The notes under the pieces were generated by a model that was given only the letters and a program-made list of their open reading frames with translations, made no database searches and was not told the origin of the DNA. A stretch of DNA of 50,924 nucleotides from an uncultured Gemmiger sp. Its GTDB lineage: Bacteria > Bacillota > Clostridia > Oscillospirales > Ruminococcaceae. The stretch is from positions 1-50,924 of the forward strand of contig CASFJO010000096.1 in NCBI GenBank assembly GCA_949295035.1, written 5' to 3'. Position numbers and translations under genes: made by a program. Shown piece after piece: positions 1 to 50,924 of the stretch (its first letter is position 1; every line of letters begins with the position of its first letter).

Positions 1-1
1 A

Positions 2-334
2 CTAAACGAGGCCGTAATCAAGAACGAACTCAAGGAACTTGTGCGTGGGAGCGTAGAGGAAACTCTCAACGAGCTGCTGGAGACTGAGGCTCAAAAGCTG
101 ACCCAGGCGGCCCGGTACGAGCGTAATGAGCAGCGCCAGGGATACCGCAGCGGCCACTACAGCCGCAATCTTACCACCACTTCCGGGGATGTTACCCTCA
201 AGGTACCCAAGCTCAAAGGGATCTCCTTCGAGACCGCCATCATTGAGCGGTATCGCCGCCGGGAGAGCAGCGTGGAGGAAGCCCTCATTGAGATGTACCT
301 GGCAGGCGTATCCGTCCGGCGCGTGGAGGACATA
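2..334 (+). pseudogene. IS256-family transposase, truncated fragment
   Basis: The frame is open from base 2, so the true start lies left of the window. The residues match the N-terminal part of IS256 (mutator-type) transposases: RYERNEQRQGYRSGHY, then TLKVPKLKG, then IIERYRRRESSVEEALIEMY, and GVSVRRVEDI at the end. After VEDI the match stops at about base 334. The following bases read as the 3' part of a MATE pump gene on the other strand, and the run-on frame ends in unrelated residues at 493. The DDE catalytic domain is missing, so this copy cannot transpose by itself. It is probably the relic of a deletion between an IS256 copy and the pump gene. Confidence 0.85.
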
Positions 335-1617
335 TTCAGCCAGATACCATCCAGTCCAAAGTTCCAGAGCGCACCAAGCATAATAACCGGGAACACAAGT
401 GCTACGCACACTGACAGAATCGTTGCCTGCATTGGCTTTTCGATAGCAGCAAGAAAGCTCTGTGCTGAAATGGAAAACCATCGAACAAGATAGGTTAAAC
501 TAAACAGTTGCAGGGCTCGGGTAGATAGTTCAAGTAATCTGATTTCTTCTGCATCAACAAAGAGCGACGCAATGGTTCCAGAGAAAAAGAACATTATTGC
601 AGTTGCCGTAATACTAACAACACCTGCTCCGATGTAGCCACATCGAGCGATCTTTTTTACTCTGTCATGTTTTTCTGCTCCCCAGTTGAAACCGATAGCG
701 GGAGCAAGGGAATCGCTCATACCATAAATTAACGGCTGACACATATCGCTTGCGTACATCAGGACAGAGTATGCTGCAACTGCTGTTGTTCCGCCGCCTT
801 CACCAAGAACCTTTATACCAAGTGTCATAAGGGAAATATTTATAAGGATCGAGGTGACTCGACCAGCAATATTATTAAGGAAAGTGGGAAAGCCACAAGC
901 TGCAATCTCTCTCAACATTCCGGCACTGAACTTTGGTTTTACGAACTTCAATAGTGCTTTGCCACGAACAAATGGAATCATCGCCATGAATGAACACAAA
1001 CAAAAAGAAATACAGGTAGCAAGAGCTGAACCAACTACATCCATCTCCAGACCAATCAAAAAGAAAACCAAGAGTCCAATAGTTGCCACATTGGAAAAAA
1101 TATTGATGAACATACTTGTCTTAACATATCCGCTAATACGCAAATAGTTATCCATTGCAAAGAAAACTGTAGTCAGTGGGCTGCACAGCGCATAAGTACG
1201 AATATATTTGGATGCCGTATATAAAAGGTTATCATCTGCGCCCATGAGTCTTGCCAGCGGCTCAGCGGCAAAGAACATGATTGTTCCCATAATCACGGAT
1301 GCAATCAGAATCAAAATAATCGAACAAGAGAAAATATTGTTTGCAGTCTTTTCGTCTTTTTTCCCAAGAGCGATGGAAATCGGCACCGATGCACCAACAC
1401 CTACCAGATCAGCAATCGAGAAATTGATCATAACAATAGGCATTGCAATATTGACCGCCGCAAATGCGACTTCGCCCAATTTCTGTCCGATAAAAATACC
1501 TTCAAAAATGCTGTATATCGACATAGCGAACATACTGACCATGCCGGGCAACGCTACTGTGAAAAATAACCTCCACGGCGAAAGCGTAGAAAACATAGTT
1601 TTGGAATCCATTTTCAT
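334..1617 (-). pseudogene. MATE-family multidrug/sodium antiporter, 3' end lost
   Basis: This is a 12-helix-type MATE exporter, which would pump drugs or metabolites across the membrane using an ion gradient. Visible family features are the N-terminal PWRLFFTVALPGMVSM helix, the repeated hydrophobic segments and the late GLDGIWL motif. About 428 native residues remain. After GLDGIWLN the frame runs into antisense IS256 sequence and stops at 157, so the last few tens of residues are replaced by junk. The start at 1617 follows a GGAGG site 11 bases upstream; a second ATG lies at 1611. It sits 7 bases after the cytidylate-kinase-like gene and was probably co-transcribed with it. Loss of the C-terminal end makes function doubtful but not excluded. 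Confidence 0.8.
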
Positions 1618-1624
1618 TTTTTGC

Positions 1625-2239
1625 TTATTCCTCCGAATACCAACGCTCAATATATTCCAGAATACCAGATACGAGCGGCTTTATTTCTTTCCCAGATGTA
1701 TTGACGCAAAGATGATAGCCCGATGCCTCGCCCCACTTTTTATCAGTGAACATTTTTCTGTATGAAGCACGCCTTTTATCAATATCACGGCATTTGCGAA
1801 GCATTTCCCTGTCGGTCAGATTCTCATCTGCTTTAGCTCTTGCATGACAGCGTTTCAGCTTGGATTCTTCATCCGCACAAACGAAGATACTAAAAGGCTT
1901 CTGATCGGCAAGTATCACATCTGCAGCTCTGCCGATGATTACACAGCTTCCTTCGCTTGCGAGCTTCCTGATTAGATCATGCTGGGATGCCATGATTTGA
2001 GTAGATTGCATAATGGAATAATTGGGTCTATAAAAACCTCTTGCAATGGTAGAGGGATAAAATGCGCTGATATTCTGTCCCGCAACATTGGACACATAGG
2101 TTTTGTCCAGATTTTCTTTCTCTGCTACCATTTCAATGATCTGCTGATCGTAGCAAGGTACTCCCAATTCTTCTGCAAGACGCTTACCCAACTCTCGTCC
2201 ACCGCTGCCAAACTCACGGCTGATCGTAATAATCCTCAT
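1625..2239 (-). CDS. cytidylate kinase-like family protein
   Basis: The protein has 204 residues. MRIITISREFGSGGRELG opens it, and the GSGGRELG stretch is the glycine-rich nucleotide-binding loop typical of the cytidylate-kinase-like family, which differs from canonical Cmk. The start at 2239 is preceded by AGAAAGGAAA; the longer frame back to 2287 lacks a ribosome site. The family is often annotated as a nucleotide kinase, but its substrate is not established and the true cmk is presumably elsewhere. It lies downstream of marR and of a structured leader, and directly upstream of the MATE gene. This suggests a drug- or metabolite-response cassette. Its AT-richer sequence resembles its neighbours and not the core genome to the right. 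Confidence 0.8.
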   Translation of the reverse strand: MRIITISREFGSGGRELGKRLAEELGVPCYDQQIIEMVAEKENLDKTYVSNVAGQNISAFYPSTIARGFYRPNYSIMQSTQIMASQHDLIRKLASEGSCVIIGRAADVILADQKPFSIFVCADEESKLKRCHARAKADENLTDREMLRKCRDIDKRRASYRKMFTDKKWGEASGYHLCVNTSGKEIKPLVSGILEYIERWYSEE

Positions 2240-2255
2240 AATTATTTCCTTTCTA

Positions 2256-2382
2256 CATAAAAATTGCCCGATTATTTCAAAAGGCAATACCTTTCGTCCT
2301 AACCGGGCTCACCCGACATCTTCCAATCGACAGAGAGTCATTGACTCCTACACTACGGTGCGCTGTCCTCCGATGACAAGTA
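2256..2382 (-). promoter_or_regulatory. structured leader with attenuator-like terminator upstream of kinase-MATE
   Basis: Reading the minus strand from 2382, several helices can be drawn: ATCG..ACAG pairing with CTGTCGAT, a GAGTC/GACTC hairpin, and a CGGG-TGAG-CCCG hairpin enclosed by GTC/GAC. Then ATTGCC (2288-2283) pairs with GGCAAT (2268-2263), followed directly by TTTTTA, which has the form of an intrinsic terminator. An alternative hairpin, AAAGG-tattg-CCTTT, uses the same 5' arm and could act as an antiterminator. This architecture fits a riboswitch or other attenuator controlling the kinase and pump genes. I could not match it to a known riboswitch class by eye. Confidence 0.45.
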
Positions 2383-2835
2383 TTATTCAGTTTCTAAAAA
2401 CTTTCGCAGAAGTGAGCAGCGCTTCTGCGTTAACTCCACAAATTGCTTGTTTTCTTCATCACTTAATGCGGCAAAAACATTATTCTCCGCTTGTTTCAAT
2501 GGCACAATAATCTGTTCTGCCATATCCTTACCCCTTTCGGTGAAGACGATATTTTTACTCTTCCGATTGCCAGGAATAGCCACTAACTCAATGATGCCTT
2601 GCTGCTCCAAACCTTTCAGTGCAGAATTGATTGTCTGACGGCTAAAAAACCAACAACTGCATAAATCCGCTTGTGTAACACTGTCATTCAAATCATATAT
2701 GGCGTAGAGAATCCACAATGCAGCATCGGACAGATTGTGTCGGAGAGCGTAGGTATGGTAAAGATCATCTATCTCCTTATCACATTGATTAAGCTGTGAA
2801 GCATAATCGCTGTAACTATCCATTCCAACACTCAT
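2383..2835 (-). CDS. MarR-family transcriptional regulator
   Basis: This 150-residue protein has the MarR winged-helix layout. The segment ILYAIYDLNDSVTQADLC is followed by the recognition helix SRQTINSALKGLEQQGII and the wing NRKSKNIVFTERGKDMA, then a C-terminal dimerisation helix. MarR proteins usually repress nearby efflux genes and release DNA on binding a phenolic or drug-like ligand. The start at 2835 has GGAGG seven bases upstream; other ATGs at 2874 and 2823 fit less well. A strong promoter lies just upstream and the kinase and MATE genes follow on the same strand, so it is probably their regulator. That role is inferred from position. Confidence 0.85.
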   Translation of the reverse strand: MSVGMDSYSDYASQLNQCDKEIDDLYHTYALRHNLSDAALWILYAIYDLNDSVTQADLCSCWFFSRQTINSALKGLEQQGIIELVAIPGNRKSKNIVFTERGKDMAEQIIVPLKQAENNVFAALSDEENKQFVELTQKRCSLLRKFLETE

Positions 2836-2879
2836 ACCGTTACCTCCGAGTAAAGATTGTCCGTAATCGTACAAAATAT

Positions 2880-2908
2880 ATTATAATCCGAAATGGGATA
2901 AAAGTCAA
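2880..2908 (-). promoter_or_regulatory. sigma-A type promoter for marR
   Basis: On the minus strand, TTGACT (2908-2903) and TATAAT (2885-2880) are separated by 17 bases. They lie about 45 bases upstream of the marR start. Confidence 0.75.
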
Positions 2909-2929
2909 TAGGATTCACAAAAAAGTAAC

Positions 2930-2963
2930 AAAAATTGCCCGCAGGATTTCTCTCACGGGCAAA
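2930..2963 (-). terminator. intrinsic terminator after the DUF6061-like gene
   Basis: On the minus strand a 7-bp stem, TTGCCCG (2962-2956) with CGGGCAA (2941-2935), is followed by a run of T. It insulates rlmD and its small downstream gene from marR. Confidence 0.7.
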
Positions 2964-2970
2964 TTGTTGG

Positions 2971-3219
2971 TTAGCTATCAAGCGGTTTGTATTCAGTTAC
3001 AGTTTTCAGATATGTTTCGGAATCACCGTTCAAAATGAGGTCAGCATACTCCAATGGAGCGTTGTAGATTAGATAGTCAAGCTCTGACCGCTGATACTTA
3101 TTGTCGGCAACTTCGTTCTCAACAGCAATGGTATCAATCGCAATCATGCTGCCATCGGTGAATTTCAGTTCCACACAAGCAGTATCCATGTTAAACTCAC
3201 AAGAAATCAAATGCGTCAT
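2971..3219 (-). CDS. small DUF6061-like protein
   Basis: An 82-residue acidic protein with no membrane segment or signal peptide. It begins MTHLISCEFNMDTACVELKF and contains an IDTIAVENEV stretch. It resembles the small DUF6061 proteins common in clostridial mobile elements; that assignment is from memory of the family and has no known function attached. A GGAGG site lies in the 11-base gap after the rlmD stop, so it is translated from the same message as rlmD. Together with the foreign tail of rlmD it appears to mark the inner edge of an integrated element. Base composition is AT-rich like the region to its left. Confidence 0.6.
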   Translation of the reverse strand: MTHLISCEFNMDTACVELKFTDGSMIAIDTIAVENEVADNKYQRSELDYLIYNAPLEYADLILNGDSETYLKTVTEYKPLDS

Positions 3220-3230
3220 ATCCGCCCTCC

Positions 3231-4667
3231 TTAAATCATGCCGAAGTGCGTCAATGCCTCCTTGATTGCTTTTTCTTTATCCGGCGGGCATTGGGGCTGT
3301 TTAGCGTCCTCTGACTTCGGCTTATTGTAGTTTTCACGCTCGATGATACCGCACTTCTGCTTTACCTGTGCGATATATAAGCTGCTAACTTTCAAGCCGC
3401 TATGCTCCAGCACATAATCCTTGATTTCTTGGTAGGTAGCTTTCTTCTCCGCATCGGTCAAATCCAGCTCGTCCATATCCAAGTTTATCTCGATATGTTG
3501 CTTCGCATTAAGTTTGGACAATAAACATACCGTTTCCACATGTTCTGTATGCGGAAACATATCCACCGGGATGGCCCGGATCATCCGGTATCCCTCCCGG
3601 GCCAACAGGGCGATGTCCCGGGCCTGGGTAGCGGGATCGCAGGAAATGTACACCACCCGTGGCGGCGCCAGCCGGCCCAGCGCCGCCAGAAATTCCGGTG
3701 TGCTGCCGGAACGGGGAGGGTCAAGAAAAACCGTGTCCGGGGCGATGTGTTCGCCGGCCAGACGGTTCAGATACGCGCCGGCGTCGGCACAGACGAACCG
3801 GGCGTTTTGTATATGGTTTCGGCGGGCGTTTGCCTGGGCGTCCCGCACGGCGGCAGCGTTCAGTTCCACACCCAGGACCTGCCTGGCCTGGCCGGCCGCG
3901 GCAAGACCGATGGTACCGGTACCGCAGTAAGCATCCAGCACCGTCTCCTTTCCGGTGAGGTTGGCTTCCCGGATCGCCAGTTCATACAGGCGCTGTGTCT
4001 GGCGGGGATTCACCTGATAAAAGGAGACCGGAGAGATGCGAAACCGCAGCCCGCACAACGTATCCTCGATATATCCGGCCCCGAAGAGGATCCGGCATTT
4101 TTCTCCCAGTACCATACCGGTGGGGCGGGGATTGACGTTTTGCACCAGGGTGGTCAGCCCGGGGCAAAGTTCCCGCACGCGGGCCGCGAACCGCCGGCTG
4201 CCCGGCAGTATATCCGGCCCGGTGACCACGGTGACCATCTGCTGCCCGGTAAACAGCCCCTGCCGTACCTGCACGTGGCGGAGCAGTCCGGTACGCCGAG
4301 CCGGATCGAAGGCGGTGTAGCGGCATTCCCGCGCCGCCTGCAGAACGGCCTGTATGGCCTGTTCCGCCCGGCGATCCTGCAGCGGGCAGGTGGTGGCAGG
4401 CAGTACGCGCCGGCTGCCTTGCACATAAAGGCCGCATACAAGCCCCTGCCGCGGGTCTGTCGTAAAGCTGGCGGTCACCTTGCAGCGGTAACGCCAGGGG
4501 TCCTCCATCCCCACAATGGGCTGAACAGGCCCCCATTTTTCCAGCAGTCGGCGGGCAAACGATTGCTTGCGCGCCAGCTGTTCCGGATAGGGCATGGCGA
4601 GAAGCTGGCATCCGCCGCATCCCTTGCGCAGCAGGGGGCAGGATGATTTGTGCAGATCTTGGTTCAT
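3231..4667 (-). CDS. rlmD: 23S rRNA (uracil-C5)-methyltransferase RlmD/RumA with foreign C-terminal tail
   Basis: This SAM-dependent enzyme methylates a uridine of 23S rRNA. The N-terminal iron-sulfur cysteines are C10, C17 and C20, with a fourth in TTCPLQ. The SAM motif is DAYCGTGTIGLAAA, the catalytic region FLDPPRSGS, and the nucleophile lies in YISCDPATQ. The usual family end is reached at HVETVCLLSK, about residue 385. A further roughly 93-residue, AT-rich, charged tail follows, ending EALTHFGMI. Such tails appear where integrative elements insert into the 3' end of rumA-type genes and restore the frame, so the tail is probably element-encoded. Start at 4667 follows GGAG at a five-base spacing. 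Activity is expected to be retained. Confidence 0.9.
   Translation of the reverse strand: MNQDLHKSSCPLLRKGCGGCQLLAMPYPEQLARKQSFARRLLEKWGPVQPIVGMEDPWRYRCKVTASFTTDPRQGLVCGLYVQGSRRVLPATTCPLQDRRAEQAIQAVLQAARECRYTAFDPARRTGLLRHVQVRQGLFTGQQMVTVVTGPDILPGSRRFAARVRELCPGLTTLVQNVNPRPTGMVLGEKCRILFGAGYIEDTLCGLRFRISPVSFYQVNPRQTQRLYELAIREANLTGKETVLDAYCGTGTIGLAAAGQARQVLGVELNAAAVRDAQANARRNHIQNARFVCADAGAYLNRLAGEHIAPDTVFLDPPRSGSTPEFLAALGRLAPPRVVYISCDPATQARDIALLAREGYRMIRAIPVDMFPHTEHVETVCLLSKLNAKQHIEINLDMDELDLTDAEKKATYQEIKDYVLEHSGLKVSSLYIAQVKQKCGIIERENYNKPKSEDAKQPQCPPDKEKAIKEALTHFGMI
3510..3542 (-). other. probable integration junction (att site) in the 3' end of rlmD
   Basis: The codons for the conserved RlmD end HVETVCLLSK occupy 3542-3513. 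Left of this, composition becomes AT-rich and the protein no longer resembles the family. This matches known use of the rumA/rlmD 3' end as an attachment site by integrative conjugative elements. The partner repeat and the recombinase would lie left of the window. Confidence 0.5.
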
Positions 4668-4759
4668 GGTTTCTCCTCATATTATGTAAGGGCGGGTCGG
4701 CGCCCTTTGTGCCAACAGCGCGTCCGGGGTACGGCTGCCCCGCTCGCCTGAAAAAGTTG

Positions 4760-4788
4760 TATATTGGTAGTGTAGCAAAATCCGTAAA
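4760..4788 (-). promoter_or_regulatory. possible promoter for rlmD
   Basis: On the minus strand TTTACG (4788-4783) and AATATA (4765-4760) lie 17 bases apart, about 95 bases before the rlmD start. Both boxes are weak matches. The rest of the 4668-4811 gap shows nothing clear. Confidence 0.3.
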
Positions 4789-4811
4789 AAAATGGTAGTG
4801 CCGGGCGGGGA

Positions 4812-5537
4812 TTATTTTTCTGAAGTGGGGGACGGGTCGATGTTTTCCTGCTCGATCTGCGTGTACAGGTATTGCAGCGCGTCGCTCAAGGTGCCCATCT
4901 GGTCAATCAGCCCCTCTTTAACGGCGCGTTCGCCGGTGAGAACGGTGCCTACATCCATCACCAGTTCTCCGGTGCGCATCATCAGCTGGTTGAAACGCCG
5001 GGCGGAGATGCCCGAGTGCCCGGCAACGAAGCCGGTGATCCGCTGCTGCATCTGCTCAAAGTAGCGCAGGGTCTGCGGCACCCCCAATACCAGGCCGGAA
5101 TGGCGTACGGGGTGCAGGGTCATGGTGGCGGTGGGTACGATAAAACTGCGCCGGGCGCTCACCGCCAGCGGGATGCCGATCGAGTGCCCGCCGCCCAATA
5201 CCAGGGTGGCGCTTGGCTTGGTGATGCCGCTGATCAGTTCCGCCAGCGCCAGGCCGGCCTCCACATCGCCGCCCACCGTGTTCAGGATCACAAGAAGCCC
5301 TTCCACTTCCGGGTCTTCCTGGATCGCCACAAGCTGAGGGATCACATGTTCGTAGCGAGTGGTTTTCTGGCCTTGCCCCGCCGCCACATGCCCCTCGATG
5401 GTGCCGACCACCGTAAGGCAATGGATGGCATGCGGGCCGCGCGTGCGCAGCACAGAGCCCATCTCCCGGATATACTGCTGTTCCAGCTGGTCCAGATTCT
5501 CCTCTGTATTTTCGAAACGTTCCTGTTCCTGCCGCAT
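4812..5537 (-). CDS. ClpP-family serine protease, TepA-like
   Basis: This 241-residue protein has the ClpP/crotonase fold. The LNTVGGDVEAGLALAELI segment is followed by the nucleophile motif GGGHSIGIPLA with S119 and by the histidine motif TLHPVRHSG with H142. It has a charged N-terminal extension instead of a ClpP propeptide. Bacillus TepA, a related soluble protein, was linked to protein export and spore protein turnover, while clostridial copies are mostly uncharacterised. No transmembrane segments are evident, so a cytoplasmic location is likely. Start at 5537 follows GGGAGG at seven bases. It is divergent from rex across a 183-base gap. Confidence 0.8.
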   Translation of the reverse strand: MRQEQERFENTEENLDQLEQQYIREMGSVLRTRGPHAIHCLTVVGTIEGHVAAGQGQKTTRYEHVIPQLVAIQEDPEVEGLLVILNTVGGDVEAGLALAELISGITKPSATLVLGGGHSIGIPLAVSARRSFIVPTATMTLHPVRHSGLVLGVPQTLRYFEQMQQRITGFVAGHSGISARRFNQLMMRTGELVMDVGTVLTGERAVKEGLIDQMGTLSDALQYLYTQIEQENIDPSPTSEK

Positions 5538-5585
5538 GAAATTGCCTCCCGAATCTGCAGTTTTGCGTCCTTTTGCCGGCCGCCG

Positions 5586-5613
5586 AATCTAGTGTTCCAT
5601 GCCGGTTTGCCAA
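5586..5613 (-). promoter_or_regulatory. possible promoter for the tepA-like gene
   Basis: On the minus strand TTGGCA (5613-5608) and TAGATT (5591-5586) are 16 bases apart, about 50 bases upstream of the start codon. Confidence 0.4.
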
Positions 5614-5638
5614 TTATGCCTTCCCGCGGAAAGAACAT

Positions 5639-5666
5639 TTGACAAGCGCCGTTTCAGACGTATAAT
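5639..5666 (+). promoter_or_regulatory. sigma-A type promoter for rex
   Basis: TTGACA (5639-5644) and TATAAT (5661-5666) are both consensus, with a 16-base spacer. They lie 55 bases before the rex start. I saw no convincing Rex operator palindrome next to it. Confidence 0.8.
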
Positions 5667-5720
5667 AAAGATATTGATACAATTTCCACAGAAATTTATC
5701 CGGGAAGGGATGGTTGGTTC

Positions 5721-6362
5721 ATGTCTACCCAGGGCAAGGTTTCGCTGCCGGTGATCAAACGTCTGCCCAAGTACTACCGGTATCTGAACAATATGCAGCG
5801 CAGCGGCATTACCAAAGTGTCCTCCAGCGAGTTGGCGCGCGTCATGGGGACCACAGCTTCGCAGGTGCGCCAGGATTTCAATTGCTTTGGCGGGTTTGGG
5901 CAGCAGGGGATCGGCTACAATGTGGAGGTCCTGCTGGCGGAACTCAGCAAGCTGCTGTTTGGCGACGGTACGCTGATCCCCACCATTTTGATCGGTACCG
6001 GCCGTTTGGGCACCGCCGTCTCCAGCTTTCTCACCCGCGATACCAACGGATATAAACTGATCGGCGCATTTGACGCCAGCGAGGAAAAGGTGGGCCGGAT
6101 GCTGCTGGGCGAGATCCCGGTACGCCATGTTCGGGAACTGGAAAATTTCTGCCGCGCCGAACATCCGGAGGTGGCGGTCCTCTGTGTGCCCCGTGAAGGC
6201 GCCAAAGAGCTGTCCTCCACCCTTGTGGAGTTGGGCATTCGCGGTTTCTGGAACTTCAGCCACTACGATCTGTCGGTGCCGTATCCCGATGTAACGGTGG
6301 AGAACGTGCACCTGGGCGACAGTCTGATGAGCCTGGGATACCGTCTGCGCAACGACAGCTGA
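5721..6362 (+). CDS. rex: redox-sensing transcriptional repressor Rex
   Basis: Rex senses the NADH/NAD+ ratio and represses fermentation and redox-balancing genes until NADH rises. The 213-residue protein has an N-terminal winged helix (about residues 10-75) containing the conserved ASQVRQDFNCFGGFG segment. The Rossmann domain follows, with the loop GTGRLGTA at 92-99 in place of the commoner GxGNLG form, and ends in a swapped C-terminal helix. Start ATG at 5721 is preceded by a GGGAAGGGATGG stretch. It is followed 20 bases later by thymidine kinase and likely shares its message. Length and domain order are normal for the family. Confidence 0.95.
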   Translation: MSTQGKVSLPVIKRLPKYYRYLNNMQRSGITKVSSSELARVMGTTASQVRQDFNCFGGFGQQGIGYNVEVLLAELSKLLFGDGTLIPTILIGTGRLGTAVSSFLTRDTNGYKLIGAFDASEEKVGRMLLGEIPVRHVRELENFCRAEHPEVAVLCVPREGAKELSSTLVELGIRGFWNFSHYDLSVPYPDVTVENVHLGDSLMSLGYRLRNDS

Positions 6363-6382
6363 GAAAGGACCGTTTCGGCAAC

Positions 6383-7000
6383 ATGGCAAAACTGTATTTT
6401 CGCTATGGCGCGATGAACAGCGGCAAAAGTACCGCCCTGATGCAGGTGGCATATAACTATGAAGAACGGGGGATGCGGGTCCTCGTTATCAAACCCAGCG
6501 TGGATACGAAGGGCGGCGACCGGCTGGTCAGCCGCCTGGGGGTCACCCGCAAGGTGGATTTGTCAGTGCCCCGGGAAATGAACGTGCTGGAGGCGGTCCG
6601 CCAGGAATCCGCCCGTTCTCCGCTTGCCTGCGTGCTGGCGGATGAGAGTCAGTTTTTCACCCCTGAACAGGCCGAACAACTGTTTATGGTCACAGTGGAA
6701 CTGAACATCCCAGTGATCTGCTATGGCCTGCGCACCGACTTTTCCCTGCAGGGATTTCCCGGTTCCACCCGCCTGCTGGAATTGGCCCACGCCATTGAAG
6801 AGATGAAAACCATCTGCACCTGCGGGCGCAAAGCGATCTGCAATGGGCGTAAGGTCAACGGGGAGTTCGTCTTTGAAGGCGCGCAGGTGGCCATCGATCA
6901 GGAAAACAGCGTGCAATACCAGAGCCTGTGCCCCCAGTGCTATTTTTCGGCCCGGCGGGCGTTTTACGAGAGAAAAGAGCGGGCAAATCGGCAGGCGTGA
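6383..7000 (+). CDS. tdk: thymidine kinase
   Basis: This enzyme phosphorylates thymidine to dTMP in the salvage pathway. The 205-residue protein has the type II thymidine kinase layout: P-loop GAMNSGKST at 9-17, DESQFF at 87-92, and a C-terminal zinc lasso with C145, C147, C183 and C186. The first cysteine pair is C-x-C where Bacillus-type enzymes have C-x2-C. It follows rex by 20 bases with an AGAAAGGA ribosome site. A strong hairpin begins 19 bases after its stop. It complements the nucleoside uptake genes at the other end of the window. Confidence 0.95.
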   Translation: MAKLYFRYGAMNSGKSTALMQVAYNYEERGMRVLVIKPSVDTKGGDRLVSRLGVTRKVDLSVPREMNVLEAVRQESARSPLACVLADESQFFTPEQAEQLFMVTVELNIPVICYGLRTDFSLQGFPGSTRLLELAHAIEEMKTICTCGRKAICNGRKVNGEFVFEGAQVAIDQENSVQYQSLCPQCYFSARRAFYERKERANRQA

Positions 7001-7019
7001 ATCCTGCCGATCCAAACAG

Positions 7020-7051
7020 AAAGGCCGACGTGCAAACGTTGGCCTTTCCTT
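7020..7051 (+). terminator. terminator-like hairpin after tdk
   Basis: AAAGGCC-g-ACGT (7020-7031) pairs with ACGT-t-GGCCTTT (7036-7047), followed by CCTTGT. The stem is strong but the U-run is poor. Confidence 0.55.
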
Positions 7052-7091
7052 GTCTGATCCCAGCCGTCGTCGGCGGAGGAAGGAACACAAC

Positions 7092-9574
7092 ATGCAGCCT
7101 ATCCATATCCAGAATGCCTGGCAGGAGAATCTGGACCATATCTCGCTGGAACTTCCCAAAAATCGTTTGACGGTGGTGACCGGCGTATCCGGTTCCGGCA
7201 AATCTACCCTGCTGGTAAAGGTGCTGTTTCAGGAGTGTCAGCGAAAATATCTGGAGGCCCTGTCCATGCAGGGGATCGCAAAACCGGATGTGGAACGGAT
7301 CAGCGGCGCTTCGCCGGCGGTCCTTATCCCGCAGACGGCCCCCAATCGGAATCCCCGTTCCACGGTGGGCACCGTTACGGACGTTTACACCGATCTTCGG
7401 ATGCTGTTTGAAAAACTGGGCCGCCGCCGATGTCCGTTCTGCGGCGCTTTGGTCTGCGCGGCCGATTCTCCCGAGATCACCGAGCACCGGGGCGAGGAAT
7501 TTCTGGTATGGATGGACTGCCCGGCTTGCGGGCGCCGGATGCGCAAATATACCCGCACGGACTTTTCTTTCAATACCCGGGAGGGGGCGTGCCCGCTCTG
7601 CCGGGGCGTCGGGCGGACTATGACAGTGCGCCGGGCAGCCGCGGTGGAGGAGAGCCGCAGCCTGGAACAGGGGGCGGTGGCCTTCTGGCCGGGCAAATAC
7701 CGGGAATACCAGACCGACCTGTATGCCGCGGCCTGCCGCTGGTTTGGGCTGCCTGCTCCGACCAAACTCCCTGTGGCCGGATATTCGCCCCAACAAAAAA
7801 TGCTGCTGTATGAGGGAGCGGAGGCTTTTGCGAACGCCTATGGCGGCACGGTGCCGACCAGTGCGTCCCAGGGGAGGTTTGAAGGGATCGAGCCCATGCT
7901 GCGGCGGCGGTTGGCAGCGCGTGAGGGAAATGTCCGAGGCCTTGAATCCTATTTTTCCATGGAGCGCTGCCCGGCCTGCAATGGTGAAAGGCTGAACGCC
8001 GAGTCCCGGCAGGTAACAGTGCTGGAGACCCGGCTGCCGGAACTGGCGGCGCTTCCCCTGGAACGGCTGCTGGATTGGGTGAGCCGGCTGGAAACCGCCC
8101 TGCCGCCCCTACACGCCGGCCGCTTGCCCGGGAGTATATTGCCGATCTGCGCACCAAGCTGACCCGTTTGCAGCGGGTGGGGCTGGGTCACCTCACGCCT
8201 GACCGTCCGGCGGTGACCCTGTCGGGCGGTGAGAGCCAGCGTCTGCGCCTGGCAGCGGCGCTGGACGCCGACCTGAGCGGACTGATCTATATTCTGGATG
8301 AACCCACCGCCGGCCTGCATCCGCGGGATACACGGGGGCTGATCGATCTTCTCCGCCAGCTGCGGGACCGGGAAAACACGGTGCTGGTGATCGAGCACGA
8401 CCCGGAGATCATGCGGGCGGCGGATCACATCGTGGATCTGGGGCCCGGCGCGGGCCGGCAGGGTGGCCGGGTGGTCGCGCAGGGAACGCCTGAGCAGATT
8501 GCGGCGGTCCCTGCCTCAATTACAGGGCGATGGCTCACACGGCCCTGCACCGTCACTTCACGCCGGCGCTCGGGCGCGGGTGAGCCGATCCGTGTCTTTG
8601 GCGCGCGGAAAAACAATCTGCGGGATCTGCAGGTGAGTTTTCCCGCCGGCTGTATCACAACGGTTACCGGTCCCTCCGGCGCGGGAAAGACTTCGCTGGT
8701 GTTTGGGCTGCTGGCAGGAAGGGACTGCCCGGGGCCGGAAAACGGCGTGACCGGTTGCGGCCGGTTCGGGCGGGTGATCCGTCTGACGCAAACCCCTCCC
8801 ATGCGGGGCAAGCGTTCCAATGTGGCTACCTATGCCGAAGTCTGGACTCCGCTGCGCGCCTTGTTCGCCGCCAGCCCGGAAGCGAAAGCTCGCGGCCTGA
8901 CCGAGCGGGACTTTTCCTTTAACGCGCCGGGCGGCCGCTGTGAGACCTGCCAGGGGCTTGGCACCGTGCCCAGCGATCTGCTGTTTTTTGCCGACGCGGA
9001 ACAGGTATGCCCCGTATGCGGCGGCCAGCGGTTTTCCCCGGAAGTGCTGGCGGTGAAGTGCCGCGGGATCACGGTAAGCGAAGCGCTGGGATTAACGGTG
9101 GAAGAGGCGGCCGGCCTGTTCGGAAACAGCAAAAAGCTGAACCGGCCGCTGCAGCTGCTGCGGCGGGTGGGATTGGGATATCTGACGCTGGGCCAGACAC
9201 TTCCCACCCTGTCGGGCGGAGAGGCGCAGCGGCTTCTTCTGGCCCGGGAACTGCTGGGCAGCGCCGGCAGGGAACAGCTGTATCTGATGGATGAGCCGAC
9301 TCGGGGGCTGCACCCGGAGGATGTGCGGAATTTTCTGACCCTGGCGGATGAACTGGTGGAAGCGGGGGGGACGCTGATCCTGGTGGAACACGATCCGCAG
9401 GTCATACTCCACAGCGACTGGATCGTGGACCTCGGCCCGGATGGCGGAGAGAACGGCGGCTGTCTGCTCTTTGCGGGTACACCGCAGGAACTGTTGGCGC
9501 GTGGCACGGGCGCTACCGCCGACTGTTTGCGGGAACTTTGCGAAAACAGACGCCCGCTTGCCAAAACCGAATAA
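7092..9574 (+). pseudogene. UvrA-like ABC ATPase (UvrA2 type), interrupted by a frameshift
   Basis: Two frames together encode one UvrA-like protein of about 827 residues. The first, 7092-8162, has Walker A GVSGSGKST, zinc-type CPFCG and CPACG pairs and CPLCRGVG. The second, open over 8075-9574, has LSGGESQRLRLAAAL, a second Walker A GPSGAGKTS, CETCQGLG, CPVCGG and LSGGEAQRLLLARELL. Homology passes from one frame to the other near 8100-8115, at the four-C run in 8106-8109, consistent with one lost base. UvrA2 proteins resemble the excision-repair damage sensor but are shorter and linked to drug tolerance. Start ATG 7092 follows GGAGG. It is either a real pseudogene or a base-call error. Confidence 0.8.
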
Positions 9575-9601
9575 CCGGCGAAGGGTGTACGCAGAATTAC
9601 A

Positions 9602-9630
9602 TTGACAAGTGCCCGGGGAAGGGGTACTCT
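9602..9630 (+). promoter_or_regulatory. promoter for pfk
   Basis: TTGACA (9602-9607) and TACTCT (9625-9630) are separated by 17 bases and lie 43 bases before the start codon. Confidence 0.6.
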
Positions 9631-9672
9631 GTAGATAACAACTCCGTGAAGTTTGACAAGGAGGAGACAGAA

Positions 9673-10749
9673 ATGAAAAGACGTGTAGGTATCCTTACTT
9701 CCGGCGGCGACTGCCCGGGCCTGAATGCCACGATCCGGGGCGTTGCCAAGGCGCTGTATCAGCGCATGGGCGAAGATGTGGAGATTATCGGCATTATCAA
9801 CGGGTATTCCGGCCTGATCAACGGAGACTGGCGGGTCATGCAGCCGTATGAATTTTCCGGCATCCTGACGGTGGGCGGCACGATCCTGGGCACCAAGCGT
9901 ACCCCCTTCAAACTGATGCGGGTCGTGGGCGACGACAATGTGGACAAGGTCGAAGCCATGAAAAAGAATTACAAGGATATGAAGCTGGACTGCCTGCTCT
10001 GCCTGGGCGGCAACGGTACGCATAAAACCGCCAATCTTCTGGCGGAGGAAGGCCTGAATGTGATCGGCCTGCCCAAGACCATTGACAACGATATCTACGG
10101 TACCGATGTGACGTTCGGGTTCCATACAGCGGTGGATATCGCCACTGAGGTGATCGACCGCATCCATACCACCGCCGGCAGCCACAGCCGCTGCATGGTC
10201 GTGGAGATCATGGGCAACAAAGCCGGCTGGCTGACCCTGTATTCCGGTATTGCCGGCGGCGCGGATATCATCCTGATACCGGAACTCCCCTATACCATTG
10301 ACAACGTCTGCGCCGCGATCGAGGCGCGCGCTGCGCAAGGGAAGAACTTCTCGATCCTGGCGGTGGCCGAAGGGGTGTATGACGCGGAGGAAGCCCGCAT
10401 GAAAAAGAAAGAGCGCGCGGCCAAGCGGGCGGAGCAGGGATACACCACCGCCACCAACCGGATCGCCAAGCAGATCGAAAAGATGACCGGCTTTGAGACC
10501 CGGGTCTGCGTGCCGGGCCACATGCAGCGGGGCGGAAGCCCTTCCGCCTATGACCGGATCCTGGCCACCCAATTTGGTTCGTACGCGGCCAAGATGGTGG
10601 AAGATGAAAACTACGGCATCACGGTGGCGATGAAAAACAACCATGTGGGGGAGAATAAACTCAAGGATATCGCGGGGAAAAGCCGCCTGGTGCCGGAGAG
10701 CCACGGTATGCTGGAGGTGGCCCGCCGGATGGGGATCAGCATGGGCTGA
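9673..10749 (+). CDS. pfkA: 6-phosphofructokinase
   Basis: This enzyme phosphorylates fructose 6-phosphate, the committed step of glycolysis. The 358-residue protein has GGDCPGLNATIRG at 11-23, GGNGT at 112-116, PKTIDND at 134-140 with catalytic D138, and MGNKAGW. By alignment with the E. coli enzyme, G115 corresponds to Gly104 (ATP-type), but K135 corresponds to Gly124 and is the residue usual in pyrophosphate-dependent enzymes. N114 replaces Asp103. Known enzymes with the Gly/Lys mixture use ATP, so ATP is the better guess. Start at 9673 follows AAGGAGG. It is longer than the 320-residue Bacillus type. Confidence 0.92.
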   Translation: MKRRVGILTSGGDCPGLNATIRGVAKALYQRMGEDVEIIGIINGYSGLINGDWRVMQPYEFSGILTVGGTILGTKRTPFKLMRVVGDDNVDKVEAMKKNYKDMKLDCLLCLGGNGTHKTANLLAEEGLNVIGLPKTIDNDIYGTDVTFGFHTAVDIATEVIDRIHTTAGSHSRCMVVEIMGNKAGWLTLYSGIAGGADIILIPELPYTIDNVCAAIEARAAQGKNFSILAVAEGVYDAEEARMKKKERAAKRAEQGYTTATNRIAKQIEKMTGFETRVCVPGHMQRGGSPSAYDRILATQFGSYAAKMVEDENYGITVAMKNNHVGENKLKDIAGKSRLVPESHGMLEVARRMGISMG

Positions 10750-10757
10750 AAAATCGG

Positions 10758-10786
10758 TTGACAAGCTGTCTGCCGCATGATATGAT
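10758..10786 (+). promoter_or_regulatory. promoter for the metK riboswitch transcript
   Basis: TTGACA (10758-10763) and TATGAT (10781-10786) are separated by 17 bases, 23 bases before the aptamer. Confidence 0.8.
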
Positions 10787-10809
10787 TATTGTCGAAAATT
10801 GAATAGCAA

Positions 10810-10899
10810 CTTATCAAGAGTGGCGGAGGGACAGGCCCTGTGAAGCCCGGCAACCTGCATCTGCAAGGTGCCAAATCCTGCGGGAAACCGAAAGATAAG
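10810..10899 (+). ncRNA. SAM-I (S-box) riboswitch aptamer
   Basis: The closing helix CTTATC (10810-10815) pairs with GATAAG (10894-10899). Between them are the S-box signatures AAGAG, GGCGGAGGGA, GGCCCTGTGAAGCCCGGCAACC and AAGGTGCCAAATCCTGCGG in the expected order. When SAM is plentiful the aptamer folds and the following terminator forms, turning metK off. The order promoter, aptamer, terminator, metK is complete. Confidence 0.95.
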
Positions 10900-10906
10900 C
10901 GTGTAT

Positions 10907-10939
10907 GCGCCCGGGGCTTTCGGCTTCGGGCGCTTTTTT
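10907..10939 (+). terminator. expression-platform terminator of the SAM-I riboswitch
   Basis: GCGCCCG (10907-10913) pairs with CGGGCGC (10927-10933), followed by six T. Confidence 0.85.
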
Positions 10940-11002
10940 GCGTGCGCCTTGCGCTTTCCGGCAAGTTGCTTTTCAAGATTTTTACAGGGAGGGCAATCTG
11001 CT

Positions 11003-12151
11003 ATGGCAAAGCATCTGTTTACATCCGAATCGGTCACCGAAGGGCATCCGGACAAGATCTGCGACCAGATCAGCGACGCGGTCCTGGACGCGATCCTCGC
11101 CAGAGACCCGGACGCGCGGGTGGCCTGTGAGACCACCTGCTCCACCGGCCTTGTTCACGTAATGGGGGAGATCACCACCAGCTGCTATGTGGATATCCAG
11201 TCCGTGGCTCGGCAGGTCATCCGGGAGATCGGATATACCCGCGCGAAGTTTGGGTTTGACGCGGATACCTGCGCCGTTATTACCAATATTGATGAGCAGA
11301 GCCCGGACATTGCGCTGGGCACCAACGACGAGGTGGGCGGCGCCGGCGATCAGGGGATGATGTTTGGATTTGCCTGTGACGAAACGCCCGAGCGGATGCC
11401 GCTGCCCGTCAGTCTGGCGCACAAACTGGCACTGCGCCTGTCGGCCGTCCGTAAAGACGGTACGCTGGAGTATCTTCGCCCGGATGGCAAAAGCCAGGTC
11501 ACCGTGGAATACGATGACGGGCGCCCTGTTCGGGTGGATGCAGTGGTCATTTCCAGCCAGCACAGTCCGGATGTGACAATGGAAAAGCTGCGGGAGGATA
11601 TAATGCGGCAGGTGATCCTGCCGGTCATCCCCGCGGAACTGCTGGATGCGCATACAAAATATTACATCAACCCCACCGGTCGCTTTGTAGTGGGAGGGCC
11701 TCAGGGGGATTCCGGTCTCACCGGCCGCAAGATCATTGTGGACACCTACGGCGGCTACGCCCGCCATGGCGGCGGCGCTTTCAGCGGGAAGGACCCAAGC
11801 AAGGTGGACCGCAGCGCCGCGTATGCCGCCCGATGGGTGGCCAAAAATATCGTGGCGGCCAAGCTGGCCCGCCGGTGCGAAGTACAGTTGGCGTATGCCA
11901 TCGGTGTGGCCGATCCGGTCAGCGTGATGATGGACACCTTCGGGACCGGCACGGTGAGCGACGACGCGCTGCAGCAGGCGGTGTGTAAAGTGTTTGACCT
12001 TCGTCCGGCCGCGATCATCCGGGATCTGGACCTCCGACGCCCGATCTACCGCCGGCTCGCGGCATACGGCCACATGGGCCGGGAGGACCTGCAGGTTCCC
12101 TGGGAAGAAACCAATAAGGTAGATGCGCTGCGAACGGCACTGAACCTGTAA
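11003..12151 (+). CDS. metK: S-adenosylmethionine synthetase
   Basis: MetK makes S-adenosylmethionine from methionine and ATP. The 382-residue protein contains [17 protein letters not shown] at 10-26, the conserved [10 protein letters not shown] loop, the P-loop-like [15 protein letters not shown] segment and the usual three-fold repeat length. The start at 11003 follows GGGAGG. It is the only gene of its transcript and lies under a complete SAM-I riboswitch, so the product represses its own synthesis. An inverted repeat without a clear U-run follows. Confidence 0.97.
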
Positions 12152-12166
12152 TGTAAATGCGCTTTA

Positions 12167-12202
12167 CATGCTGCAGCGCCGACGGCTTGGCTTTGCAGCA
12201 TG
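12167..12202 (+). repeat. inverted repeat between metK and the decarboxylase gene
   Basis: CATGCTGCA (12167-12175) is the exact complement of TGCAGCATG (12194-12202). No T-run follows, so it is a weak terminator candidate or an RNA hairpin in the leader of the next gene. A short GTAAA/TTTAC hairpin precedes it. Confidence 0.5.
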
Positions 12203-12230
12203 CCGTTTATGGAAACATCAAGGAGGCTTT

Positions 12231-13679
12231 ATGACCGATTTGTCGCTGTTGGCCCGGTTGGAGGCATTGTCCGGCTCCGGTGAGATCCCCATGCACATGC
12301 CGGGTCACAAGCGCAATACATCGCTGGCTGGTTACCTGGATGTTTTACAGGCGGCTCTGGACATTACAGAGATCACGGGATTTGACGATCTTCACACGCC
12401 GGAAGGGATTTTGCAGCAGGCGCAGGATCGCGCGGCCGCTCTGTGGGGGGCGCGAAAAAGCTGGTTTCTGGTGAACGGTTCCACCGGCGGCGTGCTGGCC
12501 GGCATCCGGGCGCTGGCGCCGGCGGGAAGCCGCGTGCTGGTGGCGAGAAACTGCCATCGGTCGGTGTACAATGCGTTGGAACTCTGCCGTCTGCGTCCGG
12601 CGTTTGTGATGCCCGACACGGTTCCCGGCTGGAGTTTTTCGGGTCCGGTCACACCGGCTTCCCTCTCGGCGGCCATTGCCCGCTGGCCGGACGCCAGGCT
12701 CTTGATCCTGACCAGTCCCACCTATGAAGGGATCATCAGCGATCTGCCCGCCTTGGTACGGCTGGCGCATGCCGCCAATATCCCGGTCCTTGTGGACGAA
12801 GCGCATGGCGCGCATCTGGGGCTGTACGGCGTGTTTCCGGCGGGGGCGGTGGCGGCGGGGGCGGATCTGGTCATTCAGAGCCTGCACAAGACTCTCCCCA
12901 GTCTGACCCAGACCGCGATCCTGCACTGCGCCGGGCCGATGGCGGATCCGGCGGCTGTGCAGGCACAATTGGCCGTGTTCCAGACCAGCAGCCCGTCGTA
13001 TCTGCTGATGGCCTCGATCGACGGATGCGTAAGATGGTTGGAAGAACAGGGGCTGTCCGCATTGTCTGCCTGGCAGACCCGCTTGGAGTCCTTTTACCGA
13101 AAGACCGATTCGCTTCGCCGCCTTCGGTTGCTGGGAGGGCAAGAGCGCTTGCCGTTTCTGCGGGATACGGGAAAAATTGTGATCGGTGCGGGGCCGCTTA
13201 CCGGGCGGCAGCTGAAAGACCAGCTGCGAAAACGCTTTTCCATGGAGCTGGAGATGGCGGGCGGCGATTGGACGCTGGCCATGACCGGGCCGGGCGATAC
13301 AGAAACGAGCCTGGCCGCGCTGGCCCAGGCGCTGTGCCGGCTGGATGCGGAACTCCCCACGGCGCCGGCGACCGCGCCGCTCTTGCCGTGGCCGCTGACA
13401 AAAGCGCCGCTCGCCCCCTGGCAGGCGGCTGAGCGCAGAGCGGAACTTGTCCCGGTGGAACAGGCTGTCGGGCGGATCAGCGCGGAATCGGTCTGGGCCT
13501 ACCCGCCGGGCATTCCGGTGCTGATCCCCGGTGAACAGCTGGACCCGCAGATGGCGGCGCTGTTTGCGGAGCAGTCCCGCCGGGATGTAACGCTGCGCAG
13601 CACCCGCGGCGGGATGCCGGAGAAATTGTGGGTGCTGTGCGAAACAGACCCGGACAGCGGGATCGCGGATCCTGAATGA
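12231..13679 (+). CDS. Orn/Lys/Arg decarboxylase-family PLP enzyme
   Basis: This 482-residue protein belongs to the fold-type I PLP decarboxylases that remove CO2 from lysine, arginine or ornithine to give polyamine precursors. Visible marks are MHMPGHKRN at 21-29, the loop NGSTGGVLAG at 82-91, DEAHGAH at 189-195 and the cofactor lysine K220 in SLHKTLPSLTQTA. A small C-terminal domain ends with PPGIPVLIPGE, as in this family. It lacks the N-terminal wing of the large inducible enzymes and matches the short Bacillus YaaO/SpeA type. Start at 12231 follows AAGGAGG. The substrate cannot be told from sequence alone. Confidence 0.88.
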   Translation: MTDLSLLARLEALSGSGEIPMHMPGHKRNTSLAGYLDVLQAALDITEITGFDDLHTPEGILQQAQDRAAALWGARKSWFLVNGSTGGVLAGIRALAPAGSRVLVARNCHRSVYNALELCRLRPAFVMPDTVPGWSFSGPVTPASLSAAIARWPDARLLILTSPTYEGIISDLPALVRLAHAANIPVLVDEAHGAHLGLYGVFPAGAVAAGADLVIQSLHKTLPSLTQTAILHCAGPMADPAAVQAQLAVFQTSSPSYLLMASIDGCVRWLEEQGLSALSAWQTRLESFYRKTDSLRRLRLLGGQERLPFLRDTGKIVIGAGPLTGRQLKDQLRKRFSMELEMAGGDWTLAMTGPGDTETSLAALAQALCRLDAELPTAPATAPLLPWPLTKAPLAPWQAAERRAELVPVEQAVGRISAESVWAYPPGIPVLIPGEQLDPQMAALFAEQSRRDVTLRSTRGGMPEKLWVLCETDPDSGIADPE

Positions 13680-13739
13680 ACCAGACCGCCGGGGAAGGAA
13701 AACGTGCTTCCGACCCTTCGGCGCTGCCAAAAGAGGGTG

Positions 13740-13769
13740 TTGACGAAGCAAACGGCATCAGTGTATAAT
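13740..13769 (+). promoter_or_regulatory. promoter for the SCIFF precursor
   Basis: TTGACG (13740-13745) and TATAAT (13764-13769) are separated by 18 bases, 77 bases before the start codon. Confidence 0.75.
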
Positions 13770-13845
13770 AAAGAAACAAATTCCACGCCCGGGCAGCGGT
13801 TGCGTTCCGCGGCAAGGGCGATGCGTTGAGAAAGGGGGATGTAGG

Positions 13846-13995
13846 ATGGAGCGTATCCAGACACTCGAAACCCGTGATTTGGCCAAGAGCGTGCAGAACG
13901 GCGGTTGCGGCGAATGCCAGACCTCCTGCCAGTCTGCCTGCAAGACTTCCTGCGGTGTCGCCAATCAGATGTGCGAGCACAGCGAGAATGCCTGA
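13846..13995 (+). CDS. SCIFF peptide precursor (ranthipeptide, six cysteines)
   Basis: A 49-residue peptide beginning MERIQTLETRDLAKSV. The C-terminal part carries exactly six cysteines, C21, C24, C28, C32, C36 and C43, with the family pattern CGECQTSCQSACKTSC. SCIFF means six cysteines in forty-five residues and defines a ribosomally made, modified peptide found across Clostridia. The partner radical-SAM enzyme joins cysteine sulfur to the side chain of another residue as thioether bridges. Start at 13846 follows AAAGGGGG. The matching maturase is the next gene, after a strong hairpin. The biological role of mature SCIFF is unknown. Confidence 0.95.
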   Translation: MERIQTLETRDLAKSVQNGGCGECQTSCQSACKTSCGVANQMCEHSENA

Positions 13996-14010
13996 GTCTG
14001 ACCGGTAAGG

Positions 14011-14045
14011 CGCCGCCTGCCTCCCGTGGGGCAGGCGGTGTTTTT
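14011..14045 (+). terminator. terminator between SCIFF precursor and maturase
   Basis: GCCGCCTGCC (14012-14021) pairs with GGCAGGCGGT (14030-14039), followed by five T. Partial read-through would give much more peptide than maturase mRNA. Confidence 0.8.
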
Positions 14046-14109
14046 CTGTATTTCCAAGGGCCGGTGCGGCCCGCCTATGGATAGAGAATGAACAGAGAGG
14101 AAATCCCAA

Positions 14110-15510
14110 GTGATCCATCAATACAAACTCAACGGCTATAACATCGTGCTGGATGTGTACAGCGGCTCGGTCCACGTGGTGGACGAGGTGGCATACGACA
14201 TGATCGCTCTGTATCCGCAAACGCCGGAGGACGAGATCGTGCGGCGGATGCTTCAGAAATACGGCGATTGCCCGGATGTGACCGAGGCGGAGATCCGTGA
14301 CTGTCTGGCGGATATCCAGGCGCTGCAAAAGGCCGGCAAACTGTACAGCGAAGATGTATACGCCGATATGGCTTTTGATTTCAAAAAGCGCAGCAACAAT
14401 ATCAAGGCTCTCTGCCTGCATGTGGCACACACCTGTAACCTGAACTGTGAATACTGCTTTGCCAGCCAGGGCAAATACCATGGCGACCGGGCGCTCATGA
14501 GCTTTGAAGTGGGCAAACAGGCGCTGGATTTTCTGGTGGCGCATTCGGGCAACCGACGCAATCTGGAAGTGGACTTTTTCGGCGGGGAACCGCTGATGAA
14601 CTGGCAGGTGGTCAAGGACCTGGTGGCCTATGCCCGCAGCATCGAAAAGGACAAAAACAAGAATTTCCGCTTTACCCTGACCACCAACGGCGTACTGGTG
14701 AACGACGACGTGATCGAGTTCGCCAACAAAGAGATGCACAATGTGGTCATGAGCCTGGACGGCCGCAAGGAGGTCCACGACAGGCTGCGCCGCAACTGCG
14801 CGGGTGAGGGAAGCTACGACAAGATCGTGCCCAAGTTTCAGGAATTTGCCCGGCGGCGCGGCAACAAAAATTACTATGTACGGGGCACCTTTACCCACAA
14901 CAATCTGGACTTTACCAACGACATCTTCCACATAGCGGATCTGGGTTTTACCGAACTGAGCATGGAACCGGTAGTATGTGCCCCTGGTGAGCCTTATGCG
15001 CTCACTGAAGAGGATCTTCCTGTTCTGAAGGAACAGTATGAGATCCTGGCCAATGAGATGCTGCGCCGCCGCCGGGAGGGCCGGCCGTTTACCTTTTACC
15101 ATTACATGATCGACCTGACCCACGGTCCGTGCATCTACAAACGCATCTCGGGATGCGGAAGCGGAACTGAGTATCTGGCCGTAACTCCCTGGGGGGATTT
15201 GTATCCCTGCCATCAGTTCGTGGGGAATGAGAACTATCGGATGGGGGATGTGTGGCAGGGTGTGACCAACACCGAACTGCGGGATGAATTCAAACTCTGC
15301 AATGTGTATGCCCGGCCGGGCTGCAAGGACTGCTGGGCGCGGTTGTATTGCTCCGGCGGCTGCGCCGCCAATGCGTATCACGCCACGGGCAGTATCCGTG
15401 GCGTGTATGAATACGGTTGTGAGCTGTTCCGCAAACGGATGGAGTGCGCCATTATGCTGCAGGTCGCGCAGGCTCAGGACCAAAAGGCTGCGCAAACGGC
15501 ACAAAAATGA
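14110..15510 (+). CDS. radical SAM SCIFF peptide maturase
   Basis: This 466-residue enzyme is the partner of the upstream six-cysteine peptide. An N-terminal peptide-recognition region of about 95 residues precedes the radical SAM cluster motif CNLNCEYC (C109, C113, C116). FFGGEPLMNW and TLTTNGVLV follow. The C-terminal SPASM-type region holds auxiliary cluster cysteines in SGCGSGTEYLAV, LYPCHQF, GCKDCW and LYCSGGCAANAY. It cleaves SAM and installs thioether links in the peptide. The start is GTG at 14110 after AGAGGAAA. No transporter or protease for the mature product is seen nearby, as is usual for SCIFF loci. Confidence 0.95.
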   Translation: MIHQYKLNGYNIVLDVYSGSVHVVDEVAYDMIALYPQTPEDEIVRRMLQKYGDCPDVTEAEIRDCLADIQALQKAGKLYSEDVYADMAFDFKKRSNNIKALCLHVAHTCNLNCEYCFASQGKYHGDRALMSFEVGKQALDFLVAHSGNRRNLEVDFFGGEPLMNWQVVKDLVAYARSIEKDKNKNFRFTLTTNGVLVNDDVIEFANKEMHNVVMSLDGRKEVHDRLRRNCAGEGSYDKIVPKFQEFARRRGNKNYYVRGTFTHNNLDFTNDIFHIADLGFTELSMEPVVCAPGEPYALTEEDLPVLKEQYEILANEMLRRRREGRPFTFYHYMIDLTHGPCIYKRISGCGSGTEYLAVTPWGDLYPCHQFVGNENYRMGDVWQGVTNTELRDEFKLCNVYARPGCKDCWARLYCSGGCAANAYHATGSIRGVYEYGCELFRKRMECAIMLQVAQAQDQKAAQTAQK

Positions 15511-15513
15511 TCG

Positions 15514-15543
15514 AAAGCCGGGCTCTCGCGAGGGCCCGGCTTT
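15514..15543 (+). terminator. terminator-like hairpin after the SCIFF maturase
   Basis: AAAGCCGGGC (15514-15523) pairs with GCCCGGCTTT (15534-15543), followed by GGTTT. The stem is strong and the U-run interrupted. Confidence 0.6.
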
Positions 15544-15545
15544 GG

Positions 15546-15574
15546 TTTACAAACCGTTCGGGGAGCGATATAAT
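15546..15574 (+). promoter_or_regulatory. promoter for recD2-comF
   Basis: TTTACA (15546-15551) and TATAAT (15569-15574) are 17 bases apart, 64 bases before the recD2 start and directly after the preceding hairpin. Confidence 0.75.
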
Positions 15575-15638
15575 AAAAATAAGTATGGGCAGGGGCCGGG
15601 TATCCGGCGTGTGCCCGCCAGAGAGGGGGATAGCCGGC

Positions 15639-17840
15639 ATGGAAGATACGCTGCAAGCGCTTCAGGGCACAGTGGCACGGGTGATTTATGAGAACAGTGA
15701 ATCCGGCTATACCGTATTTGAATTGGCCGCCGGTGGTGAACTGCATGCGGTGGCGGGTACGATCGGGGAGGTACACGAAGGGGAGACCGTTACGGTGTAC
15801 GGTGCGTTTGGCGAACACAAGACCTATGGCGTTCAGTTCCAGGCGCAGAGCTGCGAGACGGCTGTTCCGCAGGACCTGGCGGCCTTGCAGGCGTATCTTT
15901 CCAGCGGCGCGCTGCCGTATATCGGTGCGGCGACCGCCCGCAAGATCCTGGATCGTTTCGGGATGCAGACCCTGGAGGTGATCGCTTCAGACCCGGAGCA
16001 GCTTACGGTGATCCGGGGCATCACGTCGGACAAGGCCCGCGCGATCCAGCACGAGTTTCAGCGTATGTTCGGGGTGCGGGAGGCCATCACCTGGCTGGGC
16101 CGCTTCGGGATCTCCCCCGCCAAAGCGGTGGAGGTGTTTCGGCATCTGGGGCCCGCCACGGTGGAGGCGCTCACCCAGAACCCCTATCTTTTGTGCGGAG
16201 AGCCCCTTCGCATGCGGTTTGCGCAGGTGGATAAGATCGCCGCCGCCCTGCAACTGGAGCAGGACAGCGAATTGCGGGTCAGCGCGGCGTTGCTGTATAC
16301 GCTGCGGCTGAACGCGGGCAACGGTCATACCTGTTTGCCCCGCGCCCAGCTGGTGGCGTCGGTCGCGCGGTTTCTGTCGGTGGAACCGGACCGGGTGGAC
16401 CGTCTCCTTTCCCGGGCGCTGGAGGAGGACGAGGTGCGGGGCCTGCCCATGGGGGACAGAGAATTTATTTTTCTGCCGGACCTTTTCAGCGCCGAGCAGG
16501 ACATTGCCGCCCGTTTGAGAGAGTTGGCGGCCCATCCGCTGGAACCCGGCCGCAGTGTGGAACTCGATCTCCAGGTATTGGAGCGCGCGCAGGGATTTTC
16601 CTATGCGCCGGCGCAGCGGGAGGCCATTCGCCTGGCGGTGTCCAGCCGGGTGATGGTGCTTACCGGCGGTCCGGGCACCGGAAAAACCACCACGGTCAAC
16701 GCGATCATCGCCCTGCTGGAACACCAGGGCGAACGGGTCTGTCTCTGCGCGCCCACCGGGCGTGCCGCAAAGCGGTTGGAAGAACTCACCGGTCACCGGG
16801 CGTCCACAATCCATCGCCTGTTGGAGGTGGACTATACCGGCGGCGTGGTGCGATTCATCCATAATGAGAAAAATCTGCTTCGCTGCGACGCTGTCATTCT
16901 GGACGAGATGAGCATGGTGGATGTGAAACTGTTCCAGAGTTTGCTGGCCGCTCTGCGGGCAGGTTGCCGCATCATTATGGTGGGGGACGCCAACCAGCTT
17001 CCCAGTGTGGGGCCGGGCAATATTCTGGGAGAGGTGCTCCGGGCCAAAAGCCTTCCCACCGTCTGCCTGAACGAGATCTTCCGTCAGGCGGCCAAAAGCC
17101 TGATCGTGTCCAACGCCCACCGGATCGTGGAGGGTCAACCGCCGCTGAACGGCGGCAGAGAGGACGATTTTTTCCTGATCGAAGCGGACGGTCAGGCCTG
17201 TCAGCAGCTGGTATGCGATCTGGTCTGTACCCGCCTGCCGCGGCGTTACGGGTATGATCCGGTGCGGGACATCCAGGTCCTGTGTCCCACCAAGCTGGGG
17301 CCGGTGGGCACGGTGGAACTGAACAAACAGCTGCAGAAACAACTCAATCCGCCCCGTCAGGGCCTGGCGGAGATCGAGACCGCCGGCCGGATCTTTCGGG
17401 TGGGGGATAAGGTCATGCAGGTGCGCAATAACTATGACATCCCGTTTGAGCGGGACGGGGGCGAGACCGGCGTGGGCGCGTACAATGGCGATGTGGGGAT
17501 CGTGACCGGCATTGACCCGGCCCATGGAACCGTGCAGGTCCAAATGGATGACAGACGTATCCTCTATAGCCAGGAAAATCTGGCTGAGCTGGAGATCGCC
17601 TATGCCGTCACGGTGCACAAAAGCCAGGGCAACGAATTTCCCGCCGTGGTGCTGCCGGTGGCGGATGTGCCGGAAAAATTGCGCTATCGGAATCTGTTTT
17701 ATACCGGCGTGACCCGGGCGCGCAGTTTGTGCGTGGTGCCGGGTCGGCGCGCGGTAGTGGCCGCCATGGTGGCGAATGTTCGCCAGAATCTGCGCTACAG
17801 CGCGCTGGGATGGCTCCTCAGCCGGGAGGACCCCGCATGA
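15639..17840 (+). CDS. recD2: RecD2-type ATP-dependent 5'-3' DNA helicase
   Basis: This 733-residue superfamily 1B helicase resembles RecD but acts without RecBC; it is linked to replication fork and repair work. The N-terminal OB-like and helix-hairpin-helix region covers about residues 1-200. Walker A GGPGTGKTT is at 343-351, followed by APTGRAAKRL, the Walker B DEMSMVD, GDANQLPSVGPGN and the late motif AVTVHKSQGNEF with YTGVTRAR. The start at 15639 follows GAGAGGGGG; the open frame extends further left without a ribosome site. Its stop overlaps the comF start (ATGA), so the two are translationally coupled. Confidence 0.93.
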   Translation: MEDTLQALQGTVARVIYENSESGYTVFELAAGGELHAVAGTIGEVHEGETVTVYGAFGEHKTYGVQFQAQSCETAVPQDLAALQAYLSSGALPYIGAATARKILDRFGMQTLEVIASDPEQLTVIRGITSDKARAIQHEFQRMFGVREAITWLGRFGISPAKAVEVFRHLGPATVEALTQNPYLLCGEPLRMRFAQVDKIAAALQLEQDSELRVSAALLYTLRLNAGNGHTCLPRAQLVASVARFLSVEPDRVDRLLSRALEEDEVRGLPMGDREFIFLPDLFSAEQDIAARLRELAAHPLEPGRSVELDLQVLERAQGFSYAPAQREAIRLAVSSRVMVLTGGPGTGKTTTVNAIIALLEHQGERVCLCAPTGRAAKRLEELTGHRASTIHRLLEVDYTGGVVRFIHNEKNLLRCDAVILDEMSMVDVKLFQSLLAALRAGCRIIMVGDANQLPSVGPGNILGEVLRAKSLPTVCLNEIFRQAAKSLIVSNAHRIVEGQPPLNGGREDDFFLIEADGQACQQLVCDLVCTRLPRRYGYDPVRDIQVLCPTKLGPVGTVELNKQLQKQLNPPRQGLAEIETAGRIFRVGDKVMQVRNNYDIPFERDGGETGVGAYNGDVGIVTGIDPAHGTVQVQMDDRRILYSQENLAELEIAYAVTVHKSQGNEFPAVVLPVADVPEKLRYRNLFYTGVTRARSLCVVPGRRAVVAAMVANVRQNLRYSALGWLLSREDPA

Positions 17841-18544
17841 AGCCGGCCTTACAGCGGGCTGTGGATCTTTTGTATCCGCCGTGCTGCCCGTTCTGCGGGC
17901 AGGTGTTGGGGCCGCTGACCGATTGCCCGGATTGCAGCGGATCGGTACAGGCGCTGGAACTTCATCCGCCTCGTCTGCCGCAGAGCGAGTTTCATATCGG
18001 CGGGCTCAACAACGCGGCGGCAGTGTATCGCTATGAAGGCCTTGCGCGCAGCGCGGTGCTCCGGCTGAAACGGGAGCGTCACCCGGACGCGGCCCGCTGG
18101 CTGGGCGCCCGGATGGCGACGATATTCGGTTGCGATTTCAACGCGGCTTATGGTACAATATCCACAGTGCGCCTGCCCTTGTCCCCGGCGGATCTGATCG
18201 TGCCGGCGCCGTCTTCCCATCGGCGTACCTGGCAGCCGACCCGTCTGCTGGCGCGGCGGCTGGGCAGAGCGCTGGAACTCCCGGTGGCGGAAAAGGTTTT
18301 GGCAAAACGCCGGGACCTTCCGCCCCAGGAGGGGCTTACCGGGCAGGAGCGGCTGCGCAACGCCCGCCGTTCAGTGAGGGTCGCGGATCCGCAGCCGGTG
18401 ATCGGCCGGCGGGTCCTTTTGGTGGATGACGTGATCACAACGGGCGGTACGGCTGCCGACTGCACCCGGGCGCTTTTGGCGGCAGGGGCGGTCACGGTGG
18501 ATCTGATCTGTCTGGCCGCGGCTTTCCCGGGGCGGGAGCGTTAA
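17837..18544 (+). CDS. comF: ComF-family phosphoribosyltransferase-like protein
   Basis: A 235-residue protein with an N-terminal zinc-finger-like region (C16, C17, C20, C30, C33) and a C-terminal phosphoribosyltransferase fold. The PRPP-binding motif is VLLVDDVITTGGTA. ComF proteins are required for efficient DNA uptake in naturally competent bacteria, probably acting on incoming single strands, but many non-competent species keep them. The start overlaps the recD2 stop by four bases, pairing two DNA-processing proteins. Length is typical. No other competence genes are visible in the window. Confidence 0.9.
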   Translation: MKPALQRAVDLLYPPCCPFCGQVLGPLTDCPDCSGSVQALELHPPRLPQSEFHIGGLNNAAAVYRYEGLARSAVLRLKRERHPDAARWLGARMATIFGCDFNAAYGTISTVRLPLSPADLIVPAPSSHRRTWQPTRLLARRLGRALELPVAEKVLAKRRDLPPQEGLTGQERLRNARRSVRVADPQPVIGRRVLLVDDVITTGGTAADCTRALLAAGAVTVDLICLAAAFPGRER

Positions 18545-18595
18545 GCTGCCCGTGCCGCGGCCCTCGTTACAGATACAGCAAAGGAGAGATTCAAC

Positions 18596-19618
18596 ATGGC
18601 ACAGAATGATATCGGCATCGACCTTGGAACGACCACGGTGATCGTGGCGGTAGAGGGCAAAGGGGTCGTGCTCAACCAGCCCAGCATTGTGGCGATCGAC
18701 CGCCGTAAAAACCAGGTGCTGGCCGTGGGGGAGCAGGCGCTGGCCATGGTGGGGCGTACACCCAGCTATATTGAGGCCATTCGCCCGTTGAAGGACGGCG
18801 TGATCTCGGACCATAAGGTCACCCAGGAGATGATCTGCCGATTTGTCAATCTGGTGTATGATTCCCGATTCATCAAGCCCCGTGTGGCGGTATGTGTGCC
18901 GGCGGCGATCACGGGGATCGAAAGCGACGCGGTGGTGGAGGCCGTGGTGGCGGCGGGCGCCCGTCAGGTATATTTGATCGACGAGCCCCTGGCTGCCGCA
19001 CTGGGAAGCGGTGTGGACATCATGCAGCCCCGGGGCTGCATGATCATTGATATCGGTGGTGGTACCACCGACCTGGCGGTGATCAGCCTGGGCGGCAAGG
19101 TCCAGTCTGCCGGTGTGGATATCGCCGGGAACACCTTCGACGATGAGATCCTGAAGTTCGTTCGCCAAAAATACAACATCGCGATCGGGCAGCGGATGGC
19201 GGAGGAACTGAAAAAGCAGGTCGCCTGCTGTTCCTGTCTGCGCTTTTCCGCTTCGATGGACGTCAAGGGCCGTAGCCTGATCACCGGTCTGCCCCAGAGG
19301 GTGGAGATCCGAACCGAAGATCTGTATGAACCGGTCATGTTCCTTGCCGAACAGATCTGTGCCGCCGCGCATCAGATCCTGGAGCATACCCCGCCGGAGC
19401 TGGCCGGCGATATTTTTGCCGACGGCGTGATGCTCACCGGCGGCGGCGCGATGCTGCGCGGCCTGCCGGAATATCTGTCGCAGGAACTGAAGGTCCGAGT
19501 ACATCTCTCGCCGGATCCGGTCAACTGCGTGGCCCTTGGAACCGCAAAATCTCTGGATATGGTGGACCAGTTGGAGGTCGGATTCAAGGATGCCACCCCC
19601 CGCATTGGCCACCGATGA
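18596..19618 (+). CDS. mreB: rod-shape determining protein MreB/Mbl
   Basis: This bacterial actin homologue forms membrane-associated filaments that steer lateral wall synthesis. The 340-residue protein has the phosphate-1 motif GIDLGTTTV near its N-terminus, DEPLAAALG, the phosphate-2 motif IIDIGGGTTD and the adenosine motif LTGGGAMLRGL. These are all in the usual order. The start at 18596 follows AAAGGAGAG. mreC and mreD are not adjacent, so it may be the Mbl-type paralogue instead of the main MreB. A strong terminator follows the stop. Confidence 0.93.
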   Translation: MAQNDIGIDLGTTTVIVAVEGKGVVLNQPSIVAIDRRKNQVLAVGEQALAMVGRTPSYIEAIRPLKDGVISDHKVTQEMICRFVNLVYDSRFIKPRVAVCVPAAITGIESDAVVEAVVAAGARQVYLIDEPLAAALGSGVDIMQPRGCMIIDIGGGTTDLAVISLGGKVQSAGVDIAGNTFDDEILKFVRQKYNIAIGQRMAEELKKQVACCSCLRFSASMDVKGRSLITGLPQRVEIRTEDLYEPVMFLAEQICAAAHQILEHTPPELAGDIFADGVMLTGGGAMLRGLPEYLSQELKVRVHLSPDPVNCVALGTAKSLDMVDQLEVGFKDATPRIGHR

Positions 19619-19632
19619 TCTTATTGTATGCC

Positions 19633-19667
19633 GCTCCGACCAGAGCCAACGGTCGGGGCGCTTTTTG
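19633..19667 (+). terminator. intrinsic terminator after mreB
   Basis: GCTCCGACC (19633-19641) pairs with GGTCGGGGC (19651-19659), followed by GCTTTTTG. Confidence 0.75.
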
Positions 19668-19780
19668 TTGCCTGTATCGGCCCGCCCGGGCAAAAGCAAC
19701 AAACAAAACCGGCGCACAAACCGGCCCAAACAGGAATATATTGAACCAAATCCTGTTTTTTGAGGAAGGAGCGCCGTTGT

Positions 19781-20416
19781 ATGCAGAAAAAGTGCCGCCG
19801 GACCAGCCCCCGTCGCTCGCGCCGCCGGGCCGCTGTGTTGATTGCGGTTGCGTTGGTGTGTTATCTGCTGTTCAGCGCCGAGGCCCGGCTGCGTCCCATG
19901 ATCCTGACCATGGCGGAATACGAGTGCCGTCAGCGGGCCATACAAAAAATGAACACAGCGGTCACCGACGCGATGGCCGCCGCGCCGCAGCTGTTTGAGG
20001 GGTTGTATCGGATCGAGCGGGACCCGCAGGGCGCGGTCCTGGCCGTGACCGGTGATGCGGCCGCTATCAACCAGGTCAAAGCGCATCTGACCCAGCAGGT
20101 GGCGGCGGCGCTGGATCAGCTGCGGGAACAGACCTATTATATCCCGGTGGGTTCGCTGCTGGGCTGGCAGCTTTTGGCGGGGCGCGGCCCATCCATTGGC
20201 TTTCAGGCGATCCCGGATTCGTATGTTAACAGCGATGTGATCACCACGCTGGATACCGCCGGCATCAATCAAACGGAATTGCGGGTGTTTTTGGTACTTC
20301 AGGCGGATATGACCGCCATGCTGGGCGGATATTCCGCCGAGGTATACGTGGAAAACCAGATCTGCATCGCCCAGGTCCTGATCGTAGGGCAGGTGCCTCA
20401 GACCTACGTGCAATAG
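19781..20416 (+). CDS. yunB: sporulation protein YunB
   Basis: This 211-residue protein has a basic N-terminus and one membrane segment (AAVLIAVALVCYLLF), then a soluble domain. The VPVGSLLG-like stretch IPVGSLLGWQLLAGRGP and the final VENQICIAQVLIVGQVPQ are typical of YunB. In Bacillus it is made in the mother cell under sigma-E and is needed for full spore formation; its molecular job is unclear. The start at 19781 follows AAGGAG. A TTG at 19760 is in frame but overlaps the ribosome site. Its presence supports a spore-forming host, as does the spoIIIA operon 2 kb away. Confidence 0.88.
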   Translation: MQKKCRRTSPRRSRRRAAVLIAVALVCYLLFSAEARLRPMILTMAEYECRQRAIQKMNTAVTDAMAAAPQLFEGLYRIERDPQGAVLAVTGDAAAINQVKAHLTQQVAAALDQLREQTYYIPVGSLLGWQLLAGRGPSIGFQAIPDSYVNSDVITTLDTAGINQTELRVFLVLQADMTAMLGGYSAEVYVENQICIAQVLIVGQVPQTYVQ

Positions 20417-20427
20417 CGGCGGGGATG

Positions 20428-20436
20428 TGGTATACT
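20428..20436 (+). promoter_or_regulatory. possible extended -10 promoter for ligA
   Basis: TGGTATACT is an extended -10 element 47 bases before the ligA start. No good -35 box is visible at the proper distance. Confidence 0.35.
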
Positions 20437-20483
20437 GATTACGCAAAAAAATACACGGCCCGCTTTTGGGCACGGGAGCAGCT

Positions 20484-22472
20484 ATGGAACAGAAAGAACG
20501 CATTGATTTCCTCGTCAAAACGCTGAATCAGGCCTCAGAAGCCTATTACGGCGGAAAAGAAGAACAGATGACCAACTTCGAGTGGGATCAACTGTTTGAC
20601 GAACTGACCGACCTGGAAGCGCAAACCGGTTATATCCGGCCGGACAGCCCCACCCAGACCACCAGCCACGCGGACGCTGGCGAGGACGGCGCGGGGGAAA
20701 AGGAGCCGCACGAATATCCGGCACTTTCCCTGGCCAAGACCAAGGACGTGGCCGAACTGCAGAAGTGGGCCGGCGACCGGGATGTGTGGCTGTCCTGGAA
20801 ACTGGACGGCCTGACCCTGGTATTGACCTACGACGGAGGCCAGCTGGTCAAGATCCTCACCCGCGGTAACGGGATCGTCGGCAGTAACATCACCTATATG
20901 AAGGAGGCGTTGGTTGGGGTCCCGCTGACCCTGGCGGAGACCGGTCATCTGGTGGTCCGGGGTGAGGCCACCATCTCCTACACAGATTTTGAAAGGATCA
21001 ATGATACGCTGGACGAGGAGGATGACAAGTACGCCAATCCCCGCAATCTGGCCTCCGGGACCCTGGCGCTGGACAAGACCAATCTGGACAAGGTGAAGGA
21101 ACGTCGGGTGACCTTCAACGCCTTTACGCTGGTGTACACCGACCAGAAGATCCTCTCCTGGGGAGACCGGATGGACTGGTTGGACAAACTGGGTTTTATC
21201 ACGGTGGAACGGCAGCGCACGGGCGCGGCCGGCCTGCCTGCGGCCATCCAGCGATTCACCGAAAAGGTGGACCGGGGCGAGATGGACATTCCTGTGGACG
21301 GCCTGGTGCTCACCTACGACGATACCGTCTACGCGGCCACCGGCAGCGTGACCGGCCACCATGCCACCCGCGCCGGCTACGCGTATAAATGGCAGGATGT
21401 GAAGGCGGTGACCACGCTGGAGAGCATCGACTGGTCCTGCGCAGCCTCGATCATCACGCCGGTGGCCGTGTTCGCGCCGGTACAGCTGGAGGGAACTACC
21501 GTCACCCGGGCCTCCCTGTGCAACATCAGCGAGATGGAACGACTGGGGATCGGAGAAAACGGCAAGACCGAGATCGAGGTGATCAAGGCCAACAAGATCA
21601 TTCCCAAATGCGTGGCGGTGCGCAAGGCGGAAGGAACTTTTCAGATACCGGCGCAGTGCCCGGTATGCGGCGCGCCCACCGAGATCCGGGTGAACGGCAA
21701 GGGAGATACCAAGACCCTCCGTTGCACCAACCCGGCTTGCCCGGCCAAGCATTTGAAGCGGTTCTCCCGCTTTGTGAGCAAGACAGGCATGGATATTGAC
21801 GGCTTTTCCATCCAGAGCCTGCGGGTATTCGTAAACCAGGGCTTTATCCGGGATTACGCGGATATCTACCACCTGAGCGAACATCGTGACGCCATCGTGT
21901 CGCTGGACGGCTTTGGCGAGCGATCCTATGAAAAGCTGACCGCCGCTATCGAAAAGAGCCGCAGCGCCCATCCGGCCAACTTTCTGTTTGCTCTGTGCAT
22001 TCCGATGATCGGGGTGGACGCGGCCAAAAAGATCCTGGCAGCGCTGGGCAGCGACGGCTTTGCCCGCCGGGTGGAGGCGGGCCTGCCCTTTGACGATGTG
22101 GAGGGGATCGGACCGGAGCGCTCCAACGCGCTGCAAAGCTGGTTTGCCGATCCGGAAAATCGCGCCGTCTATCACAAACTGCTCGGGGAACTGCGCCTGG
22201 AAACGGTGGAGCCGCGGGATACTTCGGGCGGCCGCTGCGCCGGCCTGACCTTTGTGATCACCGGCAATGTGCATCTCTTTGCCAACCGGGCGGCGTTCAA
22301 GAAGTATGTGGAGGCCGAGGGCGGTATGGTGGCGGGAAGTGTGTCCGGCAAGACCAGTTTTCTGGTCAACAACGACCGGGCTTCCACCTCGTCAAAAAAC
22401 AAAAAAGCGGCGGAACTGGGGGTGCCAATCCTTTCGGAAGACGAGTTTGTGGAACGTTTTGGCCAGGCATAA
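20484..22472 (+). CDS. ligA: NAD-dependent DNA ligase
   Basis: LigA seals nicks in duplex DNA using NAD+. The 662-residue protein shows the Ia-type N-terminus (AYYGG), adenylation lysine K106 in WKLDG, RGEATIS, NPRNLASGTL and an OB fold. The zinc finger CPVCGAPT...CTNPACPAKH is followed by helix-hairpin-helix repeats and a C-terminal BRCT domain (LTFVITGNV...SGKTSFLV). Several normally fixed positions differ: RGNGIVGSNIT replaces RGDG..GEDVT, and the region after DSPTQ lacks RVG. It is therefore a divergent but full-length enzyme. It could be the main ligase or a second copy. Start ATG 20484 follows GGGAG. Confidence 0.9.
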   Translation: MEQKERIDFLVKTLNQASEAYYGGKEEQMTNFEWDQLFDELTDLEAQTGYIRPDSPTQTTSHADAGEDGAGEKEPHEYPALSLAKTKDVAELQKWAGDRDVWLSWKLDGLTLVLTYDGGQLVKILTRGNGIVGSNITYMKEALVGVPLTLAETGHLVVRGEATISYTDFERINDTLDEEDDKYANPRNLASGTLALDKTNLDKVKERRVTFNAFTLVYTDQKILSWGDRMDWLDKLGFITVERQRTGAAGLPAAIQRFTEKVDRGEMDIPVDGLVLTYDDTVYAATGSVTGHHATRAGYAYKWQDVKAVTTLESIDWSCAASIITPVAVFAPVQLEGTTVTRASLCNISEMERLGIGENGKTEIEVIKANKIIPKCVAVRKAEGTFQIPAQCPVCGAPTEIRVNGKGDTKTLRCTNPACPAKHLKRFSRFVSKTGMDIDGFSIQSLRVFVNQGFIRDYADIYHLSEHRDAIVSLDGFGERSYEKLTAAIEKSRSAHPANFLFALCIPMIGVDAAKKILAALGSDGFARRVEAGLPFDDVEGIGPERSNALQSWFADPENRAVYHKLLGELRLETVEPRDTSGGRCAGLTFVITGNVHLFANRAAFKKYVEAEGGMVAGSVSGKTSFLVNNDRASTSSKNKKAAELGVPILSEDEFVERFGQA

Positions 22473-22491
22473 ACCGAAAAAATACGATTCA

Positions 22492-22525
22492 GCGCGGAAA
22501 CCTGTCGGCGGGTTTCCGCGCTTTT
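22492..22525 (+). terminator. intrinsic terminator after ligA
   Basis: GCGCGGAAACC (22492-22502) pairs perfectly with GGTTTCCGCGC (22511-22521), followed by TTTT. It separates ligA from spoIIIA. Confidence 0.8.
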
Positions 22526-22564
22526 GGCTTTTACAGGCAATTGGGAACGTCCGGCACTGGCAGT

Positions 22565-22592
22565 TCTAAATCCAGCCGCCCGGCCATATAGT
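22565..22592 (+). promoter_or_regulatory. possible sigma-E promoter of the spoIIIA operon
   Basis: CATATAGT (22585-22592) matches the sigma-E -10 form CATAnAnT, and TCTAAAT (22565-22571) lies 13 bases upstream at the -35 position. It is 27 bases before spoIIIAA, an operon known to be sigma-E controlled in Bacillus. Confidence 0.4.
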
Positions 22593-22618
22593 GGGAGCAT
22601 GGAGAGCGAGGCGAAAAC

Positions 22619-23527
22619 ATGGACGAGTATTACCAGGCAATACAGTCTCTTCCGGAGGCTTTACAGACTCGCCTGGCGGCGCTGCCCCCCGCACAAGCGG
22701 CGCAGGTGCGGGAGATCCGTCTGCGCAGCGAGCGCCCGGTGGAGCTGCGGGGCGAACAGTTCCGTTATCTGTTGGCAGCGGGCGGGGCAGGCCCCGACCC
22801 GGCGCTGTCGCCGGCGCTTTCCCACCGGCAATTGCAGGAGTGTTTTTACGCGTTGTGCGGTCAGTCGGTACACAGCCGGGCAGCCGAACTTCGGCAGGGA
22901 CATGTCACCCTGCCGGGCGGGCATCGGGTAGGGGTCGCTGGCGTGCCGGTCCGTGACGAGGAAGGAACGATAACCGGCTTCAAAACGGTTACTTCACTGA
23001 ATCTGCGGGTAGCGCGCCGTGTTGCGGTTTCGCTGCCGGAGGAAATGGCGGCGGCGCTGCGCGACTTTACGGGACTGCTGGTGGCAGGGCCGCCCGGCAG
23101 CGGCAAAACGACACTGCTGCGGGCGGTTGCCGGGCAGCTTTGCCGCATGGGGCAGACGGTTTCGGTGGTGGACGAGCGGTGCGAATTGTTTCCCGGCGGG
23201 ATGCAGGGATTTGCCTTTGTTCCGCCGCCGCATTGCGACGTGCTCTCCTCCTGGCCCAAAGCCCGGGGGATCTTGCAGGCCGTGCGCACACTGGGACCGG
23301 ATGTGATCCTGTGCGACGAATTGGGAGACAGCGAGGAGGTGCGCGCTGTGGCGCAGGGACTTCACGCGGGAGTGCGGTTTGCGCTCACCGTACACGCGGC
23401 GGCGCCGGAGGATCTGGTTCGTCGCCCGCCACTGCGGGAACTGACCGCCACCGGCGCGTTTGACCGGCTGATTTTGCTGGAAAGCGGCCTCCATCCGGGC
23501 AGGGTCCGGCAGGTGATCCGGCTGTGA
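22619..23527 (+). CDS. spoIIIAA: stage III sporulation protein AA, ATPase
   Basis: This 302-residue cytoplasmic ATPase resembles secretion ATPases and powers the SpoIIIA-SpoIIQ channel that links mother cell and forespore. Walker A GPPGSGKTT is at 157-165, followed by VVDERCEL and the Walker B-like DVILCDELGD. The N-terminal third carries REIRLRSERP, typical of SpoIIIAA. It opens an eight-gene operon in the standard order. Its stop overlaps the next start by four bases. Length is normal. Confidence 0.95.
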   Translation: MDEYYQAIQSLPEALQTRLAALPPAQAAQVREIRLRSERPVELRGEQFRYLLAAGGAGPDPALSPALSHRQLQECFYALCGQSVHSRAAELRQGHVTLPGGHRVGVAGVPVRDEEGTITGFKTVTSLNLRVARRVAVSLPEEMAAALRDFTGLLVAGPPGSGKTTLLRAVAGQLCRMGQTVSVVDERCELFPGGMQGFAFVPPPHCDVLSSWPKARGILQAVRTLGPDVILCDELGDSEEVRAVAQGLHAGVRFALTVHAAAPEDLVRRPPLRELTATGAFDRLILLESGLHPGRVRQVIRL

Positions 23528-23997
23528 ACGGCTGGGTGCTTCGCCTGATCGGGGCGGCCCTCGCGCTTTGCGCAGGCTACGGCTGGGGTGCGCTGCGGGT
23601 AGAGCGGGCTTGCCGGCATACCCATACGCTGGACGAGCTTGCCAAGGTGCTGGACTTTATCCGCACGGCGATCCTGTACCGGGAGATGGATTCCGCGGAA
23701 ATTTTGCGGCAGCTTCAGGCGGAAACGCCGTTGAACTGGCTGTCCGGCAGCCGTACACAGCTGTACCAGATCCGGCCGCCGAAATCGCTTCCTCCGGAAC
23801 AGTATGCCGTGTTTGCGGAATGCTTTTCCCTGTTGGGACGCTGCGGTGCCGAAGAGGCGGTGCGCCATCTGGAATATTGCCTGGCGCGTTGTGAAACCTT
23901 TCGGGCCGCCGCGGCGGCGGAAGAACAAAAAGCAAAAAATCTGTATCGCCAGATAGGGCTGTGCATGGGCGCGCTGGCGGTGCTGTTCCTGCTGTAA
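23524..23997 (+). CDS. spoIIIAB: stage III sporulation protein AB
   Basis: A 157-residue protein with one N-terminal membrane segment, a helical GspF-like central domain and a C-terminal hydrophobic anchor (LCMGALAVLFLL). RTAILYREMDSAEIL is the recognisable family stretch. It is thought to form the inner-membrane platform that couples SpoIIIAA to the channel. The start is GTG at 23524, overlapping the spoIIIAA stop. Confidence 0.9.
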   Translation: MNGWVLRLIGAALALCAGYGWGALRVERACRHTHTLDELAKVLDFIRTAILYREMDSAEILRQLQAETPLNWLSGSRTQLYQIRPPKSLPPEQYAVFAECFSLLGRCGAEEAVRHLEYCLARCETFRAAAAAEEQKAKNLYRQIGLCMGALAVLFLL

Positions 23998-24024
23998 AAA
24001 CAAGGGATCGGGAGGCGGCGTTGC

Positions 24025-24219
24025 ATGGACATAGATCTGGTATTCAAGATCGCGGCCATCGGCATTATCGTGGCGGTGCTGAATCAGCTTTTGATACGTT
24101 CCGGACGGGAGGACCAGGCCATGATGACCACCCTGGCAGGTCTGATCGTGGTGCTGTCCATGATGGTGAAGGAGATCAGCGATCTGTTCATCACCATCAA
24201 AGCACTGTTCAACCTGTGA
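24025..24219 (+). CDS. spoIIIAC: stage III sporulation protein AC
   Basis: A 64-residue membrane protein with two hydrophobic helices (FKIAAIGIIVAVLNQLLI and TLAGLIVVLSMMV), the exact size and pattern of SpoIIIAC. It is a small membrane component of the mother-cell to forespore channel. GGGAGG lies upstream, and its stop overlaps the GTG start of spoIIIAD. Confidence 0.93.
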   Translation: MDIDLVFKIAAIGIIVAVLNQLLIRSGREDQAMMTTLAGLIVVLSMMVKEISDLFITIKALFNL

Positions 24220-24605
24220 GCGCCGCACAGATCGGGGCGGTGGCGGGCGTAGCCATCGTTACGGTGATACTGGCGGTGTTGCTGCGCCCCTACTCGCCGG
24301 TGTACGCGCTGCTTGCCTCTCTGGCGGGCACGGTGGTGCTGCTTGCCTGGATGCTGCCCTATGCGGCGCAGACGCTGCAATGGCTGGAGAATGTGTCTCC
24401 CTATCTGCGCCAGGAAGAGTTCCTTTGTCTGGTGCGGGCGGCCGGGATCGCTCTGATCGCGCAGACGGCGCAGGACCTTTGTAAAGACGCGGGAATGACA
24501 GCGATGGGCGCCAAGGTGGAACTGGCAGGGCGATGTATGATCCTTCTGTCCGCCTTGCCCATGCTGCGGCAGGTGGTGGATGTATGGAGCCGACTACTTC
24601 GATGA
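24216..24605 (+). CDS. spoIIIAD: stage III sporulation protein AD
   Basis: This 129-residue membrane protein has about four hydrophobic helices, beginning AAQIGAVAGVAIVTVILAVL. The IALIAQTAQDLCKDAGM stretch is the family mark. The start is GTG at 24216, inside the end of spoIIIAC; the longer open frame to the left overlaps spoIIIAC and is not used. It works with AC and AE in the channel membrane part. Confidence 0.9.
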   Translation: MSAAQIGAVAGVAIVTVILAVLLRPYSPVYALLASLAGTVVLLAWMLPYAAQTLQWLENVSPYLRQEEFLCLVRAAGIALIAQTAQDLCKDAGMTAMGAKVELAGRCMILLSALPMLRQVVDVWSRLLR

Positions 24606-25705
24606 GCAAACAACACAGTCCGCGGGTTCGGGCGCGCCGGTTACTGGCGCTGCTGGCCCTGGCCGCGGTGCTGACGGCGGTTTGCCCGGCGTTCTGTGCC
24701 GAAGAGCCGGATACACCGCCCGAGATTCAGCAGTTTCTGGAAGAACCGGGTCTGAGCGCCGAGGAGTTTTCCTCCCTGTCGTTGCCGGAAATGCTTGCCA
24801 TGATATGGGAGAGCGTCTCGGGGGAACTGATGGCACCCGTCAAGCTGCTGGGACAGATCGGAGCCTTGCTGCTGCTGGCGGCGGCGGCGCTGACCTTTGC
24901 GCCCTCCGATCGCTGGCGGCAAAGCATGGAACTGCTGGTAGTGGCGGGCTGTTTTCTCTTATCCGCAGACAGCACATTGACACTGGTACAGCAGGTGTCC
25001 GCGGCTATATCCGATTGGCGCTTGTATCTGACCGGATTCCTGCCCATCTTTGCGGGGGTGATGGTCAGCTGCGGGCAAAGCGCCGGAGCGCTGGTCTGTA
25101 CCGGACTGTTCTTTTCCATGGCGTCTTTTTCGGCTCAGGTGATCTGCGGCGTGGCTATGCCGCTGGTGAAGGTGTATCTGGCGCTGAACAGTGCCGCCGG
25201 GATCAGCGGCGTTTCACCACTGCAGGAAGCAACCCAGGGGCTGATCCGCTGTGTGCGCAGTTTGCTGCGGGGTGTATCGGTGGGATTTGCCACGGTATTG
25301 AGCCTGCAAAGCACTCTGGCGGCCCAAAGCGATAATCTGGCCATGCGGGCGGGGGGCGCGGTATTGAGCGGGAGCATTCCGGTGGTGGGCGCTGCCGCGC
25401 AGGACGCCATGGCCAGCGTATTGGCGGGGCTTCGGGTTGTGAAGGGATCGCTGGGATTTGCGGCGATCGCGGTGCTCGCGGGCGCTTTTCTGCCGCTTTT
25501 TGTGCGCTGCCTGGTCATGCGTCTGGTACTGGCGGCGGGTGGGCTGCTTGCGAAAGCGCTGGGCCTGACACGCAGCGGAGCCGTTTTGGAAGGAGCGTCC
25601 GAAGGGGTGGGTCTGTGCCTGTCCTTTCTGGTGTTTTTCTTTATGCTGGTTGTGCTTTCCACTGCATTGATGATCGCCACCGGAACAGGAGGGTTTTTGG
25701 GATGA
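24584..25705 (+). CDS. spoIIIAE: stage III sporulation protein AE
   Basis: A 373-residue polytopic membrane protein with an N-terminal signal-like segment (LLALLALAAVLTAVCPAFCA) and several helices, ending with FLVFFFMLVVLSTALM. The family features include LPEMLAMIWESVSGEL and GSIPVVGAAAQDA. The start is placed at ATG 24584 after AGGTGG; ATG 24602, which overlaps the spoIIIAD stop as ATGA, is an alternative. It is the largest membrane part of the SpoIIIA channel. Confidence 0.9.
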   Translation: MEPTTSMSKQHSPRVRARRLLALLALAAVLTAVCPAFCAEEPDTPPEIQQFLEEPGLSAEEFSSLSLPEMLAMIWESVSGELMAPVKLLGQIGALLLLAAAALTFAPSDRWRQSMELLVVAGCFLLSADSTLTLVQQVSAAISDWRLYLTGFLPIFAGVMVSCGQSAGALVCTGLFFSMASFSAQVICGVAMPLVKVYLALNSAAGISGVSPLQEATQGLIRCVRSLLRGVSVGFATVLSLQSTLAAQSDNLAMRAGGAVLSGSIPVVGAAAQDAMASVLAGLRVVKGSLGFAAIAVLAGAFLPLFVRCLVMRLVLAAGGLLAKALGLTRSGAVLEGASEGVGLCLSFLVFFFMLVVLSTALMIATGTGGFLG

Positions 25706-26166
25706 ATGAAATGCTTCGCCAATGGGCGGGGGGGATTTGCGCAGGCTGTATGCTGGCGGGGACCGTTCAGGTACTGCTGCCCTCCAGCCGGCATACGGCT
25801 GTCATAAAAAATATCGCGGTGCTGTATATTGTACTGGCCATACTTTCTCCAACGAAATCTGATGTAACGCTATATGCCTTTACAGAAGAAAACGGCTTGG
25901 AACCTCGGGTTTTGCTGGACACGGCTATGCTGGAAAAAGAACGGACGGAGTCTGTACTGGCGGATAGCTTTACAGAGAATCTGGCCGCTTGCGGCGTACA
26001 GGCGCAGGTGCGGGTGCGGATCGCCACGGATGAAAAAGGCGTGACTGCCCTTGATGTTCAGGCGTATACGCCGACCGATGCCCAGAGCCGCGCGGCGCAA
26101 TTGCTGCTGCAGGAATGGGTCGGGGAAGGGGGTGTGGTGGAATGCCAGACGCAGGCGAACGGTTGA
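25702..26166 (+). CDS. spoIIIAF: stage III sporulation protein AF
   Basis: A 154-residue protein with two N-terminal hydrophobic helices and a soluble ring-building domain that resembles other SpoIIIA ring proteins. The helix NIAVLYIVLAILSP is typical of SpoIIIAF. The start overlaps the spoIIIAE stop as ATGA and follows AGGAGG. It contributes a ring in the space between mother-cell and forespore membranes. Confidence 0.87.
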   Translation: MNEMLRQWAGGICAGCMLAGTVQVLLPSSRHTAVIKNIAVLYIVLAILSPTKSDVTLYAFTEENGLEPRVLLDTAMLEKERTESVLADSFTENLAACGVQAQVRVRIATDEKGVTALDVQAYTPTDAQSRAAQLLLQEWVGEGGVVECQTQANG

Positions 26167-26690
26167 ACAGACAGAAACAGTGGATGCAGTTGCTTGCCGG
26201 GGTTACCAAAAAGCCGGGGCTTTTGTTCGCGCTGGGGCTGGCCGGGATGGCGCTGATCCTGTTTGCCGATCTGTTCGACACAACGGCCAGCGGTCCGGCC
26301 ACGGACGGCGCTGCGGGCACAGAGGCTGGAACCGTGGAACTGAACGAGTATGCCGACCGGCTTTCCGGCCAGCTGGAGGAGCTGCTTTCCGGGGTGGAAG
26401 GCGCTGGAGAGACCCACGTCATGATCACGCTGGAAAGCAGTGAGGAGACGGTTTACGCGCTGGATGAAAAGCGGGGAGAGCAGCAGGGATATGAATGGAA
26501 CCACGTGATCCTGGATGACGGAAACAGCGATTCGGCGCTGGTGGAGACGACCTGGCTCCCCGCTGTGCGCGGCGTCGCTGTCGTCTGCCAGGGGGGCGAC
26601 GACACAGCGGTACAGGCGCGTCTTACAGAAATGGTCTCGGTCCTGTTGGGGGTATCCACCAATCGGATCAGCATAGCAAAAATGAGTTGA
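26142..26690 (+). CDS. spoIIIAG: stage III sporulation protein AG
   Basis: A 182-residue protein with one membrane helix (GLLFALGLAGMALILF) and a ring-building domain containing LEELLSGVEGAGETHVMITL. SpoIIIAG forms the large ring of the feeding channel. The start at 26142 lies within the end of spoIIIAF and follows a G-rich ribosome site. The C-terminal ISIAKMS end is normal for the family. Confidence 0.9.
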   Translation: MPDAGERLNRQKQWMQLLAGVTKKPGLLFALGLAGMALILFADLFDTTASGPATDGAAGTEAGTVELNEYADRLSGQLEELLSGVEGAGETHVMITLESSEETVYALDEKRGEQQGYEWNHVILDDGNSDSALVETTWLPAVRGVAVVCQGGDDTAVQARLTEMVSVLLGVSTNRISIAKMS

Positions 26691-26704
26691 CGGAGGCAAT
26701 GATG

Positions 26705-27319
26705 ATGAGAACTGGAAAGCACAGTCAGAAACTTACCGTACTGACATTGGCGGTGGCGCTGGCCGTGGCCGTCTACCTGAACTGGGAGTATGCCCGGGCC
26801 GGCGATATCGCCGCGGACCCTGCGGCGGCGGAAACGTCGGCCGCCGCGGATACGGCGGATGCGGTCGTGGTGGATGCGCTTCCGGTGGCGGGGGACACCG
26901 TCTCGGAGGCCGGCGACAAAAATTATGGCGAGGCGCAGCTGGTGAGCGTGACCGAAAGCACCGGGACCGAGTTTTTTGAGCAGGCCCGACTGAATCGCAC
27001 CAAATCCAGGGACGAGGCGTTGGACACTCTGCAAAAAAGCCTGAAAAACGCAAAACTCACCGATGAGGAGAAGGAACAGCTTACCAGCCAGCTGGCGGCC
27101 CAGATCGACAGCATCGCGGCGGAGAACGAGATCGAGACCCTGCTGAAAGCAAAAGGATTTGTGGACTCGGTGGTGTTCATCGGGGAGGATACAGTCAATG
27201 TCACTGTTATGACCACCAACGCCCAGCTGGGACAGAGCGAGGTCGCCCAGATCCGGGACGCGGTGCTGGAACGGTGTGATGTGTCCGCCCAGGATATCAC
27301 GGTGGTGGAAGTACGCTGA
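26705..27319 (+). CDS. spoIIIAH: stage III sporulation protein AH
   Basis: A 204-residue protein with a short basic N-terminus, a membrane helix and the hallmark AVYLNWEYA at its end. A flexible Ala/Asp-rich linker follows, then a ring-building domain. SpoIIIAH binds SpoIIQ from the forespore to close the channel. Three ATG codons in a row (26699, 26702, 26705) follow GGAGG; 26705 has the best spacing of eight bases. An in-frame TTG at 26687 is unlikely. It is the last gene of the operon. Confidence 0.9.
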   Translation: MRTGKHSQKLTVLTLAVALAVAVYLNWEYARAGDIAADPAAAETSAAADTADAVVVDALPVAGDTVSEAGDKNYGEAQLVSVTESTGTEFFEQARLNRTKSRDEALDTLQKSLKNAKLTDEEKEQLTSQLAAQIDSIAAENEIETLLKAKGFVDSVVFIGEDTVNVTVMTTNAQLGQSEVAQIRDAVLERCDVSAQDITVVEVR

Positions 27320-27348
27320 GGCGGCTGCGCATTCGCCCGGAAAATCGG

Positions 27349-27377
27349 TTGCGAAACGCGAATAAAAGTGGTATACT
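27349..27377 (+). promoter_or_regulatory. promoter for asp23-nusB operon
   Basis: TTGCGA (27349-27354) and TATACT (27372-27377) are 17 bases apart. TGG before the -10 makes it an extended type. Confidence 0.7.
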
Positions 27378-27463
27378 ATCTCATAACAATAATAGAGAAG
27401 GACCGCTTGTCCTTTGCAGGGGCGGCGTTCCGTTTCGCAAAGATTTTGTAGGAGGGCTTTTCC

Positions 27464-27832
27464 ATGGATGTGAAAGACCAGAACCTCGTAGGTGGAAGTC
27501 TGCAGATATCCACCGATGTGATTGCCAAGATAGCCCGTCTGGCTGCGCTGGAGGTGGAAGGCGTGCGGGAGGTAAAAGCCTGTCCGTACAGTGTGAAGAG
27601 CCTTCTGGGGCGTTTGGCCGCGCCCAAACCCGTAGAGGTCACGCTGCAGGACGAGGTGGCCGAGATCACCGTCAATGTGACCATCGCGTACGGCGCGCGG
27701 ATCCCGGCGCTGTGCGAAAAGCTTCAGCAGAATGTGAAATCTTCGGTGCAGAATATGACCAGTATCACCGTGTCCCGTGTCAATGTGGTCATTACCGGCG
27801 TGGGTGTTGAGATGCCGGACGGGGAAGAATAA
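27464..27832 (+). CDS. Asp23/Gls24 family envelope stress protein
   Basis: A 122-residue acidic protein with the Asp23 pattern: LQISTDVIAKIARLAALEVEGV at the start and ITVNVTIAYGARIP in the middle. Such proteins sit at the membrane in Gram-positive bacteria and are linked to cell envelope homeostasis. A Bacillus homologue, yqhY, occupies the same place before nusB. The start at 27464 follows GTAGGAGG. A 94-base gap to nusB holds no gene I can support. Confidence 0.9.
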   Translation: MDVKDQNLVGGSLQISTDVIAKIARLAALEVEGVREVKACPYSVKSLLGRLAAPKPVEVTLQDEVAEITVNVTIAYGARIPALCEKLQQNVKSSVQNMTSITVSRVNVVITGVGVEMPDGEE

Positions 27833-27926
27833 CAGAATAAAAAATCATGCGTCTCTCCGTCGGCCGTGCCCGGTTGCTGCGGGAACTGTACCGGCGGGGG
27901 GCGTATTTTGCGTATGAGGAGACAAT

Positions 27927-28361
27927 ATGGAACAGAAACTGCCCCGGCGCGCTGCCCGGGAAAACGCGTTTATCGCCGCGTTCAGCACATCCTTTGATGT
28001 GGGAACGCTGGACGAAGTGATCGAGTTCAGCCGCCAGGATGGGGAGTATCCGGTGGACGCTTTCGGAGAAGCGCTGCTGCGCGCCTGCGCCGGGCACGCG
28101 GCCGAGATCGACGCGCTGATCGAGCCGCGGCTCAAGGGCTGGACGATGGCGCGTTTGCCGCGGGTCAGCCTGACGCTGGTGCGGCTGGCCGTGGCGGAGA
28201 TGCTTTACGGGGATGAGAAACTCCCCGGCGTGGCGATCAACGAAGCGGTGGAACTGGCCAAAAAATACGGCGGCGACGAGGACTATCAGTTTGTAAACGG
28301 CCTGCTGGGGTCGATAGCCCGGGATATGGCGCCGGAAGGCGAGGCGCAGCCCACATGCTGA
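27927..28361 (+). CDS. nusB: transcription antitermination factor NusB
   Basis: NusB binds boxA RNA together with NusE (ribosomal protein S10) to prevent early termination, chiefly on rRNA operons. The 144-residue all-helical protein has RRAARENAFIAAF at the start and the conserved end VAINEAVELAKKYGGDEDYQFVNGLLG. The start at 27927 follows GAGGAG. Its stop overlaps the start of the next gene. Length is normal. Confidence 0.93.
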   Translation: MEQKLPRRAARENAFIAAFSTSFDVGTLDEVIEFSRQDGEYPVDAFGEALLRACAGHAAEIDALIEPRLKGWTMARLPRVSLTLVRLAVAEMLYGDEKLPGVAINEAVELAKKYGGDEDYQFVNGLLGSIARDMAPEGEAQPTC

Positions 28362-29293
28362 CCCTGGGCATCGACACAAGCAATTATGCAACCTCCCTGG
28401 CGGTGTTCGACGCCGCTGCCGGGGAGGTTGTTTGCGATAAAAAGAAATTTTTGCCTGTCCGGCCGGGTCAGTTGGGGCTGCGCCAGAGCGAGGCGCTGTT
28501 CCATCATATCCAGGCTCTCCCGCAAATGTTGCGGGAGTTGGCGCAGCAGGTGGATCTAACCGCGGTGGAGGCCGTGGGCGTGTCGGAAAAACCGCGCCCG
28601 GCGGAGGGTTCATATATGCCCTGCTTCACGGCGGGGATCAGCGCGGCGCAGGCGTTTGCGGCGGGCCGGGGCATCCCGGTTCACGGCACCACCCACCAGC
28701 AGGGGCATATTGCCGCGGCGATTTTTGCCGCCTGCCGTCCTGAACTGTGGGGGCAGCCCGTGCTGGTGTTTCACATCTCCGGCGGCACCACCGATCTGTT
28801 GCTTCGCCGGCCGGACGGCGGCGTGGAAACGCTGGGCACCAGTACCGACCTGTATGCGGGCCAGGCGGTGGATCGCATCGGTGTGCGGTTGGGTTTTGCC
28901 TTTCCGGCGGGTGAGCAGGTCTCCCGCCTGGCCGCAGAGTGCGGGGAGGAGATCCGTCCCCGGGCTACGGTGCGCGGCCTGGACTGCAGTCTGTCCGGCC
29001 TGGAAAACCAGTGTGCCCGTCTGCTGGAGCAGGGAAAAAGCCCCGCGTATATCTGCCGATATTGCCTGCTTTGCGTGGCGGAGACGGTGCTTCGCATGAC
29101 CCGGGAAGCGCTGCGCCTGTATCCGGGCCTGCCGGTGATCTGTGCCGGCGGGGTCATGAGCAGCCCGGTGATCCGGGAATATGTGCAAAAACGGCTGCCG
29201 GATGTGTGTTTCGTTCCGGGGCGATTTTCTTCGGATAACGCTATTGGCGTGGCGGTTCTGGCCGCCAGAGAGGAGGCTCTATGCCCCAGGTGA
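28355..29293 (+). CDS. TsaD/Kae1-like protein (peptidase M22 family paralogue)
   Basis: A 312-residue protein of the ASKHA-fold family that includes TsaD, the tRNA threonylcarbamoyl transferase. The family metal motif H-x3-H is present (H114, H118), but the usual SGGHT is SGGTT at 142-146. DCSLSGLENQ and a late SSDNAIG correspond to conserved TsaD positions. The sequence is too divergent to be the cell's TsaD, which is likely elsewhere. Clostridia often carry such a paralogue of unknown activity. The gene overlaps both nusB and xseA, so it is in one operon with them, in the place where Bacillus has folD. Confidence 0.85.
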   Translation: MLTLGIDTSNYATSLAVFDAAAGEVVCDKKKFLPVRPGQLGLRQSEALFHHIQALPQMLRELAQQVDLTAVEAVGVSEKPRPAEGSYMPCFTAGISAAQAFAAGRGIPVHGTTHQQGHIAAAIFAACRPELWGQPVLVFHISGGTTDLLLRRPDGGVETLGTSTDLYAGQAVDRIGVRLGFAFPAGEQVSRLAAECGEEIRPRATVRGLDCSLSGLENQCARLLEQGKSPAYICRYCLLCVAETVLRMTREALRLYPGLPVICAGGVMSSPVIREYVQKRLPDVCFVPGRFSSDNAIGVAVLAAREEALCPR

Positions 29294-30507
29294 TCGGCGT
29301 CACGGCCTTGAACCGCTATGTTCGTTCGCTGCTGGAAGGAGACCCCGCACTGGCGGATCTGGCTCTCCGTGGGGAGATCGCCAATTTTGTCCGCCATGCA
29401 AAAAGCGGGCATTGCTATTTTTCGCTGCGGGACGCGCAGAGCAGCGTCAAGGCGGTGATGTTCAGCCGGGATGCCGCCCGCCTGGCGTTCCGCCCTCAGG
29501 ATGGGATGCAGGTCGTGGTGCGCTGCCGGGTCAGCCTGTATGAGCGGGACGGCGCGTTTCAGGTGTATGTGCGGGATCTGTTTCCGGATGGTGTCGGTGC
29601 GGCCCAGATGGCGTTCGAGGCATTGAAGGCCCGCTTGGCGGCGGAAGGGCTGTTTCGCCCGGAGGCAAAGCAGCCTTTGCCTCCGATGCCTGCCTGTGTG
29701 GGGGTGGTCACCTCCGGCACCGGTGCGGCGCTGCAGGATATTCTTCAGGTGATCGGCCGCCGCTGGCCCCTGACCCGTCTTTTGGTGGCGTCGGTAAATG
29801 TGCAGGGGCGCGAGGCGTCGGCACAGATCGCCGGCGCGATCCGTGCCCTGGACGCGGACGGACGCGCTCAGGTCATCATCGTTGCCCGCGGCGGCGGGTC
29901 CCGGGAGGATCTGTGGGTATTCAACGATGAGGGGATCGCCCGCGCCGCATTCGCCTGCCGTACCCCGCTGATTTCCGCGGTGGGGCATGAGATCGACTAT
30001 ACCATTCTGGATTTTGTGGCCGATCTGCGGGCTCCCACCCCCTCAGCCGCCGCGGAACTGGCGGTCCCCGATCAGGGGGAGGTGCGCCGTTCTCTCGCGG
30101 GGATTTGGGATAAAATACACAAAAATATGCAAGACTGGCTGCATTTATGTTATAATAATACTACTACGGCCCAACAGACGTTGGAGGCATTGTCCCCCAT
30201 GCAGGGGGTTGCACGGCGCAAGGCCCGCCTGGAAACCTGCGCCCGCCAGCTTGCCGAACGTATGGAACGCTGTTCCGGCACTGCGCAGGCGCGCTTTGCG
30301 ACCGGGATGCGGATGCTGGATTCACTGAGCCCGTATCGGGTCCTTGCCCGGGGCTATTGCATCCCGGAAACAAAAGCGGGGCGCAGCCTGCGATTGGCGG
30401 AGCAAAAGCCGGGCGGTAGGCTCTGGCTGCGCGGCGAGGGATGCCGCGCGGAATGCAGAATTGAAAGCATTGAGGATATACAGGATGAAAACGCCAAAGA
30501 ACTTTGA
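29281..30507 (+). CDS. xseA: exodeoxyribonuclease VII large subunit
   Basis: XseA is the catalytic subunit of exonuclease VII, which cuts single-stranded DNA from both ends. The 408-residue protein has an N-terminal OB fold (LRGEIANFVRHAKSGHCYFSL spread over about 30-50), then the catalytic core with GVVTSGTGAALQDI and IIVARGGGSREDLWVFNDE. The later GHEIDYTILDFVADLRAPTPS block carries family residues. A coiled-coil region binds XseB. The start overlaps the previous gene by 13 bases and the xseB start lies within its end. Confidence 0.95.
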   Translation: MPQVIGVTALNRYVRSLLEGDPALADLALRGEIANFVRHAKSGHCYFSLRDAQSSVKAVMFSRDAARLAFRPQDGMQVVVRCRVSLYERDGAFQVYVRDLFPDGVGAAQMAFEALKARLAAEGLFRPEAKQPLPPMPACVGVVTSGTGAALQDILQVIGRRWPLTRLLVASVNVQGREASAQIAGAIRALDADGRAQVIIVARGGGSREDLWVFNDEGIARAAFACRTPLISAVGHEIDYTILDFVADLRAPTPSAAAELAVPDQGEVRRSLAGIWDKIHKNMQDWLHLCYNNTTTAQQTLEALSPMQGVARRKARLETCARQLAERMERCSGTAQARFATGMRMLDSLSPYRVLARGYCIPETKAGRSLRLAEQKPGGRLWLRGEGCRAECRIESIEDIQDENAKEL

Positions 30508-30706
30508 ACAGGGGATGAGCCAGCTGGAACAGTTGCTGGACAAGCTGGCCGATCCCGATACCACCCTGGACCAGGCCATTGCCCTGTACGGGCAGGCGGC
30601 CCGGCTGGTGCGGTTTTGTGAGGAAGCGTTGTCCCAGGCCAAATTGCAGATCGAACAGATTGACCAGACGTTGTTGCAGGCGGCTGAACAAACCGGGGAG
30701 GGCTGA
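30485..30706 (+). CDS. xseB: exodeoxyribonuclease VII small subunit
   Basis: A 73-residue helical protein with the family core FEQGMSQLEQLLDKL and ALYGQAARLVRFCEEAL. Several copies coat the coiled-coil arms of XseA. The start at 30485 lies 23 bases inside the end of xseA, which suggests translational coupling and fits the need for a fixed ratio. Confidence 0.93.
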   Translation: MKTPKNFEQGMSQLEQLLDKLADPDTTLDQAIALYGQAARLVRFCEEALSQAKLQIEQIDQTLLQAAEQTGEG

Positions 30707-30709
30707 TCC

Positions 30710-31585
30710 ATGGATATGCCGGAGTATGCACGGTATCAAAAATTAACGCAGGACCGCCTGCAGGCGCTGTGTGAAACCTATCTGCCGGAGGATTCCCAGG
30801 TCTGCCGGGCCGCGCGATACAGTCTGCTCGGCGGCGGAAAACGGGTCCGTGCGGTTCTGGTGCTGGCGGTATGTGATCTGCTGGGCGGTGATGTGGAGGC
30901 CGCGTCCTGGCTGGCGGGGGCTGTGGAAATGCTGCACGCCTACTCCCTGATCCACGACGATCTGCCTTGTATGGATGACGATGATTTTCGCCGGGGCCGT
31001 CCTTCCTGTCATAAGCAGTTTGGTGAAGCCACCGCGCTGCTGGCGGGAGACGCGCTTCTGACCACTGCCTTTGAGGTGATCGGCGACGCGCCGCTCTCCG
31101 CAAAAGCGCGGACCGGGGCGGTGCAGGCGCTGGCCCGAGGCGCGGGAGCGCGGGGCATGGTTTTCGGCCAGGAACTGGATATTGCCTGGGAGGGGAAACC
31201 GGCCTCGGAGGAAACGCTGCGGAAGATCCACCGACATAAGACCGGTGCCCTGATCAACGCGGCGGTGCAGATGGGGGCGGTTGCGGCAGGCGCTGACAGC
31301 GCGCAGCGCCAGGCGCTGGAGACGTTTGCCTATGGAATAGGCCTTGTATTCCAAATCGTGGACGATGTACTCGATGTGACGTCCACGTCCGAGGAACTGG
31401 GAAAGCCGGCGGGCAGCGATGAGGAAAATCAAAAGACGACCTTCGCGACCTTGTATGGCCCGGAAGGCGCGCAGAATTTGGCGGCGACGATCAATGCGCA
31501 GGCCTGCGCCGCGCTGGACGGGTTTGGCCCGCGTGCGGATTTTCTGCGGGTTGTGGCCGGGGCGCTGTTGGAACGGAAAAAGTAA
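30710..31585 (+). CDS. ispA: farnesyl diphosphate synthase-type polyprenyl synthetase
   Basis: This 291-residue enzyme condenses isoprene units into short prenyl diphosphates for undecaprenyl carriers and quinones. The first aspartate-rich motif is HDDLPCMDDDDFRRGRP and the second QIVDDVLD; GGGKRVRA and GQELDI are also present. It sits between xseB and dxs, as in many Firmicutes, joining two steps of isoprenoid synthesis in one transcript. The start at 30710 follows GGGGAGGG. Confidence 0.93.
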   Translation: MDMPEYARYQKLTQDRLQALCETYLPEDSQVCRAARYSLLGGGKRVRAVLVLAVCDLLGGDVEAASWLAGAVEMLHAYSLIHDDLPCMDDDDFRRGRPSCHKQFGEATALLAGDALLTTAFEVIGDAPLSAKARTGAVQALARGAGARGMVFGQELDIAWEGKPASEETLRKIHRHKTGALINAAVQMGAVAAGADSAQRQALETFAYGIGLVFQIVDDVLDVTSTSEELGKPAGSDEENQKTTFATLYGPEGAQNLAATINAQACAALDGFGPRADFLRVVAGALLERKK

Positions 31586-31603
31586 GGAGCAAGTGAAACA
31601 GGT

Positions 31604-32074
31604 ATGGAGTGGATCAAACTCGTCTACAGCTGGAACATTATTCTCAGCATCGCGCTGATCGGCTGGCTGGTAGCGCAGGTGCTCAAGACGCTGATCAATT
31701 TCTGGGTGATCGGCGAGTTTGACCTGGAGCGGATGTGGGGCGCCGGCGGTATGCCCAGCGCCCACTCCAGCACGGTTTGTTCCATGCTCATCGCCACCGG
31801 CCGGTATGTGGGGGTCCATTCTCCCATGTTCGCCCTGGCCTTTGTATTGGCGATCATCGTCATGTACGACGCGATGGGTGTGCGGCGGGAAACCGGCGAA
31901 CAAGCCAAGGTCCTGAATCGCATCCTCAATCAGTGGATGGATGACAATGCCCGCAACGCCCCGATCTTTGCGGACAAAAAACTTAAAGAAATGGTCGGCC
32001 ACACCCCCTTTGAAGTACTCAGCGGCGCTGTGCTGGGGATCTTGATCGGGTTTCTCATGCCGGTCAACCTTTGA
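31604..32074 (+). CDS. YuiD-like divergent PAP2-family (DUF212) membrane protein
   Basis: A 156-residue membrane protein with three to four hydrophobic segments. GGMPSAHSSTVCSM and YDAMGVRRETGEQA are the hallmark motifs; they resemble the acid phosphatase (PAP2) signature, with histidine in PSAHS. A lipid phosphatase role is plausible given its place between ispA and dxs, two isoprenoid genes. For example, it might act on prenyl phosphates, but this is inference. C-terminal HTPFEVLSGAVLGILIG is also typical of the family. Confidence 0.85.
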   Translation: MEWIKLVYSWNIILSIALIGWLVAQVLKTLINFWVIGEFDLERMWGAGGMPSAHSSTVCSMLIATGRYVGVHSPMFALAFVLAIIVMYDAMGVRRETGEQAKVLNRILNQWMDDNARNAPIFADKKLKEMVGHTPFEVLSGAVLGILIGFLMPVNL

Positions 32075-32089
32075 TCGGAGGTCACGCGT

Positions 32090-33946
32090 ATGCCCTATCC
32101 GCTTCTGGACCGGATCGACAATCCTGCTGAATTGAAAAAACTGTTTCCGGAGCAGCTTCCGTTGCTCTGCCAGGAGATCCGGGATTTTTTGATCCACAGC
32201 GTATCCCGTACCGGCGGCCACCTGGCCTCCAATCTTGGCACAGTGGAACTAACCGTGGCACTGCACTATGTCCTTAACACCCCGCTGGACAAGTTGGTCT
32301 TTGATGTGGGGCATCAGTGTTATACCCATAAATTGCTCACCGGTCGTCGCGCCGGGTTTGCCCAACTTCGGCACGAAGGCGGCCTGTCCGGCTTTCCCTG
32401 CCCGGCCGAAAGTGAGCATGACGCTTTTGTGGCCGGGCACGGCAACACGGCGATCTCAGCCGCCATTGGGATGGCCCAGGCCAAAAAGCTGAAAGGCGAA
32501 CCGGACAAGGTGGTGGCGCTGGTGGGCGATGGCGCGTTTACCGGCGGCATGGTGTACGAGGGGATGAACAATGTAGATACCCTCAACAACCTGATCGTGA
32601 TTCTGAACGACAACAAAATGTCCATCTCCAAAAACGTAGGGTCGGTGGCGCGGTATCTCACAACGCTGCGTACCAATCCCCAGTACAACCAGGCAAAAGC
32701 CCGGATGGAGACACTTCTGGATCACATCCCGCTTCTGGGCGATTTGCTGGTTCGGGCCCTGCAGGCTTGCAAACGGGCGCTGCGGCGCACCATCTACCAT
32801 TCCACTATGTTTGAGGAGATGGGATTTCAGTACATCGGGCCGGTGGATGGGCATGATGTGGCGCACCTGGTCGAACTGCTGCGGAATTTACAGAACCAGG
32901 TAGCGCCGGTCTTTCTACATGTGGTGACTGTAAAGGGAAAGGGCTTTAAGCCTGCTGAGGATAACCCCGGTGAGTTTCACGGCGTTTCTTCCTTTGACGC
33001 TGAGCATCTTCCCGATCCGGACGTAGCTCCCGCCGTCTCTTTCTCTACCCGCTTCGGAATGCAGCTGGTGCGCCTGGCGGAACAGGATGAGAGGATCTGT
33101 GCCATCACCGCCGCCATGAAATACGGTACAGGACTTCAGTTCATGTACCGGCGCTTTCCGGAGCGTTTTTTTGATGTGGGAATGGCGGAACAGCACGCGG
33201 TCACCTTTGCGGCGGGCCTTGCCAGCCAGGGGATGCTGCCGGTGGTGGGGATCTACTCTACCTTTTTGCAGCGGTCTTTTGACCAGCTGATCCATGATGT
33301 GCGCCTGATGGGGCTTCCCGTGTTGTTTGCCGTGGACCGGGCCGGTCTGGTGCCGGGCGACGGCGAGACGCATCAGGGGATCTATGATCCGGCCTATCTG
33401 AGCCAGGCGGGCGTCCCCGTCTGGTCGCCCTGCAATTATGCGGAACTGGATTTTTGGCTGGCGGAACTGTTGCGCGCACCTGATGGCCCGCGCGCGATTC
33501 GGTATCCACGCGGCGGCGAGGACCCTGCGCTGGCATCGCTGGGATGTTCCGGCAACCGGTATGATCGGATCTTTCATACAACGGGTGCCCGGGACGCGAT
33601 GATCAGCTATGGCAGCGAGGCGGCTGACACGTTGCTCGCCGGCAGGCAATTGAACGATATGGGGCAGAAGGTGGATGTATATAAACTGGTGCAGATCTAT
33701 CCGCTGCCGAATGATCTGGTACAGGAACTTGCCGGTTACGATCGGCTTTTGTTTGCGGAAGAGTGCGTGGCTACCGGCGGTATAGGCCAGCAGCTGCAAG
33801 CCGCTTTGCTGCAAAAAGGCTGGCACGGCCGGTTCGTCCACCGTGCGGTAACGACCAATAAGATCGACCACGCGGATGTCCCCCGGCTGAAAGCGCAGCT
33901 TGGGCTGGATGCGGATGGGCTGCGAAAAAGCTGGGAGGATTTGTGA
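32090..33946 (+). CDS. dxs: 1-deoxy-D-xylulose-5-phosphate synthase
   Basis: DXS makes deoxyxylulose phosphate from pyruvate and glyceraldehyde 3-phosphate, the first step of the MEP isoprenoid pathway. The 618-residue thiamine diphosphate enzyme shows RTGGHLASNLG, the cofactor motif GDGAFTGG (146-153) to LNDNKMSIS, FVAGHGNTAIS and, in the second half, DVGMAEQHAVTFAAG. The transketolase C-terminal domain is intact. The start at 32090 follows GGAGG. The tlyA gene begins one base after its stop. Confidence 0.95.
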   Translation: MPYPLLDRIDNPAELKKLFPEQLPLLCQEIRDFLIHSVSRTGGHLASNLGTVELTVALHYVLNTPLDKLVFDVGHQCYTHKLLTGRRAGFAQLRHEGGLSGFPCPAESEHDAFVAGHGNTAISAAIGMAQAKKLKGEPDKVVALVGDGAFTGGMVYEGMNNVDTLNNLIVILNDNKMSISKNVGSVARYLTTLRTNPQYNQAKARMETLLDHIPLLGDLLVRALQACKRALRRTIYHSTMFEEMGFQYIGPVDGHDVAHLVELLRNLQNQVAPVFLHVVTVKGKGFKPAEDNPGEFHGVSSFDAEHLPDPDVAPAVSFSTRFGMQLVRLAEQDERICAITAAMKYGTGLQFMYRRFPERFFDVGMAEQHAVTFAAGLASQGMLPVVGIYSTFLQRSFDQLIHDVRLMGLPVLFAVDRAGLVPGDGETHQGIYDPAYLSQAGVPVWSPCNYAELDFWLAELLRAPDGPRAIRYPRGGEDPALASLGCSGNRYDRIFHTTGARDAMISYGSEAADTLLAGRQLNDMGQKVDVYKLVQIYPLPNDLVQELAGYDRLLFAEECVATGGIGQQLQAALLQKGWHGRFVHRAVTTNKIDHADVPRLKAQLGLDADGLRKSWEDL

Positions 33947-33947
33947 T

Positions 33948-34748
33948 TTGAAGATACGGCTGGATCAATATTTGTGCCAAAACGGATTGGCGCAAAGCCG
34001 CGAACGGGCAAAAGCGCTGATCATGGCGGGCGTGGTCTTTGTCAATGAGCAAAAGTGCGACAAGGCTGGAGACATGATCCCGGAGGACGCTCATGTAGAG
34101 GTGCGTGGTCATGATATCGGATATGTGAGTCGGGGAGGCCTGAAACTGAAAAAGGCGATGCAGGTGTTTCCCGTTCATCCCGAGGGAAAAGTCTGTATGG
34201 ATATAGGCGCGTCCACCGGCGGATTTACCGATTGCATGCTGCAGAATGGCGCGGTAAAAGTCTATGCGGTGGACGTGGGGTACGGTCAGCTTGCCTGGTC
34301 GTTGCGCACAGACCCTCGCGTGGTAAATATGGAGCGTACCAACATCCGCAACGTCACGCCGGAGATGCTGGCAGAGCCGGTGGAACTGTTTAGCGTGGAC
34401 GTATCGTTCATCTCACTCAAGCATATTTTTCCGGTGGCCGCCCGCATCACGGTGCCCGGGGCCGACGGGGTTTGTCTGGTCAAGCCGCAGTTTGAGGCCG
34501 GCCGGGAAAAGGTGGGCAAGAAAGGGGTAGTGCGGGAGCCGGAGACCCATCTGGAGGTGCTGCTTCAGGCAATGGGATATGCCGCGGCCAATGGATTTTC
34601 GGTTTTGGGCTTGGACCATTCGCCCATCAAGGGGCCGGAGGGCAACATTGAATTTCTGATGTATGTACAGCGATCGCCGGATCCTGTTGTGCTGGATGAA
34701 AGCACCGCGCGGGAACTGGTGCGGCGCGCCCACGACACCCTAGACTGA
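33948..34748 (+). CDS. tlyA: TlyA-family rRNA methyltransferase
   Basis: A 266-residue protein with an N-terminal S4 RNA-binding domain (LDQYLCQNGLAQSRERAKALI) followed by a FtsJ-like SAM methyltransferase domain with DIGASTGGFTDCML and DVSFISLKHI. TlyA enzymes 2'-O-methylate cytidines in ribosomal RNA. The start is TTG at 33948, chosen because L-K-I-R-L-D-Q begins the domain and GGGAGG lies nine bases upstream within the end of dxs. The nadK gene follows 23 bases later. Confidence 0.9.
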   Translation: MKIRLDQYLCQNGLAQSRERAKALIMAGVVFVNEQKCDKAGDMIPEDAHVEVRGHDIGYVSRGGLKLKKAMQVFPVHPEGKVCMDIGASTGGFTDCMLQNGAVKVYAVDVGYGQLAWSLRTDPRVVNMERTNIRNVTPEMLAEPVELFSVDVSFISLKHIFPVAARITVPGADGVCLVKPQFEAGREKVGKKGVVREPETHLEVLLQAMGYAAANGFSVLGLDHSPIKGPEGNIEFLMYVQRSPDPVVLDESTARELVRRAHDTLD

Positions 34749-34771
34749 ACTCTCCCGGGAGGCATGGCAAT

Positions 34772-35584
34772 ATGACCGTTTATCTCGTGCTCAACCAACA
34801 AAAAGCCGAGGCGAGGCAGGTGGCCGAACAGGCAGCCCGCATCCTGGAGCGGCAGGGGGCGCAGATCGTGTGGCCGGACCCTGACCCGGAGCGTGACGAT
34901 GCTGCGCTGGCCGCTGCCGATGCGGTACTGACCATCGGCGGGGACGGGACCATACTGCACACCGCCCGGCGGACCCGGCTTCACGGCACCCCCATTCTGG
35001 GCATCAATCTGGGGCGTGTAGGCTTTTTGGCCACCTGCGAGATCGAGGAGATGCCCGCCAAATTGACGCGGCTGGCCCGCGGCGATTTCCGTTTGGACCG
35101 GCGGACCCTTCTGAGGGCCGCCTGCGGCGGCTGGCAGCAGACGGCCCTCAACGATGTGGTACTGTATAAAGGCTGGCGTATGAAGACCATTGAGTTTGCC
35201 GTCTGGTGCGATGGTACCCTAGTCAACCGGTATCGCGGCGACGGGGTGATCGTAGCTACGCCGACGGGGTCCACGGCCTATTCCTTGAGCGCGGGCGGCC
35301 CCATACTGGACGCGCGCATTGCCGGCATGGTCGTTACCCCTATCTGCGCGCACAGCCTGCAAAGCCCGCCTATGGTATTCAGTGCCGAACGCCGTCTGAC
35401 CATTCGTGTGGGAGAGTATACCGGAAGCGATGCGGTCTGCGTCTCCGCGGACGGGGCGGATGAGCATGTTCTTTCCCCCGGCGCTCAGGTGGAGGTCAAC
35501 CTGGCGGACAGCTATCTGGATCTGATCAGCTTTAATTTGGCGGATCAGTTCATGGCAATCGACAAAAAGCTGAAAGGTCGGTGA
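34772..35584 (+). CDS. nadK: NAD kinase
   Basis: NadK phosphorylates NAD to NADP. The 270-residue protein has the GGDGT motif at 56-60, GINLGRVGFLAT, and the strongly conserved GDGVIVATPTGSTAYSLSAGGP block. The start at 34772 follows GGGAGG. The gene order tlyA-nadK-argR-recN is common in Gram-positive bacteria. argR starts seven bases after the stop. Confidence 0.95.
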   Translation: MTVYLVLNQQKAEARQVAEQAARILERQGAQIVWPDPDPERDDAALAAADAVLTIGGDGTILHTARRTRLHGTPILGINLGRVGFLATCEIEEMPAKLTRLARGDFRLDRRTLLRAACGGWQQTALNDVVLYKGWRMKTIEFAVWCDGTLVNRYRGDGVIVATPTGSTAYSLSAGGPILDARIAGMVVTPICAHSLQSPPMVFSAERRLTIRVGEYTGSDAVCVSADGADEHVLSPGAQVEVNLADSYLDLISFNLADQFMAIDKKLKGR

Positions 35585-35591
35585 ACGAATC

Positions 35592-36074
35592 GTGAAGAGC
35601 AAACGTCAGCAGGTGATCCTGCAATTGATCGAAGAGCATCCCATTGATCGGCAGGAGGAGCTGCTTCAGCGCCTCAAGGCGGCCGGATTTGAGGTCACTC
35701 AGGCCACCGTCTCACGGGATATTCGGGAACTGGGCCTGATCAAGACCGCCGCAAGCGGCGGCGGATACCGCTACGTGACGCCTGTCAGCCAAAATGCCTT
35801 TACACCGCATTCCGCCAGCCGGTTTGAAACCATTTTTCGGGAATCGGTGCTGCGGGTGGACAACGCGGGTCATGTGGTACTGGTCAAGTGCTATTCCGGT
35901 ATGGCGAACGCGGCTTGCGGTATGTTTGACGCCATGCCCTGGCAAAACGTGGTGGGCACGCTGTCCGGCGACGATACGTTCCTGATCCTGATGCGCACCG
36001 AAGAGGACGCAAAAACCATTACCCAGCAACTTAATCAGTATGTCTCGCCCCATACGCCGGGCGCAGCGAGGTGA
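35592..36074 (+). CDS. argR: arginine repressor ArgR/AhrC
   Basis: A 160-residue regulator that represses arginine synthesis, and often activates catabolism, when arginine is bound. The N-terminal winged helix holds TQATVSRDIRELGLIK. The C-terminal hexamer and arginine-binding domain contains AACGMFDAMPWQNVVGTLSGDDT. The start is GTG at 35592. recN follows within ten bases, as in Bacillus, where ahrC and recN are also neighbours. Confidence 0.94.
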   Translation: MKSKRQQVILQLIEEHPIDRQEELLQRLKAAGFEVTQATVSRDIRELGLIKTAASGGGYRYVTPVSQNAFTPHSASRFETIFRESVLRVDNAGHVVLVKCYSGMANAACGMFDAMPWQNVVGTLSGDDTFLILMRTEEDAKTITQQLNQYVSPHTPGAAR

Positions 36075-36083
36075 AGGTCACAG

Positions 36084-37748
36084 ATGCTTTCCAGTCTGAA
36101 AATCGAAAATGTTGCGGTCATCGAAAAGGCGCAGGCCAGGTTTACGCCGGGGTTGAATGTGCTTACCGGCGAGACCGGCGCGGGCAAGTCGATCCTGATC
36201 GATTCGATCAATGCGATCCTGGGCAACCGCACATCCCGGGACCTGGTGCGTACCGGGGCGGCCAAAGCCTGCGTCTGGGCCACCTTTACCGATCTTTCTC
36301 CCCGAACCCGGGCGCTGCTGGAACAGGCGGGCTATGAGGCGGAGGAGGAGCTGCTCCTGTATCGGGAGATCAGCGCCGAGGGCAAGGGTGGATGCCGCAT
36401 CAACGGTATGCCTGCCACGGCGGCGGTGCTGCGGGAGATCGGCGGCAGCCTGATCAATATTCATGGCCAGCATGACAGCCAGAGTCTGACCAATCCGGCC
36501 CGGCACCTGGCGCTGCTGGATACCTTTGCGCAGGACCAGCCGCAGTTGGACGCCTACCAGCAGCTGTACCGCCAACTGATCCGGGTAAAGCGTCAGATGG
36601 ACGCGCTGGAAATGGATGAGACGGAAAAGCAGCGCCGCATTGAGATCCTGCAGTTTCAGTTGCAGGAGATCGAGCAGGCGCGTTTGCAGCCCGGGGAGGA
36701 GGAACGTTTGCAGACGCGCCGGCAGGTACTGGCCCACGCGCAGACGATCCTGCAACAATTGAGCGCGGCGCATGCGGCGATTTCCGGAGATGACGATACA
36801 GGCGGAGCGGCTGATGGGCTGGGCGCCGCCAGCAGCGCTATGGAGCAGGCGGCGGCGCTGGACTCCGAACTGCAGCCCTTGGCCGAAAAGCTGAACGAAT
36901 ATTATTACGGTGTTCGGGATATGGCGGAGGAGTTGGCGCAGCGTCTGGAAAGCGCCGAGGCCGAGCCCGGCGAACTGGACCGGATCGAAGAGCGGCTGGA
37001 CCTGCTGTATCGCCTTCGTCAGAAATACGGGACCGATCTGGACGGAGTGCTGGCCTTTGCGGAGAAAGCCCGCGCTGAACTGGAAACCATTCAAAGCAGC
37101 CAGCAGCAGCTGGAAGAGCTGGCCGTTCAAAAACAGCGCCTGTACAAAGAGGCCAAGCAAGCGGCGGAATCTCTTACGCAGGCGCGTCTTGCGGCTTTTG
37201 AATCGCTGCAGGGGCAGCTGGTGGAGGCGCTCACCTTTTTGAATATGCCGGGGATCCGGTTTGTACTGCGGCATAGCCGCGGCCCGCTGGCATCGGCCGG
37301 GCAGGATTCTGTGGAGTTTTACATTTCGGCCAACGCGGGTGAAGAGCCAAAACCACTGGCAAAGATCGCGTCCGGCGGCGAATTGTCCCGGATCATGCTG
37401 GCGCTAAAGAGCGCTCTGGCGGACAAGGACGATATCCCCACCGTGATCTACGACGAGATCGACACCGGCGTTTCCGGTCTGGCGGCTGGACGCATCGGGG
37501 AAAAGCTGCGTCAGACTTCCCGGGGGCGCCAGGTGCTTTGTATCACCCACACCGCGCAGATCGCGGCGCTGGCCGATACCCATCTGCTGATCGCCAAGCA
37601 GGTGGAAGGCGCCCGGACCTATACCCAGATCCACCCGCTGGATGACGATGGCCGCGTGGAAGTGCTGGCACGGATCATTTCCGGCGATCATGTGACCGAA
37701 TTGAGCCTGGCCAATGCCCGGGAGATGCTGCAGCAGGGGAGGGCCTGA
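36084..37748 (+). CDS. recN: DNA repair protein RecN
   Basis: RecN is an SMC-like ATPase recruited early to double-strand breaks. The 554-residue protein begins with MLSSLKIENVAVIEKA and Walker A GETGAGKS (29-36). Long coiled-coil arms cover about residues 150-370, and the second half holds IASGGELSRIMLALK with the Walker B YDEIDTGVSG. All parts are intact and length is normal. The start at 36084 follows GTGAAGG. Confidence 0.95.
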   Translation: MLSSLKIENVAVIEKAQARFTPGLNVLTGETGAGKSILIDSINAILGNRTSRDLVRTGAAKACVWATFTDLSPRTRALLEQAGYEAEEELLLYREISAEGKGGCRINGMPATAAVLREIGGSLINIHGQHDSQSLTNPARHLALLDTFAQDQPQLDAYQQLYRQLIRVKRQMDALEMDETEKQRRIEILQFQLQEIEQARLQPGEEERLQTRRQVLAHAQTILQQLSAAHAAISGDDDTGGAADGLGAASSAMEQAAALDSELQPLAEKLNEYYYGVRDMAEELAQRLESAEAEPGELDRIEERLDLLYRLRQKYGTDLDGVLAFAEKARAELETIQSSQQQLEELAVQKQRLYKEAKQAAESLTQARLAAFESLQGQLVEALTFLNMPGIRFVLRHSRGPLASAGQDSVEFYISANAGEEPKPLAKIASGGELSRIMLALKSALADKDDIPTVIYDEIDTGVSGLAAGRIGEKLRQTSRGRQVLCITHTAQIAALADTHLLIAKQVEGARTYTQIHPLDDDGRVEVLARIISGDHVTELSLANAREMLQQGRA

Positions 37749-37790
37749 TCCCTGTGTGCAGGCGTTTTCCCCAGTTGCAAGGAGGTGTGT

Positions 37791-39779
37791 ATGGAGCCGC
37801 AGAGCATTGCCGATCAGGTGCGCAAAAACCTGAAATATCTTATGCTTCTTGCGCGGGAATATCCGACCATTGCCGCGGCATGCAGTGAGATCATCAATCT
37901 GCAGGCCATTCTGCGTCTGCCTAAAGGCACCGAGCATTTCATGAGCGATCTGCACGGCGAGTATGAGGCTTTTACGCATATACTGAACAACGCTTCCGGC
38001 GTGATCAAGGAAAAGGTGGACCGCGTTCTGGGGCCGTCGGTTCCGGATGAGGAACGCGCTGAGTTTGCCACCCTGATCTACTACCCGACACAAAAGCTGG
38101 ATGCGCTCAAAGCCGGTTGCGGCGATCTGACTGCCTGGTATCGCCAGACCCTGTACCGCCTGATCGACGTGTGCCGCATGGTTTCGTCCAAACATACCCG
38201 CAGTTTTGTACGCAAACGGCTTCCGCCGGCGTTTGCTTATATTCTGGACGAACTGCTCCACGCCCACTTTGAGGATCACGATAAAGAATTTTATTACGAG
38301 CAGATCCTGTCTTCCATCATTGACGTGGAACAGGCGGATGAGTTTATCCAGGCGCTGTGTCAGCTGATCAAGACCCTGGCGGTATTCAAACTGCACATCG
38401 TAGGGGATATTTTTGACCGGGGGCCCCGTCCGGACATTATCATCGACCATCTGATGGCCCACCATTCGGTGGATATCCAGTGGGGCAACCATGATGTTGT
38501 ATGGATGGGGGCGGCGGCAGGCAGCCCGCTCTGTATCGCCACCGTATTGCGTACCACCCTGGCCTACAACAATCTGGAAACGCTGGAGGACGGTTACGGC
38601 ATCAATCTGCGTCCGCTGGCGCTGTTTGCGGAAGCGGAATATCAGAACTGTGATATCCACCGGTTTTATCCGCATGTGGACGAGGCGCGGGGGCCGTACC
38701 ATCCTTCGGAACTGGCTCGTGTGGCCCGGATGCACAAGGCGATCGCCCTGCTGATGTTCAAGCTGGAATGTCAGGTGATCGACCGGAACCCGGACTTTGA
38801 ACTGGGTGAGCGGGATTTTCTCCGACGCATCGACTATGCGGCCCGAACGGTCCTTATTGAAGGCAAACGGTATCCGATGCTGGATATGGACTTTCCCACG
38901 GTGGACCCGACAGATCCGGCGCGGCTTACCCGAAGCGAACAGCAGGTTCTGGATACGCTCTGCCGCAGCTTTACCCAAAGCGAGCGGCTTCAGCGGCATG
39001 TGCGCTTTCTCTATGCCAAGGGTGGCGTATACCACATTGAGAACGACAACCTGATGTTTCACGGCGCCGTGCCGCTGGCGGAGAGCGGCGGCTTTGCGAT
39101 CGAAACATTTGAAAACCGCAGCTACGCGGGCCGTTCCCTTATGGATTACTGCGATGAAAGAGCGCGCCGCGGATTCTTTTCGCCGGAGGGCAGTGCTGCT
39201 AGGCGGAGCGGAGAGGACTTTTTGTGGTATCTCTGGTGCGGAAAATTGTCGCCTCTGTATGGGCGCGATAAGATGACCACTTTTGAGAGGCTGTTTGTTG
39301 CCGATGAATCTACCCATAACGAACGGAAAAATCCGTACTATCGGTTTATCAACGACACCCGTATGGACAGGGCTATCCTGGCGGAGTTCGGACTTAATCA
39401 GGGACACTGCCATATCGTGAACGGGCATGTCCCGGTGCGTGCCGTGGAGGGGGAGACCCCGCTCAAGGGCGGCGGAAAGCTGATCGTGATCGACGGGGGA
39501 TTCTGCCGCGCTTACCATGAAAAAACGGGGATCGCCGGATATACCCTGGTGTACAACAGCCACGGCATGAGCCTGCGGGTGCATGAGCCCTTTGAAAGCA
39601 CGGAAAAGGCTATCCGGGAAAACCGGGATATCCTGTCCAGCGTGGATGTGTTTGAAACCACCGAGCGGCGTATCCTGGCGGGAGATACCGACGAAGGGCG
39701 GAAGCTGGCGTCCAATGTGCGGGACCTGAAACTCCTTGTTGCGGCCTATAAAGCGGGCCTTGTAAAAGAAAAGCAGTAG
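37791..39779 (+). CDS. fbp: class III fructose-1,6-bisphosphatase
   Basis: This gluconeogenic enzyme hydrolyses fructose 1,6-bisphosphate. At 662 residues it has the size of the Firmicutes class III type, which has a calcineurin-like metal site. Metal motifs are SDLHGEYEAF, VGDIFDRGPRPD and WGNHDVVWMGA, with FDVGH-like HCHIVNGHVPV near the end. The start at 37791 follows AAGGAGG at five bases; an in-frame GTG at 37785 overlaps the ribosome site. It directly opposes the phosphofructokinase encoded earlier in the window. Confidence 0.94.
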   Translation: MEPQSIADQVRKNLKYLMLLAREYPTIAAACSEIINLQAILRLPKGTEHFMSDLHGEYEAFTHILNNASGVIKEKVDRVLGPSVPDEERAEFATLIYYPTQKLDALKAGCGDLTAWYRQTLYRLIDVCRMVSSKHTRSFVRKRLPPAFAYILDELLHAHFEDHDKEFYYEQILSSIIDVEQADEFIQALCQLIKTLAVFKLHIVGDIFDRGPRPDIIIDHLMAHHSVDIQWGNHDVVWMGAAAGSPLCIATVLRTTLAYNNLETLEDGYGINLRPLALFAEAEYQNCDIHRFYPHVDEARGPYHPSELARVARMHKAIALLMFKLECQVIDRNPDFELGERDFLRRIDYAARTVLIEGKRYPMLDMDFPTVDPTDPARLTRSEQQVLDTLCRSFTQSERLQRHVRFLYAKGGVYHIENDNLMFHGAVPLAESGGFAIETFENRSYAGRSLMDYCDERARRGFFSPEGSAARRSGEDFLWYLWCGKLSPLYGRDKMTTFERLFVADESTHNERKNPYYRFINDTRMDRAILAEFGLNQGHCHIVNGHVPVRAVEGETPLKGGGKLIVIDGGFCRAYHEKTGIAGYTLVYNSHGMSLRVHEPFESTEKAIRENRDILSSVDVFETTERRILAGDTDEGRKLASNVRDLKLLVAAYKAGLVKEKQ

Positions 39780-39803
39780 TGGATGATGCGGGAGGTGGAT
39801 CCC

Positions 39804-40583
39804 ATGCAGCCGGATCTTTTTGAACCGGGCGCCCCTTTGCCGTTCGACGGTTCGGACAATTTTCGGGAACTGGGCGGGTATCCGGTTCAGGATGGGCGCC
39901 ATGTAAAAAGAGGAGTATTCTGGCGCGCCGGCGCGCCGGGGAAGCTGGTATCCCCGCACGACCGCCGCCTTTTTTCCAGCCTGGGTATTCGGGCCATTCT
40001 GGATCTGCGCTCCAGCGGGGAACGGCTTCAGTTGCCCGATCCGGCATGGCCGGGCGTGAAGTTGTATGAGAGTTCGGCCATTCTGGATGAAGAAGGACGG
40101 GAGATCAATTTTGATCCCCGCTTTCTGGCGGCGCAAAGCCCGGCGGAGACCCGCCGGTATCTGGAAGAGGATATCCCGAAGATCTACGAAAGGCTGCCGT
40201 TTGCCAACCCGGCCTATCGCTGTCTGTTCTTTTGCGCAGCATCCCGCCAAACGCCGATCCTGTTTCACTGTACCGCCGGCAAAGATCGCACCGGTGTGGC
40301 GGCGGCGCTGTTGCTGCTGGCACTGGGGGCCGACCGGGAGATCGTGCGAAAAGATTATATGCTCACCAACCGATGGCGGGCGGATTCGATCCGCGCCGCG
40401 TGCGGAAAAGAGCCAGAGCGTGCGGAACTGCTGAACAGATTGATGAGCGTGCGGCAAGAGGACCTGGACCGTTCCCTGGCTGCGATCGATCGCCGCTATT
40501 CTACCATGCAGGCGTATTTTGCCGGGGAGTTTGGGCTGAATGCGGCCGCTTTGAAACGGCTGCAGGACATGTATCTGGAATAA
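39804..40583 (+). CDS. tyrosine-protein phosphatase-like protein
   Basis: A 259-residue protein with the phosphatase loop HCTAGKDRTG at 155-164 and nucleophile C156. The N-terminal NFRELGGYPVQDGRHVKRG stretch and ILDLRSSGE are typical of the bacterial tyrosine/lipid phosphatases related to LipA of Listeria and to MptpB. Substrates could be phosphotyrosine or phosphoinositides. No signal peptide is visible, so it is probably cytoplasmic. The start at 39804 follows GGGAGG at eight bases; upstream in-frame ATGs at 39783 and 39786 lack a ribosome site. Confidence 0.88.
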   Translation: MQPDLFEPGAPLPFDGSDNFRELGGYPVQDGRHVKRGVFWRAGAPGKLVSPHDRRLFSSLGIRAILDLRSSGERLQLPDPAWPGVKLYESSAILDEEGREINFDPRFLAAQSPAETRRYLEEDIPKIYERLPFANPAYRCLFFCAASRQTPILFHCTAGKDRTGVAAALLLLALGADREIVRKDYMLTNRWRADSIRAACGKEPERAELLNRLMSVRQEDLDRSLAAIDRRYSTMQAYFAGEFGLNAAALKRLQDMYLE

Positions 40584-40608
40584 CGGCGCCGATTTGGCAC
40601 CGTCTTTT
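40583..40608 (+). terminator. terminator-like hairpin after the phosphatase gene
   Basis: ACGGCGCC (40583-40590) pairs, with one mismatch, with GGCACCGT (40596-40603), followed by CTTTTC. Confidence 0.4.
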
Positions 40609-40650
40609 CACGTATGCACGAAACATAGCATGATAAAGGAGAGATGATGT

Positions 40651-41370
40651 ATGAGTACACCCCACAACCGCGCTGAGAAAGGCCAGATTGCGTCCACCGT
40701 GCTGATGCCCGGCGATCCTTTGCGCGCCAAATTTATCGCGGAAACCTTTCTGACCGATCCGGTCCTGTTCAACGATGTGCGCGGCATGCTGGGCTTTACC
40801 GGCACCTATCAGGGAAAGCGGGTCAGCGTGATGGGCAGCGGTATGGGCATGCCCAGCATCGGCATTTATTCCTATGAACTGTATTCCCAGTATGATGTGC
40901 AAAACATTATCCGGATCGGATCGGCGGGTTCCTATACGCCCAAGGCGGCTCTTTTTGACGTGGTGCTGGCCACCGGGGCCTATTCGGAAAGCAGTTTCGC
41001 CCGCACCCAGAACGGCTGTACGGACGATACCATCCTTCCCAGCGAGGCGCTGAATGACCGTCTGCGGGCCAGCGCCAAATCGATCGGGATTCCCATGATC
41101 GAGGGGATCATTCATTCCAGCGACGTTTTTTACCGGCATGACGACAGCAAGAACCCCACCTATTGGGAACGCCTTCGGGACGAAAAGGGCTGTGTAGCGG
41201 TGGAGATGGAGAGTTTTGCGCTGTTTCACACCGCCCGCGTGCTGGGAAAAAACGCGGCCTGCCTGATCACCATTTCGGACAGCTTTGTGGATCCGAAGGT
41301 CACCACCGCGCAAGAGCGGCAGACCAGCTTTACCAATATGATGAAGATCGCGCTGGGGGCCGTGGAATAA
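40651..41370 (+). CDS. deoD: purine-nucleoside phosphorylase, DeoD type
   Basis: DeoD splits purine nucleosides with phosphate into base and (deoxy)ribose 1-phosphate. The 239-residue protein shows VLMPGDPLRAKFIAE, GSGMGMPSIGIYSYEL, RIGSAGS and the substrate-binding VEMESFALF, with the catalytic aspartate in TISDS. The start at 40651 follows AAAGGAGAG. Its stop shares a base with the cdd start, so the two are translationally coupled. It opens the nucleoside salvage region. Confidence 0.96.
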   Translation: MSTPHNRAEKGQIASTVLMPGDPLRAKFIAETFLTDPVLFNDVRGMLGFTGTYQGKRVSVMGSGMGMPSIGIYSYELYSQYDVQNIIRIGSAGSYTPKAALFDVVLATGAYSESSFARTQNGCTDDTILPSEALNDRLRASAKSIGIPMIEGIIHSSDVFYRHDDSKNPTYWERLRDEKGCVAVEMESFALFHTARVLGKNAACLITISDSFVDPKVTTAQERQTSFTNMMKIALGAVE

Positions 41371-41780
41371 TGGAGTATAAAGAACTGGTGCGGATCGCCA
41401 TTGCCGCGCGCGAAAACGCCTACACGCCCTATTCGCATTTCAAGGTAGGGGCGGCGCTGCTGGCCAGGGATGGCCGTGTTTTCACCGGCTGCAACATTGA
41501 ATGTGCCAGTTACAGTCCCACCAATTGCGCCGAACGTACTGCTTTGTTCAAGGCTGTCAGCGAGGGAGTAAGGGAGTTTTCCGCCCTGGCTGTACTGGGC
41601 TGGAAGGAAGGAGAAGTCTGTACGGAGTTTGCCTCGCCCTGCGGCGTATGCCGGCAGATGCTGTATGAGTTCTGCGGGCCGGATTTACCGGTGATCATGG
41701 CGAAAAACGAAGAAGAGATGCAGGTCATGACATTGGGCGAGTTGCTTCCGATGGGCTTTGGCCCCGCCAACCTGCTCTGA
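41370..41780 (+). CDS. cdd: cytidine deaminase
   Basis: A 136-residue enzyme that converts (deoxy)cytidine to (deoxy)uridine. Zinc ligands are C53 (in TNCAER, with catalytic E55), C91 and C94 (in PCGVC). The short tetrameric form is usual in Gram-positive bacteria. The ATG overlaps the last base of the deoD stop. With deoD and the pyrimidine phosphorylase downstream it feeds nucleosides into pentose phosphate breakdown. A terminator follows. Confidence 0.96.
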   Translation: MEYKELVRIAIAARENAYTPYSHFKVGAALLARDGRVFTGCNIECASYSPTNCAERTALFKAVSEGVREFSALAVLGWKEGEVCTEFASPCGVCRQMLYEFCGPDLPVIMAKNEEEMQVMTLGELLPMGFGPANLL

Positions 41781-41796
41781 CAGGCGGCCTGCGCGG

Positions 41797-41820
41797 GTCA
41801 GAAGCGAAAGTCTGACTTTT
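41797..41820 (+). terminator. intrinsic terminator after cdd
   Basis: GTCAGA (41797-41802) pairs with TCTGAC (41811-41816), followed by TTTT. Confidence 0.6.
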
Positions 41821-41851
41821 GCGCCATACTTGTTAATATTTTGTAACTGGC

Positions 41852-41870
41852 ACAGTTTGTGACAAACTGT
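41852..41870 (+). promoter_or_regulatory. palindromic operator candidate upstream of the BMP lipoprotein gene
   Basis: ACAGTTTGTGACAAACTGT has perfect 8-base arms around TGA. Its last base is the first base of the -35 box, so a bound protein would block RNA polymerase. The regulator is unknown. Confidence 0.5.
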
Positions 41871-41898
41871 TGAAATTAACCGGATAAAAAGCTATACT
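41870..41898 (+). promoter_or_regulatory. promoter for the BMP lipoprotein gene
   Basis: TTGAAA (41870-41875) and TATACT (41893-41898) are separated by 17 bases, 102 bases before the start codon. Confidence 0.75.
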
Positions 41899-41999
41899 TT
41901 TACTGTTACCGCGGTGCGGAATGTATCACACCGCGTTTTCGGCTCCGGCAGGCAGCGCGCCTGTACGGAAAAATCAAACAGGAATAGGAGAGTACAAGC

Positions 42000-43085
42000 A
42001 TGAAAAAGATTATTGCTCTGATTCTGGCTCTTGTTATGGCTCTGTCCCTGGTGGCTTGCGGCGGCACCGGTTCGTCCAATGCGGCAGGCAACTCCCAGAG
42101 CAGCGCCGGCAGCGAGGCTGGCTCTACGGGCGGCGAAGCCCTGACCTCCATCAAGGTCGGCATGGTCACCGACGTGGGCGGCGTCAACGACAAGTCCTTC
42201 AACCAGACTTCCTGGGAAGGCCTGCAGGCTCTGGAAGCCGAGAACTCCAACATTGAGGTCGCCTACCTGGAGTCCAAGACCGATGCGGATTATCAGTCCA
42301 ACATCGAGACCTTCATGGACGAAGGCTATGACCTGATCATCTGCGTGGGGTACATGCTGGCTGACGCCACCCGCGAGGCCGCCGAGGCCAACCCCGATCA
42401 GAAGTTCGCCATCATCGACGACTCCACCATCGACCTGCCCAACGTGGCCTGCCTGATGTTCTCTCAGGCTGAGGCCTCCTACCTGGTGGGCATCGTGGCC
42501 GGCATGATGACCGAGAGCAACACCGTGGGTTATGTGCAGGGCATGGTCTCCGACTCCATGAACCAGTTTGGTTGCGGCTTTATTGCCGGCGTCAAGGCTG
42601 CCAATCCGGATGCTACCGTTCTGCAGTACAACGCCAACAGCTTTGGCGATTCCGCTGCCGGCGGCACCGCTGCCAAGAACATGATCACCAACGGCGCTGA
42701 CGTGATCTTCCACGCGGCGGGCGGCACCGGTAACGGTGTTATCGAGACCTGCAGCAGCGAGGGTGTTTACGCCATCGGCGTGGATACCGACCAGTCCAGC
42801 CTGGCTCCCGAGACCGTGATTACCTCCGCTATGAAGCGTGTGGACATCGCCTCTCAGGATATCTCCCTGGCGGTTCTGAACGGCACCTTTACCCCGGGCG
42901 TGCACCTGTACAGCCTGGAGAACGGCGGCGTGGACCTGGCTCCTACCCGTGACCTGCTGCCCGAGGACGTGATCGCGGCTGTTGAGGACGCCAAGGCGAA
43001 GATTATCGCCGGCGAAGTCACCGTTCCCTCCACTCCGGAGGAACTGGGCGGCGGCCTGTTCACCCTGGCTGAGGAAGCTGCGTAA
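42000..43085 (+). CDS. BMP-family nucleoside-binding lipoprotein
   Basis: A 361-residue secreted substrate-binding lipoprotein. The signal peptide MKKIIALILALVMALSLVAC ends with the lipobox LVAC and C20 is the lipidated cysteine. A Ser/Gly/Ala-rich linker follows, then the BMP fold with VTDVGGVNDKSFNQTSWEGL, a clear family mark. Family members such as PnrA and BmpA/NupN bind nucleosides for an ABC importer. The matching ATPase and permeases lie 2.7 kb downstream on the same strand. It has its own promoter and strong terminator, fitting the higher dose of binding protein. Codon use is strongly biased, suggesting high expression. Confidence 0.93.
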   Translation: MKKIIALILALVMALSLVACGGTGSSNAAGNSQSSAGSEAGSTGGEALTSIKVGMVTDVGGVNDKSFNQTSWEGLQALEAENSNIEVAYLESKTDADYQSNIETFMDEGYDLIICVGYMLADATREAAEANPDQKFAIIDDSTIDLPNVACLMFSQAEASYLVGIVAGMMTESNTVGYVQGMVSDSMNQFGCGFIAGVKAANPDATVLQYNANSFGDSAAGGTAAKNMITNGADVIFHAAGGTGNGVIETCSSEGVYAIGVDTDQSSLAPETVITSAMKRVDIASQDISLAVLNGTFTPGVHLYSLENGGVDLAPTRDLLPEDVIAAVEDAKAKIIAGEVTVPSTPEELGGGLFTLAEEAA

Positions 43086-43114
43086 ACGGCTTTCTTGCCA
43101 AAATCCAATTGCTT

Positions 43115-43154
43115 AAAAGCGTTCCGCATGCCATGGCGTGCGGAACGCTTTTTT
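43115..43154 (+). terminator. strong intrinsic terminator after the BMP gene
   Basis: AAAAGCGTTCCGC (43115-43127) pairs perfectly with GCGGAACGCTTTT (43140-43152), within a run of six T. Confidence 0.9.
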
Positions 43155-43234
43155 CTATCTGCGCCTTTTTTTCGGATTTTGGAAAGAAATATCGTAAAAT
43201 ATACCAGAATTGACAGCGCAATCCACAATTAAAG

Positions 43235-43263
43235 TTGAAATTTCCCGGGTTTTTTAGTACAAT
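43235..43263 (+). promoter_or_regulatory. promoter for yjjI-yjjW
   Basis: TTGAAA (43235-43240) and TACAAT (43258-43263) are 17 bases apart, 48 bases before the yjjI start. Confidence 0.7.
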
Positions 43264-43311
43264 AGAAAAGCCATAACATAGAATTACGCTAAATCGGGAG
43301 GACACAGCCGC

Positions 43312-44853
43312 ATGAGACCCATTTCTATGGAAACCGTTGAAGAGAAGCGCCGCGAGATTTTGGCGACCATTCAGGATCGCACGGCTTCTCATGAACAAAA
43401 AGTCACCTATCTGGCACGTCACGCCGAAAATTTTTTGACGGTCATTGACGAACCGAAAGAATTGGATGAATTGATGCGTTGCCCGCAGGAACAACGCTGC
43501 ATCTGCAACCTGTTCGAGGGGGATGCGCCATACCGGCCCCGTTATATCTGCCCGGACTATCCCAAGTTCCTAAGGCAGGGCAGCGGATTTTTGCAGTTGG
43601 GTGCGCCGCAGGATCTGTGGGAGGCGCTCAACAATCTGCTGATCCTGTACCACAATGTTCCCAGCATCACCAACTATCCGGTTTATATCGGAGATCTGGA
43701 TACCCTGCTGGAGCCTTATGTGGCCAACGTGGATGATGAAACGGCAAAAAAAGCGCTGCGTTTGTTCTTTGTTCAGGTGGACCGCACGATCTTGGACTCT
43801 TTCTGCCATGCCAATGTTGGTCCGGCCGACACACGTGCCGGTCGTCTGATCATGGAAGTCGAGGCGGAACTGGAGGATGCCGTGCCCAATCTCACCATGC
43901 GGGTCAGCGAGGATACGCCGGACGATTTTGTCCTGGCCGGGATTCGTTGCGCGCTGCGCTCCGCCAAACCCAGTTTCGCCAACGATCGGATGTTCCGCAG
44001 CGAGTTGGGAGATAATTATTGCATTGCCAGCTGCTATAACGGTCTGTACAAGGCAGGCGGTTCCTATACGCTTTGCCGCCTGCTGCTGCACGGTATCGCA
44101 AAACGCTCTGCCAACCTGGAGGATTTCAAGAAGAATCAGCTGCCTTTTGTCATGGATGTGATGGCTCGCTATATGGATGCCCGCATTCGGTTCCTGGTGG
44201 AAGAAAGCGGCTTTTTTGAAAGCAATTTCCTGGCTCGCGAAGGGCTTATCCAACGGGAAAACTTTACCGCCATGTTTGGTATGGTGGGCCTGGCTGAGTG
44301 CGTGAACACCCTGCTGGAAAAGGAAGGGCGTGAGGGCCGGTTTGGCCACAGCGCCGAGGCGGATGCGTTGGGCGTGGAGATCATGGAGCAGATCGCGGCA
44401 TTTAATCAGGCGCATCAGGCGCCCTATTGCGAGGCGACCGGCGGACATTATCTGCTGCATGCGCAGGTGGGCATCGACAGTGACAAGGGCAGCAGCCCGG
44501 GGACCCGTATCCCCATCGGTGAGGAGCCGGCGGAACTGGTGGACCATCTGAAAAATATCAATCTGTTCCACAAGTATTTCCCCTCCGGAACGGGGGATAT
44601 CTTCCCGGTAGATCTGACCGTGCACAAAAACCCTAAGTTTGTGCTGGATGTGATCCGCGGCTCGTTCCAGCTGGATATCCGCTATCTGTCCTTCTACAGC
44701 AGCGACAGCGATGTGGTCCGTGTGACGGGATATCTGGTCAAACGGTCTGAGATGGAAAAGCTGGCTGCCGGGCAGAATGTGCGGCAAAACACCACCGGTT
44801 TGGGATTGGGCGCTTCCACCAATTGTAAGGCGCTGAATCGTCGGGTGCGCTGA
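43312..44853 (+). CDS. yjjI: YjjI-family glycyl-radical enzyme
   Basis: A 513-residue glycyl-radical enzyme of the short YjjI type, unlike the 750-850 residue pyruvate formate-lyase types. The radical site is RVTGY near the C-terminus, with G473. C237 and C241 in YCIASCYNG are candidates for the thiyl-radical cysteine. Other segments are NVPSITNYPVYIGDLD and HANVGPADTRAG. The reaction is unknown. The next gene encodes the matching activase. In E. coli yjjI and yjjW lie beside deoCABD, and here they lie among deoD, cdd, nucleoside transporter genes and a pyrimidine phosphorylase, which argues for a role in nucleoside or deoxyribose breakdown. Start at 43312 follows GGGAGG. Confidence 0.92.
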   Translation: MRPISMETVEEKRREILATIQDRTASHEQKVTYLARHAENFLTVIDEPKELDELMRCPQEQRCICNLFEGDAPYRPRYICPDYPKFLRQGSGFLQLGAPQDLWEALNNLLILYHNVPSITNYPVYIGDLDTLLEPYVANVDDETAKKALRLFFVQVDRTILDSFCHANVGPADTRAGRLIMEVEAELEDAVPNLTMRVSEDTPDDFVLAGIRCALRSAKPSFANDRMFRSELGDNYCIASCYNGLYKAGGSYTLCRLLLHGIAKRSANLEDFKKNQLPFVMDVMARYMDARIRFLVEESGFFESNFLAREGLIQRENFTAMFGMVGLAECVNTLLEKEGREGRFGHSAEADALGVEIMEQIAAFNQAHQAPYCEATGGHYLLHAQVGIDSDKGSSPGTRIPIGEEPAELVDHLKNINLFHKYFPSGTGDIFPVDLTVHKNPKFVLDVIRGSFQLDIRYLSFYSSDSDVVRVTGYLVKRSEMEKLAAGQNVRQNTTGLGLGASTNCKALNRRVR

Positions 44854-44854
44854 G

Positions 44855-45694
44855 TTGGAGGCGCTGGTCAATAAGATCATTCCGTTCAGTTCGGTAGACG
44901 GCCCCGGCAATCGAACTGCTGTGTTCTTGCAGGGATGTAATTTCAATTGTCTGTACTGCCATAATCCGGAGACCATTCAACTGTGCCGTGCTTGCGGTGT
45001 GTGCGTGGAAAAATGCCCAACGGGCGCTCTGCGTCTGCAGGGCGGCCAGGTCAAGTATGATCCGTCGGTCTGCGTGCTTTGTGATGCCTGCATCAAAAGC
45101 TGCCCGCACAGCGCATCGCCCCGTGTGCGCCGCATGGCGCCCCAACAGGTCATGGAAGAAGTGGCGCGCAATCAGCCCTTTATCCGCGGTATTACGATAT
45201 CCGGCGGCGAATGTACCCGTCAGAGGGACTTTCTGCTGGAACTGCTTTTATTGGCGCGGCAGGCAGGATTGAATACTTTGCTGGACAGCAATGGAAGTTA
45301 CGATTTTTCTGCGGACGCCGAACTGATGGCGGTCGCTGACGGGGTGATGCTGGATGTTAAAGCGTGGGATTCGGTGCAGCATCAGCGGGTGACCGGACGA
45401 GACAACGCAGCGGTGCTGGCCAATCTCTTCTGGCTGGCACAGGCCGGAAAGCTGGAAGAAGTGCGTACCGTCGTGGTGCCGGAACTTTTTGACGCCGAAC
45501 AAACGGTACGGGAGGTATGCCGGGTGATCGCGCCCTATATCCCCCTGCGGAACACCCGCTATAAGATTATATGTTACCGGCCTTTCGGGGTCCGGCAGGA
45601 ATATCGCGGGCTTACACCACCTTCTGCGGAACAGCTGGCGCAGCTGTGTCAGCTGGCACAAAGCTGCGGAGTGCCCAATGCGGTTGTGGTGTAA
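44855..45694 (+). CDS. yjjW: YjjW-family glycyl-radical enzyme activase
   Basis: This 279-residue radical SAM protein makes the glycyl radical in YjjI. The SAM cluster motif is C28-x3-C32-x2-C35 in GCNFNCLYC, followed by two ferredoxin-type four-cysteine sets (C44, C47, C50, C54 and C73, C76, C79, C83). ITISGGECTRQ and LLDSNG follow. VDGPGNRTAVFLQGC is the usual activase start. The start is TTG at 44855, one base after the yjjI stop, with a weak ribosome site, so translation is probably coupled. The enzyme needs strict anaerobic conditions. Confidence 0.93.
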   Translation: MEALVNKIIPFSSVDGPGNRTAVFLQGCNFNCLYCHNPETIQLCRACGVCVEKCPTGALRLQGGQVKYDPSVCVLCDACIKSCPHSASPRVRRMAPQQVMEEVARNQPFIRGITISGGECTRQRDFLLELLLLARQAGLNTLLDSNGSYDFSADAELMAVADGVMLDVKAWDSVQHQRVTGRDNAAVLANLFWLAQAGKLEEVRTVVVPELFDAEQTVREVCRVIAPYIPLRNTRYKIICYRPFGVRQEYRGLTPPSAEQLAQLCQLAQSCGVPNAVVV

Positions 45695-45795
45695 AACGCA
45701 AACCCGCTGTGGACTGGAATATTTCGCATGAATCTGCCGTGCTCGCCGATGCATGCGGAACAAGATACAAGACAGGCTGCAAAGGAGGCATACTT

Positions 45796-47343
45796 TTGGC
45801 GAAGGAACGACACGTTGACCTTGGCACCACGGTCATCGAAATGCGCAACATCACCAAAAAATTCGGCGATTTCGTGGCAAATGACGGAATCAACCTGAAG
45901 GTGCATAAAGGAGAGGTCCACGCCATTTTGGGCGAAAACGGGGCAGGCAAGAGCACCCTGATGAATCAGCTTTACGGCATGTACCCGCCCACGTCCGGCG
46001 AAATCTTTGTCAACGGCAAAAAGGTCGTGCTGGACAATCCCAAAAAGGCGATCGAAGCGGGCATCGGGATGGTGCATCAGCATTTTATGCTGGTACAGCC
46101 ATTCACCGTTACCGAGAACATCGTGCTGGGAATGGAGCCCTGCAAGGGCATCAGCCTGGATATGGAGACCGCCCGCAAAAACGTGCAGGCGATCTCGGAA
46201 AAATATGGTCTGGAGGTGGATCCGGACGCCCGCATTGAAGACATCTCGGTGGGGATGCAGCAGCGCGTTGAGATCCTGAAAGCGCTGTATCGGGGTGTCG
46301 ATATCCTGATCCTGGACGAGCCTACCTCGTCGCTGACCCCTCAGGAGATCAAAGAACTGATCGAGATCATGTACAGCCTCACGGCGGACGGAAAATCGAT
46401 TATACTGATCACCCATAAACTGAAAGAGATCAAATCTTCGGCGGACTACTGCACCATTATCCGCATGGGAAAATATATCGATACGGTGGATGTGGAGCAG
46501 GTGACCGAAAACGATCTTGCCAGCATGATGGTGGGGCGCAACGTGACCTTCAGTGTGGATAAACCGGAAAAAGAGCCGGGGGAGACCGTATTGAAGGTAA
46601 CGGACCTGCACGCGCTGGATTACCGCAAGCTGGAAGCTCTGCGAGGGCTGAATCTGGAAGTGCGGCGCGGCGAGATCTTGGGCATCGCCGGCATTGATGG
46701 CAATGGTCAGACTGAGCTTGTGGAATGCATTACCGGCCTGCGGCGCACGACCGGTGGCTCTGTCACGGTCAATGGGGTGGAGGTGGCCAATAAGTCGCCC
46801 CGTTTTGGCTTTGAACATGGCGTTTCCAGTATTCCCGCCGACCGCCAAAAACATGGTCTGGTGCTGGAATTTTCGGTTGCCGACAATATGATCCTTCAGA
46901 ATTTTGCGGAAGAACCCTACTCCCATCATGGCTTTTTAGACCAGGCGGCGATCCACAAATTTACTGAAGAAGCTGTAGACAAGTTTGATATTCGTCCGCA
47001 CGATTGCGTGACCAAGCCGGCCGGTACGTTGTCTGGCGGCAACCAGCAAAAGGTCATTATCGCCCGCGAAGTGAACAACGACAAAGACCTGCTGATCGCG
47101 GTGAACCCCACCCGAGGCCTGGACGTAGGCGCGATCGAGTATGTGCACCGGTATATCGTGGAGCAGCGCAATAAGGGAAAAGCCGTGCTTCTGGTCTCCT
47201 TCGAGCTGGATGAGATCATCAGTCTGTCCGACCGGATCGACGTGATCTACGAAGGACACATCACGGGCAGTATGCCGGGCAAGGACGCGGACGAGAACGT
47301 TCTCGGCCTGCTGATGGCAGGGGGAGGTAAGAAGCATGAGTAA
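45796..47343 (+). CDS. nucleoside ABC transporter ATP-binding protein (two ABC domains)
   Basis: A 515-residue cytoplasmic ATPase with two ABC domains in one chain. The first has Walker A GENGAGKST, ISVGMQQRVEILKAL and Walker B LILDEPTSSL. The second has a relaxed Walker A (GIDGNGQTE), signature LSGGNQQK and NPTRGLDVGAIE, as usual for the ribose/nucleoside importer branch (NupO/YufO-like). The start is TTG at 45796, nine bases after AAGGAGG. With the two permeases downstream and the BMP lipoprotein upstream it completes a nucleoside importer. The permease start overlaps its end by eight bases. Confidence 0.93.
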   Translation: MAKERHVDLGTTVIEMRNITKKFGDFVANDGINLKVHKGEVHAILGENGAGKSTLMNQLYGMYPPTSGEIFVNGKKVVLDNPKKAIEAGIGMVHQHFMLVQPFTVTENIVLGMEPCKGISLDMETARKNVQAISEKYGLEVDPDARIEDISVGMQQRVEILKALYRGVDILILDEPTSSLTPQEIKELIEIMYSLTADGKSIILITHKLKEIKSSADYCTIIRMGKYIDTVDVEQVTENDLASMMVGRNVTFSVDKPEKEPGETVLKVTDLHALDYRKLEALRGLNLEVRRGEILGIAGIDGNGQTELVECITGLRRTTGGSVTVNGVEVANKSPRFGFEHGVSSIPADRQKHGLVLEFSVADNMILQNFAEEPYSHHGFLDQAAIHKFTEEAVDKFDIRPHDCVTKPAGTLSGGNQQKVIIAREVNNDKDLLIAVNPTRGLDVGAIEYVHRYIVEQRNKGKAVLLVSFELDEIISLSDRIDVIYEGHITGSMPGKDADENVLGLLMAGGGKKHE

Positions 47344-48409
47344 TGTCAGGAAGGCCCTGGAGAGCAAGTTCGCCATCACGGTTTTTTCGATCGTGATCTC
47401 CTTTGTGGTGGGCGCGTTCTTCCTGGTCATTATGGGCATCAGCCCGATTGAGGCGTATGCCAAACTCTTTTCCAGCGTTTTCAGCACGCCCAAAAACATG
47501 GCCTACTGTGTGGTATATGGCACTCCGCTGATCTTCACCGGTCTGGCGGTAGCCTTTTCCTTTCGTACCGGCGTGTTCAACATCGGCGCGGAAGGCCAGT
47601 TCGTGGTGGGCAGCATGGCAGCCTGTGTGGTGGGCATTCTGGTCCCGGCGCCGGCGATCCTGCTTGTTCCGCTGTGCTTTATTGCCGCGGCGGTCGCCGG
47701 CTGTTTGTGGGGCCTGATCGTGGCATTCCTCAAGGTGAAGTGGGGCATCAATGAAGTGCTTTCCATGATCATGTTCAACTGGATCGCCTACTATTTGTCC
47801 AACTATATCGCCGGGTTCTCCCTGATCCACAGCGACGGCAACGCGGAGGCTACCAAAAACGTACAGGACGCAGCGCGTATCCTGTTCCCGGAATCCTGGC
47901 GCGACGCGCTTTGCCCCTCCGCCAACTGGGGCATTCTGGTGGCTTTGGTCGCTGTTGTGATCGTGTATGTTATTCTGGAAAAAACCACGCTGGGATATCA
48001 ATTGAAAGCGGTGGGCTTTAACCGGCATGCGGCGGAATATGGCGGCATCAATGTAAGCCGCAATATCTATACCGCTATGGCTATTTCCGGCGCGCTGGCC
48101 GGGATCGGCGGCGCGGTACAGTTGCTGGGAATGGGCGCCCGCATTAGCATCTTCACCAGCCAGGAAAGCTACGGCTTCCAAGGTATCAGCGTGGCGCTGA
48201 TCGGCGCCTCCAATCCCATCGGCGTATTCTTTGCCGGCATCTTCTATGGCGCGCTGAAATACGGCGGAAGCAAGCTGAATCTGATCGGCGCTCCTTCGGA
48301 AGTGGTCAACATTATCATGGGCACGGTGGTATTCTTTATCGCCATTTCCCATGTGTTCCGATTCACTCGTACCCGCAAGAACAAGAAGAAAAAGGAGGGG
48401 GCTCAGTAA
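47336..48409 (+). CDS. nucleoside ABC transporter permease (first)
   Basis: A 357-residue membrane protein with about ten hydrophobic helices. FNIGAEGQFVVGSMAACVVG and VLSMIMFNWIAYYLSNYI are typical of the larger permease of nucleoside importers (NupP/YufP-like). The late GISVALIGASNPIGVFFAGIFYG block is the coupling region to the ATPase. The start at 47336 follows GGGGGAGG inside the end of the ATPase gene. Its stop shares a base with the next permease start. Confidence 0.92.
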   Translation: MSNVRKALESKFAITVFSIVISFVVGAFFLVIMGISPIEAYAKLFSSVFSTPKNMAYCVVYGTPLIFTGLAVAFSFRTGVFNIGAEGQFVVGSMAACVVGILVPAPAILLVPLCFIAAAVAGCLWGLIVAFLKVKWGINEVLSMIMFNWIAYYLSNYIAGFSLIHSDGNAEATKNVQDAARILFPESWRDALCPSANWGILVALVAVVIVYVILEKTTLGYQLKAVGFNRHAAEYGGINVSRNIYTAMAISGALAGIGGAVQLLGMGARISIFTSQESYGFQGISVALIGASNPIGVFFAGIFYGALKYGGSKLNLIGAPSEVVNIIMGTVVFFIAISHVFRFTRTRKNKKKKEGAQ

Positions 48410-49356
48410 TGGACACTTTTATCAACGATCTGGGCATCATCCTGTATGCTACGCTGCTGTATACGCCGCCGCTTCTGTTTGCCGCCATGGGCTCCTGCTT
48501 CTCGGAATTGAGTGGCATCGTCAACATCGGCATCGAAGGAATGATGACCATCGGCGCCTTTACTTCCGCCACCGTGGCATACTATACCGGCAATCCGTGG
48601 ATCGGATTTTTGTGCGGCGGTCTGGCCGGCCTTGCTTTCGGTGCGCTGCATGCGCTGGCTACGGTCAATCTGGGCGCGGATCAGACGATTTCCGGCACGG
48701 CTATCAATTTCCTGGCCCCGGGTGTCGCCATCCTGATGGCAAAAGCCCTGTTCAATTCCTCGGATACGGTCCCGCTGGATGCCACTGCCAAGATCCCGCT
48801 TTTGTTTGGTGACTTCTTTACCAGTGGCACGGTTTGGAGCAATTTCTTCAAAAATATCTTCAGCACCTACGCCTCCACCTATCTGGTGTTTATTGTATTG
48901 GTGGTGGTTTGGTTTGTATTCTACAAGACGCGCTATGGTCTTCGTCTGCGTGCTTGCGGCGAACATCCCGCTACCTGCGCAACGCTCGGCATCAGCGTGA
49001 CCCGTACCCGCTTTTCTGCGGTCTGCATTTCCGGCTTTTTGTCTGGTTTGGGCGGTGCTTGCGTGACTATGGCCACCATGAATCAGTTCCGTCCCACATC
49101 GATCGTGGGCCAGGGCTTCATTGCCATTGCGGCCGTAATTTTCGGCAAGTTCCGTCCGCAAGGCGCCATGATCGCTTGCCTGCTGTTTGGTATGTGTTCC
49201 GGGCTTAAGGTCGTGGTTGGTACCAGCAATGCGGCGGTCTCGGCGCAGCTGATCTCGATGATCCCCTACGTGGTCACTGTAGTCGTTCTGATCCTGTTTG
49301 TAGGCAAATCCCGCGTGCCGGCAGCCAATGGGAAGCCCTATATTCAGGCAAAATAA
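48409..49356 (+). CDS. nucleoside ABC transporter permease (second)
   Basis: A 315-residue membrane protein with eight to ten helices, the smaller permease partner (NupQ/YufQ-like). Hallmarks are LSGIVNIGIEGMMTIGAF, the TISGTAINFLAPG stretch and GQGFIAIAAVIFGKFRPQGA. The start overlaps the previous stop, so both permeases should be made in equal amounts. A terminator-like hairpin follows before the pyrimidine phosphorylase gene. Confidence 0.92.
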   Translation: MDTFINDLGIILYATLLYTPPLLFAAMGSCFSELSGIVNIGIEGMMTIGAFTSATVAYYTGNPWIGFLCGGLAGLAFGALHALATVNLGADQTISGTAINFLAPGVAILMAKALFNSSDTVPLDATAKIPLLFGDFFTSGTVWSNFFKNIFSTYASTYLVFIVLVVVWFVFYKTRYGLRLRACGEHPATCATLGISVTRTRFSAVCISGFLSGLGGACVTMATMNQFRPTSIVGQGFIAIAAVIFGKFRPQGAMIACLLFGMCSGLKVVVGTSNAAVSAQLISMIPYVVTVVVLILFVGKSRVPAANGKPYIQAK

Positions 49357-49377
49357 GAAATCCAGTGTCGGATCCCG

Positions 49378-49410
49378 GCCCCCGGACTCCCTCCGGGGGC
49401 TTTGTATTTT
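49378..49410 (+). terminator. terminator-like hairpin between permease and phosphorylase genes
   Basis: GCCCCCGGA (49378-49386) pairs with TCCGGGGGC (49392-49400), followed by TTTGTATTTT. No new promoter is visible before the next gene, so this may be a partial attenuator. Confidence 0.6.
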
Positions 49411-49431
49411 CGTTTAAGGAGGTTTCCCTGT

Positions 49432-50754
49432 ATGAGAATGTTCGATATCATTGCAAAAAAACGCGATGGAGAAACGCTTACCCGCGAAGAATTGCAGTTT
49501 GTTATTGACGGTTATGTATCCGGACAGATCCCGGATTATCAGATGAGCGCTTTACTGATGGCGATCTATCTGCGTGGTATGACCGACCAGGAAACCGCTC
49601 AACTCACAGATGTGATGGCACACTCGGGGGATATGGTGGATCTGTCCGCCATTCATGGCGTCAAGGTGGACAAGCACTCTACCGGTGGTGTGGGCGACAA
49701 GACCACACTGGTCATTACCCCGATCGTGGCGGCCTGCGGCGTGAAGATCGCCAAGATGAGCGGACGCGGCCTGGGACATACCGGCGGTACGGTGGACAAG
49801 ATGGAATCGGTACCCGGTACCCGTACCAGCTTGGACCGGCAGGAGTTTTTTGATCAGGTAAACCGCATCGGCATCAGTGTGATCGGTCAGAGCGGAAATC
49901 TGGCGCCTGCCGATAAAAAAATCTATGCACTGCGGGACGTGACGGCAACCATCGGCTGTGTACCTTTGATCGCCAGCAGTATTATGAGCAAGAAACTCGC
50001 TGCCGGCTCGGACTGTATTTTGTTGGATGTAAAAACCGGAAACGGCGCATTTATGAAAACCTTGGAGGATTCCATCCGCCTGGCGCAGACAATGGTTGCC
50101 ATTGGCACGCATAACGGGCGGAAGGTAGCCGCATTGATTACCGATATGGATACACCGCTTGGATATAACATTGGTAACAGCCTGGAAGTGATGGAATCTG
50201 TGGCGGTGCTGAAAGGGAATGGTCCGGCGGACCTGACGGAAGTCTGCTACCAATTGGCTGCCAATATGCTTTTGCTGGCCGGTAAAGGGACCTTGGCGGA
50301 ATGCCGCAAACTGGCAGAGGAGGCGGTAGCCAGCGGCGCGGCCTACGAAAAACTGAAACAGATGTTTGCCGCTCAGGGCGGAGATGTTTCGGTGCTGGAT
50401 GATCCGGACAAGTTTGCCAAGGCACGATGCTCCCGGGAGATCCGGGCGCAGCAGGGCGGGTGGTTGTATGCCACCAATACCGAAATGATTGGGAATGCCA
50501 GTGTACTGCTGGGAGCCGGGCGAATCAAAAAAGAGGACTCCATTGATTTCGCGGCCGGGATCGTGCTTCATAAAAAAGCGGGGGACAGGGTAGAGCCCGG
50601 CGATCTCTTGGCAACCTTCTACGCGGAGGACGAGGCCAGGTTTGCGCCAGCGGAAGAGATGTACCGAGACGCGCTGACTTTTGGGCAAGAAAAGCCGGTC
50701 CTTCCGGAACTCGTTATGGCCCGCGTGACGGAAGACGGTGTGGAAAGGTTTTGA
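49432..50754 (+). CDS. deoA: pyrimidine-nucleoside (thymidine) phosphorylase
   Basis: A 440-residue enzyme that splits thymidine, deoxyuridine or uridine with phosphate into base and (deoxy)ribose 1-phosphate. VDKHSTGGVGDKTTLV and the family signature SGRGLGHTGGTVDKMES are intact, as is DVKTGNGAFM. Gram-positive members (Pdp) often accept both uridine and thymidine. The start at 49432 follows AAGGAGG at nine bases; an ATG at 49438 is also possible. It completes the salvage set with deoD, cdd and the importer. An IS3-family element begins just after its stop. Confidence 0.95.
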   Translation: MRMFDIIAKKRDGETLTREELQFVIDGYVSGQIPDYQMSALLMAIYLRGMTDQETAQLTDVMAHSGDMVDLSAIHGVKVDKHSTGGVGDKTTLVITPIVAACGVKIAKMSGRGLGHTGGTVDKMESVPGTRTSLDRQEFFDQVNRIGISVIGQSGNLAPADKKIYALRDVTATIGCVPLIASSIMSKKLAAGSDCILLDVKTGNGAFMKTLEDSIRLAQTMVAIGTHNGRKVAALITDMDTPLGYNIGNSLEVMESVAVLKGNGPADLTEVCYQLAANMLLLAGKGTLAECRKLAEEAVASGAAYEKLKQMFAAQGGDVSVLDDPDKFAKARCSREIRAQQGGWLYATNTEMIGNASVLLGAGRIKKEDSIDFAAGIVLHKKAGDRVEPGDLLATFYAEDEARFAPAEEMYRDALTFGQEKPVLPELVMARVTEDGVERF

Positions 50755-50763
50755 TGTATGATG

Positions 50764-50827
50764 AAAAGAGCCCTGCGGCGCAATTGAACTGCCCCAGATT
50801 GTGCGGACAGCACAAAAAAGAGCCCTG
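50764..50827 (+). repeat. short direct repeat near the right-hand insertion sequence
   Basis: AAAAGAGCCCTG occurs at 50764-50775 and again at 50816-50827. One copy lies outside and one inside the predicted end of the IS3-family element. Confidence 0.6.
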
Positions 50828-50924
50828 GTAGGAAATATTGAGATTTATGTGGAGAGGCGTCGCGCCAGCGGCGCCTCTCCAGTCTTTAACTGGATGCGCT
50901 CATGGTTGTAGAAATGGATATAGC
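50785..50924 (-). mobile_element. end of an IS3-family insertion sequence
   Basis: A transposase 3' end is read on the minus strand. The outer boundary is placed at 50785, where TGAACTGCCCC resembles the TG-starting ends of IS3-family elements. The rest of the element is beyond the window, so the boundary and target duplication cannot be verified. Confidence 0.55.
50845..50924 (-). CDS. IS3-family transposase (OrfB), C-terminal fragment cut by window edge
   Basis: From 50922 leftwards the frame reads YIHFYNHERIQLKTGEAPL and ends with a stop at 50845-50847. YIxFYNxERIQxKT is the conserved C-terminal signature of the DDE integrase-type OrfB of IS3 elements. Only 25 codons are inside the window. 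A GC-rich inverted repeat, GGAGAGGCG (50851-50859) with CGCCTCTCC (50872-50880), lies within these last codons. Confidence 0.8.
   Translation of the reverse strand, partial: YIHFYNHERIQLKTGEAPLARRLST

Follow-up and report, generated by a model that had tools for sequence, protein, structure and literature searches.

A YjjI/YjjW glycyl-radical system within an apparent nucleoside uptake and breakdown locus of an uncultured Gemmiger sp.

Gene content and transcription signals of the locus

The window analyzed here is a 50,924-nucleotide stretch of an uncultured Gemmiger sp. genome (contig CASFJO010000096.1). It carries the YjjI/YjjW pair among genes for nucleoside use; to our knowledge, YjjI is one of the few E. 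coli glycyl-radical enzymes (GREs) without an assigned reaction. All nine genes named in the initial annotation were confirmed on the + strand, and the locus comprises the following features.

40651..41370, + strand: deoD, DeoD-type purine-nucleoside phosphorylase (PRK05819, 274 bits against a cut-off of 230)
41370..41780, + strand: cdd, cytidine deaminase (TIGR01354, 151.8 bits against 113.65)
41870..41898, + strand: promoter-like TTGAAA-17-TATACT upstream of bmpA (consensus match only)
42000..43085, + strand: bmpA, PnrA/BMP-family substrate-binding lipoprotein (PF02608, 262.4 bits against 24.1)
43115..43152, + strand: terminator- or attenuator-like hairpin of 17 pairs in the bmpA-yjjI gap
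43235..43263, + strand: promoter-like TTGAAA-17-TACAAT upstream of yjjI (consensus match only)
43312..44853, + strand: yjjI, glycyl-radical enzyme (ATG at 43312 or 43327)
44855..45694, + strand: yjjW, radical SAM activase with 4Fe-4S ferredoxin-type motifs (TIGR04041, 360.3 bits against 250.2)
45811..47343, + strand: ABC importer ATPase with two ABC domains (Pfam; start approximate, open frame from 45571)
47336..48409, + strand: importer permease 1, BPD_transp_2 (Pfam)
48409..49356, + strand: importer permease 2, BPD_transp_2 (Pfam)
49438..50754, + strand: pyrimidine-nucleoside phosphorylase (PRK06078, 578 bits against 559; open frame from TTG 49402)

The start of cdd overlaps the stop of deoD, and a single base pair separates yjjI from yjjW. 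YjjI matched TIGR04040 over positions 2-497 of 497 (679.4 bits against a cut-off of 498.3) and PF11230 (724.3 against 23); its residues are numbered below from the ATG at 43327. With the importer, the phosphorylases and the deaminase sharing one strand, the locus has the composition of a nucleoside catabolic operon. The PF02608 match and the neighboring genes, which are the basis of this assignment, suggest that the importer carries nucleosides, while its best NCBIfam models were the subunits of a 'putative B6 transporter', every one of them scoring under its cut-off (BMP 108 against 400, ATPase 465 against 670, permeases 155 against 400 and 174 against 465).

The hairpin at 43115-43152 and the promoter-like site at 43235-43263 indicate that bmpA and yjjI need not share one transcript in the window. 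Among 56 loci with the canonical gene order, a hairpin followed by T residues was found in the bmpA-yjjI gap of 40; the gap between yjjW and the ABC ATPase had a median of 42 bp, with terminator-like sites in three loci and promoter-like sites in none. YeiL-type regulators adjoin yjjI in some loci, a weak additional hint given that E. coli yeiL adjoins rihB and psuTGK, on which we build no conclusion.

Linkage of yjjIW to nucleoside genes

A survey of yjjI neighborhoods, set beforehand as the test of the proposed linkage, revealed an enrichment of nucleoside genes. Even sampling of genomes across the window's phylum and class yielded 42 fetched yjjI loci, 12 of which contained a gene for nucleoside or nucleobase use (7/23 in the phylum sample, 5/19 in the class sample). 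By comparison, the same held for 1 of 57 20-kb control windows positioned at other sites of yjjI-carrying genomes (0/17 and 1/40; Fisher p 1e-4, with rows that are not independent). Two of the 25 over-cut-off matches in the phylum sample (G087 and G241) are not among the loci fetched at 20 kb. The other 30 of the 42 loci contained none of the searched nucleoside genes.

Closer to the window the association was denser, with 70 of the 80 nearest relatives linked, mostly with yjjIW between bmpA and the ABC genes. When eight further linked loci were added (88 loci, of which some were truncated at contig ends), the neighbors comprised the importer ATPase (74), permeases (73), bmpA (69), cdd (36), udp/deoD (33), deoC (27), adenosine deaminase (26) and deoB (17), nearly all on the same strand as yjjI; a representative Add and a representative DeoC each exceeded the NCBIfam cut-off. 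Looser arrangements also occurred, such as a bmpA start 5.4 kb from the yjjI start (L044) or two other genes between permease 2 and yjjI (L041, L042). By record titles, yjjI is present in many Lachnospiraceae and Oscillospiraceae. Conversely, two yjjI-less genomes of the same taxonomic order (G378, G665) carry the window's gene families as deoB-deoD-bmpA-ABC-perm-perm-deoC-cdd-pdp, without yjjIW between bmpA and the ATPase and with deoC, cdd and pdp downstream.

The E. coli proteins belong to the same families (TIGR04040/TIGR04041 and PF11230, far over cut-off) and are ~43% identical, and there too yjjI and yjjW are adjacent, with nucleoside genes next door. The E. coli genes do lie beside deoCABD, but they are oriented divergently from it rather than sharing one operon with it, and they are not part of an importer operon. 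Similarly, linkage 'across phyla' holds for Bacillota and E. coli, but the Proteus, Vibrio and Aeromonas loci inspected had no deo gene adjacent to yjjI, and one Fusobacteriota (Haliovirga) and one Chloroflexota yjjI locus had no nucleoside genes.

In a tree of 91 YjjI sequences, linked loci fell in five places, namely four Bacillota lineages and E. coli, with differing gene orders; the linked label required 11 changes, nine of them forced by starred branches, and some loci inside the window's own clade were unlinked. The tree took every second one of the 80 nearest-relative loci plus chosen ones, excluded L053, L138, L197, L198 and frames <440 aa, and counted xanthine phosphoribosyltransferase (xpt) neighbors as unlinked. 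BMP-linked genomes numbered 9 of 37 (the window being one of the nine) against 0.49 expected by chance, an expectation that rests on hand-taken BMP counts; counted once per lineage, the linkage numbered 4 (p 0.0016). Genome-wide, BMP was found in 37/37 yjjI-positive versus 42/65 yjjI-negative genomes at E<=1e-10 (raw counts, uncorrected for ancestry), and in 30/65 of the latter at 1e-50, a threshold chosen after the table was known, while the control transporter family PF13407 differed little (30/37 versus 32/43). Overall, the link of yjjIW to nucleoside genes is supported.

The same link could also reflect hitch-hiking, whereby an anaerobically regulated yjjIW serving an unrelated substrate would have settled in busy operons of fermenting bacteria and lie near these genes through shared regulation or an inherited chance insertion. 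The 30 unlinked loci of the even sample point in this direction, and linkage in the window's clade may be one event plus losses. Further in its favor are the promoter-like site before the window's own yjjI and a second ABC ATPase family, partly unlike the importer's, which recurs in 21 of the 88 loci. In published data, E. coli yjjI is listed with + signs in a table of the FNR regulon, within the block that precedes 'directly repressed' (PMC3688515), and in ETEC a CRP peak falls in the region separating yjjI and deoC (PMC4287617). However, the five tree places with their differing gene orders, the short gap from yjjW to the importer ATPase and the genome-wide co-occurrence with BMP all argue against hitch-hiking, which we consider somewhat unlikely while retaining it as a serious alternative.

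DeoC bears on where in the pathway YjjI might act. It was over cut-off in 39 of 41 yjjI-positive versus 24 of 39 yjjI-negative genomes and in 48 of 50 near relatives, and the idea that YjjI replaces DeoC was therefore rejected. The window's own genome (91.8% complete) gave no deoC match, likely an assembly gap given this completeness and the presence of deoC in the 93%-identical relatives G774 and G775. Such co-occurrence, together with deoC at 27 of the 88 loci, would fit the initial proposal that YjjI acts on a C2 or C3 product downstream of DeoC (acetaldehyde or a triose-derived compound). Yet no deoC lies in the stretch covered at 61 of the 88 loci (contig ends truncate some of these), and the invariant arginines of YjjI would suit a negatively charged substrate, unlike acetaldehyde, making a C2/C3 substrate rather improbable.

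Active site of YjjI and its relatives

YjjI has the GRE fold, and its glycyl-radical loop (Arg465, Thr467, Gly468, Tyr469) and active-site Cys236, the sole invariant cysteine, were present in 20 of 20 diverse members. We conclude that YjjI is a compact GRE with kinship to NrdD as well as to pyruvate formate-lyase (PFL), and which of these is nearer depends on the test. A four-sequence NrdD profile matched at 99.1 percent (E 1.3e-18, 421 columns), Foldseek placed NrdD at ranks 1-5 (TMq 0.62-0.69), and Pfam NRDD was matched by 14 of 20 YjjI. On the other hand, E. coli NrdD as a single-sequence profile (30.7) matched worse than YbiW (85.1%, 164 columns) or PflB (57.8), PflD stood at Foldseek rank 6 (TMq 0.66), and the window's protein was under the NRDD cut-off (19.2 against 26.2 bits) while passing that of the PFL-like family (28.5 against 24.3 bits, positions 173-238 only). 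A firm statement that YjjI is nearest to NrdD is thus weakened by the single-sequence profiles and the window's Pfam scores, which favor PFL-type relatives.

These NrdD matches would be expected if YjjI were a stripped-down NrdD relative acting on a nucleoside, ribose-1-phosphate or nucleobase itself, for example by dehydrating the 2,3-diol of ribose as RNR does but without a reductant, and the xpt gene <=20 bp after yjjW in three genomes of another family agrees with such a substrate. Cys236 also aligns with the NrdD thiyl cysteine. Nevertheless, the alignment begins past NrdD residue ~92, the ATP cone and Zn-Cys4 are absent (20 members matched no Pfam family of either kind), and the second catalytic cysteine of NrdD (Cys175 in E. 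coli) is not conserved: it aligns with Arg70 in one alignment and with residue 75 in another, where Cys occupies the column in 2 of 20 members and in 15 of 55, among them the window's protein. Taken with the better PFL-type matches and a true NrdD encoded in the same genome, this makes an NrdD-like activity on these compounds quite improbable; because of that NrdD, a role for YjjI as the cell's RNR was rejected as well.

In comparison with PFL, YjjI is ~250 residues shorter, Cys236 aligns with the thiyl cysteine and Arg251 with Arg435. Of the catalytic Cys418-Cys419 pair of PFL, the acyl-carrying Cys418 corresponds to Ser235 in 20/20 YjjI, leaving Ser235-Cys236 in place of a Cys-Cys pair. An arginine pair like PFL Arg176/Arg435 was dismissed, as Arg72 aligned with Arg176 nowhere. 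In GRE dehydratases and lyases of the GDH and CutC type, the Glu two residues past the cysteine, the general base of GRE diol dehydratases, corresponds to Asn238 in 20/20 YjjI. PFL-type and eliminase-type chemistry were set aside on the basis of these motifs. The sugar-phosphate GREs PflD and YbiW share the fold and provide a phosphosugar precedent, their structures having been solved with anhydrohexitol phosphates (structure titles); YjjI differs from both by the Asn two residues past the cysteine, and the PflD profile match was nil (0.4%). A viral scan returned 95 pattern matches, with no relative among them.

A proposed role in anaerobic nucleoside catabolism

Across several lineages yjjIW lies inside or beside nucleoside uptake and breakdown operons, in the window's clade usually just upstream of the ATPase. 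Our best explanation, in which we place about equal belief and doubt, is that yjjIW serves nucleoside catabolism as an optional two-gene cassette for anaerobic conditions, with YjjI acting on an anionic product of that breakdown, possibly a (deoxy)ribose phosphate. The importer would take up nucleosides, from which Cdd or adenosine deaminase and the phosphorylases would free (deoxy)ribose-1-phosphate. YjjW would place a glycyl radical on Gly468, generating a thiyl radical on Cys236 that may abstract hydrogen from the anionic product, most likely a pentose phosphate. Invariant arginines could hold this substrate, Arg72 and Arg251 being candidates, of which only Arg251 has an aligned PFL counterpart. 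Because YjjI lacks a conserved reducing Cys of the NrdD type, the acyl-Cys of PFL and the dehydratase Glu, the outcome would most likely be a radical elimination, rearrangement or C-C cleavage new for the superfamily, which may allow anaerobic fermentation of the sugar moiety.

The initial annotation is partly supported as a whole: the enrichment of nucleoside genes around yjjI is real, but deoxyribose or an aldehyde is not singled out, since the recurrent neighbors include deaminases of cytidine and adenosine, phosphorylases of purine nucleosides and uridine, deoC and deoB. Our searches of the literature on YjjI, YjjW, DUF3029 and GREs more broadly gave no substrate assignment among the papers listed; in one report, nitrogen metabolism was guessed and a predicted NrdD-like domain was already reported (PMC3228777).

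A more specific version, which we regard as highly improbable, is that YjjI removes or moves the 2-oxygen of the ribose-1-phosphate (or nucleoside) supplied by the phosphorylases, as an NrdD-related, RNR-like catabolic step; if so, ribose carbon would exit by the deoxyribose route via DeoB and DeoC. More broadly, an orphan radical enzyme inside an apparent nucleoside import and breakdown operon in many gut anaerobes hints at what it may act on and leaves only a few metabolites as candidate substrates. If confirmed, such a reaction would bring radical chemistry into the anaerobic use of nucleosides, and the locus also lends itself to genetic testing, as comparable operons occur both with yjjIW and without it.

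The nine-gene locus and its gaps

The claimed plus-strand run of deoD, cdd, bmpA, yjjI, yjjW, an ABC ATPase, two permeases and pyrimidine-nucleoside phosphorylase is present, and family searches upheld all these names, with YjjI scoring 679 bits against TIGR04040 (cut-off 498) and YjjW 360 bits against TIGR04041 (cut-off 250). The importer is putatively assigned to nucleosides from the PF02608 match of its lipoprotein BmpA and the neighbouring genes only; its best NCBIfam models are putative B6 transporter subunits, all scoring under cut-off. The genome (2.64 Mb, 91.8% complete) holds a single yjjI, whose nearest relatives found are from Gemmiger (93% identical). Its missing deoC is probably an assembly gap, because its closest relatives have the gene. 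DeoC is over cut-off in 48/50 near relatives. The bmpA/yjjI gap contains two features:

43115-43152, terminator-like hairpin of 17 pairs
43235-43263, promoter-like TTGAAA-17-TACAAT

Among 56 loci ordered bmpA-yjjI-yjjW-ABC, two of them with identical YjjI, the same gap holds a hairpin with a T run in 40 and a promoter-like site in 12. Between yjjW and the ABC ATPase gene the median distance is 42 bp, gap lengths hinging on the first possible start codon, with terminator-like sites in 3/56 loci and promoter-like sites in 0/56; yjjIW therefore looks tied most closely to the importer ATPase.

Recurrence of the nucleoside neighbourhood

The initial annotation had called for a neighbourhood survey, and enrichment was found: 12/42 yjjI loci had a nucleoside/nucleobase gene nearby, versus 1/57 control windows (Fisher p 1e-4, overstating significance because the rows are not independent). 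The loci came from genomes drawn evenly across the window's phylum (398 genomes, 25 over the TIGR04040 cut-off) and across its class (391 genomes, 21 matching PF11230 at E<=1e-60), the window's genome being among the matches in both. Window aside, 23 phylum loci (one a fragment, the other 22 over cut-off) and 19 class loci were fetched, up to 20 kb each, some ending early at contig ends; 7/23 and 5/19 were linked. Control windows, which we placed elsewhere in yjjI genomes having long contigs, gave 0/17 and 1/40 (a psuG match).

Eight of the 12 linked loci are BMP importer operons (L040-L042, L044, L185, L186, L190, L192). In the other four, the link is xanthine phosphoribosyltransferase, a second kind of nucleobase-salvage neighbour, over the NCBIfam cut-off in L045, L047 and L050 and identified by BLAST only in L191. 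In the former three, whose genomes belong to one family, this gene starts <=20 bp 3' of yjjW on the same strand. BMP-linked yjjI genomes number 9/37, window included, against 0.49 expected from BMP counts per genome taken by hand, and fall in four lineages, all of which stay when the window is left out.

None of the searched genes occurred in 30/42 even-sample loci, nor near yjjI in one locus each from Haliovirga (Fusobacteriota), a Chloroflexota plasmid, Proteus, Vibrio and Aeromonas. The proposed linkage across phyla thus narrows to Bacillota plus E. coli, and the E. coli arrangement, with yjjIW adjoining deoCABD in divergent orientation, does not hold throughout even its own class. Three otherwise unlinked loci carry a YeiL-like Crp/Fnr-family regulator next to yjjI or yjjW:

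L052:9221-9889, YeiL-like regulator
L193:5147-5839, YeiL-like regulator
L038:11709-12395, YeiL-like regulator

The same regulator queries matched 0/57 control windows; E. coli yeiL adjoins rihB and psuTGK.

In a biased set, the window's 80 closest relatives, 69 loci had nucleoside/nucleobase genes, and the 4-kb contig L070 carried the importer ATPase. Combining these 80 with the eight BMP-operon loci, we counted the importer ATPase in 74/88, permeases in 73, bmpA in 69, cdd in 36 (35 on yjjI's strand), udp/deoD in 33, deoC in 27 (26 on yjjI's strand), adenosine deaminase in 26 (25 on yjjI's strand) and deoB in 17. A second ABC ATPase family, part of which resembles the importer's ATPase, was near yjjI in 21/88. 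In L091, L104, L111 and L118, some 2-3 kb with a nucleoside-phosphorylase-like gene parts yjjI from yjjW on the same strand, and L091 and L118 hold deoB there too, also on that strand. The yjjI frame contains a stop in L077:3864-5390, and yjjI matches in two pieces in L177/L179 (G747:C372).

An optional cassette

The yjjIW-nucleoside neighbourhood is genuine and recurrent, and yjjIW is an optional insert, since importer operons also occur without it: deoB-deoD-bmpA-ABC-perm1-perm2-deoC-cdd-pdp in two same-order genomes without yjjI (G378, G665), and bmpA-ABC-perm-perm in four with yjjI elsewhere (G048, G359, G416, G720). Besides the divergent E. coli arrangement, gene orders include bmpA-yjjIW-ABC, bmpA-ABC-perm-perm-yjjIW (L040; L041 and L042 have two other genes before yjjI) and yjjIW-bmpA-ABC-perm-perm-cdd (L192), the last also in L044 except that bmpA starts 5.4 kb off yjjI's start. 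A tree of 91 YjjI proteins, built by a quick method with no mixture model and carrying two long-branch warnings, one touching L192, requires 11 changes of the linked label, 9 forced by starred branches. Linked rows occupy five places: the window's Lachnospiraceae/Oscillospiraceae clade, family f29, L044, L192 and E. coli.

In raw genome counts, uncorrected for ancestry, BMP is present in 37/37 yjjI genomes versus 42/65 without yjjI at E<=1e-10 (difference tested by Fisher); at 1e-50, a threshold chosen after the table was seen, it is present in 30/65 of the latter. DeoC is over cut-off in 39/41 versus 24/39, and PF13407, a control sugar-binding family, occurs in 30/37 versus 32/43, the 43 being a subset of the 65.

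Active site and function of YjjI

An AlphaFold model built from the window protein and 54 relatives (pLDDT 83, pTM 0.85) retrieved NrdD structures as Foldseek hits 1-5 and PflD sixth (TMq 0.66), with NrdD and other glycyl-radical enzymes (GREs) intermixed thereafter. Between profiles of unequal size and spread, YjjI matched NrdD (99.1%, E 1.3e-18, 421 columns; 99.0% with E. coli NrdD added) above joint PflB/PflD/YbiW (96.2%, E 2.6e-9), whereas single E. coli sequences reversed the order (YbiW 85.1%, PflB 57.8%, NrdD 30.7%, PflD 0.4%). Pfam likewise split the members (NRDD 14/20, PFL-like 12/20), the window's YjjI being over cut-off for PFL-like only. YjjI is therefore a compact GRE with kinship to both families; PMC3228777 records an NrdD-like domain predicted earlier for E. 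coli YjjI. The window genome's own NrdD (L204/L205, G000:C81:20262-22420) matched its model across two open frames, one piece in each (792 and 78 aa).

Cys236 aligned with the thiyl cysteine of both NrdD and PFL, Ser235 stands at PFL's other cysteine, and Asn238 lies two residues after Cys236. Depending on the alignment, NrdD's second cysteine maps to Arg70 or to variable column 75. Arg72 and Arg251 are conserved without exception (20/20), the latter aligned to PFL Arg435. Given the active-site roles of the PFL, NrdD and eliminase residues, these positions suggest an anionic substrate and a chemistry that would fall outside the three standard types of GRE. Anaerobic nucleoside catabolism is our best reading of YjjI function, with a pentose phosphate as the leading candidate substrate by inference; the deoxyribose or derived aldehyde suggested initially is possible, and nothing found singles it out.

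Regulation fits an anaerobic role without singling out nucleosides. E. coli yjjI stands in the block of an FNR table just before 'directly repressed', which we read as directly activated (PMC3688515), and is marked FNR-activated (PMC2634741); in ETEC, CRP has a peak between yjjI and deoC (PMC4287617), yjjI is placed under cellular respiration (PMC6643234), and Yersinia intermedia yjjI and yjjW are tabulated in an anaerobic transcriptome study (PMC3792023).
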